DNA from: Sphingomonas edaphi | GTDB lineage: Bacteria; Pseudomonadota; Alphaproteobacteria; Sphingomonadales; Sphingomonadaceae | Reading direction: 5' to 3' | DNA: 64,000 nucleotides | Assembly (NCBI RefSeq): GCF_003583725.1 | Contig: NZ_QXTF01000001.1 | Span: 496,001-560,000 of the forward strand | In this document: in pieces, positions 1-64,000 of the stretch | Numbering within the stretch: position 1 is the first letter of the stretch | How the letters are laid out: each line of letters starts with the position of its first letter | Notes under the pieces: model-generated | Told to the model about the DNA's origin: nothing | The model's input: the letters and a program-made list of their open reading frames with translations, nothing else | The model's database searches: none | Made by a program: the position numbers and the translations under genes

Positions 1-540
1 ATCCATTCGAGCAATCAGGCGACCGACATGTTGCTGCGCAATCTCGGCGGCCCGTCGATGGTCCAGGCTTGGCTGACGCAACAAGGCGTGACTGGCCTGC
101 GCATTGATCGCAACATCGCACAGCTTCTCGCTGCCCGCCGCGACCTGTGGGACATCCGGGACAGCTCGACGCCCCGCGCGATGGTCCAGCTTCTCCGCCG
201 CCTCGACAGCGGCGAAATGCTTCGGCCGCAGAGCAAGGCCTACCTGCTAGACCTGATGGCCCGCTGCGCGACCGGTAAGAACCGGATACGCGGCCTGCTC
301 CCCTCTAACGTCAGGGTTCAGCACAAAACTGGCACGCTCAACAACTACACCAGTGACGTCGGCTTCCTGACCCTGCCTGACGGTCGCCGGCTAGCCGTCG
401 CGATGTTCGCCCGCCAAGGCGTCGACCGGCCGGGCACCATCGCCCGCGCGGCCCGCGCCATCGTCGACGGATTCAGCGCGATTGTCCGTTACCCGTTCGA
501 CGCCGCGCGCGCCGGCGCCGCGCTGGGCACTGCCAACTAG
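1..540 (+). CDS. Class A beta-lactamase-like serine hydrolase, 5' end missing
   Basis: The reading frame is open from base 1, so the gene starts before the window. The visible 179 residues are the C-terminal part of a class A beta-lactamase fold: an SSN triplet at residues 3-5 sits where the family has SDN and is followed by the usual TD-LLR-LGGP helix; RDSSTP matches the RDTTTP element; KTG is at residues 109-111, followed by a glycine-rich strand. The omega-loop region reads LRIDRNIAQLL, with no Glu at the place where LDRxEPxLN carries the general base. This suggests a serine hydrolase that may not be a real beta-lactamase. The product is presumably periplasmic; the signal peptide and the SxxK nucleophile lie outside the window. 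A GC-rich hairpin follows 20 bases after the stop. Confidence 0.8.
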   Translation: MHSSNQATDMLLRNLGGPSMVQAWLTQQGVTGLRIDRNIAQLLAARRDLWDIRDSSTPRAMVQLLRRLDSGEMLRPQSKAYLLDLMARCATGKNRIRGLLPSNVRVQHKTGTLNNYTSDVGFLTLPDGRRLAVAMFARQGVDRPGTIARAARAIVDGFSAIVRYPFDAARAGAALGTAN

Positions 541-559
541 CTTTCCTTGTTACGAAGTT

Positions 560-587
560 GGGCAGCGCCGCCCCCGCGGCGCTGCCC
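560..587. terminator. Convergent hairpin, likely bidirectional terminator
   Basis: A perfect 12-bp inverted repeat (GGGCAGCGCCGC against its complement) with a CCCC loop lies between the convergent hydrolase gene (ends at 540) and the lipoprotein gene (ends at 616). Neither side has a U-tract, so intrinsic termination would be weak; it could also act as a 3' mRNA stabiliser. Confidence 0.55.
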
Positions 588-615
588 AGGTTGCACCCCG
601 TTGCGGCGGGGATGC

Positions 616-1461
616 CTAAGCTGTCTTGTTGCCGGTCCAGCTCGTCTTGGTGCTATCGCGATTGTCAGTATAGACATAACTGACCGTCTTGCCGTCGGCG
701 CTCGGCGTGATGATCGAGTAACCGATTTCCTTCCCGTCGCGAATTTGCGTTTCGCGCAGCGCGCTGGCGCCTTCCCGGGCGACCTTGATCATCGTCCCGC
801 CTGTATCGCCTTCAAGCGGTACCGCCGGCCCGCCCAGTTCGGCCTTGTAGCTCTGCCCTTGCCCGCTAGACGTCACCGTATCGCCGGCGACGTTGAAGGT
901 CAGGCTCTGCGCTTCCTCGGTGTAGTCGGAAATCTTATCGGGCTTCCACTGGCCCGAAATCGCGTGCGCACCCGCCGCGGCCGGGCCCGCACGCCGCGCG
1001 GTGCTGGTGCCCTCGATGGTCTGGCCCGGCGTGGTCATGTCCTTGAACTTGGTGGTCAGCACATTCCCGTCGGCCGACACGCTTTGCGTCACGACGGAGA
1101 CGTCTTTGCCACCCTTCTGGCGCCGGAACTCGACCGTCCTGTCATCGACCACCTTGACCGACATGGCGTCGTAATAGGGTCGGTCAGCAACCGCGTGCAT
1201 CGCCCCGTCAGCCGCAACAGTGAGAGGCGGCGTACAGGTTACGCAGCCATAGCTTCCGTCCTTCAGCGAATATTCGTCGGGCCGGCCTTCGAACTTCAGG
1301 CTCGCCAGGTCGACTTTCCAGGTACCGTTGATTGCCTCCAGCGAAGCCGCGGCGGCAGCCTCGGCCCCTGCGGGCATATTGGTCTCGGCCGGCTGCTGCT
1401 TGCACGCGGCGGCGCTCAGCACCAGCGCTACGGCCAGGGCTGTCGAAACATATGCTTTCAT
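616..1461 (-). CDS. Predicted lipoprotein of unknown function
   Basis: A 281-residue protein. The ATG at 1461 is chosen over an in-frame codon 23 residues upstream because it begins a lipoprotein signal (MKAYVSTALAVALVLS) ending in AAAC and has a GGGGGA Shine-Dalgarno 6-8 bases upstream. The mature part has two similar beta-rich segments, each holding a G-x-W-K motif (NGTWKVD near residue 45 and SGQWKPD near 170), which suggests an internal duplication of a lipocalin-like or DUF-type unit. A CVTC pair near residue 72 may form a disulfide. It lies downstream of folE on the same strand behind a 155-base AT-rich gap that probably holds its own promoter. The family was not recognised. Confidence 0.7.
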   Translation of the reverse strand: MKAYVSTALAVALVLSAAACKQQPAETNMPAGAEAAAAASLEAINGTWKVDLASLKFEGRPDEYSLKDGSYGCVTCTPPLTVAADGAMHAVADRPYYDAMSVKVVDDRTVEFRRQKGGKDVSVVTQSVSADGNVLTTKFKDMTTPGQTIEGTSTARRAGPAAAGAHAISGQWKPDKISDYTEEAQSLTFNVAGDTVTSSGQGQSYKAELGGPAVPLEGDTGGTMIKVAREGASALRETQIRDGKEIGYSIITPSADGKTVSYVYTDNRDSTKTSWTGNKTA

Positions 1462-1616
1462 CAATGGTCCCCCTCGTTCTGCGTCACGGGGCGACAGTTC
1501 GACCACCCCTGCTCTGGGCGGCCCCGTCACGGTTAGACGTTCGACGGGCGAGGTCGTCCGGCGGCGTGCGTAACCCGGTTAATTAATCAATGCAACAAAT
1601 TTGATTAAACGAAAAG

Positions 1617-2228
1617 TTAATAACCCATCAGGGCTAACACTTCTTTCCGACTCCGCTCGTCGTCGCGGAAACACCCCATCATCCGGCTGGTCGTCATCAT
1701 CACGCCAGGTGTCCCCACGCCCCGCGCCGTCATGCAGGCATGGCTCGCCTCGATAACCACCGCGACGCCCTTAGGTTCGAGATTTTCCCAAATGCAGTCG
1801 GCAACCTCCGCAGTCAGTCGCTCTTGCACTTGTAGCCGACGGGCAAATCCGTGGAGGACCCGCGCCAGCTTGCTGATGCCGACGACCTTGTCGCCGGGTA
1901 GGTAGGCGATAGCCGCCCTGCCGATGATCGGGGCAAGGTGGTGCTCACAATGGCTCTGAAAGGGAATGTCCTTAAGCAACACGATTTCGTCGTAACCGCC
2001 GACTTCCTCGAACGTCCGCGACAGGTGGAGAGCCGGCTCCTCGGTGTAGCCCTTTGCATATTCCTTCCATGCCCGAGCGACCCGTAGCGGCGTATCGATC
2101 AGGCCTTCGCGGGTAGGATCGTCGCCCGCCCAGCGGATCAGTGTCCGGACCGCATCGGCCACGTCGTCGGGTACGGCGATCTTTGGGGCACCGCTCACCA
2201 AGTCGCCGTCATCCGGACTTCCAGTCAT
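1617..2228 (-). CDS. folE: GTP cyclohydrolase I
   Basis: The 203-residue product converts GTP to 7,8-dihydroneopterin triphosphate, the first step of folate and pterin synthesis, in the cytoplasm as a homodecamer. Family signatures are present: SHCEHHLAPIIG supplies a zinc Cys and the active-site histidines, EASHACM supplies the second zinc Cys, and GVGTPGVM plus the SRMMGCF segment are typical of the type IA enzyme. The length is normal. Its ATG overlaps the stop of the upstream FAD-binding gene by 4 bp (ATGA), so the two are translationally coupled in one minus-strand operon with the DUF6356-type gene. Confidence 0.97.
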   Translation of the reverse strand: MTGSPDDGDLVSGAPKIAVPDDVADAVRTLIRWAGDDPTREGLIDTPLRVARAWKEYAKGYTEEPALHLSRTFEEVGGYDEIVLLKDIPFQSHCEHHLAPIIGRAAIAYLPGDKVVGISKLARVLHGFARRLQVQERLTAEVADCIWENLEPKGVAVVIEASHACMTARGVGTPGVMMTTSRMMGCFRDDERSRKEVLALMGY

Positions 2229-3553
2229 TGTTCAAGCTCCTCGGCGATGTCGTCCGCCACAACGGCTACTTGCTGCCTGATATCGGGAACGGCGACGATT
2301 TCCCACCATACGCCTTTGGTCAGCGGCCCAACCGCCCACAGCCTTTCCGATCCTTCCGCCCTCCCGCGGCCATCGACCTGCAATCCCATCCCCAATCCGT
2401 CGGGCTCGACCCGTCCGGCTGACAGAAGGTTGTGAAGCATCGGGTCGCGGGTGAAGCGGATGGCGCCGAGCGGCCCGGTGCAGTTGATCGCCAGTCCGAA
2501 CCGTCGGCGTAGGTCCTGCGAGGCGCCCCGCGGCGTAATCGCTGCGTCGACTGCCGCGCCGTCGCTGACCAGCGACGCGACCCGCCCGGCCATGACCTCC
2601 AGCCGCCTATCCTTCACCATGCCTTCCAGCCGATCCGCGATCTGCGGCGCAATGCGGTGACGGTGTATATCCCACCAAGGCCTCGCGTGGCGCAGGAAGC
2701 GCTTCTGCTCCCTTGTATCAAGCGAATGCCAAAGCGCCTGGCTATGGGGCCGCAGGCTGTCGACCGCAGCACGCCAGCCGACGATGGCGGTCCGCTTCCG
2801 AAGCCAACGCCACAGCGAGAGCAGCGACCCCTGCGGCACATCATCGCGCTCGACGGGCGCTGTTTCATTAGGCGCGTGGGAACGGGGGACCAAGCCGCGC
2901 CGCGATACTGCCAGGATACGGCCCGCATGACCGGCCTCGGTCAGGCTCAACACGACATCGACCATCGTCAGGCCGGTGCCGATGCACAGGACGTCCGCGC
3001 CGTCCTCGGCAGCGCACGCGATCGCGGCCTGGCCCTCTTCGCTCCACGGGTCATTGACGAACATGCTGCGCGGGAGATCCCGGGCGACGCCCGGCACTTG
3101 GGGCGCCAGGTTACCCTGCGCCAGTGCCAGAGCCCTGCCTTCATAGGCCTTCCCGCCTGCCTCGACCGTCCATCCGCCGCAAACGGGCGACGCGTCAGAA
3201 GCCTCCTCTGCAATTAGTTGAACGCAACCCCCGGCAATCGCTTCATCCAAGATTGTGCGAAGATAATCGCCGAACTCCTGGCGGGGCACGAAGTCGGCAG
3301 GCGTGAAGCCGTGGCGCTGCACATGCTGGGCGAAATCATCGGGCAGGTCAGGCCAAGCGCTCATCCGCGCGGCAGGAACGTTTAGCAGATGAGCTTCTTC
3401 TGGCGTCGAAAATGCCGTGCCGCGACCGGCTCGATCCGCGCCCTCGATAATGATGGATGACAGGCTGCGCCGGGCAAGCTGCGCGGCGAGCATCGTGCCC
3501 GAAAAGCCACCGCCGACGATCAGCACGTCGGCGCGGGCAAAGTCAGATTTCAT
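2225..3553 (-). CDS. FAD/NAD(P)-binding protein (FAD_NAD_bind type)
   Basis: A 442-residue cytoplasmic flavoprotein. The N-terminal dinucleotide-binding motif VLIVGGGFSG (residues 9-18) is followed by IIEGADRAGRGTAFST, a pattern typical of the PF13454-type FAD/NAD(P)-binding family sometimes annotated as hydroxyacylglutathione hydrolase-like or YdhS-like. A second glycine-rich turn, LCIGTGLTMVDV (about residue 190), is the expected NAD(P) site. Substrate unknown. It overlaps folE by 4 bp downstream and the small membrane protein gene by 11 bp upstream. Coupling to folE hints at a pterin-linked or general redox role, but that is inference only. Confidence 0.85.
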   Translation of the reverse strand: MKSDFARADVLIVGGGFSGTMLAAQLARRSLSSIIIEGADRAGRGTAFSTPEEAHLLNVPAARMSAWPDLPDDFAQHVQRHGFTPADFVPRQEFGDYLRTILDEAIAGGCVQLIAEEASDASPVCGGWTVEAGGKAYEGRALALAQGNLAPQVPGVARDLPRSMFVNDPWSEEGQAAIACAAEDGADVLCIGTGLTMVDVVLSLTEAGHAGRILAVSRRGLVPRSHAPNETAPVERDDVPQGSLLSLWRWLRKRTAIVGWRAAVDSLRPHSQALWHSLDTREQKRFLRHARPWWDIHRHRIAPQIADRLEGMVKDRRLEVMAGRVASLVSDGAAVDAAITPRGASQDLRRRFGLAINCTGPLGAIRFTRDPMLHNLLSAGRVEPDGLGMGLQVDGRGRAEGSERLWAVGPLTKGVWWEIVAVPDIRQQVAVVADDIAEELEQ

Positions 3554-3788
3554 AGTCGGGCCACGCGGCAGGATCGGCAGCGCCCGATTTACGCTTCATC
3601 ATCTGGTTGTGAAGGCTGGTCACCGTCCGCCCGGCCGTCTCGGTGAACAGGCCGGGCACGGCTGCGTGAACGATGCAGGCCAGACCCGACCCCACCATTC
3701 TTGCGCCGATCAATAACGCGCCCGCCCCATGCTGGGTCCAGCTCATTCCAAGCGACTTGGGATGGTCATGAAACAACCGGCGGAGCAT
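3543..3788 (-). CDS. Small DUF6356-like protein
   Basis: An 81-residue protein with a hydrophobic central stretch ([23 protein letters not shown]) and a short basic tail. It resembles the short Sphingomonadales proteins annotated as DUF6356 (an HP-S-G-S/Y-x-x-H start, then a membrane-associated helix, then LFTETAG and LHNQM); the match is from memory and was not searched. The ATG at 3788 is preferred to the GTG at 3800 because GAGGG stands 5 bases before it. The gene overlaps the FAD-binding gene and is the first member of the folE operon. Function unknown. Confidence 0.7.
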
Positions 3789-3806
3789 TGCGTCCCTCAC
3801 GAAAAA

Positions 3807-3883
3807 TGGTGGCCCCGGCAGGACTCGAACCTGCGACCTGCGGTTTAGGAAACCGTCGCTCTATCCGGCTGAGCTACGGAGCC
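3807..3883 (-). tRNA. tRNA-Arg(CCU)
   Basis: A full cloverleaf reads on the minus strand. The acceptor stem GGCTCCG pairs with CGGGGCC, the discriminator is A and CCA is encoded. The anticodon loop TTCCTAA gives CCU (reads AGG). The T arm GGTTCGAGTCC is canonical. Confidence 0.97.
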
Positions 3884-3918
3884 ACTTGCCGCTCCCTTAG
3901 GAAAGCAATGCGAGCGAA

Positions 3919-4749
3919 TCAATTCGCTAGCGGTGCGATGGGCCTGCGGTGCTGGTGGACGGGAATGCGGCTCCGCACGTCCGATATGCGGGCAAGGTCA
4001 AGGTCAGCGAAGGCCAAACCGGGTCGGTTGTCCATTTCCAGAAGGAGTTCCCCCCAAGGATCAGCGGCCAGCGAGTGCCCGTATGTTTCGCGACCGTCTT
4101 CGTGCTGCCCCGCCTGTGCCGCAGCGATAACGAATGCTTCCGCCTCAATCGCCCTCGCTCGGAGCAAGACCTGCCAGTGCGCCTTTCCGGTCGGAACCGT
4201 GAATGCCGCGGGGACGGCGATGACATCAGCCCTGTCGTCGCTGAGTCGCTGGAACAGCTCGGGAAACCGAACGTCGTAGCAGATCGTCAAACCCAGTCGG
4301 CCGACCGGCGTGTCCGGTACGATCACTGCCTTTTCGCCGCGTTGGTACATGGCGGATTCGCGCCAGCTTTCGCCCGTTGGCAGGTCGACGTCGAACAGGT
4401 GGATCTTGTCGTAACGAGCGCGAACTTCGCCCGCCGGGTCGATGACAAATCCCCGGTTGACCAGCTTCTCGCCTTCTCCGCGAAGCGCCAATGAGCCCAG
4501 ATGCACCCAGATACGATGTTGAGCGGCGGCCGCACGGACCGCGGCAAGCACTTGGTCGTCGGGTTCACGACGAGCCTTATCGAACGCGCGCTCGCGATCT
4601 CGATCGAGCATTCCGGACATTTCGGGCGTAAAAAGCATGATCGCGCCGCCCGCTGCTGCATCGCTCACGGCCTGCGCGAGCCGCATGGCGTTGGCGGCCG
4701 GATCAATCCCGCTCTGTGCCTGGAAAATCGCAATACGAACGAGGTTCAT
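3919..4749 (-). CDS. Carbon-nitrogen hydrolase (nitrilase fold, Nit1/Nit2 type)
   Basis: The 276-residue cytoplasmic amidase has the catalytic triad of the nitrilase superfamily: Glu in FTPEM (about residue 43), Lys in RYDKIHLFDVD (about 115) and Cys in TICYDVRFPEL (about 157). The KIHLFDVD and ICYDVRFPE forms are those of the Nit1/Nit2 branch, which includes deaminated-glutathione amidase and omega-amidase; deaminated glutathione is therefore a fair guess at substrate. Its ATG overlaps the end of grxC by 4 bp, so it is translated with glutaredoxin, which fits a glutathione-repair job. This gene pair is common in alphaproteobacteria. Confidence 0.92.
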   Translation of the reverse strand: MNLVRIAIFQAQSGIDPAANAMRLAQAVSDAAAGGAIMLFTPEMSGMLDRDRERAFDKARREPDDQVLAAVRAAAAQHRIWVHLGSLALRGEGEKLVNRGFVIDPAGEVRARYDKIHLFDVDLPTGESWRESAMYQRGEKAVIVPDTPVGRLGLTICYDVRFPELFQRLSDDRADVIAVPAAFTVPTGKAHWQVLLRARAIEAEAFVIAAAQAGQHEDGRETYGHSLAADPWGELLLEMDNRPGLAFADLDLARISDVRSRIPVHQHRRPIAPLAN

Positions 4750-5003
4750 GCGGCGAGAAGGGCGTCGAGCTTGCCGTCATATTCCAGCGCCATCAGGGCG
4801 TCGCAGCCACCGATATGGCGGCCGTCGATAAAGATTTGCGGAACGGTCATCCGGCCGCCCGCGCGTTCAACCATTTCGGTCTTTTTCGCGCCGCCCATGT
4901 CGACGGGATATTCGGTATAGTCGACCTTTTTCATGTCGAGCAGTTTCTTGGCGCGGATGCAGAATCCACAACTCTGCTTGGTATAGATTTCAACCTTCGA
5001 CAA
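4746..5003 (-). CDS. grxC: Glutaredoxin 3 (GrxC family)
   Basis: The 85-residue dithiol glutaredoxin begins VEIYTKQSCGFC; the active site is CGFC rather than the CPYC usual for GrxC, so it keeps both cysteines but has the Gly-Phe pair of monothiol (CGFS) proteins. The TVPQIFI cis-Pro motif and the GGCDAL glutathione-binding turn are intact. It reduces glutathione-mixed disulfides in the cytoplasm. It is followed by the nitrilase gene with a 4-bp overlap and preceded by a 14-bp overlapping remnant of comF. Confidence 0.93.
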   Translation of the reverse strand: MSKVEIYTKQSCGFCIRAKKLLDMKKVDYTEYPVDMGGAKKTEMVERAGGRMTVPQIFIDGRHIGGCDALMALEYDGKLDALLAA

Positions 5004-5181
5004 CGCGCGACTCCTTCAAGACCGTTTGACGCCTTAACGCATCAACTGCGAGTGGCGCACCACCTTTGCCGAGCAATCCGGCTCCATCCGCCGTGCCAAC
5101 CTTGCGAAGCGCCCTTACACAGGCTTCCGCCCAGCTCCGGCTGGTAAAGACATCCTTCGCCACTTGTCGCGCGCGCAACAC
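4990..5181 (-). pseudogene. Degenerate comF 3' remnant
   Basis: The 63-codon frame reads KDVFTSRSWAEACVRALRKVGTADG, which lines up with the ComF phosphoribosyltransferase tail of the form VDDVFTSGATAEACARALRKAGA. The PRPP-loop residues are damaged (AKD for VDD, SRSW for SGAT) and the N-terminal zinc-ribbon and core domains are absent, replaced by the start of the oppositely oriented methyltransferase gene. In relatives comF normally stands between these two genes (family knowledge, not checked here). It ends inside the start of grxC. It may still be translated as a leader that couples to grxC. Confidence 0.5.
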
Positions 5182-5199
5182 GGCCGCACAAGCGCGCCC

Positions 5200-5991
5200 G
5201 TGACTAGCAAGCTGTTCGATCCCAAACTGCGGGCGCTCCGCCGCGACCGCGCCGCGCGGCTCGGCCCCGAACTTTTCCTTCTCGATCGCGCATTCGATGA
5301 GTGCCTCGACCGGTTGCGGGACGTCGCCCGGCCGTTCCGGCGCGCAATGCTACTCGGCTGTCCGGACCGCGCGTGGGTTGAACGGGTCCGCCGGTTCTCG
5401 GACGAGGTCGAAATATTCGATCCCGGTCCAATGTTTGCCGAGGCCGCCGGCGGCTTGGCGGTTGAGGAGGATATGTTCGATTTCGGCATCGAACAGTTCG
5501 ATCTTTGCATCGCGATTGGGACACTCGATACCGTCGACAACCTGCCGTTAGCGCTGACGCTCATCCACCGCGCACTGGTGCCGGATTCTTTGCTCATCGG
5601 GGCGATGGCTGGAGGCAACAGCTTGCCCCTGTTGCGCTCGTCGCTGATTGAGGCGGAGCGAGAGAGCGGACGCGTGACGGCACGGACCCATCCGCGGATC
5701 GAAGCGTCGTCGTTGGCGGGCCTATTATCGGCAGCGGGCTTTGGCATGCCAGTCGTGGACGTGGATCGGGTCACCCTGCGCTACTCGACCCTTAGCGCCT
5801 TGGTGAAGGACCTACGGACGATGGGCGCGACCAATGTCCTGCGGCAACGCGCGCCCGGGTTAACAAAAGGCGCCGCCAAACGTGCCGAAGCTGCTTTCGC
5901 GGCGGCGGCCATCGGCGGAAAGTCCCCGGAGATCGTGGAAATTCTCCACTTTGCCGGCTGGTCACAACAATCGGGGCAACCAGTAAATTAA
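5200..5991 (+). CDS. SAM-dependent methyltransferase, BioC/NDUFAF5-like
   Basis: A 263-residue protein. GTG at 5200 is chosen because it puts the start just before the conserved LFDPKLRALRRDRAAR opening of the NDUFAF5/BioC-like family; an in-frame TTG lies 36 bases upstream. The sequence then follows that family: LLGCPDRAW in place of a canonical glycine-rich motif I, DLCIAIGTLDTVDNLP as motif III/IV, and a C-terminal YSTLSALVKDLRTMGATN element that is very typical. Members methylate small or protein substrates (in mitochondria they act on a complex I subunit); the substrate here is unknown. Divergent from grxC; start region overlaps the comF remnant. Confidence 0.83.
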   Translation: MTSKLFDPKLRALRRDRAARLGPELFLLDRAFDECLDRLRDVARPFRRAMLLGCPDRAWVERVRRFSDEVEIFDPGPMFAEAAGGLAVEEDMFDFGIEQFDLCIAIGTLDTVDNLPLALTLIHRALVPDSLLIGAMAGGNSLPLLRSSLIEAERESGRVTARTHPRIEASSLAGLLSAAGFGMPVVDVDRVTLRYSTLSALVKDLRTMGATNVLRQRAPGLTKGAAKRAEAAFAAAAIGGKSPEIVEILHFAGWSQQSGQPVN

Positions 5992-6066
5992 CCGATTTCC
6001 CCCAATCAAATCTTAATCGTTTCGGGTCTAAACCTGCACTGTGGACCAAGACCAGAGGAGGGTGGC

Positions 6067-6249
6067 GTGCTCGCTATCCGTATATTCGGTCGCAAGCTGC
6101 GTTCGGACAAACGCGGCGCGACCGTCATCGAATATGGGCTCATTGCGGCTCTGATCATCATCGCCATCATGGGCGCCATGAAAGCGCTCGGCGGTGGCGC
6201 TAACGGTATGTGGGGAAAGCTCGACAATAAAGTCGAAGAGGTGATGTAA
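6067..6249 (+). CDS. Flp/Fap-type IVb pilin
   Basis: A 60-residue prepilin with a basic leader ending GRKLRSDKRG, then the cleavage and hydrophobic segment ATVIEYGLIAALIIIAIMGAM typical of Flp pilins, including the conserved Glu5 and Tyr6 after cleavage. The start is GTG with GAGGAGG 5 bases upstream. It would be processed by a TadV-type peptidase and assembled by the Tad machine, but no tad/cpa genes lie nearby. A second Flp pilin is encoded at 63264-63425 on the other strand. The final NKVEEVM tail is charged and unlike that copy. Confidence 0.93.
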   Translation: MLAIRIFGRKLRSDKRGATVIEYGLIAALIIIAIMGAMKALGGGANGMWGKLDNKVEEVM

Positions 6250-6252
6250 GCT

Positions 6253-7722
6253 TTAGCTCCTGCGTAGGCCGTAAACGACCAGCTTCACTTTCTGGCCGGG
6301 CGTCAGGCGGCTATTGGCTGTCAAACCGTTGAGAGTGAGGAAGCGATCCATCTGGAAATCGCGGTAGGCCATCCGGCCGGCCAGCGAGCTTAGGGTATCG
6401 CCGCGCCCGACCGTTACTACGTCAATCACGCGGGGGCGGATCGCCGCCGCTTCGCTGGCGCTAATCCGACGCAGTGAATTGAACATCGATGCGAATGGAG
6501 CCAGCCCCTGCCCGGCCTGCGTCAATGTGACGAAATGATAGACGGTGTCCCGATCCCATTGATAGGCAAAGACGCCGACATCAACCGCCCCGGACGACGT
6601 ATTTGCCCGGCCGACGACATAGGTCGCGGGCATGCTGTTGACGGTCGTCCGCTGCATTGGTCCTAGCGCGATTTGCGTACGCCCGCCGGTCAACTGCCGC
6701 AGCACCTGCCCGATATAGCTGTCCATGCTGCCGGCAAAGCGGCCGCCGGAAAATTGTGCCTGCCCGCCGGAACCCTGGATGGTTACGGCCCGCGTTCCGT
6801 TCTGCATCAGGTAACCCGTGGGAACGGTGAACTGCATGCGTAGGTCGGGGTGAGTGAAGCTGCGGCCTTCAATGATGCCCTGCGCCGGATCGTCGTCGAC
6901 CGTGACGCCTTCAAGCTGGTTGAGGAATGCGTTCCGGTTGCGCATGCCCTGTCCCGACTTGCCAGTCCGGCGAGCCGCCTGGGACGCTTGCGCAACTCGG
7001 TTCTGGCTAAGGGGGTGAGTACTAGCCCATTCCGGGGTCGACCGGTTTGCGTCGCCCTGGATGCGGGACTCCAGCGCCGACGACCGCACCAACTGCGACA
7101 GCATCGACGCACTTGCATTGGGGTCGTACCCTGCCGCAGCGAGGTATCGAATGCCAAGCACGTCGGCCTGATATTCCTGATCGCGCGAGAAGCTCAACAA
7201 GCGCATCTTCGAAAATTGCTGCGCGCTCTGGGAAATGAGGTTGCCGAACACATTGTTGCCGACAACAGCTCCCAGGACGGCGCCAAGCACGCCGAGGATC
7301 GAATTATTCTGCGACGCTGATTTCCGAGCCTGCGCATGATTGGCGGCGATATGGCCCGTCTCGTGCCCGACGACGAAGGCCAGCTCGGCCTCGTCGTTCA
7401 TAATACCCATCAACTGTCGGGTAATGTAGACGTAGCCGCCCGGCACCGCGAAGGCATTTTCCACTGCGCTATTTAACGTTGTGAAACGATAGACTTGCCC
7501 GGCGTTGGCCGTACCGGAAAAGGCCGCGATCCGGCGACCGACGCTCTGGACGTATGCCGCGCGCGGACCCGTTTCCGCACCGCCGAATTCTGCTACCATC
7601 TCCGGATGTTGGCGCGCGGCTTCCTGAACGTCGCGCTGGTTCAGATATTGCTGTTGCGCCTGCGTGGCCGCCGGGACGATCCCGACAGCAGTCGCAGCAA
7701 GCAGGGCCAGGGCAATACGCAT
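6253..7722 (-). CDS. M48 family metalloprotease with C-terminal LysM domain
   Basis: The 489-residue exported protein starts with a signal peptide (MRIALALLAATAVGIVPAATQAQ). The zinc protease site is VVGHETGHIAANH at about residue 117, with the third ligand expected in the RDQEYQADVLG segment; this is the BepA/YggG (M48B/C) arrangement used in outer-membrane protein quality control. The C-terminal 50 residues (TVGRGDTLSSLAGRMAYRD) form a LysM-type peptidoglycan-binding module, which would anchor it in the periplasm near the wall. It stands alone on the minus strand, ending 3 bp from the Flp pilin gene. Confidence 0.93.
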   Translation of the reverse strand: MRIALALLAATAVGIVPAATQAQQQYLNQRDVQEAARQHPEMVAEFGGAETGPRAAYVQSVGRRIAAFSGTANAGQVYRFTTLNSAVENAFAVPGGYVYITRQLMGIMNDEAELAFVVGHETGHIAANHAQARKSASQNNSILGVLGAVLGAVVGNNVFGNLISQSAQQFSKMRLLSFSRDQEYQADVLGIRYLAAAGYDPNASASMLSQLVRSSALESRIQGDANRSTPEWASTHPLSQNRVAQASQAARRTGKSGQGMRNRNAFLNQLEGVTVDDDPAQGIIEGRSFTHPDLRMQFTVPTGYLMQNGTRAVTIQGSGGQAQFSGGRFAGSMDSYIGQVLRQLTGGRTQIALGPMQRTTVNSMPATYVVGRANTSSGAVDVGVFAYQWDRDTVYHFVTLTQAGQGLAPFASMFNSLRRISASEAAAIRPRVIDVVTVGRGDTLSSLAGRMAYRDFQMDRFLTLNGLTANSRLTPGQKVKLVVYGLRRS

Positions 7723-7788
7723 CGTCTACTCCATCACCGATCACGGATTTCGGTGCGGTGAACGGCGTGAATGCGCTTCCGGTTCCGC

Positions 7789-8730
7789 CTAGCCGATGGC
7801 CAGGAACTTCGACCGCCGCTGTTCCAGGAGCTGGCCCCGGTCCAGTTTCGCCAGCCCGTCGATTTCCTCGATTACGGCGGCCTTGAGATTAGCGATCGCT
7901 TCCCCCGGCGCGCGGTGAGCGCCGCCTAGCGGTTCAGGAACAACCCGATCGACCACGCCAAGTGCCTGCAGGTCAGTGGCTGTGACGCGCATCGCTTCGG
8001 CCGCATCGGCGGCCTTATCCGCGGTCCGCCACAGGATGGATGCACAGCCCTCGGGCGAAATTACCGAATAGACCGCATGTTCGAACATCAAGACGCGGTT
8101 CGCAGCAGCGATGGCGACGGCCCCACCGGACCCGCCCTCGCCGACGACCACCGCGACGAGCGGGACGCCAAGCGCCAGGCACTGTTCCGTGGAGCGGGCG
8201 ATGGCTTCCGCCTGTCCGCGTTCCTCGGCCTGCACGCCCGGGAAAGCGCCCGACGTATCGACCAAGCTGACGACGGGCAGGCCGAAGCGGTCGGCAAGCT
8301 GCATCAGGCGGATCGCCTTCCGATATCCTTCCGGTTTGGCCATGCCGAAATTATGCTTCAGCCGGCTCGCTGTATCGTCGCCCTTCTCATGGCCGATCAG
8401 CATCACCCGGCGGCCCTCGATTCGGGCAAGACCGCCGATAATCGCCGGATCGTCAGCAAATGCGCGGTCGCCTGCCAGCGGCATGAAGTCGTCGGCCAGG
8501 CCCGCAACATAATGTTTGAAGTGTGGCCGCTCTGGATGGCGGGCCACCATCGTCTTCTGCCACGGCGTCAGCTTGGCGTAAGTGTCTTTCAGCAGCTTGG
8601 CGGCCTTAGCCTCCAGCTTGGCGACTTCCGGGTCGATGTCGATCGAGCCCGCGCTCGCGGTTTCGCGCAGCTCGTCGATTTTCGAGTCGAGCGCCGCAAT
8701 CGGCTTTTCAAATTCCAGATAGGTCTGCAT
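7789..8730 (-). CDS. accA: Acetyl-CoA carboxylase carboxyltransferase subunit alpha
   Basis: A 313-residue subunit that with AccD transfers the carboxyl group from biotin to acetyl-CoA, the committing step of fatty acid synthesis. The start [21 protein letters not shown] is the family's usual N-terminus; the frame is open further up but that part runs into xerD. Core motifs are present: [45 protein letters not shown], the oxyanion-hole stretch [12 protein letters not shown] and [11 protein letters not shown]. Located 34 bp after xerD on the same strand, a common alphaproteobacterial pair. Confidence 0.97.
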
Positions 8731-8764
8731 CGGCTGCGCGGGGTAAGCGGCGGGCGCGGGCGCG

Positions 8765-9649
8765 TCAACGAGGATCGGTCGCCAGAGGGTGGCGGCTATT
8801 GACCAATTCCACGAGACGCGCGGAATCGACATGGGTATAGATTTGCGTCGTCGCGATGTCGGCATGACCCAGCAGTGACTGCAGGACGCGAAGGTCCGCT
8901 CCACCCGCGAGGAGGTGCGTCGCGAAGGCGTGGCGAAGAACGTGCGGGCTGACGCGATCAGGCGCAATGCCCGCGAGCGCAGCCATCGACCGGACAAGCT
9001 GGAACAGGCGAACGCGACTGAGGTGGGACTTGCCGCTGGGGAACAGCCAGCTGCTGCCTCCGTCGGCATGGGGCAGCCATTTCTGCACAGCCGCCGCCGC
9101 CCGCTCAGAGACGGGCACCAATCGCTCCTTCTCCCCCTTTCCACGCAGCATCAGGAACGGCTGTCCGGCGCGCACCGCTCGCCGTGGCAAGGATACCAGC
9201 TCGGTTGCCCGCAATCCCGAGCCGTACAGTAACTCGAGAAGCGCGAGGTTACGAAGCGCCAAAGGCTCGTTGCTCGAAGCCCGTTCCTCGACGACCGCGA
9301 ACATGCACTCGACTTCTTCGCTGTCCAGCACCTTCGGCAATGGTCGCTGCAGCCGCGGCCGTGGCAGCGCAGCAGATGGATCGTCCGCCCGAAAGCCTTC
9401 ATCGAACAGGAAGCCGTAGAAGCGGCGCAACGCTGCCGATCGGCGCGCAACGGTCGAGGCCGAAAGCTTCGCCCATGCCTCGCCGAGCCGACCTAGCTCG
9501 GTCGCCCCCGCTTTTTCCAGCGACCCGACGGCGTCGACTGCCGACGCAAGGTCACTGCGATAGGCAAGCAGCGTATTACGCGAAGCGCCAGCTTCGGCGG
9601 CCATCATGTCGCAGAACCGGTCGACCAGGGCCCGGTCGTCCGGCGTCAC
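8765..9649 (-). CDS. xerD: Tyrosine recombinase XerD
   Basis: The 294-residue recombinase resolves chromosome dimers at dif together with XerC. It has the SAM-like core-binding N-terminus (about residues 1-90) and the catalytic set: Arg in GSGLRATEL, Lys in [17 protein letters not shown] (His and Arg), [14 protein letters not shown] with the tyrosine nucleophile. XerD is preferred to XerC because of the linkage to accA, the usual XerD neighbourhood in alphaproteobacteria. Its start overlaps the end of the upstream secreted protein gene by 4 bp. Confidence 0.93.
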
Positions 9650-11460
9650 GCGCGGGCCAGCGCCTCCGCCGCGATCATTCGGGCAAGATAGTCCTGCCCC
9701 GTTCGCCGAAGCGCGTTCACGGCGTGAAAAAGATACATGGGGCCGACCTCGTCGAATTCACGGCCCTGCAGCGCGCTCGCCGCCAGCACCATCGCAGTGC
9801 CCGACTGCCGCCGCCGCATTGCCCCGTCGATCAGGCGCGTCCAGCTTGTTTCGGCCCCCAGGCCAAGGCTGTATTCGCGGTTGAGTCGTCCGGCTGTTGC
9901 TGGATCAATGCGCCCAAGGCCCGCCAGTCCGGCAATCAGCAAGGCCGTGCGCTGCTTGCCCTCGCTCTGGTCGCGGTCGGCGAAATCGTCGATCCGGCCG
10001 GCGTCGATGGTGATGGCGGTTCCTGCCGGCGCGCCAAGTGCAAGCATCGCCCAGACGGCATCCGCCTGCTGGTCGTCCAGGTCGCCAATCGTCCCCGCCC
10101 AGCGCGCTGCCTCGCGATCGAACCCGCCGGCCAACAAGGAAGCGACGATATCGACTGAGTCCGATTCAAGGTCCGCAGTTGGCGCGATCCGGCGCGCTGC
10201 GCGGGAGAGCAGGACGTGCGCCGCCATCCGGTCGAACGATCCTTGCGAATTGCCCCACAGCTTGCGCATCGCATCGAGGCGCGCATCCTGGTCTTTGCCG
10301 ATGAACGCCAGCCTGAGCTGCCAGGCATCGGTGCTGCCCAGTTCGTCCGGATCCGTCGCGTCATATGCGCTCGAATAAACGTCGATCAGCGCCTGGCTAG
10401 AAAAGACTCCAAGCGCGGCCGCGGTCCGGGCATGCGGTATGCGCTGGCTAGCGGGAAACATTGGCGCCCTCGCGAGCCACGCCCGCATTTGCAGGCTGGA
10501 CGCATTGACCAGTCGCTCCGGCGGCATCATCGCCGTTGCTGTCGCCAAGCCGTATCGCCAGCTATTCAACCTATCGACCGGCTCCCACTCGATGGTTACG
10601 GCACGCGCGGTTTCCGCACCGGCCCCGACTACCTTGTCGGCAAGCGCCAGGTCGATTGCTCCGACGCGGCCCCGGCGTCTCGCCGCTTCAATGTCGGCAG
10701 CGGCACGCTCGGCCTCGCCTGACAGCGAGGCACAGATAGCCGACACCAGCGAGCTCACGCGCGGCTCAACCTTGGACAGGCTGTCTTCCAATGCGCACAT
10801 CGCGGACGGGTCGCTGCTGGCCAACGCAGACTGCAGCGCCACTTGTTTCATCTTGGGGGTGAAGCGGTCGCTGTCGACGCTGGCGACCAGCAATCTCGCG
10901 GCATCGGCTTCCCCCATGCGCAGCAACAGCCAGGCACGCTCGGCCGCCCAGTCGTAAGGGTTGACCCCGAACGGCGATGCCGCCTTTGCCAACAGCGCAT
11001 TACGCAGGCCGATATGAGCCCAGCGCGACGCCAGTGGCGTGTCCATCCGGCGCATGACGATTTGCAGCGACTTGCCGCTCATCGAACCCCAGGCTGATGC
11101 GCCGAGGCCGACATCGACCGGGTCCAGCGTTCCCGCGAAGCGCGGATCGCGGCGGGCAGTTGCCGGAAATTCGACCTGAGGCGCCGGCGCGACTGCAACC
11201 GCCTCCAGTGGCGATAGCGAGTCAACGATCTCGACCCCGGCGCTCTCGGACGGGCCGCTTGCCTCCGGCCGCGGCGATGAGGCGGACGGTTGCGGACTTG
11301 GGACGGTCGGTTGGGGCGCGGGCGTCGCGGGCTCGCCGAATCCGGGCGGCAGGATCGATTCCGGCCGATCCTGCGCAATGGCGGGCAACGCCAGAGCCGC
11401 CGCGAGCGCGGCAGATCCAGCGAACAGCTGCTTAGTTCGACGGTGCATTGGCAGTGACAT
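9646..11460 (-). CDS. Secreted helical repeat protein of unknown function
   Basis: A 604-residue protein. After a basic start, a signal peptide (FAGSAALAAALALPAIAQ) leads into a Pro/Ser-rich linker (PTPAPQPTVPSPQPS type) of about 50 residues, then a long Ala/Leu-rich helical region resembling TPR/Sel1-like solenoids without a clear consensus. It is probably periplasmic. The ATG at 11460 has an AGG just upstream; ATG at 11448 is an alternative. Its start lies inside the upstream 45-residue membrane protein gene, and its end overlaps xerD by 4 bp, so the three are one operon. Similar large hypothetical proteins sit next to aroK and xerD in sphingomonads (memory, not searched). Confidence 0.7.
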   Translation of the reverse strand: MSLPMHRRTKQLFAGSAALAAALALPAIAQDRPESILPPGFGEPATPAPQPTVPSPQPSASSPRPEASGPSESAGVEIVDSLSPLEAVAVAPAPQVEFPATARRDPRFAGTLDPVDVGLGASAWGSMSGKSLQIVMRRMDTPLASRWAHIGLRNALLAKAASPFGVNPYDWAAERAWLLLRMGEADAARLLVASVDSDRFTPKMKQVALQSALASSDPSAMCALEDSLSKVEPRVSSLVSAICASLSGEAERAAADIEAARRRGRVGAIDLALADKVVGAGAETARAVTIEWEPVDRLNSWRYGLATATAMMPPERLVNASSLQMRAWLARAPMFPASQRIPHARTAAALGVFSSQALIDVYSSAYDATDPDELGSTDAWQLRLAFIGKDQDARLDAMRKLWGNSQGSFDRMAAHVLLSRAARRIAPTADLESDSVDIVASLLAGGFDREAARWAGTIGDLDDQQADAVWAMLALGAPAGTAITIDAGRIDDFADRDQSEGKQRTALLIAGLAGLGRIDPATAGRLNREYSLGLGAETSWTRLIDGAMRRRQSGTAMVLAASALQGREFDEVGPMYLFHAVNALRRTGQDYLARMIAAEALARA

Positions 11461-11569
11461 CGGCCTCGATGGTCTGGGTCGGTACTTCTTCGACGCTGCG
11501 AGACAGGAAATAGAGGCCGCCAACGAGCAGGATGACGATGACGATCAGGAAAATCAGGCCTCGAGGCAT
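11432..11569 (-). CDS. 45-residue single-pass membrane protein
   Basis: MPRGLIFLIVIVILLVGGLYF forms an N-terminal transmembrane helix, followed by SRSVEEVPTQT and a short acidic tail. The ATG has GGAG 6 bases upstream (GGAGCACCC). The frame ends 29 bp inside the next gene on the same strand, so it is the first, translationally coupled member of the operon with the secreted repeat protein and xerD. It diverges from aroK with a 78-bp promoter gap. It is too short for ordinary cut-offs. Function unknown; it may anchor the secreted partner. Confidence 0.7.
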   Translation of the reverse strand: MPRGLIFLIVIVILLVGGLYFLSRSVEEVPTQTIEADVTANAPSN

Positions 11570-11647
11570 GGGTGCTCCGCTAAGGGGACGTGAAGTTGCA
11601 AGAAAGGCTTTTGCCCGACCTTGCCCCGCTATGTATAGCCCCAGCCA

Positions 11648-12190
11648 GTGCAAAAGCTGACCGACCTCCTCGACCGCCCGATTGTACTCGTGGGCATGAT
11701 GGGCGCCGGAAAGTCCACCGTCGGGCGACGCCTTGCACGCCGCCTCGGTCTTCCTTTCGTGGACAGCGACGTCGCCATCGAAGAAGCCTCCGGTTCCAAG
11801 ACCGCCGAACTGTTCGAACGCTTTGGCGAACATGATTTCCGCGACGGGGAGCGCCGGCTGGTTGCCCGCCTGGTCGAAGGCGATGTCCGGGTCATCGCGA
11901 CTGGCGGCGGCGCGTTCAACGATCCCCGCACCCGACAATTGCTGAACGATCGGGCGATCACCGTATGGCTAGATGCGCCGGTAGACGTGCTTGCCGAACG
12001 CACGGCGCGAAGGAACAACCGGCCTTTGCTGCACAAGGGCAATCCCGCTGAAATTCTCTCGCGTCTGATGGAAGAGCGGCAATCCTATTATTCCGAGGCC
12101 AAGATCCATGTGCGCAGCACAGGCACCGGGGCGCATGGCAATGTTGTCGACGCGATCGTCGACGCGCTTTTCAAATACCTCGCGTCATGA
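11648..12190 (+). CDS. aroK: Shikimate kinase
   Basis: The 180-residue cytoplasmic kinase phosphorylates shikimate at O3 in the chorismate pathway. P-loop GMMGAGKSTVGRRLA (residues 16-30), the shikimate-binding FVDSD (Asp-Ser-Asp) motif, GGGAF (the GGG shikimate site) and the lid arginine region RNNRPLL are all seen. The start is GTG at 11648. The stop overlaps the ATG of aroB by 4 bp (ATGA), giving the classical aroKB operon. Confidence 0.97.
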   Translation: MQKLTDLLDRPIVLVGMMGAGKSTVGRRLARRLGLPFVDSDVAIEEASGSKTAELFERFGEHDFRDGERRLVARLVEGDVRVIATGGGAFNDPRTRQLLNDRAITVWLDAPVDVLAERTARRNNRPLLHKGNPAEILSRLMEERQSYYSEAKIHVRSTGTGAHGNVVDAIVDALFKYLAS

Positions 12191-13263
12191 CTGTTATCCG
12201 GGTCGGTAGTAGCCATGCCGGCTACGACGTTCTGGTCGGTCCCGTCGAAGCGGGCATTGATCGGATCCGCGACCTAGCCGCCGGTACTACGCCGGTACTG
12301 GTAACCGAGCCGAGGGTCTTCGCGCTCCACGGCGCCGCGATCGTCAGCGCGCTTGGCGCAGATCCGCTTTTCGTCCCGTCCGGCGAGGCGGCGAAGGACT
12401 GGGACCAGCTCCACGAACTGCTCGAGCAGTTCGCAAGGCTGAACGTGGGTCGCCGCACGCCGGTCGTAGCCTTGGGCGGCGGAAGCGTGGGCGATCTCGC
12501 TGGCTTGGCCGCTTCGCTGTTCAAGCGCGGCTGTCCAATCATTCATGTCCCGACGACCCTATTGTCCCAAGCTGACAGCGCGATCGGTGGCAAGACCGCG
12601 ATCGACGTCTTTGGCGAGAAAAACCTCGTCGGCACCTTCCACCAGCCCGCCCTCGTCGTCGCAGACCCGGCCATGCTGGATACGCTCGACCAGCGCCAGG
12701 TTCGCTCCGGATACGCCGAGATCGTTAAATACGGCCTGATCGGCGACCCCACCTTCTTCGCCTGGTGCGAGGCAAACGGACGCGGCCTGCTCGCGGGTCA
12801 TCCGGACCTCCGGCTACACGCCATCACCACCGCAATCCGTTCGAAGGCCCGGCTGGTCGAAGGCGACATCAGCGATCGGTCTGGCCAGCGGGCGCTTCTT
12901 AACCTCGGCCACAGCTTCGCCCATGCGATCGAGGCGGAAGCGGGCATTGGCTCGCTGCTTCACGGCGAAGCGGTCGCGCTGGGGCTAACCCTTGCCTATC
13001 GCCTGTCGGCGGAGACCGGCATCGCTCCCGCCAGCGACGCGGAACGGGTGGCAGCTCACTTCGCTTCGGTCGGCTTGCCAACGCGGCTCGCGGAGGTCGG
13101 ATTGGCAAATCGAGGTGCAATCCTCACCGAGCGCATCGGCCGCGACAAGAAAAACACCGGCTCGAGCCAGGTCCTCGTCCTCGCTCGCGGCATCGGCCGC
13201 GCGTTCATCGACGACAGCGTCGATCCGCGCCACCTAGCCGACTTCCTGAACCGCTCGACTTAG
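12187..13263 (+). CDS. aroB: 3-dehydroquinate synthase
   Basis: A 358-residue NAD- and metal-dependent enzyme that cyclises DAHP to 3-dehydroquinate. Motifs: EAAKDW, ALGGGSVGDLAGLAAS (NAD site), HVPTTLLSQADSAIGGKTAID, the metal ligand region GYAEIVKYGLI, and the HSFAHAIEAE and LHGEAVALG histidine elements. The length is typical. It is coupled to aroK by a 4-bp overlap. Its stop interlocks with the stop of the convergent antiporter gene over 4 bp. Confidence 0.97.
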   Translation: MTVIRVGSSHAGYDVLVGPVEAGIDRIRDLAAGTTPVLVTEPRVFALHGAAIVSALGADPLFVPSGEAAKDWDQLHELLEQFARLNVGRRTPVVALGGGSVGDLAGLAASLFKRGCPIIHVPTTLLSQADSAIGGKTAIDVFGEKNLVGTFHQPALVVADPAMLDTLDQRQVRSGYAEIVKYGLIGDPTFFAWCEANGRGLLAGHPDLRLHAITTAIRSKARLVEGDISDRSGQRALLNLGHSFAHAIEAEAGIGSLLHGEAVALGLTLAYRLSAETGIAPASDAERVAAHFASVGLPTRLAEVGLANRGAILTERIGRDKKNTGSSQVLVLARGIGRAFIDDSVDPRHLADFLNRST

Positions 13264-15059
13264 CCTGGCATTTCCTCGTCGGGGAGCGAGCGCCTTGGCC
13301 CAAACGAACGCTCCTCGCCCGCGTGCAGATCACCCGTCGCGCTTTGCCGTTCAAGCCGCTGGCAATCGCGCAATCGATATTCACGCTCGACGCGTTCCGC
13401 CTCGGCCGGTTCGACGCCAACCGCCTTCAGCGCCGCGCGCCCCATCACGACCGCGCTGTCGAACAGCTCCCGCTGGGCAAAAGCCAGGTCCAGCCCGTCG
13501 AGCGACATCAGGTGTACCCGGTCGAATGCCCGCACCATCACCGCCGCCTGTGGAAAGGCCTCCAGCACCTGCATCAGCGCAGACCGGGTTAGTTCGCCTT
13601 CCAGATTGTCGTTGCAGAACAGAATGGCCTTGGCCGTCTCCGCCCCAGCCGTGCGCAGCAGGTCGATGCGCATCCCGTCGCCATAATAGACCTTAGTGCC
13701 GAACTCGCCCGCACGCTCGATCATCGTCGGCTTCTTGTCGATCAGCGTGACTCCGATGCGCTTGGCCATCAGCATCTGCGCGACCGTCTGCCCGAAGCGG
13801 CCGTAACCGACGACGATGACACTCGAATCCGGGGACATCTCCGGTCCCTCGAGTCCGCGGCCGCTCGCTTCCTCGCGGCGCTCCATCCAGTCGGTCAGGC
13901 GCATCAGGAACGGGGTCGTCGCCATCGACAGCACCACGACCGCGCTGAACAATGATGCCGCCTCGGGCAGGATCAGTTGCGCCCCATCGGCCTGGGCGAA
14001 CAGGACGAAGCCGAATTCGCCCGCCTGGCTGAGCAGCAGTCCCAATCGAATGCTGCGCGGCCAACCGTTGCCGAACGCCCGCGCCAAGCCCGCGATGATC
14101 AGGCATTTAATGACGATCACCGCCAGCGTAATGCCGACGACGAACAGCGGCCGGCTGGCAATCGCGCTAAGATCGAGCAGCATCCCGACCGATAGAAAAA
14201 ATAGCCCCAGAAGGATCGACCGGAATGGCTCGACGTCGCTCTCCAATTCGTGCCGGTAGGGACTTTCCGCGAGCATTACGCCGGCAATAAATGCGCCCAG
14301 CGCGACCGACAGCCCCAGCGCGTGCATTAAAGCCGCCGACGCAATGACTGTGAACAACCCAGCGACGATGAACAACTCGCGCTCGCCCAGCCGCCCGATC
14401 AGCCGGAACATGGGGTTAAGGATCAGGCGCCCCGCAAGCACCAGTCCGACGATCGCCCCGACGGTATAGAGCGCAAGCGTCCAGCCACCCGGGGCGCTCG
14501 GGTCCGGCGGGACCCGCGACATGGCAGCGATGATCGTGATCATGGGCACGATCGCCAGGTCCTGGAACAGCAGGATCGAGAAGGTCCGCTCCCCCGCCGG
14601 CGTGTTGAGGTCGCCGTCCGACCGCAGCATCGGCAGCACCTGCGCGGTCGAAGAAAGCGCCAGCGGCAGCCCGATCGCCAGCGCTGCTTCCGGCGTCACG
14701 CCGAGCGCCAGGTGGATGAAAACACTCAGCGCCACGCCGCACAGGACGACTTGGGAAAGACCGAGGCCGAATATGTCCTTCCTAAGCCGCCAGAGCCGGC
14801 CGGGGTTCAGCTCCAGGCCGACGATGAATAACAGTAGCGCAATGCCGATTTCGGAAATGCTTGATAGGTCCTCCGGATCGTCGACCAGCGACAACAACTG
14901 CGGCCCGATCAGTACGCCGCCGACAATATATCCAAGCGTCGCGCCAAGCCTCAGCTTGCGGAACAGAGTAACGAAGATCAGCGCGGTGCCGAGCATGATC
15001 GCGCCGCCTTCGAGCAGCGCCTTGGTTGTCTCCGCGACCGCGTGAGTCTCGACGCTCAT
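13260..15059 (-). CDS. Kef-type cation/proton antiporter with RCK N domain (CPA2)
   Basis: A 599-residue inner-membrane protein. About 12 hydrophobic segments cover residues 15-395 (Na/H exchanger fold; ALSSTAQVLPML and FQDLAIVPM are CPA2 signatures). A cytosolic RCK/TrkA-N domain follows from about residue 415 (VIVVGYGRFGQTVAQML, then DKKPTMIERA), which binds NAD(H) and gates the channel. It resembles KefB/KefC, glutathione-gated K+ efflux. MSVETHAV at 15059 is the start because its ATG overlaps the stop of the IscU-like gene by 4 bp; the frame stays open further upstream as a shadow. Last gene of the cvpA-cysS operon. Confidence 0.93.
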   Translation of the reverse strand: MSVETHAVAETTKALLEGGAIMLGTALIFVTLFRKLRLGATLGYIVGGVLIGPQLLSLVDDPEDLSSISEIGIALLLFIVGLELNPGRLWRLRKDIFGLGLSQVVLCGVALSVFIHLALGVTPEAALAIGLPLALSSTAQVLPMLRSDGDLNTPAGERTFSILLFQDLAIVPMITIIAAMSRVPPDPSAPGGWTLALYTVGAIVGLVLAGRLILNPMFRLIGRLGERELFIVAGLFTVIASAALMHALGLSVALGAFIAGVMLAESPYRHELESDVEPFRSILLGLFFLSVGMLLDLSAIASRPLFVVGITLAVIVIKCLIIAGLARAFGNGWPRSIRLGLLLSQAGEFGFVLFAQADGAQLILPEAASLFSAVVVLSMATTPFLMRLTDWMERREEASGRGLEGPEMSPDSSVIVVGYGRFGQTVAQMLMAKRIGVTLIDKKPTMIERAGEFGTKVYYGDGMRIDLLRTAGAETAKAILFCNDNLEGELTRSALMQVLEAFPQAAVMVRAFDRVHLMSLDGLDLAFAQRELFDSAVVMGRAALKAVGVEPAEAERVEREYRLRDCQRLERQSATGDLHAGEERSFGPRRSLPDEEMPG

Positions 15060-15478
15060 CGTCCCTCCTCCATCGCCGCCAGCAGCGTTCGGAAAGGCAG
15101 CAGGATTGCACCGTGACGTGCCCGCCGGGCGCGCGCCGGTGCCAGAACCTCCAGCCCTGGCCATGCATCGACCGACCCATCGTCGCCCGCAAGCCAGTTT
15201 TCGATTCCTGCGACGGCGACCGCGACCTCGCCGCGGCTCCGGCCGGCGGCCGAACGGCCCATCAGCGCCGCCGCCGCCTGCCCGAATGCGCAAGCCTCCA
15301 CCGCCTGCCGCAAGCCGATGATTCGTCCGTCCCCGTTAAGCTCGACTGCGACCCGTGCGCGGCTACCGCAGGTTGGGGAGCGTCGCTCGGTCGCCGCCTC
15401 GAGTTCGGCAAAACGGACCATTTTTGGAATGGACGCCGCGAGGCGAAGGATGTCACGCGTGTAAAGCGGCTCGCTCAC
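15056..15478 (-). CDS. Iron-sulfur cluster scaffold-like protein (IscU/SufU/NifU-N fold)
   Basis: A 140-residue protein beginning [14 protein letters not shown] with the PKM and CGSR motifs and EACAFGQAAAALM, which match the first two cysteine ligands of the scaffold fold. The third ligand position near the C-terminus reads ARHGAILLPFRTL: His stands where SufU/IscU have Cys. That substitution is, from memory, usual in sphingomonads, and makes a plain cluster-assembly role uncertain. Start GTG at 15478 overlaps the cysS stop (GTGA), and its stop overlaps the antiporter ATG. Translationally coupled in a four-gene operon. Confidence 0.82.
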   Translation of the reverse strand: MSEPLYTRDILRLAASIPKMVRFAELEAATERRSPTCGSRARVAVELNGDGRIIGLRQAVEACAFGQAAAALMGRSAAGRSRGEVAVAVAGIENWLAGDDGSVDAWPGLEVLAPARARRARHGAILLPFRTLLAAMEEGR

Positions 15479-16782
15479 GCCCGTCGCCAGGTCGTGCCGC
15501 CCGGCCCATCCTCCAACAGCACGCCCTCGGCCTGGAGCTCGTTGCGGATGCGATCGGCTTCGGCGAAGTCGCGACGCGCCTTGGCCTCGGACCGCGCGGC
15601 AATTCGCTCCTCGATATTCCCGCTGTCGCCATCGCCGCGGAACCATTCGTCGGCGCTTGAGCTAAGGAGGCCCATCAGCCGCGCCGACGCTACCAGCGTG
15701 GCCGGATTGTCGATCGCGGCCAGTCGCGACAGGGCTAGCGGCGTGTTCAGGTCGTCGGACATTGCGTCCACAACGCCCGCGTCGACCTCGCCGGGCTCCG
15801 CATGGCCCGCGCGGCGATACAGGCCGTCGAGCGTCGCCTTCGCCTGCGCGATGAGGCTTTCGGTCCATGGTAGCGGCTGGCGATAATGCGCCGACAACAA
15901 CGCAAGGCGCAGCGTTTCGCCCTTGTGCCTCTTCAGCAATTGCTCGGGGGTCACGACGTTGCCCAGCGACTTGGACATTTTCTCCGCGCCCATGTCGACG
16001 AAGCCATTGTGCACCCAGTATCGCGCCAGCGGCGCCCCGCCATGCGCGCAGCGACTTTGCGCAATCTCATTCTCATGGTGCGGGAAGATGAGGTCCAGCC
16101 CGCCGCCATGGATGTCGATCGTCTCGCCCAAATGCGCACGGATCATCGCCGAACATTCGATGTGCCAGCCTGGGCGGCCCCGCCCCCACGGGCTATCCCA
16201 GCCGACAACGCCCGGGTCGCTCGGCTTCCATAGAACGAAATCAGCTGGGTCGCGCTTGTAGGGTGCAACCTCGACGCGCGCTCCGGCAATCATCGCGTCA
16301 CGGTCGCGGCGGCTCAACGCGCCATAATGGGGATCGCTCGACACATCGAAAAGGACATGGCCTTGCGCCTTGTAGGCGTGGCCCTTGTCGATGAGCTCCG
16401 CGATCATGGCGATCATCGGCCCGATTTCCTGCGTCGCGTGCGGCGCGATAGTCGGCGGGCTGACGCCCAGCGCGCCCATGTCCTCTAGGTAGAATTGCTC
16501 ATAGCGGTCGGTAACCACGGACGTGTCCACGCCCTCGTCGCGGGCCGACGCTATAATCTTGTCGTCGACGTCGGTGACGTTGCGGGCATAGATTAGGCTT
16601 TCCTCGCCGTAATGATGGCGAATGAGCCGGGCCAAGGTGTCGAACACCACCGCAGGGCGGGCATTACCGATGTGGGCGCGGCCATAGACCGTCGGCCCGC
16701 AGACATACATCGTCACTCGCCTTGGGTCGGCAGGGACGAACTCGCGCTTTTCTCGCGCCATCGTGTCATGCAGGCGGATCAA
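15475..16782 (-). CDS. cysS: Cysteinyl-tRNA synthetase
   Basis: A 435-residue class I synthetase that charges tRNA-Cys. Signatures: the first zinc Cys in [13 protein letters not shown] (HIGH motif) in [19 protein letters not shown] with the second zinc Cys, HHENEIAQS, and KMSKSLGN. It is a little shorter than the roughly 460 residues of E. coli CysRS, mainly at the C-terminal anticodon-binding end. The ATG overlaps cvpA by 4 bp and the stop overlaps the IscU-like gene by 4 bp. Confidence 0.97.
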
Positions 16783-17288
16783 TTCTCATTTCCTTCGTGG
16801 CGGCGCAGCTCGACCCAATCGACCACCGCTCGGCCCGTCGCATTGAGCAGCGGATAGGTGCGACTCTCAGTCATCCATTCCGGTCGGGCGGCCTCGCCGC
16901 CATAGACCAAGTCGGTTGCAAGGTTGGCCAGCAGGAAAAACAAGGTCGCGCCGATTAGGCCCTTCAATATGCCGAACCCGCCGCCCAGTAACCGGTCAAC
17001 CGGCCCCAGCACCGACCGCCGCGCGCGCCCGCCAACAGCGCGGGCGAACAGCTTCACCGCTATGTAGGCTGGCAGGAACAGCAGCGCGAATGCCAGCACG
17101 CTCGCCGCCGCCTCAGTCCCGACACTGTCCACCAGCCGCTCCGAAAGCGGCGTGTGGAACAACTTCAGCGCCGCAATCCCAGCCACCCAGGCGAGTAGCG
17201 ACAACACCTCGTGCGTAAAGCCCCGCACGAACCCGACCAGGGCTGCCCCGCCAAGTAGGAGGATGACGAAGATATCAAGTGCAGTCAT
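16779..17288 (-). CDS. cvpA: CvpA family membrane protein
   Basis: A 169-residue protein with four hydrophobic segments, starting MTALDIFVILLLGGAALVGFVRGFTHEVLSLLAW, the hallmark CvpA N-terminus. Later LGPVDRLLGGGFGILKG also fits the family. It is an inner-membrane protein needed for colicin V production and envelope stress tolerance in enterics. In many bacteria it precedes purF; here purF is 12 kb away and cvpA instead leads the cysS operon. The ATG at 17288 is chosen over a longer in-frame start because the family begins there. Confidence 0.92.
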   Translation of the reverse strand: MTALDIFVILLLGGAALVGFVRGFTHEVLSLLAWVAGIAALKLFHTPLSERLVDSVGTEAAASVLAFALLFLPAYIAVKLFARAVGGRARRSVLGPVDRLLGGGFGILKGLIGATLFFLLANLATDLVYGGEAARPEWMTESRTYPLLNATGRAVVDWVELRRHEGNEN

Positions 17289-17407
17289 TACGGAACCGGC
17301 TAGCCGAGGCAGCGCGACGGGGGAAGTGGGCAAGCGGTGGATTTAGGAAACGGGACGCCCTCGCCGGCTTTCCAGTCAATTCAGGTATGGAAAACTGACT
17401 TGGCTTC

Positions 17408-18055
17408 TCAATAGTTTACCCAACGGGGAAGAGGCATGGCGCCCCCGGACGAGGTGAACTCGACATGCTCCTGCTCGACCGCTGCTCCATAGTTGTAACG
17501 GCGGGGGAGCCTTACATGAATGTGGAAGCGGAACGGGTCGCGGCGGGTAGCGGGAGCGTCAAACTGCAGCGAAACGTCCAAGCCCCTGATCTCCGAACCA
17601 TTCCAACAGGAGCGAAACTGGCGACCTTTCGGAGACAAAGGGTCGTTAATTTCCACTAAAAGTGCATCGAGACGAAAGGAGCCGTCGTCTCCTCGAACGA
17701 GGTCCAGCCGCAACTGTGCCCGGTCTAGGCGGTTGAACATCTCGGCTGTTTCGATGAGCGAGGATGATATTTCATAAGGAGCGACGCCAAACTGACCGAC
17801 GAAGAGAATGGCCGTCGGGGGTTTGCTTTGTTCGGTCGCTGGGAAGGACGCTGGATCGGGATCTCATGAAGCAAAGTAGATGTGTCGCGGCGATCGAATA
17901 TCTTGGAGAAGCGCGCCGAACGTCTTGATCGCGAGCATCTCACCCTGATGCAGATTATCAGCGGCGACTGGCGGCCAAGAGCGAAGCGCTGATTGCGACG
18001 CATAGCTGTGAGTGAAGGTGGCAAGGGGTTCGAGCGGCAGGACGGCGGGCGGCAT
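17408..18055 (-). pseudogene. Interrupted unknown gene with an in-frame TGA
   Basis: On the minus strand one frame runs from ATG 18055 to a TAA at 17408 and is broken only by a TGA at 17864-17866. The part before the stop reads MPPAVLPLEPLATF...HIYFAS. The part after it (SKPPTAILFVGQFGVAPYE, then AEMFNRLDRAQLRLDLVRGD and RGLDVSLQFDAP) looks like genuine protein sequence. Read through, it would be 215 residues. No family was recognised. The stretch is lower in GC than its neighbours, and a further open frame upstream (ending VTELDEATQVN) stops with TGATG over the ATG. This looks like decayed acquired DNA wedged between radA and cvpA. ATG 17740 could still yield a 110-residue product. Confidence 0.4.
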
Positions 18056-18143
18056 CAGTTAACCTGGGTTGCCTCATCGAGTTCGGTAACACGAAGATAT
18101 TTGCAAACAGTTCGTGCCTCGGCGCCAAGGCTTGCCACGAAGC

Positions 18144-19511
18144 CTATTGCGCCAAAACCTGATCGACTAGGTCCCTGAGCTTGCCGAAGCTCGACAGCAC
18201 GAGGCCCTTCGGCGCTTCGGTACCCTTGGGTGCCCAGCCACGCTCGAAGCCCAGCTTGGCCGATTCTTTCAGGCGCAACGCGGCATGGCCCACCGGGCGA
18301 ACCTCGCCGGAAAGGGCAATTTCGCCCATCACCACCGCGTCCTGCGGAACCGGCCTTTCAGACAGAGCCGACACCAGCGCCGCTGCCACCGCCAGGTCCG
18401 CCGCGGGATCAATCAGTTTATAACCGCCCGCGACGTTTAGATAGACTTCTGCCGTAGCAAAACTGAGCCCGCAGCGCGCTTCCAGCACTGCCAGAATCAT
18501 CGCCAGCCGCCCGCTGTCCCAGCCAACCGCTGAGCGGCGCGGCGTCGCACCGCTCGCCAGCCGAACCACCAGTGCCTGGATTTCAACCAGCACCGGCCGG
18601 GTTCCTTCCAGCGCCGGAAAGACGCTGGTCCCGCTGACCGGCTCGCCGCGCTGGGTCAGGAAAAGGGCCGACGGGTTGGGCACTTCGGCCAGACCGGCGC
18701 CTTCCATTGCGAATACGCCGATTTCGTCGGTGCCGCCGAATCGGTTCTTGGCGGCGCGAAGGATGCGGTATTGGTGGCTGCGCTCGCCCTCGAAGCCCAA
18801 CACCGTGTCCACCATATGCTCCAAGACGCGGGGACCCGCGATGGTCCCGTCCTTAGTGACATGGCCGACCAGCACGACGGCGGTCCCGCGTTCCTTGGCG
18901 AAGCGCACCAGCTCCTGCGCCGATGCCCTCACCTGGCTAACCGTGCCGGGCGCACCTTCGATGAGGTCACTGTGCATCGTCTGGATGCTGTCGATAATAA
19001 GTAGCGCGGGCGGCGCGCCCTGTCCTACGGTCGTCAGAATGTCCCGCACCGACGTCGCCGCCGCCAACCGCACCGGCGCCCCGCCCAGCCCCAGCCGGAT
19101 AGCGCGCAGCCTCACTTGGTCCGCCGCTTCCTCGCCGGAAACATAGACGATCTCCTTGCCCGCCGAGGCGAGACTGGCCGCGATCTGGAGCAGCAAGGTT
19201 GACTTGCCGATGCCCGGATCGCCGCCCAAGAGCATCGCCGAACCCGGGACGATCCCACCGCCAACCGCCCGGTCGAATTCCTCGATGCCGGTACGCATCC
19301 GCTCGGGCAGCGCGACCGCGGCGTCCAGCCCGACCAGCGCAATTGGCCGCCCACCCCCCTGCAAATTATGCTTGGCGGCAAAGACGGTGACGTTCGCCGC
19401 CGCCTCCTGGACCAAAGTATTCCATTCCGAGCAGTCGGTGCACTGCCCCTGCCACCGGTTCGATTCCGACCCGCAGGCCTGGCACACATATCGCATTTTC
19501 AGCTTTGCCAT
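18144..19511 (-). CDS. radA: DNA repair protein RadA
   Basis: The 455-residue protein promotes branch migration during recombination. The N-terminal zinc finger is YVCQACGSESNRWQGQCTDCSEW (four Cys), then a RecA-like core with Walker A GDPGIGKSTLLLQ (about residue 100) and the RadA-specific KNRFG motif, and a C-terminal Lon-protease-like domain (VEIQALV to GEIALSGEVRPV). ATG 19511 is chosen because the zinc finger follows at residue 9 and upstream sequence is unlike the family. It diverges from the TIR gene. Confidence 0.97.
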   Translation of the reverse strand: MAKLKMRYVCQACGSESNRWQGQCTDCSEWNTLVQEAAANVTVFAAKHNLQGGGRPIALVGLDAAVALPERMRTGIEEFDRAVGGGIVPGSAMLLGGDPGIGKSTLLLQIAASLASAGKEIVYVSGEEAADQVRLRAIRLGLGGAPVRLAAATSVRDILTTVGQGAPPALLIIDSIQTMHSDLIEGAPGTVSQVRASAQELVRFAKERGTAVVLVGHVTKDGTIAGPRVLEHMVDTVLGFEGERSHQYRILRAAKNRFGGTDEIGVFAMEGAGLAEVPNPSALFLTQRGEPVSGTSVFPALEGTRPVLVEIQALVVRLASGATPRRSAVGWDSGRLAMILAVLEARCGLSFATAEVYLNVAGGYKLIDPAADLAVAAALVSALSERPVPQDAVVMGEIALSGEVRPVGHAALRLKESAKLGFERGWAPKGTEAPKGLVLSSFGKLRDLVDQVLAQ

Positions 19512-19601
19512 ATCCGCGAGGCTACTGGAACGAAGCAGGAACGCAAGTGGCAATCTCGTCACGCGGCCGCGCAAGCGCTAAAAGCGTGGCGGAGGGTCCG
19601 T

Positions 19602-21176
19602 ATGCCCGACGTGTTTCTGTCCTATGCAAGGCCCCGGATGGATGACGCGATGCGCATCGCCGATTGCCTACGCTCGGCCGGCTATTCCGTCTGGTACGAC
19701 GAAAGTTTACCTGCCCACCGCGCCTATAGCGACGTGATAGCCGAACAACTCGATGCGGCTTCAGCGGTGGTGGTGCTTTGGTCGGCGGAAGCGGCTCAAT
19801 CCCAATGGGTTCGCTCCGAAGCCAATCGGGCAAGGGAATCCGGACGGCTGGTCCAGCTGCGGCTCGACGCCAGTCGCCTGCCAATGCCGTTCGACCAAAT
19901 CCAGTGTGCGGATTTGCAGAACTGGCGGGGCAATTGCGCGGCGGCTGGCTGGAAAACGATCGCGGCAAGCGTTGCCGCTCTAACCGGCAATCCCCGCCCT
20001 TACATCAGCGGCACCGTTGTAAGGCGCCCTGACCGGCGTGGCATACTAGTCGGAGCAAGCGCAGCGGTCATGATGGGCGTAGGAGGATTCGCAATCTGGC
20101 GTGGGAGGCAGCCGTCGATGTCGCCGGAGGCGGAATTACTTTTGCAAAAGGGTATGGATGCGCTGCAAGCCAATGACGCGTTGGATGCGGAAGATGAGGG
20201 GTCGACAGCCCAAGCGATCGCCTTGCTGACCGATGCGACCCGCCTCGCGCCAAATTCGGAGCAGGCTTGGGGCGGGCTTGCGTTGGCCTATGCCGCCCGC
20301 CGGCGAAGCGCGCCGGTCGATCAGCGGCCAGGACTGGAAGCCCGGGGGCGGACCGCCGCCCGGACCGCTCTTGGCCTTAATGCGAGCGAGCCAAGGTCGC
20401 TAGCAGCCTTGCGGATCATGTCGCCGGTTTACCGCAACTGGATGAGCGCAGAACGTGAGGCACGTCGAGCACTGTCGCGGAACCCGAATTTCCCGATCCT
20501 CCTTTTCGTGCTTTCAGACGTGCTAGGAAGCGTGGGCCGCTGGCGCGACGCTACCGCCCTGTCCAATCGCCTGGACCGCACGAAATTCCTCCTGCCGGGC
20601 GCAGAGCGCAAGGCGATCATCAACCTGTGGTCGGCCGGTGACTTGCAAGGCGCCGACGAAGCCATCAAGGCAGCCGTAGAACGGTGGCCCAAGCAGCGGC
20701 AAATCTGGCGAACGCAAGTTGCCTACCTTCTCTATAGCGGCCGTCCGACCGAGGCGCTTGTCGTGCTCAACGATCCTCAGCAGCGCCCCTTGGAAGCTGT
20801 ACAGGGCATGGTCGGGGCCGCCATTGAAACGGCTCGCGCACTGGCGGGATCCCTCCGCAGAGAGGATGCGATCCGCACAAATTTGGCGTTTCTCAAGGAG
20901 GACCCCGGAGCAACGCTTGCGGTCGCGCAGGCATGCACGGCATTGGGTGAGTCTGCGGGCGCGTTCGACTTGCTCGACGGATATTACTTCGCGGAGGGCG
21001 AATGGGCTTCCCTTGCCCCTGCAGGCGGTGACCAGGACCGGCAGACCAGCCCGTTGTTTCACCCTCCAATGCGCGACTTATGGACAACAGACCGTTTCGC
21101 AGCGCTGATGCGCCGCATCGGCCTTGCTGCCTATTGGCGGCAATCGGGATCCCGCCCAGACTATATGCAGCAGTGA
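19602..21176 (+). CDS. TIR domain protein with one TM helix and a TPR-like C-terminus
   Basis: The 524-residue protein starts with a TIR domain (residues 1-125): DVFLSYARPRMDD, SAGYSVWYDESLP, and WVRSEANRA, in which Glu73 is at the place of the catalytic Glu of bacterial NAD-cleaving TIRs. A single TM helix (about 147-166, ILVGASAAVMMGVGGFAIW) follows, then 350 helical residues with TPR-like repeats (ALLTDATRLAPNSEQAWGGLALAYA). Topology would place TIR in the cytoplasm and the TPR domain in the periplasm. ATG 19602 has GGAGGG 5-7 bases upstream. No partner gene is obvious; radA diverges and an MFS gene follows. A sensor or defence role is possible but unproven. Confidence 0.82.
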   Translation: MPDVFLSYARPRMDDAMRIADCLRSAGYSVWYDESLPAHRAYSDVIAEQLDAASAVVVLWSAEAAQSQWVRSEANRARESGRLVQLRLDASRLPMPFDQIQCADLQNWRGNCAAAGWKTIAASVAALTGNPRPYISGTVVRRPDRRGILVGASAAVMMGVGGFAIWRGRQPSMSPEAELLLQKGMDALQANDALDAEDEGSTAQAIALLTDATRLAPNSEQAWGGLALAYAARRRSAPVDQRPGLEARGRTAARTALGLNASEPRSLAALRIMSPVYRNWMSAEREARRALSRNPNFPILLFVLSDVLGSVGRWRDATALSNRLDRTKFLLPGAERKAIINLWSAGDLQGADEAIKAAVERWPKQRQIWRTQVAYLLYSGRPTEALVVLNDPQQRPLEAVQGMVGAAIETARALAGSLRREDAIRTNLAFLKEDPGATLAVAQACTALGESAGAFDLLDGYYFAEGEWASLAPAGGDQDRQTSPLFHPPMRDLWTTDRFAALMRRIGLAAYWRQSGSRPDYMQQ

Positions 21177-21227
21177 AAAACCGCTCAGCGCGTTGCGACA
21201 ATTGACCGTCACAGCTACCGGCGATTC

Positions 21228-22505
21228 ATGTCGATCTTTCCCGCTCCGCTTCGTATTCCCGCGTTTCGCGCCTTCTGGGTGGCGCGGCTGGCAACGACGA
21301 TCGCGCAGATGGCGATGGTCATCGTCATCGGCTGGCAGGTCTACGACATTTCGCGATCGACCATGGGGATCCGGGAGGCTGCATTCCAGCTCGGTCTGAT
21401 CGGGCTGGTGCAATTTGTGCCCTTGTTCGTCCTGACGCCGATCAGCGGCTGGGCAGCCGACCGGCTCGACCGTCGCTTCATCGCCCGGGCGGTGATTCTT
21501 CTGGAAATGCTGTGCGCGCTGATCCTGTTCGCTGCCACCTGGGGCGGCTTCATCAGCATCCCCATCCTGTTCGGCGTCGCCGCCCTGCTGGGCGTTGCTC
21601 GGGCTTTCGCCGGACCGGCGCTTGGCGCGATGGCGCCGAACCTCGTACCGCGGGAGATATTGCCCAATGCGATCGCACTGAGTTCGACCGCATGGCAGAC
21701 CGGCGCGATCGCCGGTCCCGCGCTTGGCGGAATTTTGTACGACGTGACTCCGCATCTTCCCTATGCGCTCAGCAGCGTCCTGTTCGGTGTTTCGGCGATG
21801 TGCCTGTTCCTGATTCCGCCGCTGGCAAGGACGCCGCTCAAACCCGGATCGCCGTGGCGGCAAATGATCGACGGGCTGGCCTATGTCCGTCGCAACCGAA
21901 TGGTACTCGGGGCGATCACGCTGGACCTGTTCGCGGTGCTGCTAGGTGGCGTGACGGCGATGCTACCCGTGTACGCCCGCGACATTTTGCAGGTTGGCGC
22001 GGACGGCCTCGGACCCCTGCGCGCCGCGCCGGCACTCGGCGCGACCATGACCGCCATCTTCTTCTCGATCCGGCCACTGCGTACGAATGTCGGGGCAAAG
22101 ATGCTGGCGGCGGTTGTCGTGTTCGGCGCAGCGACGGCGATCTTTGGCATTTCGACCTCCTACTATCTGTCAATCGCAATGCTGGCCTTGCTGGGCGCCG
22201 CAGACATGTTCTCGGTCTACATTCGCCAGTCATTGATCCAGCTTCATACGCCCGATGAAATGCGCGGGCGGGTCTCGGCGGCTTCGACCCTCGCCATCTC
22301 TGCATCGAACGAGCTGGGCGAAACGCGCAGCGGATTCTCGGCGGCGTTACTCGGTCCTGTTGCCGCAACTGCCATAGGCGGGATCGCCGCTATGGTCGTA
22401 ACCATCACTTGGGCGGTCATTTTTCCGGAGCTTCGGAAAGCGAAGAGTTTCGAGGTCACCGACCCGCCACCCGAGGAAGCGACGGTGGTTTCGGCGGGCG
22501 CCTGA
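21228..22505 (+). CDS. MFS transporter (EntS/MFS_3 type)
   Basis: A 425-residue inner-membrane protein with about 12 TM segments. It starts with [30 protein letters not shown], and the [13 protein letters not shown] loop between TM2 and TM3 is the MFS motif A form of the EntS-like branch, whose members export siderophores or drugs. Later [10 protein letters not shown] is also characteristic of this branch. Substrate unknown. It lies 51 bp after the TIR gene and 64 bp before cysK, so it may share a transcript with either. Confidence 0.9.
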
Positions 22506-22569
22506 CCCGACTTGCCAGCGGCGGGGCGCTGCCCGATGGTGCCGGGCTTCAAGATCAGGGAGACAGCGC

Positions 22570-23499
22570 ATGAAAGCCGCCAATATCCTGGAGACGATCG
22601 GCAATACGCCGCACATCCGCCTGAACAGGCTTTTTGGTGACCGCGCAGAAGTGTGGGTAAAGTCGGAGCGGTCCAATCCGGGCGCCTCGATCAAGGATCG
22701 CATCGCACTCGCAATGGTCGAGGACGCCGAAGCTTCGGGCCGGCTCCAGCCCGGCGGCACGATCATCGAGCCGACGAGCGGCAATACGGGCATCGGCTTG
22801 GCGATGGTTGCCGCCGTGAAGGGCTACCGCCTTATCCTCGTCATGCCCGATAGCATGAGCGTCGAGCGGCGGCGCCTCATGCTGGCATATGGCGCAAAAT
22901 TCGACCTGACCGACCGCGCAAAGGGAATGACTGGCGCCATACAGCGCGCCGAGGAGCTAGTTGCGAACATTCCCGGCAGCTGGATGCCGCAACAATTCGA
23001 TAATCCGGCCAATGTCGCCGTTCACGTCCGAACGACGGCGCAGGAGATTCTGGCCGATTTCCGCGACGATCCGCTGGACGCTCTCGTCACGGGCATCGGC
23101 ACCGGGGGCCACATCACTGGCGTTGCCAAAGTGCTGAAAAAAGCGTGGCCCGACTTCAAGGTGTTTGCCGTCGAGCCTGCACTGTCACCGCTCCTCAACG
23201 GCGGGCCGCCCGGACCTCACCCGATCCAGGGCATTGGTGCCAACTTCATTCCATCGATCCTTGAGCGGGACCTGCTCGATGCAGTGATCGATGTCGACGC
23301 CGACGCTGCTAAGGAGATGGCTCGCCGCGCCGCGCGCGAGGAGGGAATGCTGGTCGGCATTTCGTCCGGCGCATCGCTAGCCGCCGTCGAGCATGTTCTG
23401 CCAGAGTTGCGCCCAAACCCGCGGATCCTGACTTTCAACTACGATACCGGTGAGCGATATTTGTCCGTTCCGGACTTTCTTCCTCAGGAAGATGCTTAA
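22570..23499 (+). CDS. cysK: Cysteine synthase A (O-acetylserine sulfhydrylase)
   Basis: The 309-residue PLP enzyme makes cysteine from O-acetylserine and sulfide. The PLP lysine is in [11 protein letters not shown] (about residue 41), the substrate loop is TSGNTG, the phosphate-binding turn is [10 protein letters not shown], and the C-terminal serine motif is [12 protein letters not shown] near the start is typical. The ATG has AGGGAGA upstream. The serine acetyltransferase that feeds it is at 36903-37589; the two could form the cysteine synthase complex. Confidence 0.96.
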
Positions 23500-23522
23500 A
23501 ACGGAGCAAACCCTCTCCGTTT
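23499..23522 (+). terminator. Hairpin after cysK
   Basis: AAACGGAG and CTCCGTTT form an 8-bp perfect stem with an 8-base loop, starting on the last base of the cysK stop codon. The following sequence is only mildly T-rich, so termination may be partial. Confidence 0.5.
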
Positions 23523-23577
23523 GAGCCTGTGTTAATCCTTTCGGGTTAATCCGATACCTGAAGGGGTATTGGGATTC

Positions 23578-26268
23578 ATGCGTAGGGCAAGGTTTGCCGT
23601 TTCCGACGGGGAGGGAATTCAGGAACGCGCGTCCGTGAACGACGCGCTGACTTTCGACCTGCGAGCGCCCGACACCGCGGACGACGAAGCTCTCGCGCGC
23701 CAGCGAATCGCAATGTTTGAACTCGCACCCGCCCTGCTGGGAGCGACCCATCTCGTTTGGGGCTTGGCCTGCGTCTTCCTCCATCCCGTCGTGGCAAGCG
23801 AATCGCTGGCATCGAATCCCCTGTTGCCGGTTTCCATTGTCCTGATCCTCGATGCGCTAGCCTTCGCTGCTCTCTGGTTTCGCGATCGGCTGGGCCTTTC
23901 GACAAGTGCGGTCACCCGAGGCCTCTGCGCCTATATCGGCGCGAGCGGCGCGCTTTGGCTGGCCTATGGCCTTGCCCTCGAATCCAGTCATCACGTCACT
24001 AGCACAGGCTTCGTAGCGCTCGGTTTCGGCGCTGGGCTTGGCGCTGCAACCATCGTTTCGATTTCGTCCCCGCCAATCGCGGTCATCAACGCCCTTGTCG
24101 CCCTCGTCGGCGCGGCGGCCGTCTCGACCGGCCCCGAGCTTATGGCCGGAATCGGCTTCCTCGCTATCATCAACATTGCCTACAGCGTCGCTGGCGCGCG
24201 GGCGGTGCTGACCAATGCCCGCGCACGGCTCCGGCTTGAGGCGCAGGCGCGCAAGGCGCTTCATTTCGTCGATGAATTCGAGAACAGCGGCCGAGGCTGG
24301 TTCTGGGAAACCAACAATCTTGGTACCTTGTCCTATGTGTCGCAGCAGCTCGCGGACGACTTCAAGGTCCGGCCAGAGGAATTGCTCGGCCGCCAATTTA
24401 CCGACCTCCTCTCCGTGGACGTCGGATCGACGGACAGCCTTCGCGAGGAGCGGACGCTGGGGTTCCACCTATCCGCGCGCTTCCCCTTCAGCGACGTGAT
24501 TGTCCGCGCAGCGAGTGATGAGGACATTCACTGGTCACTGTCGGGCAACCCGATCTTCGACGAGCGCGGACGCTTCCTGGGTTTTCGGGGCATCGGCACC
24601 GACCTGACCGAACAACGCCGCTCGGAACAGGAAATCAGCCGCTTGGCGCGCTTCGACTCGCTCACTGGTCTGCCTAACCGCGCATTGATGCGCCAGACGC
24701 TGGATGAAGCGCTGCGCAATGCAACCAATCGGCGCAAGGGATGCACACTGTTCCTGATCGACCTCGACCGGTTCAAGAACGTAAACGATACGCTCGGCCA
24801 TCCGGTTGGCGACGCACTCCTCCGGCAAGTCGCTGATCGTTTGAAATTGGTGATGGGCGACCATGGCCAGATCGGCCGACTTGGCGGCGACGAGTTCAAG
24901 GCGGTGTTGCCTGGGACGGTCGAGACCGGCCTGTTGGAAAGCCTCGCCCGCACGCTCATTGAACAAGTGTCGCGCCCATATATGATCGAGGGCCACCGGG
25001 TGGTCATCGGCGCATCCGTCGGCATCGCCATCGGCGACCCTGGGCGGAGCAGCGCCGACAGCTTGATTCGCGACGCCGACCTTGCGCTTTATGCGGCCAA
25101 GGCAGCGGGGCGAGGCAAACACTGCTTCTACGAGCCGTCAATGCACAGCGAAGCAACCGACCGGCAGGTTTTGGAGAACGACCTTCGCCAGGCCCTTGAC
25201 CGCAACGAGCTATGGGTCGCCTACCAGCCAATCGTCCGCGCGGCGGGCGAGGAGATCTCCGGCTTCGAAGCATTGGTGCGGTGGAACCATCCGCTGCGCG
25301 GTCCAATCTCGCCGGACAAGTTCATCTCCCTTGCAGAGGAATGCGGGATGATCGGCAAGATCGGCGAGTTTGTCCTGCGCACCGCGGTAGCCGAAGCGGC
25401 CCGCTGGCCGGACACTGTCCGGATCGCCGTCAACCTGTCGCCGATCCAGTTCAACGATCCGCATATCGTCGATACAGTTGCCGCCGTTCTGTCCGATTAC
25501 GGACTCAACGCCGCACGTCTCGAACTGGAGATCACCGAAGGTGTGTTCCTGGCCGACAGCGACATGACCGACAGCACCTTTGCGAGGCTGAAGTCGCTGG
25601 GCGTTCGCCTCGCGCTCGACGATTTCGGCACAGGCTATTCGTCTCTCGGCTATTTAAAGAAAGCGCCGTTCGACAAGATCAAGATCGACCAGAGCTTCGT
25701 TCGAGGCGCCGCCTCAACCACCAAGCGCAACGGCGCGATCATTCGTGCGATAGTCACGCTGGCCGATAGCCTCGGCATGGACACCACGGCAGAAGGCGTC
25801 GAGACCCACGACGACCTGTGGCTGATCCGGGAGCTCGGCGTCAGCCAGGTCCAGGGATATATTTTTGGAAAGCCGATGAAAGGTCCCGAGGCCCGCGAAA
25901 AGGCCAACAGCAGCCGTGTCGAGGCTGAAGGTTATCAGTGCATTCGCGAACCGCGCCATCGCTTGATGCGCCGCGCCATCGCGGCCGTGAATGGCGTCAC
26001 GACCGAAATTCGTTTGCGCAATATTTCGGCGATGGGTGCACTCGTCGAATGCGACCAGAATGTTGCGCCGGGAATGACCATGACCATCGATATCGTGGGG
26101 GTAGGCCCCGTCGTCGGCACGGTTCGCTGGGCACAGTCCGGCAAGTTCGGCGTGCAGTTCACCGAGAATTTCGACCTTGGTCGGCTTGCCGCGAAGCAAG
26201 CCCGCGCCAACGACGTCACAATGCTTCAGCCCTGGTACGTGTCGCAGCCCACCAAGGCTGCGAGCTGA
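23578..26268 (+). CDS. Membrane PAS-GGDEF-EAL protein with C-terminal PilZ domain
   Basis: An 896-residue c-di-GMP enzyme. Residues about 40-200 hold several TM helices, followed by a PAS domain (about 230-345, ending in the FRGIGTDLTEQRR linker), a GGDEF domain with intact DLDRFK metal site and GGDEF (about 438), an EAL domain (EALVRW about 563, DDFGTGYSSL intact) and a PilZ domain (RHRLMRR about 790, NISAMGA about 814). It could therefore make, break and bind c-di-GMP in one chain. ATG 23578 is chosen over TTG 23569 because AAGGGG is well placed for it. Convergent with the acyl-CoA dehydrogenase gene 4 bp away. Confidence 0.92.
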   Translation: MRRARFAVSDGEGIQERASVNDALTFDLRAPDTADDEALARQRIAMFELAPALLGATHLVWGLACVFLHPVVASESLASNPLLPVSIVLILDALAFAALWFRDRLGLSTSAVTRGLCAYIGASGALWLAYGLALESSHHVTSTGFVALGFGAGLGAATIVSISSPPIAVINALVALVGAAAVSTGPELMAGIGFLAIINIAYSVAGARAVLTNARARLRLEAQARKALHFVDEFENSGRGWFWETNNLGTLSYVSQQLADDFKVRPEELLGRQFTDLLSVDVGSTDSLREERTLGFHLSARFPFSDVIVRAASDEDIHWSLSGNPIFDERGRFLGFRGIGTDLTEQRRSEQEISRLARFDSLTGLPNRALMRQTLDEALRNATNRRKGCTLFLIDLDRFKNVNDTLGHPVGDALLRQVADRLKLVMGDHGQIGRLGGDEFKAVLPGTVETGLLESLARTLIEQVSRPYMIEGHRVVIGASVGIAIGDPGRSSADSLIRDADLALYAAKAAGRGKHCFYEPSMHSEATDRQVLENDLRQALDRNELWVAYQPIVRAAGEEISGFEALVRWNHPLRGPISPDKFISLAEECGMIGKIGEFVLRTAVAEAARWPDTVRIAVNLSPIQFNDPHIVDTVAAVLSDYGLNAARLELEITEGVFLADSDMTDSTFARLKSLGVRLALDDFGTGYSSLGYLKKAPFDKIKIDQSFVRGAASTTKRNGAIIRAIVTLADSLGMDTTAEGVETHDDLWLIRELGVSQVQGYIFGKPMKGPEAREKANSSRVEAEGYQCIREPRHRLMRRAIAAVNGVTTEIRLRNISAMGALVECDQNVAPGMTMTIDIVGVGPVVGTVRWAQSGKFGVQFTENFDLGRLAAKQARANDVTMLQPWYVSQPTKAAS

Positions 26269-26272
26269 GCGC

Positions 26273-28069
26273 TTAAAAAGCTTCGACGGGCAGCGCCATA
26301 ACGCTGGCCGCGCCAGCTTCGACCTTGCGTCGGAACGAGCTGGACTCCACCAGTTGGCGATCCGCAAAGAAACGCGCCGTGACGAGCTTCGCTTCATGGA
26401 ACGCGTGATCCTCGCCGCTCTGGTCCTTTAGGGCAGCCGAAACCGTCGCCATCCTGGCCCACATCCAGCCAAGGCTGACCAGGCCCATGAGGTTCATATA
26501 GGCGTAGGCACCGGCGCCGGCATTGTCCGGGTCGGCCATGCCATTTTGCGCCAGCCAGATCGTTGCCGCCTGAAGGTCGCCCAGCGCCTTTTCCAGCGGT
26601 CCCGCGATCCCCGCCGGATCGCCCGCCGATCGCGTCTCAGCGATATCGCGGCTCACGTCCTCGAAGAACGCACGCACCGCGCGGCCGCCTTCCTTGCCAA
26701 GCTTGCGGCCCACAAGATCCATCGCTTGGATGCCGTTCGTGCCTTCGTAAATCTGGGCGATTCGGGCATCGCGGACGAACTGCTCCATCCCCCATTCGCG
26801 GATATAACCATGCCCGCCGAACACTTGCTGAGCATTAACCGCGGCTTCGAAGCCCTTGTCGGTCAGATATCCCTTGATAACGGGCGTCAGCAGCGAAATT
26901 AGGTCGTCAGCCGCCTGCCGTTCCTCGTCGGTTTGCGCCTTCCTGCTCAAATCGACCTGCAACGCGCCCCACAGGACGAGCGCGCGCGCCGCCTCGTTGA
27001 AGGCCTTGGCTTCCATCAGCATCCGGCGGACGTCGGGGTGGACGAACAGGGTATCGGCTTTCGCATCGGAGTCGCGGTTTTCGGGCTTGAGTGCCCGGCC
27101 CTGCCGTCGGTCCTTCGCATAGGCGACCGCATTCTGGTAGGCGACTTCACCTTGGGCCAGGCCCTGAAGGCCGACACCGAGGCGGGCGGCATTCATCATG
27201 ATGAACATCGCGGCTAGCCCCTTCTCCGGCTCGCCTACCAGCCAGCCCTTCGCGCCGTCATAGTTCATGACGCAGGTCGAATTTCCGTGGATGCCCATCT
27301 TATGTTCGATCGACCCGCAGCTAACCCCGTTGCGGTCACCAAGCGAACCATCATCGTTGACGATGAACTTGGGCACGACGAACAGCGAGATACCCTTCAC
27401 ATTGTCCGGCGCGCCGGCGATCTTCGCCAGCACCAGGTGGATAATGTTCTCACTCAGGTCATGTTCGCCCGAGGAGATGAAGATCTTGGTCCCACTAATC
27501 GAGTAGCTGCCGTCGGGGTTCGGGTCAGCCTTTGTCTTGATCAGACCAAGGTCGGTTCCGCAATGCGGCTCTGTCAGGTTCATGGTTCCTGTCCACGTCC
27601 CGGCAACCATCTTCGGCACGTAAGTCGCCTTCTGCTCGTCCGATCCTTTCACGAGCAGGGACGCAATCGCGCCAGCGGTGAGCCCATGGTACATTTCGAA
27701 CGACTGATTGGCGGACAGTACATATTCGCTGATCGCCGTCGCCAGGACCTGTGGGAGCGCTTGGCCGCCATATTCCTCTGGCGCCGAAAGCGTCGTCCAG
27801 CCCCCCTCGCAGAACTGACGATATGCGTCCTTGAAGCCCTTAGGAGTCGTCACTGATCCGTCGTCGTGACGGGTGCAGCCTTCCTCATCGCCTACGCGGT
27901 TGAGCGGCGCCAGCACTTCCGCGGCAAAGCGCCCCCCTTCCTCCAGGATTGCCTCGACGACGTCGGGCGACGCGTTTGCGAACGCGGGAAGGTTGTCGTA
28001 CTTCCCTAGTCCCACGATGTGATCGAGCACATATTTCGTGTCGCGAACCGGGGCAGCATAGACTGGCAT
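26273..28069 (-). CDS. Acyl-CoA dehydrogenase (DmdC-like, long form)
   Basis: A 598-residue flavoenzyme of fatty-acid or acyl-CoA oxidation. The core motifs [13 protein letters not shown] (FAD contact), [15 protein letters not shown] and [21 protein letters not shown] with the catalytic Glu are present, plus an extra C-terminal domain of about 120 residues. This long architecture matches FadE/DmdC-type enzymes, so 3-methylmercaptopropionyl-CoA or a medium/long acyl-CoA is possible as substrate. It follows the MerR regulator gene by 6 bp and is very probably controlled by it. Confidence 0.92.
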
Positions 28070-28075
28070 GAGCGA

Positions 28076-28459
28076 TTAGCCTTCCTTGGTCTCGCCCTTC
28101 AAAAGGGCAATAAATTCATCGAGTTCGGTAATGGTGGCGTCAATATCGACGCGCTGTCGCTGCAGCTTGTCGACTTGCTCCTGGCAGCGCTCGATCGTCT
28201 TGACCCGCTGCGTTTCGCGCCCGTCACCTACGTCGTAGAGGTCCAGCAGCTCCTTGATGTCGGCGAGGCTCAGTCCCACTCGCTTACCGCGCAGGATCCA
28301 GGCCAGCCGGGCCCGATCGCGGTCCGTATAAAGCCGCTGGGTTCCGCGGCGCTCCGGCGCGATCAAGGCCTCGTCTTCGTAAAAGCGGAGCGCGCGCGCA
28401 GTAACGCTGAATTCGTCGCAAAGCTCGCCGATCGAATAGTGCGTTTTCTGCTGGAGCAT
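28076..28459 (-). CDS. MerR family transcriptional regulator
   Basis: A 127-residue activator/repressor: THYSIGELCDEFSVTARALRFYEDEALI is the MerR helix-turn-helix with wing, then LYTDRDRARLAWILRGKRVGLSLADIKELL, then a coiled-coil dimer helix. No clustered effector cysteines are seen, so it is not a metal sensor; it resembles the LiuR/PsrA-like MerR proteins that control acyl-CoA catabolism. It is the first gene of an operon with the acyl-CoA dehydrogenase and has a palindromic operator just upstream. Start ATG at 28459, the conserved place. Confidence 0.9.
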   Translation of the reverse strand: MLQQKTHYSIGELCDEFSVTARALRFYEDEALIAPERRGTQRLYTDRDRARLAWILRGKRVGLSLADIKELLDLYDVGDGRETQRVKTIERCQEQVDKLQRQRVDIDATITELDEFIALLKGETKEG

Positions 28460-28471
28460 GCTCTCTCGGTA

Positions 28472-28489
28472 CTTTACGTTTCCGTAAAG
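28472..28489 (-). promoter_or_regulatory. Palindromic MerR operator with -35-like TTGACC
   Basis: CTTTACG-TTTC-CGTAAAG is a perfect 7-bp inverted repeat 13 bases upstream of the MerR start. On the minus strand TTGACC (28494-28489) abuts it, so the palindrome lies where a stretched MerR promoter spacer would be. The TTTACG/CGTAAA arms resemble LiuR-type sites. No good -10 is visible. Confidence 0.7.
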
Positions 28490-28490
28490 G

Positions 28491-28919
28491 TCAACAGAGC
28501 GGATCACCCCCCAGGTCGACCATCGGATTGCTGGAGGCGGAGGCGGAATCACCCGAGCTCACGCGCCGGAACGACTTGCCGTCAGCCTTGACGTCGGGCC
28601 CGCAATAATAGGAGCAAGCTGCTGGCAACGGGCCAATCTTGACGCCGGCTTCATCCTGGGCAAACGGAATCCGGCATTCACCTTCCCCCATGGGAAGCAG
28701 CGCAAATCCTCCCCCCTCGGCGACAATGCGGCCCCGCGCGGAACAATTGGCATCGCCGCGTCCATAAGTGATGAAACCGGCGCGCTGCACTCCCGGATCG
28801 CCGGCGATGCACAGTGCGTCGCGCCCTTCCCCGGCAAAAATACCTGCCGACAGGCCGGACGGAGCGGGCTCCTGAGAGCAGGCGGCCAGGAAGACGGCGG
28901 AGCAAAGGATGAAGCGCAT
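28491..28919 (-). CDS. Small predicted lipoprotein
   Basis: A 142-residue protein with a lipoprotein signal MRFILCSAVFLAAC ending in the lipobox LAAC at residue 14. The mature part has seven cysteines (for example ALCIAG, ANCSARG, GECRIPF, CSYYCGP) and a Ser/Ala-rich tail, suggesting a disulfide-bonded periplasmic domain. GTG 28925 is an alternative start. It lies upstream of the merR operon on the same strand, with the merR promoter overlapping its 3' end. No family recognised. Confidence 0.7.
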   Translation of the reverse strand: MRFILCSAVFLAACSQEPAPSGLSAGIFAGEGRDALCIAGDPGVQRAGFITYGRGDANCSARGRIVAEGGGFALLPMGEGECRIPFAQDEAGVKIGPLPAACSYYCGPDVKADGKSFRRVSSGDSASASSNPMVDLGGDPLC

Positions 28920-29017
28920 CGCCACACCATGCTTCAGCTTGCAGCAAGGCGAAAGGCGACAAATGCGCGGCGCGCCACTATATGGCGCCCAACCCTCCCA
29001 AGGATTCGCGCGCCATC

Positions 29018-30466
29018 ATGCTGACCACGAACCCGTTCGACGACGACAAGCTTCGGGAAGAATGCGGTATTTTCGGAATTTGGGGCGCCGACAACGCCGC
29101 CAGTTTCGTTGCCCTCGGCCTTCATGCACTCCAGCATCGCGGACAGGAAGCCGCCGGCATCGTCAGCTTCGACGGGCATAATTATCACGCGCACCGCGCG
29201 ATGGGTCATGTCGCCGGCAACTTCGACCGCGACGACATCATGCGAAAGCTGTCGGGGAAGGTGGGTATCGGCCACGTACGCTATTCGACAACTGGCGAGA
29301 CCGCGATGCGCAACGTCCAGCCTTTGTTTGCCGAGCTGTCCGAGGGCGGTTTCGCGGTCGCCCACAATGGCAACTTGTCCAACGCCATGACCCTGCGCGC
29401 CGCGCTCAACCGGCGCGGGTCGATCTTTCAGTCGACCAGCGACACCGAAGTCATTATCCACCTCGTCGCCACATCCAGCTACTCGACGACGCTCGACCGC
29501 CTGACCGACGCGCTCGGCCAGGTCGAGGGTGCCTATTCCCTACTGTGCCTGACGCCCGATGGACTGGTCGCCTGCCGCGATCCGCTCGGCATTCGCCCGC
29601 TGGTGATGGGAAAGCTCGGCGAAGCGACAATCTTCGCGTCGGAAAGCGTCGCCTTGGACGTGATCGGCGCGACCTACCTTCGCGACATCGAACCTGGCGA
29701 GATGGTCATCGTCAATGAGGCCGGCATCCGCAGCTTCCGTCCGTTCGCACCGGCCAAGCCCCGCCCCTGCATTTTTGAACATGTCTATTTTTCGCGCCCC
29801 GACAGCATCGTCGACGGCACCTCGGTATACGAGGTCCGCAAGAACATCGGCGCAGAACTCGCCCGCGAGGCGCCGATCGAGGCCGACTACGTCGTCCCGG
29901 TGCCGGATTCCGGCGTCCCGGCTGCCATCGGCTTCAGCCAGGAAAGCGGGATCCCGTTCGAACTGGGTATCATCCGGTCGCACTATGTGGGCCGCACTTT
30001 CATCCAGCCGACGCAGGAAGTGCGTCACCTTGGCGTCAAGCTGAAGCACAATGCCAACAGCGCGCTGATCCAGGGCAAACGCATCGTACTCATCGACGAC
30101 AGCATCGTTCGCGGCACGACATCTGTGAAGATTGTTCAGATGATGCGAGACGCCGGTGCGAAGGAAGTGCATATGCGCATCGCTTCACCGCCGACGCGCC
30201 ACAGCTGCTTCTACGGGGTCAACACTCCCGAGCGCTCCAAGCTGATCGCAAGCCAGATGAGTGTTGAAAAGATGGCCCGCTACATCAACGCTGACAGCCT
30301 CGCCTTCATCTCGATCGACGGGTTATATCGCGCACTCGGTGACAAGCGGGACGGTGCCAATCCACAACGCTGCGACGCCTGCTTTACGGGCGAGTATCCG
30401 ACCACATTGACCGACTGCGACGCTGACGGAAAGCCGCGACCGCTGTCGCTTGTCGCCAGCCGATAA
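29018..30466 (+). CDS. purF: Amidophosphoribosyltransferase
   Basis: A 482-residue enzyme that starts de novo purine synthesis by making phosphoribosylamine from PRPP and glutamine. The N-terminal Ntn glutaminase begins at the Cys of EECGIFGIWG after an 11-residue propeptide (MLTTNPFDDDK type), and the PRPP site is VLIDDSIVRGTTS. ATG 29018 gives the family's usual propeptide; ATG 28982 is a longer alternative with no ribosome site. Eleven bases separate it from the SDR gene, which suggests an operon through map. Confidence 0.96.
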   Translation: MLTTNPFDDDKLREECGIFGIWGADNAASFVALGLHALQHRGQEAAGIVSFDGHNYHAHRAMGHVAGNFDRDDIMRKLSGKVGIGHVRYSTTGETAMRNVQPLFAELSEGGFAVAHNGNLSNAMTLRAALNRRGSIFQSTSDTEVIIHLVATSSYSTTLDRLTDALGQVEGAYSLLCLTPDGLVACRDPLGIRPLVMGKLGEATIFASESVALDVIGATYLRDIEPGEMVIVNEAGIRSFRPFAPAKPRPCIFEHVYFSRPDSIVDGTSVYEVRKNIGAELAREAPIEADYVVPVPDSGVPAAIGFSQESGIPFELGIIRSHYVGRTFIQPTQEVRHLGVKLKHNANSALIQGKRIVLIDDSIVRGTTSVKIVQMMRDAGAKEVHMRIASPPTRHSCFYGVNTPERSKLIASQMSVEKMARYINADSLAFISIDGLYRALGDKRDGANPQRCDACFTGEYPTTLTDCDADGKPRPLSLVASR

Positions 30467-30476
30467 GAGGAAACAA

Positions 30477-31193
30477 ATGAACGATACGAAGCCGTTCGAC
30501 GGCAAGCTCGCGCTCGTCACCGGCGCCAGCCGGGGCATTGGCGCGGCTACGGCGGAAGCACTTGCCGCAGCGGGTGCCCATGTCATCCTGACCGCCCGCA
30601 CCGCGCAGTCACTCGAGCAGGTTGAAGAACGGATCCATCAAGCGGGCGGAAGCGCGACAATCGCTCCAATGGACCTGTCCGACAGCGACAATATCAGGAA
30701 ATTGGCGCAGGCCGTGGCGGAGCGTTGGGGCAGCCTCGATATCATGATTCTCAACGCAGCGACGCTGGGCAGCCTGTCGCCGGTCGAACATCTCGACCCG
30801 AAGGAACTCGAGCGAATCTTCAAGCTCAACGTGCTGGCCAACCAAGCGATCATTGCCGCGTTCGACCCGATGCTCCGCCGGTCGGAAAAGGCAGAGATCG
30901 TCGGCATCACTTCGTCGGTCGGTGCCGAGCCGCGCGCTTTCTGGGGCGGCTATGGCGCGTCAAAGGCGGCGCTGGAAATCATGCTGGGCGCCTATGCTGA
31001 CGAAACGGCCCATGCGGGAAAGCTGCGCGTGCAGATCGTCGACCCCGGCGCCACCGCCACCCGCATGCGCCAACTGGCCTTCCCCGGTGAGGAGCCGTCG
31101 AGCCTCAAGCAGCCCGCGGTGGTGGCAGAAGCAATCATCGGTGCGCTGACTGGAAATGCCGCGACAGGCACTCGAATGCGGGTCGAAGGTTAG
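30477..31193 (+). CDS. SDR family NAD(P)-dependent oxidoreductase
   Basis: A 238-residue classical short-chain dehydrogenase: TGASRGIG cofactor motif near residue 16, NAAT (NNAG variant), Ser in GITSSVGAEP, and the YGASK catalytic Tyr/Lys. Substrate unknown. ATG 30477 has AAGAGG 8 bases upstream. It sits directly after purF, a purF-SDR pairing that is common in alphaproteobacteria, and before map. Its stop lies within the map ribosome-binding region. Confidence 0.92.
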   Translation: MNDTKPFDGKLALVTGASRGIGAATAEALAAAGAHVILTARTAQSLEQVEERIHQAGGSATIAPMDLSDSDNIRKLAQAVAERWGSLDIMILNAATLGSLSPVEHLDPKELERIFKLNVLANQAIIAAFDPMLRRSEKAEIVGITSSVGAEPRAFWGGYGASKAALEIMLGAYADETAHAGKLRVQIVDPGATATRMRQLAFPGEEPSSLKQPAVVAEAIIGALTGNAATGTRMRVEG

Positions 31194-31204
31194 GAGGCAG
31201 CGCC

Positions 31205-31951
31205 ATCACTATCGAGCATGACGACCAACTGGAAAAGCTGCGCGCCATCGGCAGATTAGTGGCGCAAACGCTACGCGCCATGGGTGAAGCTCTGGAGCCG
31301 GGGATCACCACTCGCGAACTGGATTCGCTGGGTCGGAAAATGCTGGAGAAGGAGGGCGCTCGTTCGGCCCCTGAACTGACTTACAACTTCCCGGGGGCAA
31401 CCTGCATTTCGGTCGGTCCAGACTGTGCGCACGGCATTCCTGACGACCGACCGGTCAAGGCGGGCGACCTGATCAATATCGATGTGTCGGCGGAGCTTGA
31501 CGGCTATTTCGGCGATACGGGCGCCAGCTTCGCCGTTCCACCGGTGAAGTCGCAGATCGAGCAGTTGTGCCACGACGGGCGGCAAGCCATGTGGGCGGGC
31601 ATTCGTGCGGTCAAGTCAGGCGGACGGCTGAATGACATCGGCCGGTCGATCGAGGCATTCGCGAAAAAGAGGGGCTATAGCCTGGTCCGCAACCTGGCGA
31701 GCCACGGCGTCGGTCAGTCGCTGCACGATGAGCCGGGCGAAATCCCGACTTGGTACGAACCGCGCGACCGGCGGAAAATCCCGGAAGGTCTGGTCTTCAC
31801 TATCGAGCCTTTCCTTTCGCTCGGCGCCGACTGGGTTGAGGAGCAGGACGACGGCTGGACGTTGCGACCGCCGCTGCACCAGCCGACGGTCCAGTATGAG
31901 CATACGCTAGTCGCGACCCGGCGCGGACCGCTGGTCCTGACGTTGGCCTAG
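31205..31951 (+). CDS. map: Type I methionine aminopeptidase, apparent ATC start
   Basis: The enzyme removes the initiator Met from new proteins. Metal ligands are seen: Asp in NIDVSAELDGYFGDTG (two), His in SHGVGQSLHDEPG, Glu in FTIEPFLS and Glu in QYEHTLVATRRG. Family N-terminal residues (TIEHDDQLEKLRAIGRLVAQ) are encoded upstream of the first ordinary start codon (GTG 31259), and an ideal GGAGG (31193-31197) stands 7 bases before ATC at 31205. The frame has no ATG, GTG or TTG there. I therefore place the start at ATC; starting at GTG 31259 would lose 18 residues of the N-terminal helix. Convergent with the RNB gene by 4 bp. Confidence 0.88.
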   Translation: MTIEHDDQLEKLRAIGRLVAQTLRAMGEALEPGITTRELDSLGRKMLEKEGARSAPELTYNFPGATCISVGPDCAHGIPDDRPVKAGDLINIDVSAELDGYFGDTGASFAVPPVKSQIEQLCHDGRQAMWAGIRAVKSGGRLNDIGRSIEAFAKKRGYSLVRNLASHGVGQSLHDEPGEIPTWYEPRDRRKIPEGLVFTIEPFLSLGADWVEEQDDGWTLRPPLHQPTVQYEHTLVATRRGPLVLTLA

Positions 31952-33336
31952 GTAGCTGCTGGTTCGAACCGGGCGCGCCGCTGGATAGGACTGGCTTCCA
32001 CCAACCGGAGGCGAAGCAGATCGCCCGGCACTAGCCCGTCCTGAGCAACACGTGTGACCACCGGCTCGGTACAAAGCTGCGCCCGGGCACCGCGTTCATC
32101 GACGTCGGTGACGCGCGCCTCGAACGTCTCGCCGATGCGGTCCTGCATGGTCACTGCCTCGGCTAGTTCGATCACGGCGCTATCCACCTGCGCGGCCTTG
32201 CTGTCGGCCTTGTCCATGACCTCGGGCAGACGGGCGAAGGCGGCTGCGATGTCGTCAGGAACCGGTCGCCCGTTGGCGACGGCCAGCGCTGCCTGTGTGG
32301 TGTAGCGGTCAGTCAGCCGGCGAAGCGGTGCGGTCGCGTGGGTATAGCTGGCCGCCATCGCCGAATGCCACGGCCTCTCCCCCTCTTGCCACGGTGCATA
32401 TCCGGCACGTTCGCCGGCGCGGCGGATCGCCAGCATCATCGCCGCCTGCCGAGTGTCGTTGGGATCGAGACCACGTTCGAAATCCTGTAACGATAGATGG
32501 CTGGGCCAGTCGAGACCGAAGGCAAGGGCAGTTTCGCGGAGCCGCCTTCGTGCCCGCTTGCCGGGTTCGGGCATTGTCCGGAATATACCGGTGCGAGCAC
32601 CGAGCAGCGCTGTGGCGATCGCCATGTTTGCCGCGAGCGACAGGCTTGCATTGTCGCGCTCGACGCCGCGCATGGGGCGGAAGCCGATCGCGTAGCCTCC
32701 GGCCGGGACTGCCTCTACTTCCTGTTGCGGCGGATCAACCCGTGCACCGCCCCGCGACACCTCTGCAGCAACGATCCGGCGGGAGAGTTCGGCGAAATCG
32801 GCCGGAAGCTCAACGCGGTCGACATTGGCGTAGGCCAATTTGACGCGGCTTCGGACGATAGCCCTCTCCGCGCCGTCCAGCAGGACGGATCCGTCCGGTG
32901 ACACGCGGACAGCGAAGATGATGGCAGGCCGGTCGACGTCGGGCAGCAGGCTCGCGGCGCCCTCGCTAAGCGCCGTAGGATGCAGCGGCACCTTGCCGTC
33001 GGGCAGGTAGATTGTCTCACCACGCGCCCAGGCCTCGGCATCGATCGGGTCGCCGCTTCGAACGAACCAACCCACGTCCGCGATCGCATAGCGCAGCAGC
33101 AGGTCGCCGCCCGCAGGCTCGATAACGAATGCCTGATCGAGGTCGGTCGAACTGGCCGGGTCCAATGTGACGAAGGGCAGGTCGCGTCGATCGACGTGAT
33201 CGGACAGTGGCCGCCTTGTGGCTTCCACCGCTGCCCGCTCGACTTCTTCCGGAAAGGCCATCGGAAGCTGATATTGCTCCCGAATAGCGGCCAACCCGGC
33301 AACGAGCGCGCCATGCCGGTCGCGGATAGCCTTCAA
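31948..33336 (-). CDS. RNB domain ribonuclease (RNase II/R-like, short form)
   Basis: A 462-residue exoribonuclease. The catalytic motif of RNB enzymes is DPASSTDLDQAF (about residue 57) with the four Asp; YTHATAPLRRLTDRY is the second signature. It lacks the N-terminal cold-shock domains of RNase II and R and has only a short C-terminal beta segment, the architecture typical of sphingomonad RNB proteins. It degrades RNA 3' to 5'. The start is TTG, overlapping the cfa stop (TTGA) by 4 bp. Confidence 0.9.
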   Translation of the reverse strand: MKAIRDRHGALVAGLAAIREQYQLPMAFPEEVERAAVEATRRPLSDHVDRRDLPFVTLDPASSTDLDQAFVIEPAGGDLLLRYAIADVGWFVRSGDPIDAEAWARGETIYLPDGKVPLHPTALSEGAASLLPDVDRPAIIFAVRVSPDGSVLLDGAERAIVRSRVKLAYANVDRVELPADFAELSRRIVAAEVSRGGARVDPPQQEVEAVPAGGYAIGFRPMRGVERDNASLSLAANMAIATALLGARTGIFRTMPEPGKRARRRLRETALAFGLDWPSHLSLQDFERGLDPNDTRQAAMMLAIRRAGERAGYAPWQEGERPWHSAMAASYTHATAPLRRLTDRYTTQAALAVANGRPVPDDIAAAFARLPEVMDKADSKAAQVDSAVIELAEAVTMQDRIGETFEARVTDVDERGARAQLCTEPVVTRVAQDGLVPGDLLRLRLVEASPIQRRARFEPAAT

Positions 33337-34580
33337 GCGGGCAGCGCCATCGTGACTTGCGCCACGTCAATTCCGCGTCCGCGGAAACCACCCTCGCAAT
33401 ACATGAGGTAGTAACGCCACATGTCGTGAAACGGTTCGCCGAACTCTTCCAATCGGCCGGAAGCGACCGCGGCGTCAAAACGGTCGCGCCAAATTTTTAG
33501 CGTGAAGGCATAATCCAGGCCGAAGCCCTCGCGGCTTTCCCAACTCAGCTTCCGTTCCCGCGCCAGCGCTTCGAACCGCGGTTCGTCGATCAACATCCCG
33601 CCGGGAAAGATGTAGGCCTGGATGAAGTCGGGGTTGCGCGAATAGCTTTCGAACAGCCTGTGGTCGATGCTTATGAATTGCAGGGCCGCCCGGCCACCGG
33701 GCTTCAGGTTGCGGGCAATGGCATCCATATAGGCAGGCCACCAGCGCTCCCCCACCGCCTCAACCATCTCGACCGATGCGATGGCGTCAAATTGCTCGGA
33801 AATCTGCCGATAATCTTGGAGCCTGATGTCGATCCGATCCGATAACTCGGCCTCTGCAATTTTTGCGTCGGCCCAACTTTTCTGTTCCGCAGACAAGGTC
33901 AGTCCCACAACATTGGCGCCGCGGCGAGCAGCCTCGATCGCCAGGCTGCCCCAGCCACAGCCGATTTCTAGCAGCCGGTCGCCAGGTTTCAGGTCTAGCC
34001 GGTCGAGCAGGCGCGACACCTTGCGGCGCTGAGCGGCCTCAAGATCGTCGCCCGCTTCGAAAATTGCTGCCGAATAGCTCATCGTGGAGTCGAGCCACTC
34101 GCGGTAGAAATCATTGCCGAGGTCATAGTGGGCGGCGATATTTTCGCGCGCGCCTACGAGGTCATTGTCCTTCCACCAGTGCCGAACGCGATTGAACCGC
34201 CGCGCCGACCCTTTCGCCCTGCCGAGATCCCCAAGCGAGAAAGCATTGGCCATGAACAGGGCGAACAGCGGGACGGGATCGGGCGACGCCCATTCACCCT
34301 TTGCCCAAGCCCGGTACCAGCCAATTGATCCCGATGTCGCCAGCCTGACGAGCGCGTACCAGCTGCGCAGGTGGACGATCGCTTCCGGCCCTTTAGCGCG
34401 GTAGCCGATGTGCCGTCGGCTTCCGTCGGGAAGGACCGCATCGATTCCGCCGATCTCCAAGCGTTCGTCAATCTGGTCGAGCAGGCTCGCCATGCCGCGC
34501 GCAAACAGCCGTCCGACAAGGCCGCTGCCGTTTATGAAAAGCGAACCGGATCGCACTAGATGCGCACCGCGCGAAGCCAT
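33333..34580 (-). CDS. cfa: Cyclopropane-fatty-acyl-phospholipid synthase family methyltransferase
   Basis: The 415-residue SAM enzyme adds a methylene bridge to unsaturated fatty acyl chains of membrane lipids. Motifs: AHYDLGNDFYREWLD, LLEIGCGWGSLAIEAA (SAM motif I), SVEMVEAVGE, QFISIDHR and FIFPGG-like YIFPGGMLI, all CFA hallmarks. It may act at the inner membrane surface. It is coupled to the RNB nuclease gene downstream by a 4-bp overlap. The Shine-Dalgarno before ATG 34580 is weak. Confidence 0.92.
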   Translation of the reverse strand: MASRGAHLVRSGSLFINGSGLVGRLFARGMASLLDQIDERLEIGGIDAVLPDGSRRHIGYRAKGPEAIVHLRSWYALVRLATSGSIGWYRAWAKGEWASPDPVPLFALFMANAFSLGDLGRAKGSARRFNRVRHWWKDNDLVGARENIAAHYDLGNDFYREWLDSTMSYSAAIFEAGDDLEAAQRRKVSRLLDRLDLKPGDRLLEIGCGWGSLAIEAARRGANVVGLTLSAEQKSWADAKIAEAELSDRIDIRLQDYRQISEQFDAIASVEMVEAVGERWWPAYMDAIARNLKPGGRAALQFISIDHRLFESYSRNPDFIQAYIFPGGMLIDEPRFEALARERKLSWESREGFGLDYAFTLKIWRDRFDAAVASGRLEEFGEPFHDMWRYYLMYCEGGFRGRGIDVAQVTMALPA

Positions 34581-34798
34581 GGTCCAGCGCTATTCCCCCG
34601 CAAGTGACGCTTTGCAAGCGGCAAGCGGGGTAAAGTTTGCGCATAATAGGCGGTATTCCGCCCCATTGCGCCCAACCGTTCATCGTTAACGGACCGAAAC
34701 AGCGTTAACGCCCCTTGGCATGTTGTGCAGCGTTCATGAAACAAGTCCCAGAACCGTCGCGTTGCACTGTTCGCAACCAACGATAAGGAGTTAGTTTC

Positions 34799-35098
34799 AT
34801 GCGGAGGACGATGCTGGCGCTTGCCGCCGCCACCCTCACTGTCCCGGCGCTTCCGAGTGCCGCCGTCGCCCACAACTCGGGCTATTATCATGGGAAGACA
34901 TGGCGCGATTCTCACGGCCGCCTGCGTTGCAAGCGCCCGAACGGGACGACTGGCCTGATCGTCGGAGCCGCTGGCGGCGCATTGATCGGCCGCGCCATCG
35001 ACACGCGCGGTGAACGCGCAACCGGCACCATCCTCGGCGCCGCTGCGGGCGCGCTAATCGGCCGTCAGGTCGAGCGCAGCCGAGTGCGCTGCCGCTAA
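34799..35098 (+). CDS. Glycine-zipper 2TM protein with signal peptide
   Basis: A 99-residue exported protein. Signal MRRTMLALAAATLTVPALPSAAVA, then two glycine-zipper segments LIVGAAGGALIGRAID and ILGAAAGALIGRQVE (each G-x3-G-x3-G), separated by a short loop. This pattern is that of the 17-kDa surface antigen/glycine-zipper family, probably associated with the outer membrane. Preceded by AAGGAG 8 bases before ATG. A strong terminator follows. Confidence 0.87.
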   Translation: MRRTMLALAAATLTVPALPSAAVAHNSGYYHGKTWRDSHGRLRCKRPNGTTGLIVGAAGGALIGRAIDTRGERATGTILGAAAGALIGRQVERSRVRCR

Positions 35099-35177
35099 AG
35101 AGTTTAAAAGTTCGGCCGGCGCCACCTCCCACCCCCTGATCAGGCGCCGGCCACCCTCCTGCACGACACCCGAAAAT

Positions 35178-35217
35178 AAACGGCATGATTGCGCAAGCGA
35201 TCAGCCGTTTTTTTTAA
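35178..35217 (+). terminator. Rho-independent terminator after the glycine-zipper gene
   Basis: AAACGGC and TGATTGC pair with GCGATCA and GCCGTTT around a GCAA tetraloop (one bulged A, one G-U pair), followed by a run of eight T. A second GC-rich inverted repeat lies just before it: GGCCGGCGCC at 35114-35123 and its complement at 35143-35152. Confidence 0.9.
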
Positions 35218-35419
35218 TCTTAGACCTTTCGGATTGGCCGACGGGCCGGCGAAGCCGACCCGACTGACGTCGCGGGATTGATTACCGTGACGGCAATGAC
35301 GCCTCTTTAAAACTGGAAGGCATCCGCCCATCACCAGGTCTTCGCGCCCCTCGCGATTTCTGCGCCGATTTCTCTGCAGTGCCTGATTGCTCCGCAGCGC
35401 TCAGTGAGCCGCGACCTGC

Positions 35420-35439
35420 TGTATTGACACAATAATACA
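35420..35439 (+). promoter_or_regulatory. Inverted repeat over a TTGACA -35-like box
   Basis: TGTATT-N8-AATACA is a perfect 6-bp inverted repeat containing TTGACA (35424-35429), 40 bases upstream of the next gene. No strong -10 follows at the usual spacing. It looks like a promoter with an overlapping repressor site. The rest of the 380-base gap between 35098 and 35478 shows no gene. Confidence 0.5.
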
Positions 35440-35477
35440 CCTGTGCAACCCTGCTGCGGACAGGGAGGTTATTGCCA

Positions 35478-36584
35478 ATGTACAGCCAGAACGACCTCGA
35501 CGAGGCGGTTGCCGCAGGCGCAATCAGCGCCGAGACGGCCAACGCGTTTCGCGGTTTCGTCGAAACGCAGCGGTCCTTGCCCGGCGTTGACGAAGAACAT
35601 TTTCGATTGATTACGGGCTTCAACGACATCTTCGTATCCATTGCCAGCGCGATCCTGCTGTTCGCGGTCGCGTGGATCGGCCAGTCGCTCGGTCAGTCGC
35701 TGAATTTCATGGTTGGCGGCGACGGGCCAAGTCCGCTGGCGCCACTGTTCGTCGCGGCAACGGCTTGGTGCCTGGCGCTGTTCTTCACCGCGCGGCGCCG
35801 AATGGCCCTGCCCTCTATCCTCCTTCTGCTGGCGTTCGTCGGCGCCGTGTTTGCCGGCACGGGCATCCTGCTAGCTATGATGGTGGGCGAGCCACCACAG
35901 GCGCAGCAGGCGCTGGTCGCGGGTATCGTCGGCGCCGCTGCGGGCGCCGTCGCCGCCGCTGCGGCTTGGCTGCACTGGAAGCGTTTCCGAGTTCCGATCA
36001 CTGTCGCGGCCGGGGCTGCAGCTGTCGCCGCGATCGTCGTAGGGCTGCTCGTCGCTGCCCTGGGCGATATCCCGAACCTTAAAGACTATGTCTTGGGATT
36101 CGTCCTGTTGCTGGGCATTGGCGTGTTCCTGTTCGCCATGCGCTGGGACTCCTCGGATCCGGCGCGCGTTACCCGCCGCAGCGACGTCGCCTTCTGGCTG
36201 CACCTTCTGGCGGCGCCGATGATCGTGCATCCGGTTTTCACGCTGCTGCGCCTTAACGATGGTACGGCGACCGTCAGCGAAGGGCTTGTCGTCATCCTGC
36301 TCTACGTCGTTCTGGGTATCACCGCGCTCGCAATCGACCGCCGCGCGCTGCTCGTATCAGCGCTTGCCTATGTGCTCTATGCGCTAAGCGAACTGTTGAA
36401 ACAGGTGGGTGCAGTCGAACTCAACATTGCGCTCACGGCGCTGGTCATCGGCTCGGCCTTGCTGTTGCTGTCGGCGTTCTGGCACCAGGCGCGGTCGATG
36501 GTCGTCGAGCGCTTGCCTGCCAACCTGCGGACCAAGCTGCCCAACCTTAATCGGGTGGCTGCTATTCCCGAACCAGCCGCATAA
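35478..36584 (+). CDS. Multi-pass membrane protein of unknown function
   Basis: A 368-residue protein. A soluble N-terminus of about 45 residues (SQNDLDEAVAAGAISAETANAFRGFVETQ) precedes 10 or so TM helices. The opening resembles DUF2157-like membrane proteins, whose N-termini also carry a short helical domain before TM segments. ATG 35478 is chosen over TTG 35472 because of GGGAGG 9 bases upstream. It is preceded by an inverted repeat/promoter and overlaps the convergent DUF2794 gene by 23 bp. Function unknown. Confidence 0.72.
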   Translation: MYSQNDLDEAVAAGAISAETANAFRGFVETQRSLPGVDEEHFRLITGFNDIFVSIASAILLFAVAWIGQSLGQSLNFMVGGDGPSPLAPLFVAATAWCLALFFTARRRMALPSILLLLAFVGAVFAGTGILLAMMVGEPPQAQQALVAGIVGAAAGAVAAAAAWLHWKRFRVPITVAAGAAAVAAIVVGLLVAALGDIPNLKDYVLGFVLLLGIGVFLFAMRWDSSDPARVTRRSDVAFWLHLLAAPMIVHPVFTLLRLNDGTATVSEGLVVILLYVVLGITALAIDRRALLVSALAYVLYALSELLKQVGAVELNIALTALVIGSALLLLSAFWHQARSMVVERLPANLRTKLPNLNRVAAIPEPAA

Positions 36585-36906
36585 GCCGGCGCTCAAGCGG
36601 GGCGAGGACTCCCGGGAGTTCATGGCCCCGCTTCAGCACCGCGCCATGTTCGCCAATCAATGCAAATGCCCCCTGCTTCCCCTGCAGCCGGGGGCGTTTT
36701 TCGATGCGGATTTCAGGGCGCTCGATGGTCCGGCGGAAGGCCGCGAAAACGGCGACATCCGCATCAAACCACATGCCGTAATCTCGCCAGTGGCCCGCCG
36801 CGACCATCCGACCATAGAGGTCGAGGATTCGCTGAAGCTCCAGTCGGTTGAACGTCGCGACAGCACGCCGGTCCCGCGGATGCGGAAACGGCGTAACCAC
36901 GCTCAA
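36562..36906 (-). CDS. DUF2794 domain protein
   Basis: A 114-residue cytoplasmic protein matching the DUF2794 pattern: [25 protein letters not shown], then [29 protein letters not shown], then [11 protein letters not shown]. The family is restricted to alphaproteobacteria and has no known function. TTG 36906 is taken as start because its TTGA overlap with the cysE stop repeats the junction style of the cfa/RNB pair; GTG 36900 is the alternative. It is downstream of cysE and runs 23 bp into the convergent membrane protein gene. Confidence 0.85.
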
Positions 36907-37589
36907 GCGCTTTTGACCTTCGGTTGGGGCTGGCGACGGGCGCGAAGTTCGGCAACCTCGCGGCGAAGCTCGGCAATCTCGTCCTCGAGCTCTACCAACC
37001 GCGCGCGAGCCGGGTCGCAATCCTCGCCGCAGGGCGTGCCGTAAGGCACGAAGCCTGGGCTGTAGTGGACGGCGTCGACCGGTACGGGTTTGGCCGGTAT
37101 GCCGACCATCGTGGCGCCGGGCTCGACGTCTTTGGTGACAACGGCATTGGCCCCGACCTTCGCGTTCTCGCCGACCTCGATGGGGCCGAGCACCTGCGCG
37201 CCCGAGCCGATCACGACACCATCCTTCAGGGTAGGATGGCGCTTGCCGCCAACGCCCGTTGAGGGATTCGTCCCACCAAGCGTGACATTCTGATAGATCG
37301 TGACGTCGTTGCCGATCTCCGCCGTCTCGCCAATGACTGTGAAGCCGTGGTCGATGAAAAAGCGCTCCCCGATCTTCGCGCCGGGATGGATGTCGATCGC
37401 CGTCAGCAGGCGGGAGAAATGATTCACAAAGCGCGCTAGGAAATAGAGCTTCCCGCCGTAAAGCCAATGGGCGACGCGGTGTAGGCCGAGCGCAAGCACC
37501 CCTGGATAGAGCAGAATCTCCCAGCGGGAGCGTGCAGCCGGGTCGCGCGCCTTAACCGAGTCTAGGTAGGTGATCAGAGTTGAAGCCAA
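36903..37589 (-). CDS. cysE: Serine O-acetyltransferase
   Basis: A 228-residue acetyltransferase that makes O-acetylserine for CysK. Left-handed beta-helix hexapeptide repeats run from [26 protein letters not shown] to VGIPAKPV, with catalytic His in FIDHG. The start is placed at TTG 37589 because GAGGAA lies 9 bases before it and family members begin at this point ([20 protein letters not shown]); no ATG exists there. The tail beyond the helix has a coiled-coil stretch ([21 protein letters not shown]). Divergent from the TSUP transporter gene across 150 bp. Confidence 0.92.
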
Positions 37590-37739
37590 GCGTTGGTCTT
37601 CCTCAAAAACTGTTGACCCCCAATTTAAGCGTTCGGGGGCGTAATGAAAAGGCGAATGGCCCTTTTGCAACGCCGGACCGGCTTGCCGCGTTGCAGCATC
37701 TTCGGCAATTAATGGCCGGTAACAGGGTGGAGACACGAT

Positions 37740-38507
37740 ATTCTGGCCGACTTTCTGGCTGACCCCCAGTCCGCCCTGCTGCTGTTCATCCTGATCGGAT
37801 TTGCCGCGCAGATGGTGGACGGCGCGCTCGGCATGGCATTCGGCCAGATTTCCAGCACCCTGCTCGTCAGCTTCGGAGTGCCGCCGGCCGCGGCGTCGGC
37901 CGGGGTTCACACAGCAGAGACATTCACAACAGCCGTGTCCGGTATCAGCCACGTCGCCCATCGCAACGTCGACTGGGGCCTTTTTTTCCGGATCGTCATA
38001 CCTGGCGTGATCGGCGGCGTTGCAGGCGCCTATGTGCTCACCCGGATCAGCGCCGACGCGGCGCGGCCGCTAGTATTGAGTTACCTCACCGCACTGGGAC
38101 TGTACCTCTTCTATCGCGGAATCATGCATCGCCACAGTGAGCGGCAGCCGAAGGTAGTCGCGCCGTTGGGATTGGTGGGCGGCTTCCTCGACGCATCGGG
38201 CGGCGGCGGATGGGGCGCGATCGTCACGTCGAACCTGCTGGTCCAAGGCAGCAACCCCAGAAAGACGATAGGCACGGTGAACACCGCCGAATTCTTCCTG
38301 ACTGTGACTATCTCCGCGACCTTCATTGCGACCATCGGCTGGGAAGCGTTCACGATCGCCACGGTCGGCCTGCTGATCGGCGGAGTCATGGCCGCGCCGT
38401 TTGGCGGCTGGATCGCCAAACGGGTGAACCCGGACCTGCTGCTGACTTTCGTTGGCGGGCTGGTGACGCTAACCAGCGGCTTCGCGCTGTACCGTCTGTT
38501 GGGCTGA
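37740..38507 (+). CDS. TSUP (TauE/SafE) family sulfite/anion exporter, apparent ATT start
   Basis: A 255-residue membrane protein with about 8 TM helices. [20 protein letters not shown] (TSUP opening) and [20 protein letters not shown] with the repeat [10 protein letters not shown] are the family signatures. The first ATG (37812) falls inside TM1, after the conserved [18 protein letters not shown]. The frame is closed by TAA not far upstream and holds no ATG, GTG or TTG before 37812; GGAG (37729-37732) is 7 bases before ATT at 37740. I place the start there. Divergence from cysE suggests a role in sulfur anion export. Confidence 0.85.
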
Positions 38508-39029
38508 TTATAAGGTCGCGTGGACGGTTGCGATGGCCTTCAAGACGGCGGCGATGCGAGCCGCGGACTGGATTGTTTCCGCCTTCACACCATGCTGCTG
38601 CAGCACGCGCTCATGGCTGTCGATGCACATGCCGCAGCCGTTCATGGCGGACACCGCAAGGCTCATCAGTTCGAAATCGTCCTTCTCGATGCCGTGGGAG
38701 CCAATGAAATTCATCCGGAGCTTTGCGGGAAGCGTGCCATACTCCGGGTTCGAGGCGAGGTGGACGAAGCGGTAATAGACGTTATTCATTGCCATCATGG
38801 CCGCTGCGCCGCGCGCTGCATTGGCGACTTGCGGGTCCAGCTTGTCCACGACGTCAGCCTCCGCTGCGGCGATCAGCGGGCCATATCCAGCACCATGCGC
38901 GCACGCAAGCAACAGCGCATACTTGCGGCGATCGCCTAAAAGCTGGTCCGACAGGATCGAGCTGAGGTTGAGGCGAAGATCTTTCGCATAGTCGGGCAAT
39001 GTGTTGGCGAATTCCTTGAGGCTGTCCAC
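38508..39029 (-). CDS. ahpD: Alkyl hydroperoxidase D (AhpD)
   Basis: A 173-residue carboxymuconolactone-decarboxylase-like thiol peroxidase/reductase. The active site NGCGMCIDSHE supplies Cys-x-x-Cys with the following His and Glu that complete the AhpD relay. It reduces the AhpC disulfide using lipoyl proteins in mycobacteria. GTG 39029 is chosen because GGAGGA lies 6 bases upstream and it leads directly into the family start (DSLKEFANTLPDYAKDLRLN). It is 137 bp downstream of ahpC, separated by a strong hairpin. Confidence 0.93.
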   Translation of the reverse strand: MDSLKEFANTLPDYAKDLRLNLSSILSDQLLGDRRKYALLLACAHGAGYGPLIAAAEADVVDKLDPQVANAARGAAAMMAMNNVYYRFVHLASNPEYGTLPAKLRMNFIGSHGIEKDDFELMSLAVSAMNGCGMCIDSHERVLQQHGVKAETIQSAARIAAVLKAIATVHATL

Positions 39030-39080
39030 GGCATATCCTCCAGCAGGCTGGATCAAAAAAAGATTTGATCAAAAGGGGAA

Positions 39081-39118
39081 GACGGCGGGGATGAAGGGGG
39101 CAGCGCATCCCCGCCGTC
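39081..39118 (-). terminator. Hairpin between ahpC and ahpD
   Basis: GACGGCGGGGATG pairs perfectly over 13 bp with its complement around a 12-base loop. Read on the minus strand it is followed by CTTCCCCTTTTGATC. It lies after the ahpC stop and 50 bases before the ahpD start, so it would act as a leaky terminator or an RNA-processing stem setting the AhpC:AhpD ratio. Confidence 0.7.
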
Positions 39119-39166
39119 AGCTGCTGCTCGCGTCGCGTAAGGGCAGCAGTTAAGGGTGCGGCTCGC

Positions 39167-39709
<543 letters not shown>

Positions 39710-39769
39710 GAACACTCCTCAGTGCGGGATTAAAACGGGATTACGAGGGCCATGTAGGCGATGGAATTT

Positions 39770-39802
39770 ATCGTTCAAGGCGATTATATCGATTGGACTA
39801 AT
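39770..39802. promoter_or_regulatory. Candidate OxyR operators between ahpC and oxyR
   Basis: ATC-N9-GAT occurs at 39770-39784 (ATCGTTCAAGGCGAT), the form described for alphaproteobacterial OxyR, and a near match ATC-N9-AAT occurs at 39788-39802, 18 bp further, as expected for tetramer binding. The pair sits just upstream of oxyR and in the ahpC promoter region. Confidence 0.6.
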
Positions 39803-39813
39803 CGGATTTCGCG

Positions 39814-40740
39814 ATGATCGTTCACTTACCCACGCTAAAGCAGTTGCAGTACCTCGTCGCGCTTCGCACGCATGGCCATTTCGGCAAGGCGGCAGAAGCG
39901 TGCTTCGTTACGCAATCGACTCTTTCGGCAGGCATTCGCGAACTCGAGACGTTACTGGGCACCGTCCTGGTCGAGCGTACGCGGCGCGTTGTTCGCTTCA
40001 CGCCGCTAGGCACGAGGATCGCCGACAAGGCAGTTCGCGTCCTGCGTGAGGGAGAAGAGTTGGCGGACCTTGCGCGGGCGGAGAGCCAGCCGCTGACCGG
40101 TGACCTTCGCATGGGCGTTATCCCGACCATTGCCCCCTTTCTGCTGCCGGCGATGCTGCCCCGCGTCCGGCGACTGTTCCCAAAGCTGAAGCTCTTCCTG
40201 CGTGAAGACACTAGCCAGTCGGCCTGCGACGCGCTGCACCGCGGGCAGCTGGATTGCGTCTTGCTGGCAATGCCCTTTGCCTGCGGCGACGTCGATTATG
40301 CCGAGTTGTTCGACGACCGTTTGCTGATCGCCTATCCTGCGGGTGAGGCTCCTACATGCGCGGCAGTCGAGGCGAGCGCGATCGATGAAGATCGGCTGCT
40401 GCTGCTGGAAGACGGGCATTGCCTGAAGGATCATGCGCTCGCAGCCTGCAATCGTCCGGAACTGCGCGCCGGCGCGACGATGATGGGTACGTCACTCCAC
40501 ACCCTAGTCCAGATGGTCGACAATGGCCTGGGCGTGACGTTTATCCCGCAGATGGCTGTGGATGCCGGCCTGTTGGAAGGCACAAGGGTCGAAGCGCGGC
40601 CGCTGGAAGCGGAGCACGGCGCAAGGCGGATCGCGCTCGCCTGGCGCCGGTCTAGTCCACGCGAGGAAGAGTTCCGGCTGCTCTGTGATGCGCTTCGCAC
40701 GATCGCTGGCCAGGTCAGACGAGACCAAGCAGCCAGTTAG
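39814..40740 (+). CDS. oxyR: LysR-type peroxide sensor OxyR
   Basis: A 308-residue LysR protein. The N-terminal winged helix-turn-helix is LKQLQYLVALRTHGHFGKAAEACFVTQSTLS. The effector domain contains EDGHCLKDHALAAC, matching the redox Cys199-Cys208 segment of E. coli OxyR (both cysteines present). Oxidation would switch on the flanking ahpC-ahpD and katG genes. ATG 39814 is the start; the divergent ahpC promoter with OxyR-like sites lies immediately upstream. Its 3' end overlaps the small minus-strand gene at 40715 by 26 bp. Confidence 0.95.
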   Translation: MIVHLPTLKQLQYLVALRTHGHFGKAAEACFVTQSTLSAGIRELETLLGTVLVERTRRVVRFTPLGTRIADKAVRVLREGEELADLARAESQPLTGDLRMGVIPTIAPFLLPAMLPRVRRLFPKLKLFLREDTSQSACDALHRGQLDCVLLAMPFACGDVDYAELFDDRLLIAYPAGEAPTCAAVEASAIDEDRLLLLEDGHCLKDHALAACNRPELRAGATMMGTSLHTLVQMVDNGLGVTFIPQMAVDAGLLEGTRVEARPLEAEHGARRIALAWRRSSPREEEFRLLCDALRTIAGQVRRDQAAS

Positions 40741-40999
40741 CGAGGGGCACCGGGCGAACGGTCGCGCCAGGCAGTTGCGCGGTGAGTTGGACGCGATGCG
40801 CCATGATCCATTGCAGGCAGTCACCCCGGCTATCGAACCGCTCGAACCGGCTGACCGAGGGCATCATGTCCTTATCGACAAGGTACCGGGCATGGCTTCG
40901 ACAGCCCGGCGCGGCGGCCCAGTTGCGGCAAGGCGCTTCGACCGCCGCCACCCAGTGCGGTTGCCGCGCGTCGAGCAGGTCGACGTCCGAACGTTCCAT
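40715..40999 (-). CDS. Small hypothetical protein downstream of katG
   Basis: A 94-residue soluble protein (MERSDVDLLDARQPHWVAAVEAPCRNW opening, ending ANWLLGLV) of unknown function. It contains two Cys in APCRNWAAAPGC plus one in GDC, so a metal or redox role is possible. GGGAG stands 6-7 bases before ATG 40999. It lies 65 bp downstream of katG on the same strand and could be expressed with it; it overlaps the 3' end of oxyR by 26 bp. No family recognised. Confidence 0.6.
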   Translation of the reverse strand: MERSDVDLLDARQPHWVAAVEAPCRNWAAAPGCRSHARYLVDKDMMPSVSRFERFDSRGDCLQWIMAHRVQLTAQLPGATVRPVPLANWLLGLV

Positions 41000-41064
41000 T
41001 GGGCTCTCCCTTCCCAATGCCGACGATTTGGCGGCGGACGCGAAACGGCCCGCCGCCCGATACG

Positions 41065-43356
<2,292 letters not shown>

Positions 43357-43434
43357 CTAGGCCTCACCATTCAACGAAAGAAACGAACAAAGTTGGTCAG
43401 TGATAATTGGAAAATCGATTAAGCGGGTGCCGCA

Positions 43435-44001
43435 TCAGTCCATGTGGCGAAGACCAATCCGTAAATAATCATAGCCGGTGACCAGTGTTAGTGCTGCGGC
43501 TGCCCATAGAGTGCCAAGACCAACCTGATGAATCCACGGCTGCGCCGGAAAGGCGCCGCCGAGGATGAGGGCGCCGAGCGATACGAGCTGGAAGGTCGTC
43601 TTCCACTTGGCAAGTGAGCTAACCGGCATCGACACGTTGAGCGGTGCGAGAAATTCGCGCAGCCCCGACACGATGATTTCGCGAAGCAGGATAACGAGCG
43701 CAGGGATGATGTGGAAGCTGTGGATGACCGGCTCGCCGCTGTGATTGCGCTGCGACACCAGCAGGACGATGACCGCCGCAACCATGATCTTGTCAGCAAT
43801 CGGATCGAGGAACTGGCCGAGGCGAGAAATCTGCCCTTGCGCGCGAGCGAGGTAGCCGTCGAAATAATCGGTGATGCCCACGACGCAGTAGAGGACGAAG
43901 GTGATCGCGTAATCGATCGGCGTCGGCTTCCACAGGAGAAAGACGAGGATCGGCACCGCAAGGATGCGTGACAGCGTCAGCAGGTTGGGAAGCGTCAGCA
44001 T
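43435..44001 (-). CDS. pgsA: CDP-diacylglycerol-glycerol-3-phosphate 3-phosphatidyltransferase
   Basis: The 188-residue inner-membrane enzyme makes phosphatidylglycerophosphate, the precursor of phosphatidylglycerol. The CDP-alcohol phosphotransferase motif is complete: DYFDGYLARAQGQISRLGQFLDPIADK (D-G-x2-A-R-x8-G-x3-D-x3-D). About five TM helices. MLTLPNLLTLSRI is the usual start; ATG 44010 is 3 codons earlier and neither has a clear ribosome site. Divergent from the LplT-like gene. Confidence 0.95.
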   Translation of the reverse strand: MLTLPNLLTLSRILAVPILVFLLWKPTPIDYAITFVLYCVVGITDYFDGYLARAQGQISRLGQFLDPIADKIMVAAVIVLLVSQRNHSGEPVIHSFHIIPALVILLREIIVSGLREFLAPLNVSMPVSSLAKWKTTFQLVSLGALILGGAFPAQPWIHQVGLGTLWAAAALTLVTGYDYLRIGLRHMD

Positions 44002-44099
44002 GGTCTGCATCGCTAGGCGAAGCCGCGACGCTTGCCCAGACCCAAAAATGGACCGTTGCGCGAGCCTGCTAACCCGCTATCACCGCCGGTGCGAAGCCG

Positions 44100-45398
44100 A
44101 TGCAAGACAGCGCTCACCTTCTCCGTACCCGGCGCTTTCTGCCGATTTTCGTGACCCAGTTTCTGGGCGCCTTCAACGATAATCTGTTCCGCACCTCGAT
44201 GGTAATGCTTGTTATCTACGGCATTTACCGCGACGCCACGCAGGAAGCGACGTTTAGCGCCATCGCTGGCGCACTCTTCATTCTCCCCTTCTTCCTGCTT
44301 TCGGCACTCGCGGGGCAGTTGGCCGATGCCGGCGACAAGGCGCGCATCGTCCGCATCGTAAAGACGGCGGAGATCCTGATCATGATTGCTGGAGCGGCGG
44401 GCCTGCTGTGGCACAATGTTCCGCTGCTGCTGCTAGCCCTGTGCGCCATGGGCGTCCATTCGACCTTCTTCGGGCCCATCAAATACGCCATCTTGCCTCA
44501 GCACCTACGCGACGACGAAGTTCTCGCCGGGACCGGCTTGGTGGAGGCTGGGACCTACATTGGCATTCTGGGGGGGACCTTGCTCGGCGGCGTGCTCGTC
44601 CTGCAGCGGCCGGACGGAAGTTTCCATGCAGAATGGGCGGCGCTCGCCGTGCTAGGCGTGGCGCTTGTCGGCCGGATCGCGGGGCAATTCGTGCCGCCGG
44701 CCCCGCCGGAAGCCTCCGCGCCGACGTTCCGGATGGACTGGCACATCGTCCGCGCATCGATCCGTCTCGTCAGCGGCACCCTTCATATCCCGCGTCTGTT
44801 CTTGGCCATAGTCGCAATCAGTTTCTTCTGGGCGATGGGCGCGGTACTGGCCGCCCAATTCCCCCCGCTGGTGAAGAATGCATTCGGCGCCGACCAGACG
44901 GTCGCGACGCTGTTCCTGGCAACATTTTCGGTTGGGGTCGCGATCGGCTCAGTCGCCGTGAACCGCTTGCTGGGTGGCAAGGTCTCGGCGCGCTATTCGC
45001 CAGCGTCTGCGATTTTCATGGGCCTGTTCGTGCTCGACCTGTTCCGGCGGGTAAAGGGCTGGCCCGCGCCCACGGACGAATTGCGCGACCTGACCACCTT
45101 CCTCGGAATGCCCAACGGTTGGATGGTCGTGCTCGACCTCTTGGGCGTCGCTATCGCCGGCGGCATGTTCGTTGTTCCGCTCTACGCCTTCCTGACGACG
45201 ACGGTAGCCAAGGCCGAAACGGCGCGGACGATTGCTGCCAACAACATTGTCAATTCGGGTTTCATGGTCGCGGCCACGCTGATCTTGACCGTGGCTGTGC
45301 AGATGGGAGTGACGGTTGCCGACAGCCTGCTGATCGTAGCACTCTCAAGCGTACTGGCGGCGTGGCTGGGATGGAAACTGCACCTGGCCTGCGACTAG
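44100..45398 (+). CDS. LplT-like MFS lysophospholipid transporter
   Basis: A 432-residue, about 12-TM major facilitator. RRFLPIFVTQFLGAFNDNLFRTSMVMLV and the STFFGPIKYAILPQHLRDDEVLAGTGLVEAGTYIGILGG stretch match the LplT branch that flips lysophospholipids inward for re-acylation; in many proteobacteria this domain is fused to PlsC and an acyl-ACP ligase, but here it stands alone. The neighbouring pgsA is also a phospholipid gene. Start ATG 44100. Confidence 0.9.
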   Translation: MQDSAHLLRTRRFLPIFVTQFLGAFNDNLFRTSMVMLVIYGIYRDATQEATFSAIAGALFILPFFLLSALAGQLADAGDKARIVRIVKTAEILIMIAGAAGLLWHNVPLLLLALCAMGVHSTFFGPIKYAILPQHLRDDEVLAGTGLVEAGTYIGILGGTLLGGVLVLQRPDGSFHAEWAALAVLGVALVGRIAGQFVPPAPPEASAPTFRMDWHIVRASIRLVSGTLHIPRLFLAIVAISFFWAMGAVLAAQFPPLVKNAFGADQTVATLFLATFSVGVAIGSVAVNRLLGGKVSARYSPASAIFMGLFVLDLFRRVKGWPAPTDELRDLTTFLGMPNGWMVVLDLLGVAIAGGMFVVPLYAFLTTTVAKAETARTIAANNIVNSGFMVAATLILTVAVQMGVTVADSLLIVALSSVLAAWLGWKLHLACD

Positions 45399-45414
45399 GC
45401 CGAGATGGCGACGG

Positions 45415-45585
45415 TCAGATCAGGTAGACCGTCATAAATAAGAAGCCGCCAACGAAGGTCAGCGCGAAGATTCGGATGTCGTCAGCGGTGGAGGAGGACA
45501 CCTCCGCGACCGCGACGGCGGCGGGACGTGCCCGTCCGAGTATCCGGCTCCGAAACTGATTTGTCGGTCGGCGAAACATCCGCAT
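45415..45585 (-). CDS. 56-residue membrane protein, unknown
   Basis: A short frame: basic, Arg-rich start (MRMFRRPTNQFRSRILGRARP), then SSSTADDIRIFALTFVGGFLFMTVYLI, one C-terminal TM helix ending at the stop. It is too short for common ORF cut-offs. Codon use is plausible for the genome (third-position G/C-rich in the helix). ATG 45579 is an alternative start. It is convergent with the LplT-like gene (16 bp apart). No family known to me. Confidence 0.55.
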   Translation of the reverse strand: MRMFRRPTNQFRSRILGRARPAAVAVAEVSSSTADDIRIFALTFVGGFLFMTVYLI

Positions 45586-45649
45586 GAAGGCTTTCTTAAC
45601 GACTTTTTTACCAAGCCTTCAACGTCCTTGATGCGCGCGCCGATCCCTC

Positions 45650-45666
45650 CGTCCCATGATGGGACG
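45650..45666. repeat. 17-bp palindrome CGTCCCAT-G-ATGGGACG
   Basis: Perfect 8-bp arms around one base lie between the small membrane protein gene (65 bp upstream of its start) and the end of the EAL gene. The symmetry is that of a dimeric regulator site; a transcript hairpin is also possible, but the 1-base loop is too small for a full stem. Confidence 0.45.
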
Positions 45667-45692
45667 ACGGCCTTTCCCTTCTCTATTGTCGA

Positions 45693-47321
45693 TCACGCCG
45701 TGCGGCGCGATTCCCGCGATTTCGGCGGGGCATCGCCGGGCTTTTCCCGACGGGAGCGCAGCAGCGCAGCAGCCTGGTCTCCGCTCATCGGCTTGCCGAA
45801 GTACCAACCCTGGCCGACGGCACAGCCGTAGCCGGCAAGCGCAGCATGGGTGGCGGCGTCCTCAATACCTTCGACAGTGACCGGTACGCCGATCGCGTCC
45901 GCAAGCGTCGAAACGGCGCGAACGATCGCGGCGCTTTCGCGGTCGTTGACAATCGTCGAGACGAAGCTGCGATCGATCTTGATGACGTCGAACGGCAGGG
46001 AGCGCAGGTGCGCGAGCGACGAGAAGCCGGTGCCAAAGTCATCGAGCGCCAGGCGGACGCCTTGGTTCTTCAGGCTGGTCACGATTGTCCGCGCAAGGTC
46101 GAGGTCGGCGAATAGCGAGCTTTCGGTGATTTCAACCACGAGCCGTTCGGCTGGGAAGCCGGCTTCGGCCAGCAGCCGGACGATACGCTGGGCGAGCCAA
46201 CTGTCCGCCAACTGCGTCGGCGAGATGTTGACCGAAATCTTGATCGACGGGTCCCACGCCGCAGCCTGAGTCAGCGCGGCCAAGATCACCTGTTCGGACA
46301 AGCGGCCGATTAGGCCATGCTCTTCCGCGACCGGAATGAAGCGGTCCGGTTCGACCAGGCCGCTCAGCGGATGTTCCCAGCGGGCCAGCACCTCGAAGCC
46401 GATGATGTCGCCCGTCAGCAGGTCAACCTGCGGTTCAAAGAAGGGGATGAACTGGCCGTGGTCCAGACCGTAGCGGATTCCCTGCTCGATCTCGCTATGC
46501 ATGATCAGTGCGCGTTCCATGCCCTCGTCGAACCAGACCGGGCGTGCGGAGCGGGCGTTCTTCGCACGGTCCAGCGCGATGTCGGCACGGCGGAGGAAAT
46601 CCGGGATCTGGCCGTCCGCGGGGGCGGACGACGCAATGCCGAGGAATGCGCCAATCTGAACAAGACGCCCATCGACCTCGAACGGGCGGGTGACCGAGCG
46701 AAGTAGCCGTTCGCCAAGTTGTTCTACAATGGCCGGCTGATCCTTGTCCGCCGCCATTGCCACGGCGAATTCATCTCCGGCGAGGCGAGCAACAAGGTGG
46801 CCGGGCTGCACAGCCTGCTCCAGAGCGCTGGCGATCATGCGCAAAACCTTGTCGCCGACATCATAGCCGTGGCGGTCGTTGATCGCCTTGAATCGGTTCA
46901 GTTGCAGCGAGAAGATGACGACCGGCTGTCCGGCTTCGGCCGCGCCGCGACGAAGCTCCTCGCCGCGGTCGGCGAAGCCCTTGCGGTTCAGGAGGCCCGT
47001 CATCCCGTCAGTCGACGCAATTAGAGCGGCACGCGCCTCGCCTTCTCGGCGAGCCTCGCTTTCATGCTGCAGGTCGACATAGCGGCGCCAGCCGAAGAGG
47101 ATCAGCGCGACATTGAGCGTCAGCGCGACGGAGGCGACCTTGAGCCCCGGCCCGAGATCGCGGTCGGCAAATGCCAGCCTCTGGAAGAATTCGCTGCCGT
47201 TCCAGATTAGCATCATCACGGCGGCGATGAGGATACCAAGCACCAGCATGTCCCGCCGTGCATTGGCGAGCGACATGTTGCTGTCCCGCGACGCGGACTT
47301 CAGAAACGAAAAACTGCGCAC
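45693..47321 (-). CDS. Membrane GGDEF(degenerate)-EAL protein
   Basis: A 542-residue c-di-GMP phosphodiesterase candidate. Two TM helices (about 25-42 and 62-78), a GGDEF domain in which the DLDRFK metal site is LQLNRFK (both Asp lost) and GGDEF is AGDEF (181-185), then an EAL domain reading FEVLARW (EVL) with NISPTQL, ITESSLF and DDFGTGFSSL intact. The cyclase is therefore probably dead and the EAL part the active or binding half. ATG 47321 is used; GTG starts are unlikely. Confidence 0.9.
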   Translation of the reverse strand: MRSFSFLKSASRDSNMSLANARRDMLVLGILIAAVMMLIWNGSEFFQRLAFADRDLGPGLKVASVALTLNVALILFGWRRYVDLQHESEARREGEARAALIASTDGMTGLLNRKGFADRGEELRRGAAEAGQPVVIFSLQLNRFKAINDRHGYDVGDKVLRMIASALEQAVQPGHLVARLAGDEFAVAMAADKDQPAIVEQLGERLLRSVTRPFEVDGRLVQIGAFLGIASSAPADGQIPDFLRRADIALDRAKNARSARPVWFDEGMERALIMHSEIEQGIRYGLDHGQFIPFFEPQVDLLTGDIIGFEVLARWEHPLSGLVEPDRFIPVAEEHGLIGRLSEQVILAALTQAAAWDPSIKISVNISPTQLADSWLAQRIVRLLAEAGFPAERLVVEITESSLFADLDLARTIVTSLKNQGVRLALDDFGTGFSSLAHLRSLPFDVIKIDRSFVSTIVNDRESAAIVRAVSTLADAIGVPVTVEGIEDAATHAALAGYGCAVGQGWYFGKPMSGDQAAALLRSRREKPGDAPPKSRESRRTA

Positions 47322-47401
47322 GAAGCGTTACTTAATGCGCAGTGCTTAATATTTTCCTCCACTTGGGAGGATTATTCCGGTCTTGCTGTTTTTGGGAAAG
47401 C

Positions 47402-48706
47402 CTATTGCCGATCCGCGACCCAACCACGCTTGGCAAGGTGGAAAGCCATCAGTTCGGGCAGCCGGCCACCGCCAAGCCCGCGGCGCATGGGCCGTTGCAG
47501 GAGGTCTACGTCCGGACCGCTATTGCCTTCGACGAGACACGGCCCGTCCGGCGTCAATGCGATATCCCAGCCGATGACGGTTCGGTCCGCAAATGCGGCA
47601 TGGGCGCGGACGGCCAGTTTCTTCGCCTCGGCCCAGAGAGGAAGCGTCCGGCCCGTGATTGCTGCATCCGTGTCGGGGTGACGGTCCAGCCACCCCAGAC
47701 GGACGTCGTCACCCAGGTTGCTGGCCTGACCCAACCGGCCGCTGGCAATGTCAACCTCGGCGGCGATCCCGCCCGCGTGGATATTGTCGACGACGACATT
47801 ACGCCCGATTGCCATCCGAAAGACCGCCGCGATGACCTCGCCGTGGCCCTTCTCGTCAAGGCAGGTCATAATGCGCGCGGTACAGAGCGCGCCATTGGAT
47901 AGGTCCGCAATTGCGGGATGATTGATGCGGCGGAGCTGTATCAGCCTTGGGACGCCCGAAGACTCCCGAGCCAGCCTGGCAAGCAGATCGTCAGCCGTCA
48001 GGAGTAATCCTTCCGGGTTACGGTACCGGCCGTCCGCCTGGATATCCCAGCGCTCCGCACCCTTGCCACCCCTGGCATTGGTCGGCTTAATGAACAAATC
48101 CCGGGCAGGAAGCACAGGTTCGCCCGTCCAGTGAAGACCGCCATCGCGCGCGATCACCAGCACATCGACAGCATCGATCCCATGGGCCCGGCAATGCGAT
48201 GCAAATGCGTCCTTGTCATTGAGCGGGGAATTGCCCGGCCAATTTAACAGCCTGAACAGTGCAAGCTTGGTCTCAAACCGATTCAGGAAGTTGCGTGCCT
48301 GTCCGCGCACGTCCTGCTCGTACAATGAGAAAATATAATACCAGCGGGGAAGTATCCCGAAACGAAAGTAAAGCTGCAACTGGTCGGCAAGCTGCATAAC
48401 TACCAGACGATCATAGCGCTGCTGGATGATCCGCCCGTTCCGCCAAGTGAAACGGGCCATTTCCTCTATAAGGACGATTGGCCACGTCAGCCATGCACGG
48501 ATGATCCGGCTCCGGTCCTTGCGACCGTGAGTAATGAAGTATTGGCGGGCATAGATATCGCGGATGGCACCGATTGCATCCGATGCAGACGGAGCGAACG
48601 CCTTTCGGACGACGACCGGAATGCCTGCTACGCGATAGGCGAATTTCTGAATCGCCTTGGTCACAGCGGCAAACGAGCTCCAATACCCCGGCATCGCCAG
48701 TCCCAC
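47402..48706 (-). CDS. Sugar-transfer associated ATP-grasp family protein
   Basis: A 434-residue protein. The N-terminal third is amphipathic/helical. The C-terminal ATP-grasp core has the phosphate-binding FIKPTNARGGKGAERW and, near the end, GWDIALTPDGPCLVEGNSGPDVDLLQRPMRRGLG, which matches the ATPgrasp_ST family (Mg-binding Glu and Asn). Such proteins are found with exopolysaccharide glycosyltransferase genes, but none stands next to it here. Its ATP-dependent ligase substrate is unknown. GTG 48706 or ATG 48694 could be the start. Confidence 0.85.
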   Translation of the reverse strand: MGLAMPGYWSSFAAVTKAIQKFAYRVAGIPVVVRKAFAPSASDAIGAIRDIYARQYFITHGRKDRSRIIRAWLTWPIVLIEEMARFTWRNGRIIQQRYDRLVVMQLADQLQLYFRFGILPRWYYIFSLYEQDVRGQARNFLNRFETKLALFRLLNWPGNSPLNDKDAFASHCRAHGIDAVDVLVIARDGGLHWTGEPVLPARDLFIKPTNARGGKGAERWDIQADGRYRNPEGLLLTADDLLARLARESSGVPRLIQLRRINHPAIADLSNGALCTARIMTCLDEKGHGEVIAAVFRMAIGRNVVVDNIHAGGIAAEVDIASGRLGQASNLGDDVRLGWLDRHPDTDAAITGRTLPLWAEAKKLAVRAHAAFADRTVIGWDIALTPDGPCLVEGNSGPDVDLLQRPMRRGLGGGRLPELMAFHLAKRGWVADRQ

Positions 48707-48726
48707 GGACTGGCCGCGGGCTGGGC

Positions 48727-48812
48727 TGGTGCGGACGGCGGGACTCGAACCCGCACTCCAGCAAGGGAAGCCGATTTTAAGTCGGCAGCGTCTACCATTC
48801 CGCCACGTCCGC
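48727..48812 (-). tRNA. tRNA-Leu(UAA)
   Basis: Minus-strand cloverleaf with acceptor GCGGACG/CGTCCGC, discriminator A, encoded CCA, and anticodon loop CTTAAAA giving UAA. The long variable arm is that of class II tRNA. Confidence 0.97.
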
Positions 48813-48853
48813 TAATGCCGCCAACAAATGCCTCCACCCACTGGCGGACGCAA

Positions 48854-49150
48854 CTATTCGGCGGCGGCTTCACCGAGGTTCAGCCGCTCGCGCATTTCCT
48901 TGCCCGGCTTGAAATAAGGGACGCGCTTGGCGTCGACATCGACCGCCTCGCCCGTGCGCGGGTTGCGCCCGGTCCGCGCATCCCGCTGCCGGGTTGAAAA
49001 TGCGCCAAAGCCGCGAAGCTCGACACGCCCGCCTTTCGCGAGCTGGTCCGTAATGGAATCGAATAGAGCAGAGACCACATTTTCAACCTCGCGCTGGCTG
49101 AGGTCGGGAAAATCGCTGCACAGTTTCTGCACAAGCTCGGAACGGATCAT
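48854..49150 (-). CDS. ihfB: Integration host factor subunit beta
   Basis: The 98-residue DNA-bending protein has the HU/IHF fold with [23 protein letters not shown] (beta-arm) and [38 protein letters not shown] is the usual IhfB N-terminus. It lies downstream of rpsA, the conserved cmk-rpsA-ihfB order. Its 164-bp upstream gap holds the rpsA terminator and its own promoter. Confidence 0.96.
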
Positions 49151-49225
49151 TTAGGTCCCCGCATGAATTCAATTGTCATGGCGCCCCCCGGCGTTGGCGC
49201 ATTGCGTATCAGCCTGTTTGCCAAA

Positions 49226-49264
49226 GGAAAAGGGCGCAAATGCGTTAACCGCATCCACGCCCTT
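49226..49264 (-). terminator. rpsA terminator
   Basis: On the minus strand GAAGGGCGTGGATGCG pairs with CGCATTTGCGCCCTTT with an internal mismatch and a TTAA loop, followed by TTTTCC. It lies 51 bases after the rpsA stop. Confidence 0.75.
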
Positions 49265-49314
49265 CCCTATCGTTTCGTGACGGGACAGTCGCCGCTTCCG
49301 GCAACTGCAATCCG

Positions 49315-51039
<1,725 letters not shown>

Positions 51040-51343
51040 AAAATCAATAGTCTTTCAAATAAGCGTTTCGGCCGCCAGCCGGACCACCATGGTCGGCTTT
51101 CCTTCTGGCGGGCTTGGAGAAACCCTTGCCGCCCCGCCGGGCCCATCCCGGTGAAGCATCCAGATGACCGGCGTGCGAACGGCGCCTCATGCAAAAAGCG
51201 CGGCGTGGTCCGGGAAAGCAGCTTCCCTTCCAACCTGTCGCGCTCGCCTGATGACGGGCCGTCCGCAGGAGCCGAGCCTGATGGACGCGCGCGCCTTAAC
51301 GGAAAGGGTCAATTTCAGCAAGTTATAGGCGGGGCACGCCCGG
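51040..51343 (-). promoter_or_regulatory. rpsA: Structured leader of rpsA
   Basis: The gap between cmk (upstream) and rpsA. In the minus-strand transcript CCGCCAG/CTGGCGG pair (51072-51111), enclosing a second stem GCCGACC/GGTCCGGC with an ATGGT loop, ending 30 bases before the start codon. The A/U-rich bases after it (TTATTTGAAAGACTATTGATTTT) lead to the ATG. This resembles S1 autoregulatory leaders. A promoter is expected upstream; none was identified. Confidence 0.5.
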
Positions 51344-52003
51344 TCAGGCGCCGGTCGCCATCTTGATACGGTCTTCGACGAGCGCGATGGCCACTGCGAT
51401 GGCCTCGTCCACGGTCAGCCCACTGGTATCGAGAAGGTCGGCATCAGCCGCCTGCGCCAGCGGTGCTGCATCACGGCCCGAATCGCGCTCATCGCGGGCG
51501 CGAATGTCGATCAGCACATCGTCGAAATGCCCGGGCATGCCGCGCGACAGCAATTCGGCGACGCGTCTCCGAGCACGGACTTCGGGAGTGGCCGTTACAA
51601 ACAGCTTGGCCGAAGCGTTCGGCGCAATCACCGTCCCAATATCCCGACCATCTAAAACCGCGCCAGATGATTGGGCGGCGAAAGCTCGCTGGCGCTCCAA
51701 CAGGGCAGCGCGAACGCCGGAGTAGGCGGAAATGCGGCTGGCGATAGATCCGACGATTTCGCTTCGAAGGTCGGGGTCAGTGGGATCTACCTGCGCGACG
51801 CCCTCACACGCGCGAACCGCCTCAAATTCGCTCGACGGATCCCCGCCAAAGCGGAACATGGTTAGCGCCACAGCCCTGTAGAGCATTCCGGTATCCATGT
51901 GTGGTAGTCCGAAGTGGCCGGCGAGCGCGCGCGCGATGGTGCCTTTTCCGCTGGCGGCGGGGCCGTCGACAGCGATTATGATGGGATTCCAGGTGTCGGT
52001 CAT
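51344..52003 (-). CDS. cmk: Cytidylate kinase
   Basis: The 219-residue kinase phosphorylates CMP and dCMP. The P-loop is AVDGPAASGKGTIARALA (residues 10-27); GLPHMDTGMLYRAV, VLDGRDIGTV and FVTATPEVRARRR complete the family pattern. The C-terminal lid region is DERDSGRDAAPL. Length and start are typical. It lies upstream of rpsA with a 304-bp gap and is divergent from the TIGR02300 gene across 101 bp. Confidence 0.96.
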   Translation of the reverse strand: MTDTWNPIIIAVDGPAASGKGTIARALAGHFGLPHMDTGMLYRAVALTMFRFGGDPSSEFEAVRACEGVAQVDPTDPDLRSEIVGSIASRISAYSGVRAALLERQRAFAAQSSGAVLDGRDIGTVIAPNASAKLFVTATPEVRARRRVAELLSRGMPGHFDDVLIDIRARDERDSGRDAAPLAQAADADLLDTSGLTVDEAIAVAIALVEDRIKMATGA

Positions 52004-52104
52004 GGAAGCCTCGCTTTGACAGCCGCCCGCCCCTATGGCAAGGCGCGCGCCGATTGACGGACGGGCCTTTTTCGGTGCCCGCCACTACCTGGAGACATGA
52101 CCCA

Positions 52105-52422
52105 ATGGTCAAACCCGAATGGGGCACCAAGCGCACTTGCCCCAAGTGCTCGACCCGCTTTTATGATCTCGGCAATGACGAGCCGGTGACTTGCATCAGC
52201 TGCGGCACCGATTTCGTGCCGGAGCCTGTGCTGAAGTCGAAGCAGCCGCTGCCGTTCGAAGCCGCCGCGCCCGAAAAGGCGAAGGAAGCGGACGAGGATC
52301 TGGGCGCGGAGGACCTGGTTCCCGACGAGGACGAAGAGCCGAGCGCGGACGACGAAGTCGACCTGTCGACCGGTGACGACGACCTGGGCGTTGCCAAGGG
52401 CGACGAAGACGACGAAAATTAA
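52105..52422 (+). CDS. TIGR02300 zinc-ribbon (FYDLN acid) protein
   Basis: A 105-residue protein starting MVKPEWGTKRTCPKCSTRFYDLGNDEPVTCISCG: a four-Cys zinc ribbon (CPKC and CISC) with the FYDLN motif that names the family. The remaining 70 residues are highly acidic (DEDEEPSADDE type). It is confined to alphaproteobacteria; function unknown. The start is certain, because the family begins exactly here. A hairpin follows after 16 bp and then tRNA-Ala. Confidence 0.93.
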   Translation: MVKPEWGTKRTCPKCSTRFYDLGNDEPVTCISCGTDFVPEPVLKSKQPLPFEAAAPEKAKEADEDLGAEDLVPDEDEEPSADDEVDLSTGDDDLGVAKGDEDDEN

Positions 52423-52438
52423 TCAGCCCGAGGGGGCA

Positions 52439-52461
52439 TTTCCCATTTGCGAAATGGGAAA
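52439..52461 (+). terminator. Hairpin after the TIGR02300 gene
   Basis: TTTCCCATTT-GCG-AAATGGGAAA is a perfect 10-bp stem. No T-run follows, so termination may be inefficient, or the stem may protect the 3' end. A second small hairpin GCCC-CTAAA-GGGC follows before the tRNA. Confidence 0.6.
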
Positions 52462-52487
52462 CTAGCCCCTAAAGGGCGCCTCCGGAC

Positions 52488-52563
52488 GGGGCCGTAGCTC
52501 AGCTGGGAGAGCGTCGCAATGGCATTGCGAAGGTCAGGGGTTCGATCCCCCTCGGCTCCACCA
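52488..52563 (+). tRNA. tRNA-Ala(GGC), island attachment site
   Basis: Acceptor GGGGCCG pairs with CGGCTCC (one G-U), discriminator A and encoded CCA; the anticodon loop ATGGCAT in stem TCGCA/TGCGA gives GGC (reads GCC). Its 3' end is part of the 28-bp direct repeat repeated at 62224-62251, so the island restored the tRNA on integration. Its native terminator now lies 9.7 kb away at 62258. Confidence 0.97.
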
Positions 52564-52567
52564 TCCG
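52540..52567 (+). repeat. Left attachment repeat (attL)
   Basis: The 28-base sequence from the T-loop GTTCGATCC through the encoded CCA and TCCG is identical to 62224-62251. It overlaps the 3' 24 bases of tRNA-Ala. Confidence 0.93.
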
Positions 52568-52629
52568 TCCTTAAGGTCATGTAGACCCTAGGAAATCCCG
52601 GAAAACCCAGCACTTTTCCCAAGCGGGTG

Positions 52630-52650
52630 TTACATCTGTAGGGGATGTAA
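52630..52650. promoter_or_regulatory. Inverted repeat upstream of the integrase
   Basis: TTACATC-N7-GATGTAA lies 6 bases before the integrase start, so it could be an autoregulatory site or an arm-type integrase site. TGTTACATCTG (52628-52638) resembles TGTTACATGTG near the other end (62149-62159). Confidence 0.5.
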
Positions 52651-52655
52651 GACCT

Positions 52656-54200
52656 ATGTGCCTGTACCTCACCAAGCGTAACTCCACCTACTACTTCCGC
52701 CGCATCGTTCCCCCGGAGCTTCGTCCGATTTTGGGGAAGCGGGAGTTCATGTTCTCGCTGAACACGAAGGAAAAGGACGAGGCCAAGCGACTTCGCTCTG
52801 CGCACGCCGTACGGACCGATCGATTGATTGGGGAGGCATGGGCCAGCCTGTCACCCCCCGCGCGCCCTGCGGTCCCTCCAGCGGCCTGTATGGAGGTCTC
52901 GGAGGAGCAGTTGGCGATGGAGCAGGCTGAACTCCAGGAAGTGCTAGAAAAGGAGGAGCGCCGCGAGGAGCTAGCCGAGTACATCGCCTTCCTTGAGGAC
53001 CGGCTCAAAGGTTCAACCCGTGAAATGCCGCGAGAACTTCGGGCGTTCCGATACATCCTAGAGGGTCGCCAGTTCGACAATGACCTTCTCTCTGACCAGT
53101 TGTTGGTCTCTCGGGTTGAGAAACGGGAACTGGAGAAGAAGCTGGAAGGGGCAAGCGCATCCTCCCCGCTCGCCATTCCCGAGGCTTCCGAGACCAATGC
53201 TGGAGCCATGCTGGACACGACCATCGTGGACCTTTGGGCCGCCGAGAAGAAGCCAAGGCAGAAGGGTATCGACGCCCATAGGTCGGTAGCCCGCTGGCTG
53301 TATGATCGCATTGGCAGCAAGCCAGTCGATCAACTAGCGAGAGCCGACTTCCTCGCTTTCAAGGCCAAGCTGGTCGATGAGGGCCAATCCCCAGCGAACA
53401 TCAAGCAAAAGCTGTCCCGTCTGCGGACGCTCATGCAGTGGGCGTTCGACAACGGCTACGCTGACAGCAATCCGGCAGCGGGGGTGACGATCAAGGATGC
53501 GCAGGCAGCGAAGAACAAGCGGCTGCCATTCGACCTTTCGTCGCTAACCGCCATCTTCTCCAGTCCCGTGTTCACGCAAGGCGAGCGGCCAGTAAGGCTG
53601 CGTGGCGAGGCGGGCTATTGGCTTCCCCTGCTCGCGCTATTCACTGGCGCGCGACTGGAGGAGCTTGGGCAGCTTCGGCCCAAGGATGTAGCCGAGCGGA
53701 CTTACGCCGACAGCGACGGACAACAGCGGTCCGCTTGGTTCATCCACATTCGTGAGGATGCGGAGGACGGGCTGAAGCTCAAGACTGCGGAAAGCGCCCG
53801 CCACATTCCAGTCCACGGGGAACTCGTCAGGCTGGGCTTCTTGTTGTTTGTGTCTGCGGCGAAAGCAGCCAATCAGCAACGGCTCTTCCCACTGCTTCGA
53901 CCCGACAAGTACGGCAGCCTAACTGCCAAGTGGGGTGAAAACTGGAGCATCTATCGCCGGACGGTTTGCGGCGTGTCCGACCGCCGAATGGTGTTCCATT
54001 CCTTCCGCCATACCTTCAAGGACTACACTCGGCTGGCCGGCATTGAAGAAGGCATCCAGCGCCAGCTAATGGGGCATAGTGCTAGGGATGTGGCAGATGA
54101 CTATGGCAGCGGCCACTGGGACCATCAGCTAGTGGAAGCCATGAAAAGATACAGGGTGCCAGGGCTAGACCTGACTGCCGCTCCCCAAGGTTCCAGCTAG
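52656..54200 (+). CDS. Tyrosine integrase of the island
   Basis: The 514-residue recombinase starts with a DUF6538-like arm-binding segment (YLTKRNSTYYFRRIVPPELRPILGKREF), a core-binding region (about 190-290) and a C-terminal catalytic domain: Arg in TGARLEELGQL, Lys in LKTAESARHIPVH, HSFRHTFKDY, and LMGHSARDVADDYG containing the nucleophilic Tyr. It faces away from tRNA-Ala, the expected position for the integrase that recombines at this att site. ATG 52656 follows the TTACATC inverted repeat. Convergent with and overlapping the next gene by 36 bp. Confidence 0.95.
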   Translation: MCLYLTKRNSTYYFRRIVPPELRPILGKREFMFSLNTKEKDEAKRLRSAHAVRTDRLIGEAWASLSPPARPAVPPAACMEVSEEQLAMEQAELQEVLEKEERREELAEYIAFLEDRLKGSTREMPRELRAFRYILEGRQFDNDLLSDQLLVSRVEKRELEKKLEGASASSPLAIPEASETNAGAMLDTTIVDLWAAEKKPRQKGIDAHRSVARWLYDRIGSKPVDQLARADFLAFKAKLVDEGQSPANIKQKLSRLRTLMQWAFDNGYADSNPAAGVTIKDAQAAKNKRLPFDLSSLTAIFSSPVFTQGERPVRLRGEAGYWLPLLALFTGARLEELGQLRPKDVAERTYADSDGQQRSAWFIHIREDAEDGLKLKTAESARHIPVHGELVRLGFLLFVSAAKAANQQRLFPLLRPDKYGSLTAKWGENWSIYRRTVCGVSDRRMVFHSFRHTFKDYTRLAGIEEGIQRQLMGHSARDVADDYGSGHWDHQLVEAMKRYRVPGLDLTAAPQGSS

Positions 54201-54713
54201 GTCAGGCTTCGCTTCAATGCGCTCGGCGAGGAAGTCGAGGAGATAGCTGAGTTCCTCGTCAGAGTTCCTCGTTCCAAAGTAATGAAGCGCCAACGGCGCA
54301 GCCAACAGGGCCAAGAGAATGGTCCAGATAAACACGAAGTCGCTGTTGGTTAGGTCCGGGTTCCGTTCGCCCACCAAGCCGAGCATCGCCATAGTGACCA
54401 TACCCAAGGCACAAACCCAAAAGAGGTCAAAGATGTAGACCCAAGACGGTGCGCGATAGCGAAGTTCCAGCATCGAACCGGAACGGTGTTCGTGAAGCCC
54501 ACCGGCGAGCAAGGGCTTAGCGTTATACTCAAAGGGTGAACTGACGTACCGCAACCTTAGTCTGCCTAACCACACTCCCCCAACCACGGCATCCGTGTGA
54601 AAGGGCCAGAAGCGAGACCCTGCCGCTTCATTAATCCGCTCGGCAACGTCTCGTGGAGAGTGGCGAGACGTTAAGCGGACGGGCTGACCCACAAAGTAGT
54701 CTCGCAAACGCAT
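54165..54713 (-). CDS. Two-TM membrane protein, unknown
   Basis: A 182-residue protein. A soluble N-terminal part (RLRDYFVGQPVRLTSRHSPRDVAERINEAAGSRF) is followed by RYRAPSWVYIFDLFWVCALGMVTMAMLGLV and VFIWTILLALLAAPLALHYFG, two TM helices, and a short C-terminal helix. No family was recognised. ATG 54713 is chosen because upstream residues are unlike coding sequence of this frame. Its 3' end overlaps the integrase by 36 bp, so transcripts collide. GC is lower than chromosomal genes. Confidence 0.55.
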   Translation of the reverse strand: MRLRDYFVGQPVRLTSRHSPRDVAERINEAAGSRFWPFHTDAVVGGVWLGRLRLRYVSSPFEYNAKPLLAGGLHEHRSGSMLELRYRAPSWVYIFDLFWVCALGMVTMAMLGLVGERNPDLTNSDFVFIWTILLALLAAPLALHYFGTRNSDEELSYLLDFLAERIEAKPDLAGTLGSGSQV

Positions 54714-54817
54714 TGCCCGATGATGCGGTGTTGAACTCGTGTTCGCAATGGGTCCACGGCGATCACTGCGACATTGGGCCGTAGAGTACGCCCAAACGAG
54801 ACAGATGGCCTTCGGCT

Positions 54818-55318
54818 TTACGCTTGGGCGGTTTTCCGAGCGGCCTTGCTCTTGGCCCTTTCCAAGTAGCCGCACACGTAGCCGATCGAGGATGTGATGC
54901 ACTGCTCGCCAGCTTCCCGCCATTGCTCCCGTAGCTGCATGGCCCTCTTTTTAATCCGGCTCTGCCGACTTCGGTGGAAGGCCACGTATGGTGCTTCCAG
55001 TGGGTTGCCATCGGGGTCAGGCAAGCCAGCCAGAGCAGCCCGAGCAATCATGTAGAACTCGACTTCCTCCTTGAGCCGCTTAGTCAGTGCCGGGTCCAGC
55101 TTTGCCTCTGGCCTGATCGTTAGCCAGCCTACCACTGCTGACCATTCGGCCCGCTCAATCGCTGCCTCTCCCATAGAACCCAGCCGCTGCTTCAGTTCGT
55201 CTCTGGTCTTTGCAGCCTCTGGTGGCTTACCCGTTAGGGCGTCCATGGGGATGCCCAGGAACTTCGATACTCCGATCACCTTGTCACTCAGGTCACTCAT
55301 TATCAGTCTGTCATCCAT
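54818..55318 (-). CDS. Hypothetical cytoplasmic protein
   Basis: A 166-residue, charged, mostly helical protein: KFLGIPMDALTGKPPEAAKTRDELKQRLGSMGEAAIERAEW, then RLKEEVEFYMIARAALAG and a Lys/Arg-rich central part (HRSRQSRIKKRAMQLREQWREAGEQ) that could bind nucleic acid, ending RAKSKAARKTAQA. M7 (MSDLSDK, 55300) is an alternative start. A perfect inverted repeat with AGGAG in one arm overlaps the first start codon. No family recognised. Confidence 0.55.
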   Translation of the reverse strand: MDDRLIMSDLSDKVIGVSKFLGIPMDALTGKPPEAAKTRDELKQRLGSMGEAAIERAEWSAVVGWLTIRPEAKLDPALTKRLKEEVEFYMIARAALAGLPDPDGNPLEAPYVAFHRSRQSRIKKRAMQLREQWREAGEQCITSSIGYVCGYLERAKSKAARKTAQA

Positions 55319-55338
55319 AGGAGCTTCAATGGCTCCTA
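55318..55338 (-). promoter_or_regulatory. Inverted repeat at the start of the 166-residue gene
   Basis: TAGGAGC-N7-GCTCCTA is perfect over 7 bp and overlaps the ATG at 55318. In RNA it would pair the only AGGAG-like ribosome site with CTCCTA, so it could gate translation, or be an operator. Confidence 0.45.
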
Positions 55339-55719
55339 TTGGGACCCATTCATTCGTACAATCTATATGAACCAGAGGGGCCTAGTGGGATGGAGTTAGT
55401 CGGCTCTCCCCCCATGATCTATCATTGGTACAATGGGATTACCCATGGGGTTACCTGAAATAGATACAGAGGGTGATGCCGGAATGTCATGAACCGTCGG
55501 GTCGCTGAGTGGTCTGTGAGCAGCCGGTGACGCCAAACCGCGAAGCGGCCTCTCCCAAGCGTCATGATGTTTCAAGTCGTCCCCGACCGCGCCAGAAAAT
55601 GGTTTCCTGTGCTTGATGGTACCGATTTAAATGCCCTGATTTTCCAGTGAGTTATGACGGAATAGTCAAACCTCATAGGACACCGCTATAACTATCTGAA
55701 AGATGAGGATTTTTACGCC
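55339..55719. other. Non-coding gap in the island
   Basis: No convincing reading frame. It contains GGATTACC and GGGTTACC in direct repeat at about 55437-55456 around CCATGG and several ATG-rich AT patches (for example CCATTCATTCGTACAATC), which may be promoters for the flanking minus-strand genes. I see nothing further. Confidence 0.4.
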
Positions 55720-56424
55720 CTACGCTTGTTTGAGAGCCTCTTCCAAGCTCCGGCGATGCAGGAAGGTATCAGGCCCAATCTGGTCGGGTGGAAGCGTGCC
55801 ATGCTCGGCAGCCAGAGCGGCAAGGACCGACCAACGGTCGGCAGGTCGCCCACCGGCATCCCTCAAGCTATTCGAGTTCAGCGGAACGGTTCTCCGCACC
55901 AAGTCTGCCACGGTGACAAACCCAGCCGGAAAGCGGCCCGGGTCAAGTCGGAGCAACGGCAGGCCCGCAAGCGCGATCAGGCCGAAGATGCTGCTTACAA
56001 TCCAGTGGCCCGTGAGCAGGGCGACGATTGCCGCGATTATGCCTCCGACCAACAGGCCGCCACCCATCATGCCGAGCCATGTTAGTTCGTAAGACGGAAG
56101 CCTAAGGCCCGTTTCATCGGCCAGCTTCTTGAACATGCGGCTAGGCTGCATCCCGCTGGCGGCCAGCGCCGTGTCGGGCGTGATACCGCGCTTGTCGTCC
56201 GGGGAAAGCGAACGCCGCATCCGGTAGAACACCATGGATGAGCCGCAGCTACCGTCCTGGCCATTCCAATCGGGCGAGTGGCTGCACACCACGTCGTACA
56301 AGCCACCAACCGTGGCGCATTGCTCGGCTTCTTCATTCGCAATCTTAATGCCGAAAGTAGCTTCGACCTCTTCGAGCAGATCGATCGCACCCCATTCCGG
56401 GTCGAGGTCTAGTGAGTTGGCCAT
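55720..56424 (-). CDS. Acyl-carrier-like domain with two TM helices, unknown
   Basis: A 234-residue protein. The N-terminal 45 residues (DPEWGAIDLLEEVEATFGIKIANEEAEQCATVGGLYDVVCS) follow the helix pattern of acyl carrier proteins, but the Ser of the DSL motif that takes phosphopantetheine is not at its place (WGAIDLLEEV), so it is probably not a working carrier. TM helices follow at about 130-175 (GMMGGGLLVGGIIAAIVALLTG and IVSSIFGLIALAG). Start ATG 56424. Similar proteins occur in sphingomonads, sometimes duplicated (memory). It is divergent from the propeller lipoprotein gene. Confidence 0.6.
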   Translation of the reverse strand: MANSLDLDPEWGAIDLLEEVEATFGIKIANEEAEQCATVGGLYDVVCSHSPDWNGQDGSCGSSMVFYRMRRSLSPDDKRGITPDTALAASGMQPSRMFKKLADETGLRLPSYELTWLGMMGGGLLVGGIIAAIVALLTGHWIVSSIFGLIALAGLPLLRLDPGRFPAGFVTVADLVRRTVPLNSNSLRDAGGRPADRWSVLAALAAEHGTLPPDQIGPDTFLHRRSLEEALKQA

Positions 56425-56553
56425 GCTCTGATAATGCGCCCAAGTACATCCGGTCGCAACTCGACTGCTAGACGACAGGTCGTTGAGTGGGCTGGAGCGA
56501 CAGTTCAACCGGCAGGCATTGACGACCAGCGCCCGTCAGGCATCATTCCAGCC

Positions 56554-57651
56554 ATGAACTGGACTAGTCCTGCAAAGCGTCGCCTCATCTTCGTGAGTGC
56601 CGCCATTATTGCCGCAACTGCCGCTGCTACCGTTTATGCCTGTAGCAGCCAGTCAGCCTCAAGCGACGATACCGAAGAAAGTGAAATGCAGCCCATAAAG
56701 AGCGCGGTCTACGTCAACGACCGTCTTTGGCTGCTGCATGATGATGGCTCGCTGGTTTCACTAGGCCCGAGCGATGCCAAACCCGAAAAGGTCACTGCAC
56801 CGGGCAAGCTGATCGAAATCTGCAAGCTGGGTGGCTCGTTGGTCGCTGTCGCCTCAGGTGCAAACGCATGGACGGTCGAACAACAACAAAGTGCTGGTTG
56901 GGTTGTAAGGGCCAAGCTGCCAACTGAGGGCGATAGCATTGCGGCGATTGGCTGCGATGGCTCCGCCAATGTCGTTACCGTTGTAACAAACAAGCGAGTG
57001 CTTGATGTAGCAGGGGACACCGTTCGTACTCTCAAACTCAAGCAGGAACTTAAGCCCCCGTTCGCTAATGGCATTGCTCTGGCCACGTCGGATGCAGTTT
57101 GGTTGGGGTTCAATGTTGGCGAGTGGGGAGGCGGGCTAAAGCGCATTGCTCGCAGTGGCGGGCAGGTTCAGGCCGTTGCCCGCAACAGGTCGGGGGAACT
57201 CTGTGGCGGTCCGCTAAACACCGAGTGCGACCCTGTGACTGGCATTGTTTCCGCGCCATGGGACAGATCTTGCGTGGTTGCCTCTATCGGCCTTGTCCAC
57301 ATGATGTCGCATGGGCGGCTCGTTGAAGTCTGCGGTAACGACGTTAGGCGGCTCTATTTCAAGGCTCTCGACCCCCAGCCCCCTAACAACAGGCTAGACG
57401 ACGGAGAGCCGGCCAGCACCGTGGCCTTCTTCGGACTGCAAGGTGCGCCAAGTAGCCTTTGGGCGGTTGGTCTTGATGGCCTCTATCGATTTGATGGCAA
57501 ACAGTCCCCTACGTTCCAGCCCCTTCCGAAGTTTGAGAATAAGGGCGGCTACTGGGTCAGCTTTGACGTGCCTGGGGTTGCTCTTGTCATGACTGATGTG
57601 AACCAGCGCCTATCAATGAGCGGGTCAGTACCGATCATGGCCGTCCGCTAG
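56554..57651 (+). CDS. Exported beta-propeller-like lipoprotein
   Basis: A 365-residue protein. Signal MNWTSPAKRRLIFVSAAIIAATAAATVYACSSQ has a lipobox-like VYAC at about residue 30. The mature part is a series of short beta-hairpin repeats (AVYVNDRLWLLHDDGSLVSLG, GSLVAVASGANAWTVEQ, AVWLGFNVGEWGGGLKRIARSG, LWAVGLDGLYRFDG), as in bacterial propeller proteins. The function is unknown. Start ATG 56554; the frame is open 120 bases further up but that part has no signal. Divergent from the ACP-like membrane gene; both may form an envelope unit. Confidence 0.65.
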   Translation: MNWTSPAKRRLIFVSAAIIAATAAATVYACSSQSASSDDTEESEMQPIKSAVYVNDRLWLLHDDGSLVSLGPSDAKPEKVTAPGKLIEICKLGGSLVAVASGANAWTVEQQQSAGWVVRAKLPTEGDSIAAIGCDGSANVVTVVTNKRVLDVAGDTVRTLKLKQELKPPFANGIALATSDAVWLGFNVGEWGGGLKRIARSGGQVQAVARNRSGELCGGPLNTECDPVTGIVSAPWDRSCVVASIGLVHMMSHGRLVEVCGNDVRRLYFKALDPQPPNNRLDDGEPASTVAFFGLQGAPSSLWAVGLDGLYRFDGKQSPTFQPLPKFENKGGYWVSFDVPGVALVMTDVNQRLSMSGSVPIMAVR

Positions 57652-57768
57652 ACTTTCCTGCGTTTCGGAACAGCCGATTTTCGAGGCCGTGGAGTGCCGA
57701 CAGCGCACCTTGGCCAGTTCGCGTAGCGCGGGCAGCTGAGAACGTGCTGGATGGCGTTCCAAGGCCGT

Positions 57769-58428
57769 TTATGAGGCTCCCGAACTGGCGATCACCCGCG
57801 CAACTTGCGTGGCCTTCCATTTGCCCCCTCGGCTAGTGCGGACGCCATTCGCATTGAGATGCCGCGCCAGTTCGGAAAGGCCGGTCACACCTTGCCGTTG
57901 AAGATCGGCGATAGCCTCCCCCACGCGAGTATTGAACGACTGCGCTTGCTTCCGCTTTGCTGCGGTACCCAATGCGGGGTTGACCTTAACTCCGCGAAAC
58001 CCGCCGAGCCTGGCACCTCTCGCCTTCGCCGCCTGCAATGCTGCCTTGGTGCGCTCGGAAATCATGTTCCGCTCATGCTCAGCCATGGCCGCGTAAATGT
58101 GGACAGTCAGGCGGCTGGCGCTTGGCTGGTCGCAGGCCACAAAGTCCACCTTGCTATCCATTAGCTGGGCAATGAACGACACCGCACGGGACAGGCGGTC
58201 TAGCTTGGCAACCAGTAGCGTTGCGCCCGTAAGCTCGACATGCCGTAATGCCTTGGCCAGTTCCGGCCGGTCGCTATCCGCTCCGCTCTCAATCTCAACG
58301 AACGTAGCTAGCAGTTGATCGTCGGGCCTTAGATACTGTTGGATAGCAGCCTCTTGCGCCTCTAACCCTAGCCCCGAGCTTCCCTGCTTGGCAGTCGATA
58401 CGCGGACATACGCAACAAACTTGGCCAT
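57769..58428 (-). CDS. Small serine recombinase (resolvase/invertase)
   Basis: A 219-residue recombinase: FVAYVRVSTAKQ gives the nucleophilic Ser, followed by LLVAKLDRLSRAVSF, the Arg/Asp/Arg signature, and MAEHERNMISERTKAALQAAKARG, the long E-helix. A helix-turn-helix C-terminus (GVTGLSELARHLNANGVRTSRGG) binds DNA. It is of the Hin/Tn3 resolvase class rather than a large phage integrase. A 26-bp inverted repeat directly upstream could be its recombination or operator site. Its exact role in the island is unknown. Confidence 0.92.
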   Translation of the reverse strand: MAKFVAYVRVSTAKQGSSGLGLEAQEAAIQQYLRPDDQLLATFVEIESGADSDRPELAKALRHVELTGATLLVAKLDRLSRAVSFIAQLMDSKVDFVACDQPSASRLTVHIYAAMAEHERNMISERTKAALQAAKARGARLGGFRGVKVNPALGTAAKRKQAQSFNTRVGEAIADLQRQGVTGLSELARHLNANGVRTSRGGKWKATQVARVIASSGAS

Positions 58429-58446
58429 TGACTGTCCCCTTTCACG

Positions 58447-58472
58447 TTACAGTCTACGGTCGTTGACTGTAA
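58447..58472. promoter_or_regulatory. Inverted repeat upstream of the serine recombinase
   Basis: TTACAGTC-N10-GACTGTAA, perfect over 8 bp, is 18 bases before the recombinase start; a third copy of GACTGT lies at about 58431-58436 across the start. This is the layout of a recombinase-controlled promoter or of a res-like subsite. Confidence 0.55.
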
Positions 58473-58610
58473 TGTAAAGGCCTGATGAACCCCGTGCATT
58501 CCGTGTCCTTAGGGGGGCATGGGGGGAACTCGCCGCCTGATTGTTGTGAGTTGGCCTTTTGCGTAAGCGCGCCGGACATAGGTCGTTAAGTGCCGACGAG
58601 ACGCCGAGAG

Positions 58611-59321
58611 CTAGCTGTCCCTATTCATCTTCCGTGGTCGGTACTCGGCCCATCTCCAAGTGTCCGGGTCCGGTAAGGCAACTCGAAGCAATGGAACGCC
58701 ACACGTTTCGCACCTAAGTCTCAATGTCCTTACGGTGGACAGTTTCGTCTGCGGTTCCCTGCCCTCTAATGGCACTGGGGCCATGTAACCGCACCTATCG
58801 CATTGCAGACTGAGTTGGATTTCGTCCTCAAGTGCTTCGGCAACTGTAAAATCCCAAAGCCGATCAATCGGCACCGATGCTAGACCGTTGGGCGGCTCCC
58901 TTGTTCGATGTTCTGACCATTGATTTGCTAGCTCGTAACCGAGCCATACATACCGTCGCGCCCAAACGGTTTCAGCGATTAGGGCAGTGAGACAACTGGG
59001 CGCGGTGTCGATTATCTCAAATCGAGGAACGACCCATTTGGCCATGATCTTCTTGAGCCGGCCCGTCTTGATGCCGCTGTCTGTCGAACCTCCGCCAGCG
59101 TCACGCATGTGATTATCGGCGCGAACCCGAACCTGCTTGCTTTCGCCGACATAGACCGGCGGCCCATACTTAAATCGCCCTCGATGATCTTGCAGCGAAG
59201 GGTCATGAATGGCGTAGATGACGTGACCCTGGCCCTCTGCGAGGCTGCCTATTCTGTCGACCTCCGCCCTAATCTCAGCCTGAAAAGCGCGAAGCCGTGG
59301 ATCTTTTGTGTAACGCCGCAC
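58611..59321 (-). CDS. GIY-YIG-like protein with C-terminal zinc ribbon
   Basis: A 236-residue protein. HVIYAIHDP (residues about 33-41) and PVYVGESKQVRVRADNH (about 55-71) correspond to the GIY and YIG strands and the following Arg/His helix of GIY-YIG nucleases, and IAETVWARRY (about 112) may provide the catalytic Glu. The last 70 residues hold two Cys pairs (CDRCGY and CETCG) of a zinc ribbon. It is thus a likely DNA- or RNA-cleaving protein. It is convergent with the serine recombinase only in distance and divergent from the ATPase operon, whose start lies 98 bp away. Confidence 0.65.
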   Translation of the reverse strand: MRRYTKDPRLRAFQAEIRAEVDRIGSLAEGQGHVIYAIHDPSLQDHRGRFKYGPPVYVGESKQVRVRADNHMRDAGGGSTDSGIKTGRLKKIMAKWVVPRFEIIDTAPSCLTALIAETVWARRYVWLGYELANQWSEHRTREPPNGLASVPIDRLWDFTVAEALEDEIQLSLQCDRCGYMAPVPLEGREPQTKLSTVRTLRLRCETCGVPLLRVALPDPDTWRWAEYRPRKMNRDS

Positions 59322-59418
59322 GCCTTTGACATGCCGTCTAATGACTTGTCACTCAAGGGAAGTTGTATTTAGTCTACCATCGCTCGGTTGCTTGTTGATT
59401 GCTGGAGGATGCGCGTCC

Positions 59419-59622
59419 GTGACAACCGATAGCATTGTAGATGCCAACCCCAGCAACTTCGATCGGCTGCGAGCGCACCTGTCGGCGGAAGGTCTGGCTT
59501 GCCACCTCTTAGACGGCTGGCTCGCAGACCGTACGAAGTCCGCCGAGGAACTCCTCTCCGACCTCGAAGCATTTTACGACAGCAAGGAACCCGACGTTGC
59601 GGCCCAACATCAAGAGGGTTGA
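59419..59622 (+). CDS. 67-residue protein coupled to the SMC-like ATPase
   Basis: A short acidic, helical protein (TTDSIVDANPSNFDRLRAHLSAEGLACHLLDGWLADRTKSAEELLSDLEAFYDSK). GTG 59419 is chosen because GGAGG is 10 bases upstream; a longer frame from 59326 has no ribosome site. It overlaps the ATPase start by 26 bp, so the two are translated together, the way small partners of SMC-like ATPases often are. No family was recognised. Its start is 98 bp from the divergent GIY-YIG-like gene. Confidence 0.65.
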   Translation: MTTDSIVDANPSNFDRLRAHLSAEGLACHLLDGWLADRTKSAEELLSDLEAFYDSKEPDVAAQHQEG

Positions 59623-62113
59623 AGTCCAAGGCTTCAGAAGCTTCGGCAGCGGTCGTCAATCAGTCGACCTATCGGACACAGTATCGGCGTTTTGGGGCGG
59701 GAATAGCCAAGGCAAGACCAGCCTTGCCGAGGCATTTGAGTTCCTGCTCACTGGCCAGATTATCCGCCGCGACATGCAAGGAAGTTCAAAAGATGAGTTC
59801 TCAGACGCCCTTCGTAATGCACATCTAGCAAGCACCGCCTTGGTCCAGGTCGCTGCCGACATTGCGTGCGCGGATGGCATAACGAGGAAGCTAACTCGCA
59901 CGTTGGTTGGGGACTACAACAAGTCCACTACAGCCTGCACAAGCAAGCTCGAAATCGACGGAAAGCCAGCGGCGGAGCCAGACCTCCAATCAGTTTTGGG
60001 CATCAAGCTTTCGCAGCGTCCTCTGCAAGCGCCCGTCTTAGCGCAGCATACTTTAGGGTACGTTTTCTCCACCCCGCCGAACGATCGAGCAACCTACTTT
60101 CGCGCTGTTCTCGACACACAAGACCTTGAAGATTTTCGTCAAGCCGTGGCGAGCCTTAGTCCACTACTATCGACGCCAGAGCTAGAGGGGCTGCGCAATC
60201 TCGCGGCGGTTGAGGGTATCACGTCGGACCTTCCATCCGCTGCGCTTATCCGACGCTCCGAGACGTTAGAAAGCGCATCGACTGCTCTAGGGGACACGGT
60301 CAGTGAACTGTTAGCTTCGATTTCCGTCACCCCTGAAGGGCCGCTTGCTAACCGCGCCAATCAACTTGAACAGTCACTTGAGGTCATACAGTCCAAAACG
60401 TTTCCGCTAGCGCTGTTTGGACGGAAGGCGGACGTTGCATGGGTAGACCTCCCTCCCAATGCAAAGGATGTCATCCAACAGTTCGAAACCGAAAAGTCCG
60501 CAATCGAGCTAGAGGCTAGGCGGTTGGTTGGCCTCTATAGTGCTGCGCTATCTTTGCCTGAAGTCGCTTCTCAGGAGGGTGACGCAGACTGCCCCCTTTG
60601 TCTCACGCCCCATGCGTTTACCGAGGCGCGAAGGGATGCGCTCAAGACAGAACTGCAAAAGGCTGAAACGTACCAGTTGGCTGAAGCCAATCTACGGTCG
60701 CTTTTGGGTTCGATTGATCATGCTCTTGAGTTGCTATCAACGAATGTCGTGGCTGCGTTGCCCAAGTTAGTCTCGGCTGGCCCATCAGAAAGAAGGTCTG
60801 CGGGATTTACGACAGCCAGACTGGTCGAGTTGTCAGGCAATCGCTCCTTAGTTGAGGCGTGGACCCGTGCGCTGCTCAAACTCTGTCGGGTAGCCTATGC
60901 TCTGTTGCGTGTGGTCCGGTCCGCCAAGGCGATGGTGCAGTCGCTCCTAGATGACATTGAGAAATGGCAAGGCGCGGAACCTCTATCCGCTTTGCTGCGC
61001 GAGGCACGACGATTGTGTGCCGCACTTCAAGAAGAGGCTGCCGAGTACGCCGGTCCGACCCAAGCAGTCTATGAGCCGATTAAGAAAGTCGTCGACCAAA
61101 GCACCATCACCACAGGCTGGAGCGCTCTAATCGATTGTTGCACCAACCCGCGATCACTTGTGGCCGACTTAGATACGGCTCGCCGCCTTGAAGCCAGGCG
61201 TAAGGATTTGGAAAAGGCGTTGAAGGAAATCGATGCAGCCAACGGCAAGGTTCAGGACGAGAAACTGTCGGACCTTAGTTCTCAAGTTGTTGAGTGGTGG
61301 GAAAGGTTGCGCCCTGAGGAAAGCACCTACTTTGAAGGCGTACAGCGCCGCAGTCCCACCGCACGCCGTACTATCGATCTACGAGTTGCGCTTTCGCCCA
61401 ATGAGGATCGAACGGAGGCCAAACCGAGAAACGCCGTAGCGGTATTAAGTCAGTCCCAACTTCACTGTTTAGGTTTGGCCTTGTTTCTTGCGAGAGCCGT
61501 AAAGGAGGGTTCGACCTTTCTTGTTCTCGACGACCCCGTCCTTTCAAGTGACGATGACTTTAGACCCAACTTCAATAGCAGCGTGATTGAAGCCCTTATT
61601 GCTCAGGGCATCCAAGTGATCATCCTCACCCAAGACCATAAGAGTTGGAAGGACATTGGCCATCGATGGTCGCATCGTGGCGCGGTTCAGCTACAGATTT
61701 TGCGCAGCGACCCACGCATTGGGTCAGAGCTACGTAGCGCAAGCGACACATTGGCAACGATGCTCGGAAAGGCGCAGCCACTGATTAGGTCGCAAGAGCC
61801 TGATCAGCGCAAAGAAGGGGCCATGATGTTGAGGCAGGCGATAGAACGCTTCAGCAAAGAGCTTATTGTGAGGGATAGAGTTAGTCGCGGTGACAGCAAT
61901 GCGTCGATCACTGACTATGACGGCAAGGACTTCGGCACGTACAGTGCGCAGGCTCACAGCTTGCTCAGCAAAGACCCAGCGGACCCCGGCAAACTCACTG
62001 CCGCTTATGCAAACGTTACCTCCGGTCCCCACGACGATGTGCCACCTTCGTTGGCACAACTAGTCCATGCCAGTGGCGACATTAGGAAACTGAAAAAGGA
62101 CTATCTCCCCTAA
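59597..62113 (+). CDS. SMC/Rad50-like ATPase with CxxC hook
   Basis: An 838-residue protein. Walker A is GGNSQGKTS (residues 34-42), a zinc-hook-like CPLC sits at 332-335 between two coiled-coil halves, the ABC signature-like segment LSQSQLHCLGLALFLAR is at 617-633, Walker B FLVLDDPVLSSDD at 641-653 and TQDH (678-681) is in the H-loop place. A further 150-residue helical C-terminal region follows (LRQAIERFSKELI). The start is TTG 59597 with AAGGA 8 bases upstream. This is the family used in DNA repair and in many defence systems; the exact one is unknown. It ends 110 bp before the island end. Confidence 0.83.
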   Translation: MRPNIKRVEVQGFRSFGSGRQSVDLSDTVSAFWGGNSQGKTSLAEAFEFLLTGQIIRRDMQGSSKDEFSDALRNAHLASTALVQVAADIACADGITRKLTRTLVGDYNKSTTACTSKLEIDGKPAAEPDLQSVLGIKLSQRPLQAPVLAQHTLGYVFSTPPNDRATYFRAVLDTQDLEDFRQAVASLSPLLSTPELEGLRNLAAVEGITSDLPSAALIRRSETLESASTALGDTVSELLASISVTPEGPLANRANQLEQSLEVIQSKTFPLALFGRKADVAWVDLPPNAKDVIQQFETEKSAIELEARRLVGLYSAALSLPEVASQEGDADCPLCLTPHAFTEARRDALKTELQKAETYQLAEANLRSLLGSIDHALELLSTNVVAALPKLVSAGPSERRSAGFTTARLVELSGNRSLVEAWTRALLKLCRVAYALLRVVRSAKAMVQSLLDDIEKWQGAEPLSALLREARRLCAALQEEAAEYAGPTQAVYEPIKKVVDQSTITTGWSALIDCCTNPRSLVADLDTARRLEARRKDLEKALKEIDAANGKVQDEKLSDLSSQVVEWWERLRPEESTYFEGVQRRSPTARRTIDLRVALSPNEDRTEAKPRNAVAVLSQSQLHCLGLALFLARAVKEGSTFLVLDDPVLSSDDDFRPNFNSSVIEALIAQGIQVIILTQDHKSWKDIGHRWSHRGAVQLQILRSDPRIGSELRSASDTLATMLGKAQPLIRSQEPDQRKEGAMMLRQAIERFSKELIVRDRVSRGDSNASITDYDGKDFGTYSAQAHSLLSKDPADPGKLTAAYANVTSGPHDDVPPSLAQLVHASGDIRKLKKDYLP

Positions 62114-62182
62114 GTCGCGTGCGGAAACGATTGCCCAATACCCCGAACTGTTACATGTGGGTGTTCCATCGGTAACAACCGC

Positions 62183-62207
62183 TTGGAAAAATGTCTTTGT
62201 TTTCCAA
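62183..62207. repeat. Hairpin at the island's right end
   Basis: TTGGAAAA-N9-TTTTCCAA, 8-bp arms, lies 70 bases after the ATPase stop and 17 bases before attR. It may end the ATPase transcript or be an integrase/excisionase arm site; TGTTACATGTG lies 24 bases before it. Confidence 0.45.
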
Positions 62208-62223
62208 TGGTTGGGCGAGGCTA

Positions 62224-62251
62224 GTTCGATCCCCCTCGGCTCCACCATCCG
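62224..62251 (+). repeat. Right attachment repeat (attR)
   Basis: Exact 28-base copy of 52540-52567. It is only the 3' part of tRNA-Ala, not a second tRNA. Confidence 0.93.
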
Positions 62252-62257
62252 GTCGAT

Positions 62258-62283
62258 AAAGGCGCCTTCACGGCGCCTTTTTT
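62258..62283 (+). terminator. Displaced tRNA-Ala terminator
   Basis: AAAGGCGCC-TTCAC-GGCGCCTTT followed by TTT G is a strong intrinsic terminator 6 bases after attR. Before integration it would have stood directly after the tRNA gene; now it follows the island. Confidence 0.88.
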
Positions 62284-62319
62284 GTTGCCAGCGCGCGGCG
62301 AAGCCCTGACGGTGAGGCG

Positions 62320-63195
62320 ATGAGCAGATTGGCCGGACTGGAGCTTGGCGGCACCAATGCCGTCGTCGTCCTTGGACACGGAACCAGTATCGTTGACCGT
62401 GTCCGCTTCGCGGTGACAACGCCGGACGAAACGCTAGCACTCGTCGAAGGCCAGCTTGAGACGTGGCGGCAATCGGGGCCGCTCGATGCGCTCGGTATTG
62501 CCAGCTTCGGGCCCGTGGGCACTCGCCTCGATCTCCCAACCTATGGCCGCATCATTCGGACACCCAAGCCAGGATGGGATGGCGCCGACCTGCTAGGAAA
62601 GTTGGCGCCGCTCATCGATGGCCCTTCCTCGGTCCAGACCGATGTGACCGCTGCTGCTTTGGCGGAAGGTCGATGGGGCGCGGCGCGCGGCTGCAGCGAC
62701 CATGCATACATGACCGTCGGCACGGGGGTCGGCGTCGGGATCGTCGCGGGCGGACGGCCGCTGACCGGCGTGCTACACCCCGAGGGCGGGCACATCGGCA
62801 TCAGGCGGCGGTGGGGAGATGATTTCGCCGGAAGTTGCCCATTTCATGGAGACTGCCTGGAGGGCCTGATTTCGGGAACGGCCATTGCAGCCCGAACAGG
62901 GCGAGGCGGCGAAAGCCTGCGCGACGATGATCCCATTTGGACAGAAGTGGTCGATTCGCTCGCCGAGGCGTGCGCGACATTTCTGATGACTCTGGCGTGC
63001 GAGAAGATCGTGCTGGGAGGCGGCGTCATCAACCGGCGGCACTGGCTGGTCGATGCGGCCGCCGAACGCTGTGCCTGCAAGCTGGCAAGCTACCTGCCGT
63101 TCGTGACTGACCGCGCGCCTTTGTTCGCAGCCAAGCTGGGCGACAATGCAGGCCCGCGCGGCGCCTTGCTCATCGCCGAAGCCTTGCTCGGCTGA
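62320..63195 (+). CDS. ROK family sugar kinase (fructokinase/glucokinase-like)
   Basis: A 291-residue kinase. The N-terminal phosphate-binding motif is LAGLELGGTNAVV, the second ATP motif VGTGVGVGIVAGG. The ROK zinc signature HPEGGHIG with CPFHGDCLEGLISG (H and C ligands) shows that it is the zinc-containing ROK branch (Mak/ScrK-like fructokinases). VLGGGVINRRH is the C-terminal signature. It phosphorylates a hexose in the cytoplasm. Start ATG 62320. Convergent with the Flp pilin across a bidirectional terminator. Confidence 0.92.
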   Translation: MSRLAGLELGGTNAVVVLGHGTSIVDRVRFAVTTPDETLALVEGQLETWRQSGPLDALGIASFGPVGTRLDLPTYGRIIRTPKPGWDGADLLGKLAPLIDGPSSVQTDVTAAALAEGRWGAARGCSDHAYMTVGTGVGVGIVAGGRPLTGVLHPEGGHIGIRRRWGDDFAGSCPFHGDCLEGLISGTAIAARTGRGGESLRDDDPIWTEVVDSLAEACATFLMTLACEKIVLGGGVINRRHWLVDAAAERCACKLASYLPFVTDRAPLFAAKLGDNAGPRGALLIAEALLG

Positions 63196-63212
63196 CCATC
63201 ATGCAAAAAGAA

Positions 63213-63240
63213 AGCGGCGGCGCCTTTCGACGCCGCCGCT
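63213..63240. terminator. Bidirectional terminator between the kinase and Flp genes
   Basis: AGCGGCGGCG-N8-CGCCGCCGCT is a perfect 10-bp stem. The right arm is followed by CCTTTTGG, and on the other strand by TTCTTTTTG. Confidence 0.8.
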
Positions 63241-63263
63241 CCTTTTGGCTAATCGTCCAACGA

Positions 63264-63425
63264 TTAGTCGAGCTGGCTGCCGACTTCGTTGAAGGTGCTG
63301 CCGAGGTTGTTACCGATGTTGCCCATCGCGGCAATCGCGGCAACGGCAATGAGGGCGGCAATCAGGCCGTACTCGATCGCGGTCGCACCCTTGTTGTTCT
63401 TGATCAGCTTCAGAAACTTCGCCAT
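63264..63425 (-). CDS. Flp/Fap-type IVb pilin (second copy)
   Basis: A 53-residue prepilin, too short for common cut-offs. The leader MAKFLKLIKNNKG ends at the cleavage Gly, followed by ATAIEYGLIAALIAVAAIAAMGNIG, the classical Flp segment with Glu5 and Tyr6, and a short NNLGSTFNEVGSQLD tail. AAGGAG stands 7 bases before ATG 63425. Its tail is closer to the common Flp sequence than that of the copy at 6067. The upstream 63426-63581 gap would hold its promoter. No tad genes are adjacent. Confidence 0.95.
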   Translation of the reverse strand: MAKFLKLIKNNKGATAIEYGLIAALIAVAAIAAMGNIGNNLGSTFNEVGSQLD

Positions 63426-63581
63426 CTCTGGTCTCCTTCAGGCTCCACAAAGGGGATCCACATTTCCCCACCTTCGCGATTTACGGCGCGTCGGTTGAGG
63501 ACAGGATTACGGCCCGAAGGGTTGAAAAAGGTTTAAAGCCACCGGTTTCGAAACATTAACCTCGATTTTTTTGACGGGGTC

Positions 63582-64000
63582 TCAATTTTTTTCGATCAAC
63601 TGCTCGACCAGATCGATGATTTCGCGGATCGCCTCCCCGCCTTCGCTCCAGTCGTCAGGCAGCGGGCTTTCCCGCTCACGGACCGGTGCTTCGCGCCGCT
63701 GCGGCACACGGAACTGCGAGGGAAGCGGTGGCCCGCGGCGGCCGTCGATCGCAATCGCAGGCGACATGAACCGGCGCCAGATTTCCGCCGGAGCGCTCCC
63801 CCCGGTGATCTTGCCGAGCGAACCATTGTCGTCGCGGCCAACCCAGACGCCGACCACCAAATTGCCGGCAAAACCGATGAACAGCGCGTCACGGTTGTTC
63901 TGTGTCGTGCCCGTCTTGCCGAAGGTCGGCGTCGATAAGGCGGCCCGCCGGCCCGTGCCTTCATTGGCAGCCGCCCACAGCAAGTTGAGCATCGGCGCGC
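63582..64000 (-). CDS. Penicillin-binding protein 1A family, 3' end
   Basis: The last 139 residues of a bifunctional class A PBP, with the 5' part beyond the window. FGKTGTTQNNRDALFIGFAGNLVVGVWVGRDDN is the KTG active-site strand of the transpeptidase domain, and GGSAPAEIWRRFM is the usual C-terminal element. A Pro/Arg-rich, then acidic tail (IREIIDLVEQLIEKN) follows. It would build peptidoglycan at the inner membrane's outer face. The Flp pilin gene lies downstream of it on the same strand. Confidence 0.93.
   Translation of the reverse strand, partial: APMLNLLWAAANEGTGRRAALSTPTFGKTGTTQNNRDALFIGFAGNLVVGVWVGRDDNGSLGKITGGSAPAEIWRRFMSPAIAIDGRRGPPLPSQFRVPQRREAPVRERESPLPDDWSEGGEAIREIIDLVEQLIEKN

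Follow-up and report, generated by a model that had tools for sequence, protein, structure and literature searches.

Two overlapping genes in a 64,000-nucleotide stretch of the Sphingomonas edaphi genome (contig NZ_QXTF01000001.1; the whole stretch is called the window below, and positions refer to it) probably constitute a mobile two-gene suicide-defense module, made up of an ABC-HEPN ribonuclease and a dedicated regulator, that backs up restriction. The two genes are consistently paired, overlap, and have diverged in a correlated manner; the larger product has a Rad50-like head with a hook and an invariant R/E/K/H/D set; and the pair is found in a genomic island here and in restriction-operon contexts elsewhere.

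Location and distribution of the gene pair

The gene of the small partner (67 amino acids; GTG start, preceded by GGAGGA) occupies positions 59419..59622 of the forward strand, and the gene of the ABC ATPase with the HEPN-like domain (838 amino acids; TTG start, with AAGGA shortly before it, inside the small gene) follows at 59597..62113 of the same strand, the overlap being 26 bp, exactly as proposed in the sequence-only reading. The pair comes last among the cargo genes of a 9.7-kb island delimited by perfect 28-bp repeats of the end of a tRNA-Ala gene (tRNA-Ala, 52488-52563; left repeat at its 3' end, 52540..52567, forward strand; right repeat, 62224..62251, forward strand). These repeats, and the integrase gene adjoining the tRNA (52656..54200, forward strand; PHROG integrase, 96.6 bits; in Pfam, DUF6538 passes the cut-off and integrase domains fall short of it), bear out the earlier view of the pair as cargo of a tRNA island. 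Further inside are a serine recombinase of the Resolvase family (57769-58428, reverse strand) and a protein with a weak acyl-carrier-like stretch (55720-56508, reverse strand; 17.6 bits with Pfam PP-binding, which is below cut-off, and 24.5 bits with the PHROG acyl carrier protein). A resolvase is also found near the module at locus L013. No restriction gene was seen among the island proteins scanned, and the right flank of the island gave weak matches throughout when compared with 41 genomes of the genus.

Distribution of the ATPase is sporadic. The S. edaphi genome has a single copy, and this is the only one of 385 genomes of its class that scored positive (at most two candidates were scored per genome); the ATPase is absent from all 36 other genomes of its genus. 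We scanned a genome collection, which by its own description covers 84,980 species, with two peptide patterns and found 13 loci; a search in 391 genomes of a single family added another, giving 14 loci other than the window. In that family, which is the family of the genome with locus L008, two of the 391 genomes were positive, one of them being the L008 genome itself. Plasmids yielded two partial matches, viral contigs and phage records contained no relative, and a viral structure library gave no match at E 0.001.

Rad50-like head and hook

Of the 446 matches to the ATPase, 120 were listed; 21 relatives were placed in alignment A1 and 66 in alignment A2. The rows of both were picked by hand and are mostly full-length, so that every count of 66 given below refers to A2 rows hand-picked among the 120 matches listed, 54 of which lie outside these counts.

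The larger protein is a Rad50-like ABC head with a CxxC hook, and its best structural matches are the heads of Rad50 and SMC proteins. All the motifs discerned by the sequence-only reading are present, and their key residues are invariant in 66/66 relatives, all on the forward strand: Walker A, GGNSQGKTS, at residues 34-42 (59696..59722; K40); the zinc hook, CPLC, at residues 332-335 (60590..60601; C332 and C335); the ABC signature, LSQSQ, at residues 617-621 (61445..61459; S620); and Walker B with the D-loop, FLVLDDPVLSSD, at residues 641-652 (61517..61552; D645 and D646, within the stretch LDDPVLSSDD). In the structure model, the CPLC stretch falls between helices 321-324 and 343-387. At the H-loop position (VIILTQD, 61616..61636, forward strand), the usual His is replaced by Gln, and this Q679 is likewise conserved in 66/66; such a replacement may alter ATP hydrolysis.

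C-terminal HEPN-like domain

The Rad50-like head and hook are followed by an extra C-terminal helical domain (residues about 718-838; 61748..62110, forward strand). This domain was overlooked by the earlier reader, as was the link to restriction operons. HEPN folds are the best matches of its predicted structure, which supports a HEPN-type fold. Two groups of residues are presumed to form the active site: R746-x3-E750-x3-K754, located on one helix (61832..61858, forward strand; 66 of 66 rows), and H812-D813 (62030..62035, forward strand; 66 of 66 rows in A2 and 20 of 21 in A1). The protein without H812 is P0097, in A1, whose last approximately 80 residues do not align. The Ex3[KR] motif of HEPN domains is thus represented by E750-x3-K754 in 66/66 relatives (among the 120 matches listed); as to the Rx4-6H motif, the aligned relatives have no conserved Arg 4-6 residues ahead of H812. 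Pfam HEPN models gave no match at E values up to 10 with four C-terminal domains.

The triad of RloC and PrrC is written R-x3-E...H, and the R/E/K/H/D set, judged by its sequence pattern, resembles the anticodon-nuclease triad of RloC. The distance from Glu to His, however, is 61 residues in 64 rows and 60 in two, outside the x36-52 of the RloC triad. We compared the family with 14 of 18 extracted AAA_13 proteins (the sequences L040, L045, L050, and L051 were set aside because they were short, truncated, or odd). Full-length hhalign comparison gives probabilities of 98-99.6, mainly from the shared ABC head; for the C-terminal domain against that of RloC the probability is at most 6%, with a score of 5.0 versus 5.4 for the best of 30 decoys. 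In a full-length global alignment the R, E, and H of both families share columns; after removal of the ABC tail, the global alignment is meaningless and a local alignment pairs the His region only. The hhalign comparison of the two C-terminal domains is not significant as evidence of direct homology. RNase activity of this domain, and its target, are suggested by analogy. With a HEPN-like domain fused to the ATPase, no separate nuclease gene is needed.

At locus L012, the homologous ORF (L012:10200-10610) stops near residue 767, within the HEPN-like domain, and the DNA after the stop presumably is insertion-sequence coding; this copy is possibly a naturally inactivated homolog. Because of the stop, it was excluded from the residue check in the genome loci.

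The small partner protein

The small protein has a conserved core, N-x2-R-L-x2-H-L-x4-L-A-x2-L-L, and is variable in sequence outside this core helix. In a six-frame translation of 280,635 bp, the motif occurs 14 times, once per locus and always directly 5' of the ATPase, that is, in the window and in all 13 other loci with 5' DNA, and nowhere else in the translated DNA. (L007 is without the 5' part.) Twelve of the 13 loci, together with the window, served to build the pattern, so that L054 is the sole independent test of its presence, and its absence elsewhere serves as the control. In the window and 11 loci where the overlap was measured, it ranges from 8 to 29 bp and is in the same phase in 12/12 cases; start codons in the loci, for both genes, were assigned by the analyst, and the overlap lengths, though not the phase, depend on this choice.

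Across these same 12 pairs, the pairwise divergences of the small protein correlate with those of the ATPase (r of 0.91, a value reached in none of 9999 permutations). In three of five compared pairs dN/dS is 0.12-0.40, with dS of at least 2 in two of these three; the other two pairs gave no dS. The small gene is therefore real, and it is a genuine partner of the ATPase; the frame, far from lacking conservation, which the sequence-only reading would have taken as a refutation, is conserved in 14/14 loci.

Thirteen measured small proteins are 63-88 amino acids long, with pI from 4.1 to 8.0, below 6 in 11/13. This range weakens the idea of an acidic DNA mimic. A profile search found 108 proteins at E <= 0.1, including the one from the window, none with a Pfam domain. 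The small protein matches no PADLOC and no Pfam model, though small families can be missed by such searches; the four family libraries used contain neither a model of the small protein nor one specific to the ATPase.

Gene neighborhood

Restriction genes amount to a few per few thousand genes in a genome. Just 5' of the module and on the same strand, genes of type II, IIG, or III restriction or of BREX are found in 7/13 loci by plain count. In particular, a type III res gene lies upstream at L002 (gap of 12 bp) and L008 (536 bp); a BsuBI/PstI-type restriction endonuclease, itself preceded by a methylase gene, at L004 (39 bp) and L012 (190 bp); and a type IIG enzyme at L013 (14 bp). At L005, a IIG-like methylase is followed by one short DUF6998 frame (overlap of 11) and then by the small gene; at L011, BrxC ends 6 bp upstream, and PglX starts 6 bp after the ATPase.

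The upstream genes at other loci are of various kinds: an integrase at L003, where a relaxase and ArdC lie farther upstream; at L006, a methyltransferase that gave no DNA-methylase match; an unknown gene at L014, with AbiEii beyond; and an insertion sequence at L054, with subtilase and SIR2 genes beyond. AbiEii (L014), a SNF2 helicase (L010), and SIR2 with subtilase (L054) were seen and left out of the restriction count. At L009 and L010 the gene directly before the small gene belongs to an unknown family (L009:412-993 and L010:6984-7754, alike by eye) and might, in one branch, be a third component of the module. In the S. edaphi genome itself, a type III restriction-modification pair is encoded about 270 kb from the module (L075:2146-6620, reverse strand), so that action in trans is possible.

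The suggestion that this is an anti-phage module with a Rad50/SMC-like ATPase holds up as far as the hooked head and the defense-like setting are concerned. The joint action with the adjacent GIY-YIG-like gene (58611-59321, reverse strand; two CxxC pairs, a label given from motifs by eye) was rejected: Pfam, PADLOC, and NCBIfam gave the product no match to a GIY-YIG or other nuclease family, and 14/14 other loci have no match to it.

Comparison with known systems

The nearest analogy is with PrrC and with RloC, an ABC-HEPN tRNase that excises the wobble nucleotide, rather than with the Lamassu-like or ABC-three-component (ABC-3C) systems named at first. Common to the present family and RloC/PrrC are the ABC head and a C-terminal domain, predicted to be of HEPN type, with R-x3-E and a later His. 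RloC also has a CxxC hook in the coiled-coil insert, and its size, 658-897 amino acids (PMC2610378, in part), spans the 838 seen here; the DDP of Walker B is as in the aligned AAA_13 proteins, and ArdC is present at one module locus (L003), a neighbor also recorded for two RloC genes. RloC was found at type I or III restriction loci (8/72; PMC2610378, in part), and HEPN proteins of its family occur sporadically in Pgl operons (PMC3710099, in part). The differences are these: RloC and PrrC do not share the small partner, present here in 14/14 loci (window and 13 others); Gln takes the place of the H-loop His in the present family; the Glu-to-His spacing is longer, as noted above; the ATPase scores 15.1 bits with Pfam AAA_13, against a cut-off of 36, with no match of the C-terminal domain in profile comparison; and type II and IIG genes are neighbors besides type III and BREX.

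The CxC/DndD-type ABC ATPases with DndE (Dnd and Pbe systems) likewise combine an ATPase that has a hook or coiled coil with a small partner of tracking divergence, and adjoin modification-restriction genes (PMC10853773, in part). Their hook, in contrast, is CxC, the partner here has 63-88 amino acids, and no Dnd genes were found among the scanned neighbors; the small protein is likened to DndE, a two-RHH protein in Dnd systems, by pairing and not by fold.

One could also regard the pair as a toxin-antitoxin addiction module that stabilizes the island, with the small gene as antitoxin, the ABC-HEPN protein as toxin, and phage defense as incidental. The antitoxin-like gene order with overlap in 12/12 measured loci, the genes of integrases or recombinases that accompany the pair in the window and at L002, L003, L004, and L013, the insertion sequence at L054, and the known HEPN toxins of toxin-antitoxin pairs (PMC3710099, in part) would fit; plain addiction, however, does not predict the placement behind varied restriction or BREX genes in 7/13 loci, and toxins are not usually carried by a Rad50-like protein driven by ATP, which makes this account unlikely.

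Quite unlikely, in our estimate, is a reduced Lamassu or ABC-3C system, in which the ATPase is an LmuB homolog, the small protein is LmuC-like, and the fused C-terminal domain has replaced the effector. The best defense-library match of the ATPase is indeed PADLOC LmuB (PDLC03859, residues 2-691, 69 bits), and a Lamassu structure (9hqx_B) is at rank 21 in Foldseek; LmuB is a relative of Rad50, often hooked and possibly with a small partner, and some Lamassu systems are without LmuC (PMC10586767, in part). A hooked Rad50-like ATPase, a small protein in the operon, and a mobile defense setting are thus common to LmuABC and the present pair. Yet no match to LmuA or LmuC was found among seven other window proteins scanned, the small protein included, or, at stricter cut-offs, among the locus neighbors scanned; the effector-like domain is fused; Walker B has D646 in 66/66 relatives (among the 120 matches listed), where Gln is generally described for LmuB; and the length is 838 versus about 650 amino acids.

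The Rad50/SMC heads among structural matches and the weak matches to RecF, SMC, and Rad50 models might point to an ATPase like RecF, RecN, or SbcC that serves DNA repair or recombination and whose C-terminal domain is structural and not catalytic. This is highly improbable, given the sporadic distribution (1/385 genomes of the class, 0/36 genus mates), on which a housekeeping repair gene was rejected, the RecF score of 32.7 bits where the cut-off is 172, the scanned neighbors without a partner of Mre11/SbcD type, and the extra domain, foreign to Rad50/SbcC, with its invariant polar residues. The ATPase resembles neither a standard Lamassu nor a gene of housekeeping repair, the family placement that would have refuted the sequence-only reading.

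Titles and abstract openings in the literature searched gave no description of the small gene and ATPase pair; the ABC ATPase classification of Krishnan et al. 2020, which could include this clade, is outside that coverage. A 2026 survey of BREX reports that its loci carry back-up effectors of the OLD-ABC, HEPN, PIN, and Schlafen kinds; its main text does not mention RloC, and the portion covered does not describe the ATPase-HEPN family (PMC12839542, in part). DefensePredictor mentions HEPN systems and, in the portion covered, no comparable pair (PMC13092281, in part).

Proposed mechanism and implications

We take the pair to be a suicide RNase that backs up restriction and brings its own regulator, on account of the RloC-like layout, in which an ATPase of a DNA-sensing type, with hooked arms, is joined to a HEPN-type domain, the co-made small protein, and the restriction and BREX neighbors; the regulatory role, the trigger, and the protection from phages are what we infer. 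Translation of the small protein comes first and is coupled to that of the ATPase; it would keep the enzyme off or license its activity. In the healthy cell, the hooked ATPase dimer would, together with the small protein, hold the HEPN sites inactive. Carried along DNA or bound to a restriction or BREX complex, the ATPase might sense failed or blocked restriction or DNA ends made by the phage, whereupon ATP-driven movement of the heads would open the HEPN sites; the RNase would then cut RNA, by analogy tRNA, translation would stop, and the infection would end. In RloC, mutations of the hook increase nuclease activity (PMC2610378, in part).

The back-up theme itself is known, as HEPN RNases backing up restriction were proposed in 2013, and at least 16 HEPN clades have been linked to restriction genes (PMC3710099, in part). 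It is conceivable, though we hold this more tentatively than the module itself, that ABC-HEPN RNases of this family guard restriction as a lineage of their own, apart from RloC/PrrC, with the dedicated small subunit, made by coupled translation, acting as sensor or safety catch, and that a single suicide module can serve as back-up behind type II, IIG, and III restriction as well as BREX. If true, this would add to the known theme a lineage of ABC-HEPN proteins that has a small subunit (14/14 loci) and recurs behind four kinds of restriction or BREX systems, and the small subunit would be a compact candidate for the reporter of failed restriction, testable in a two-gene system.
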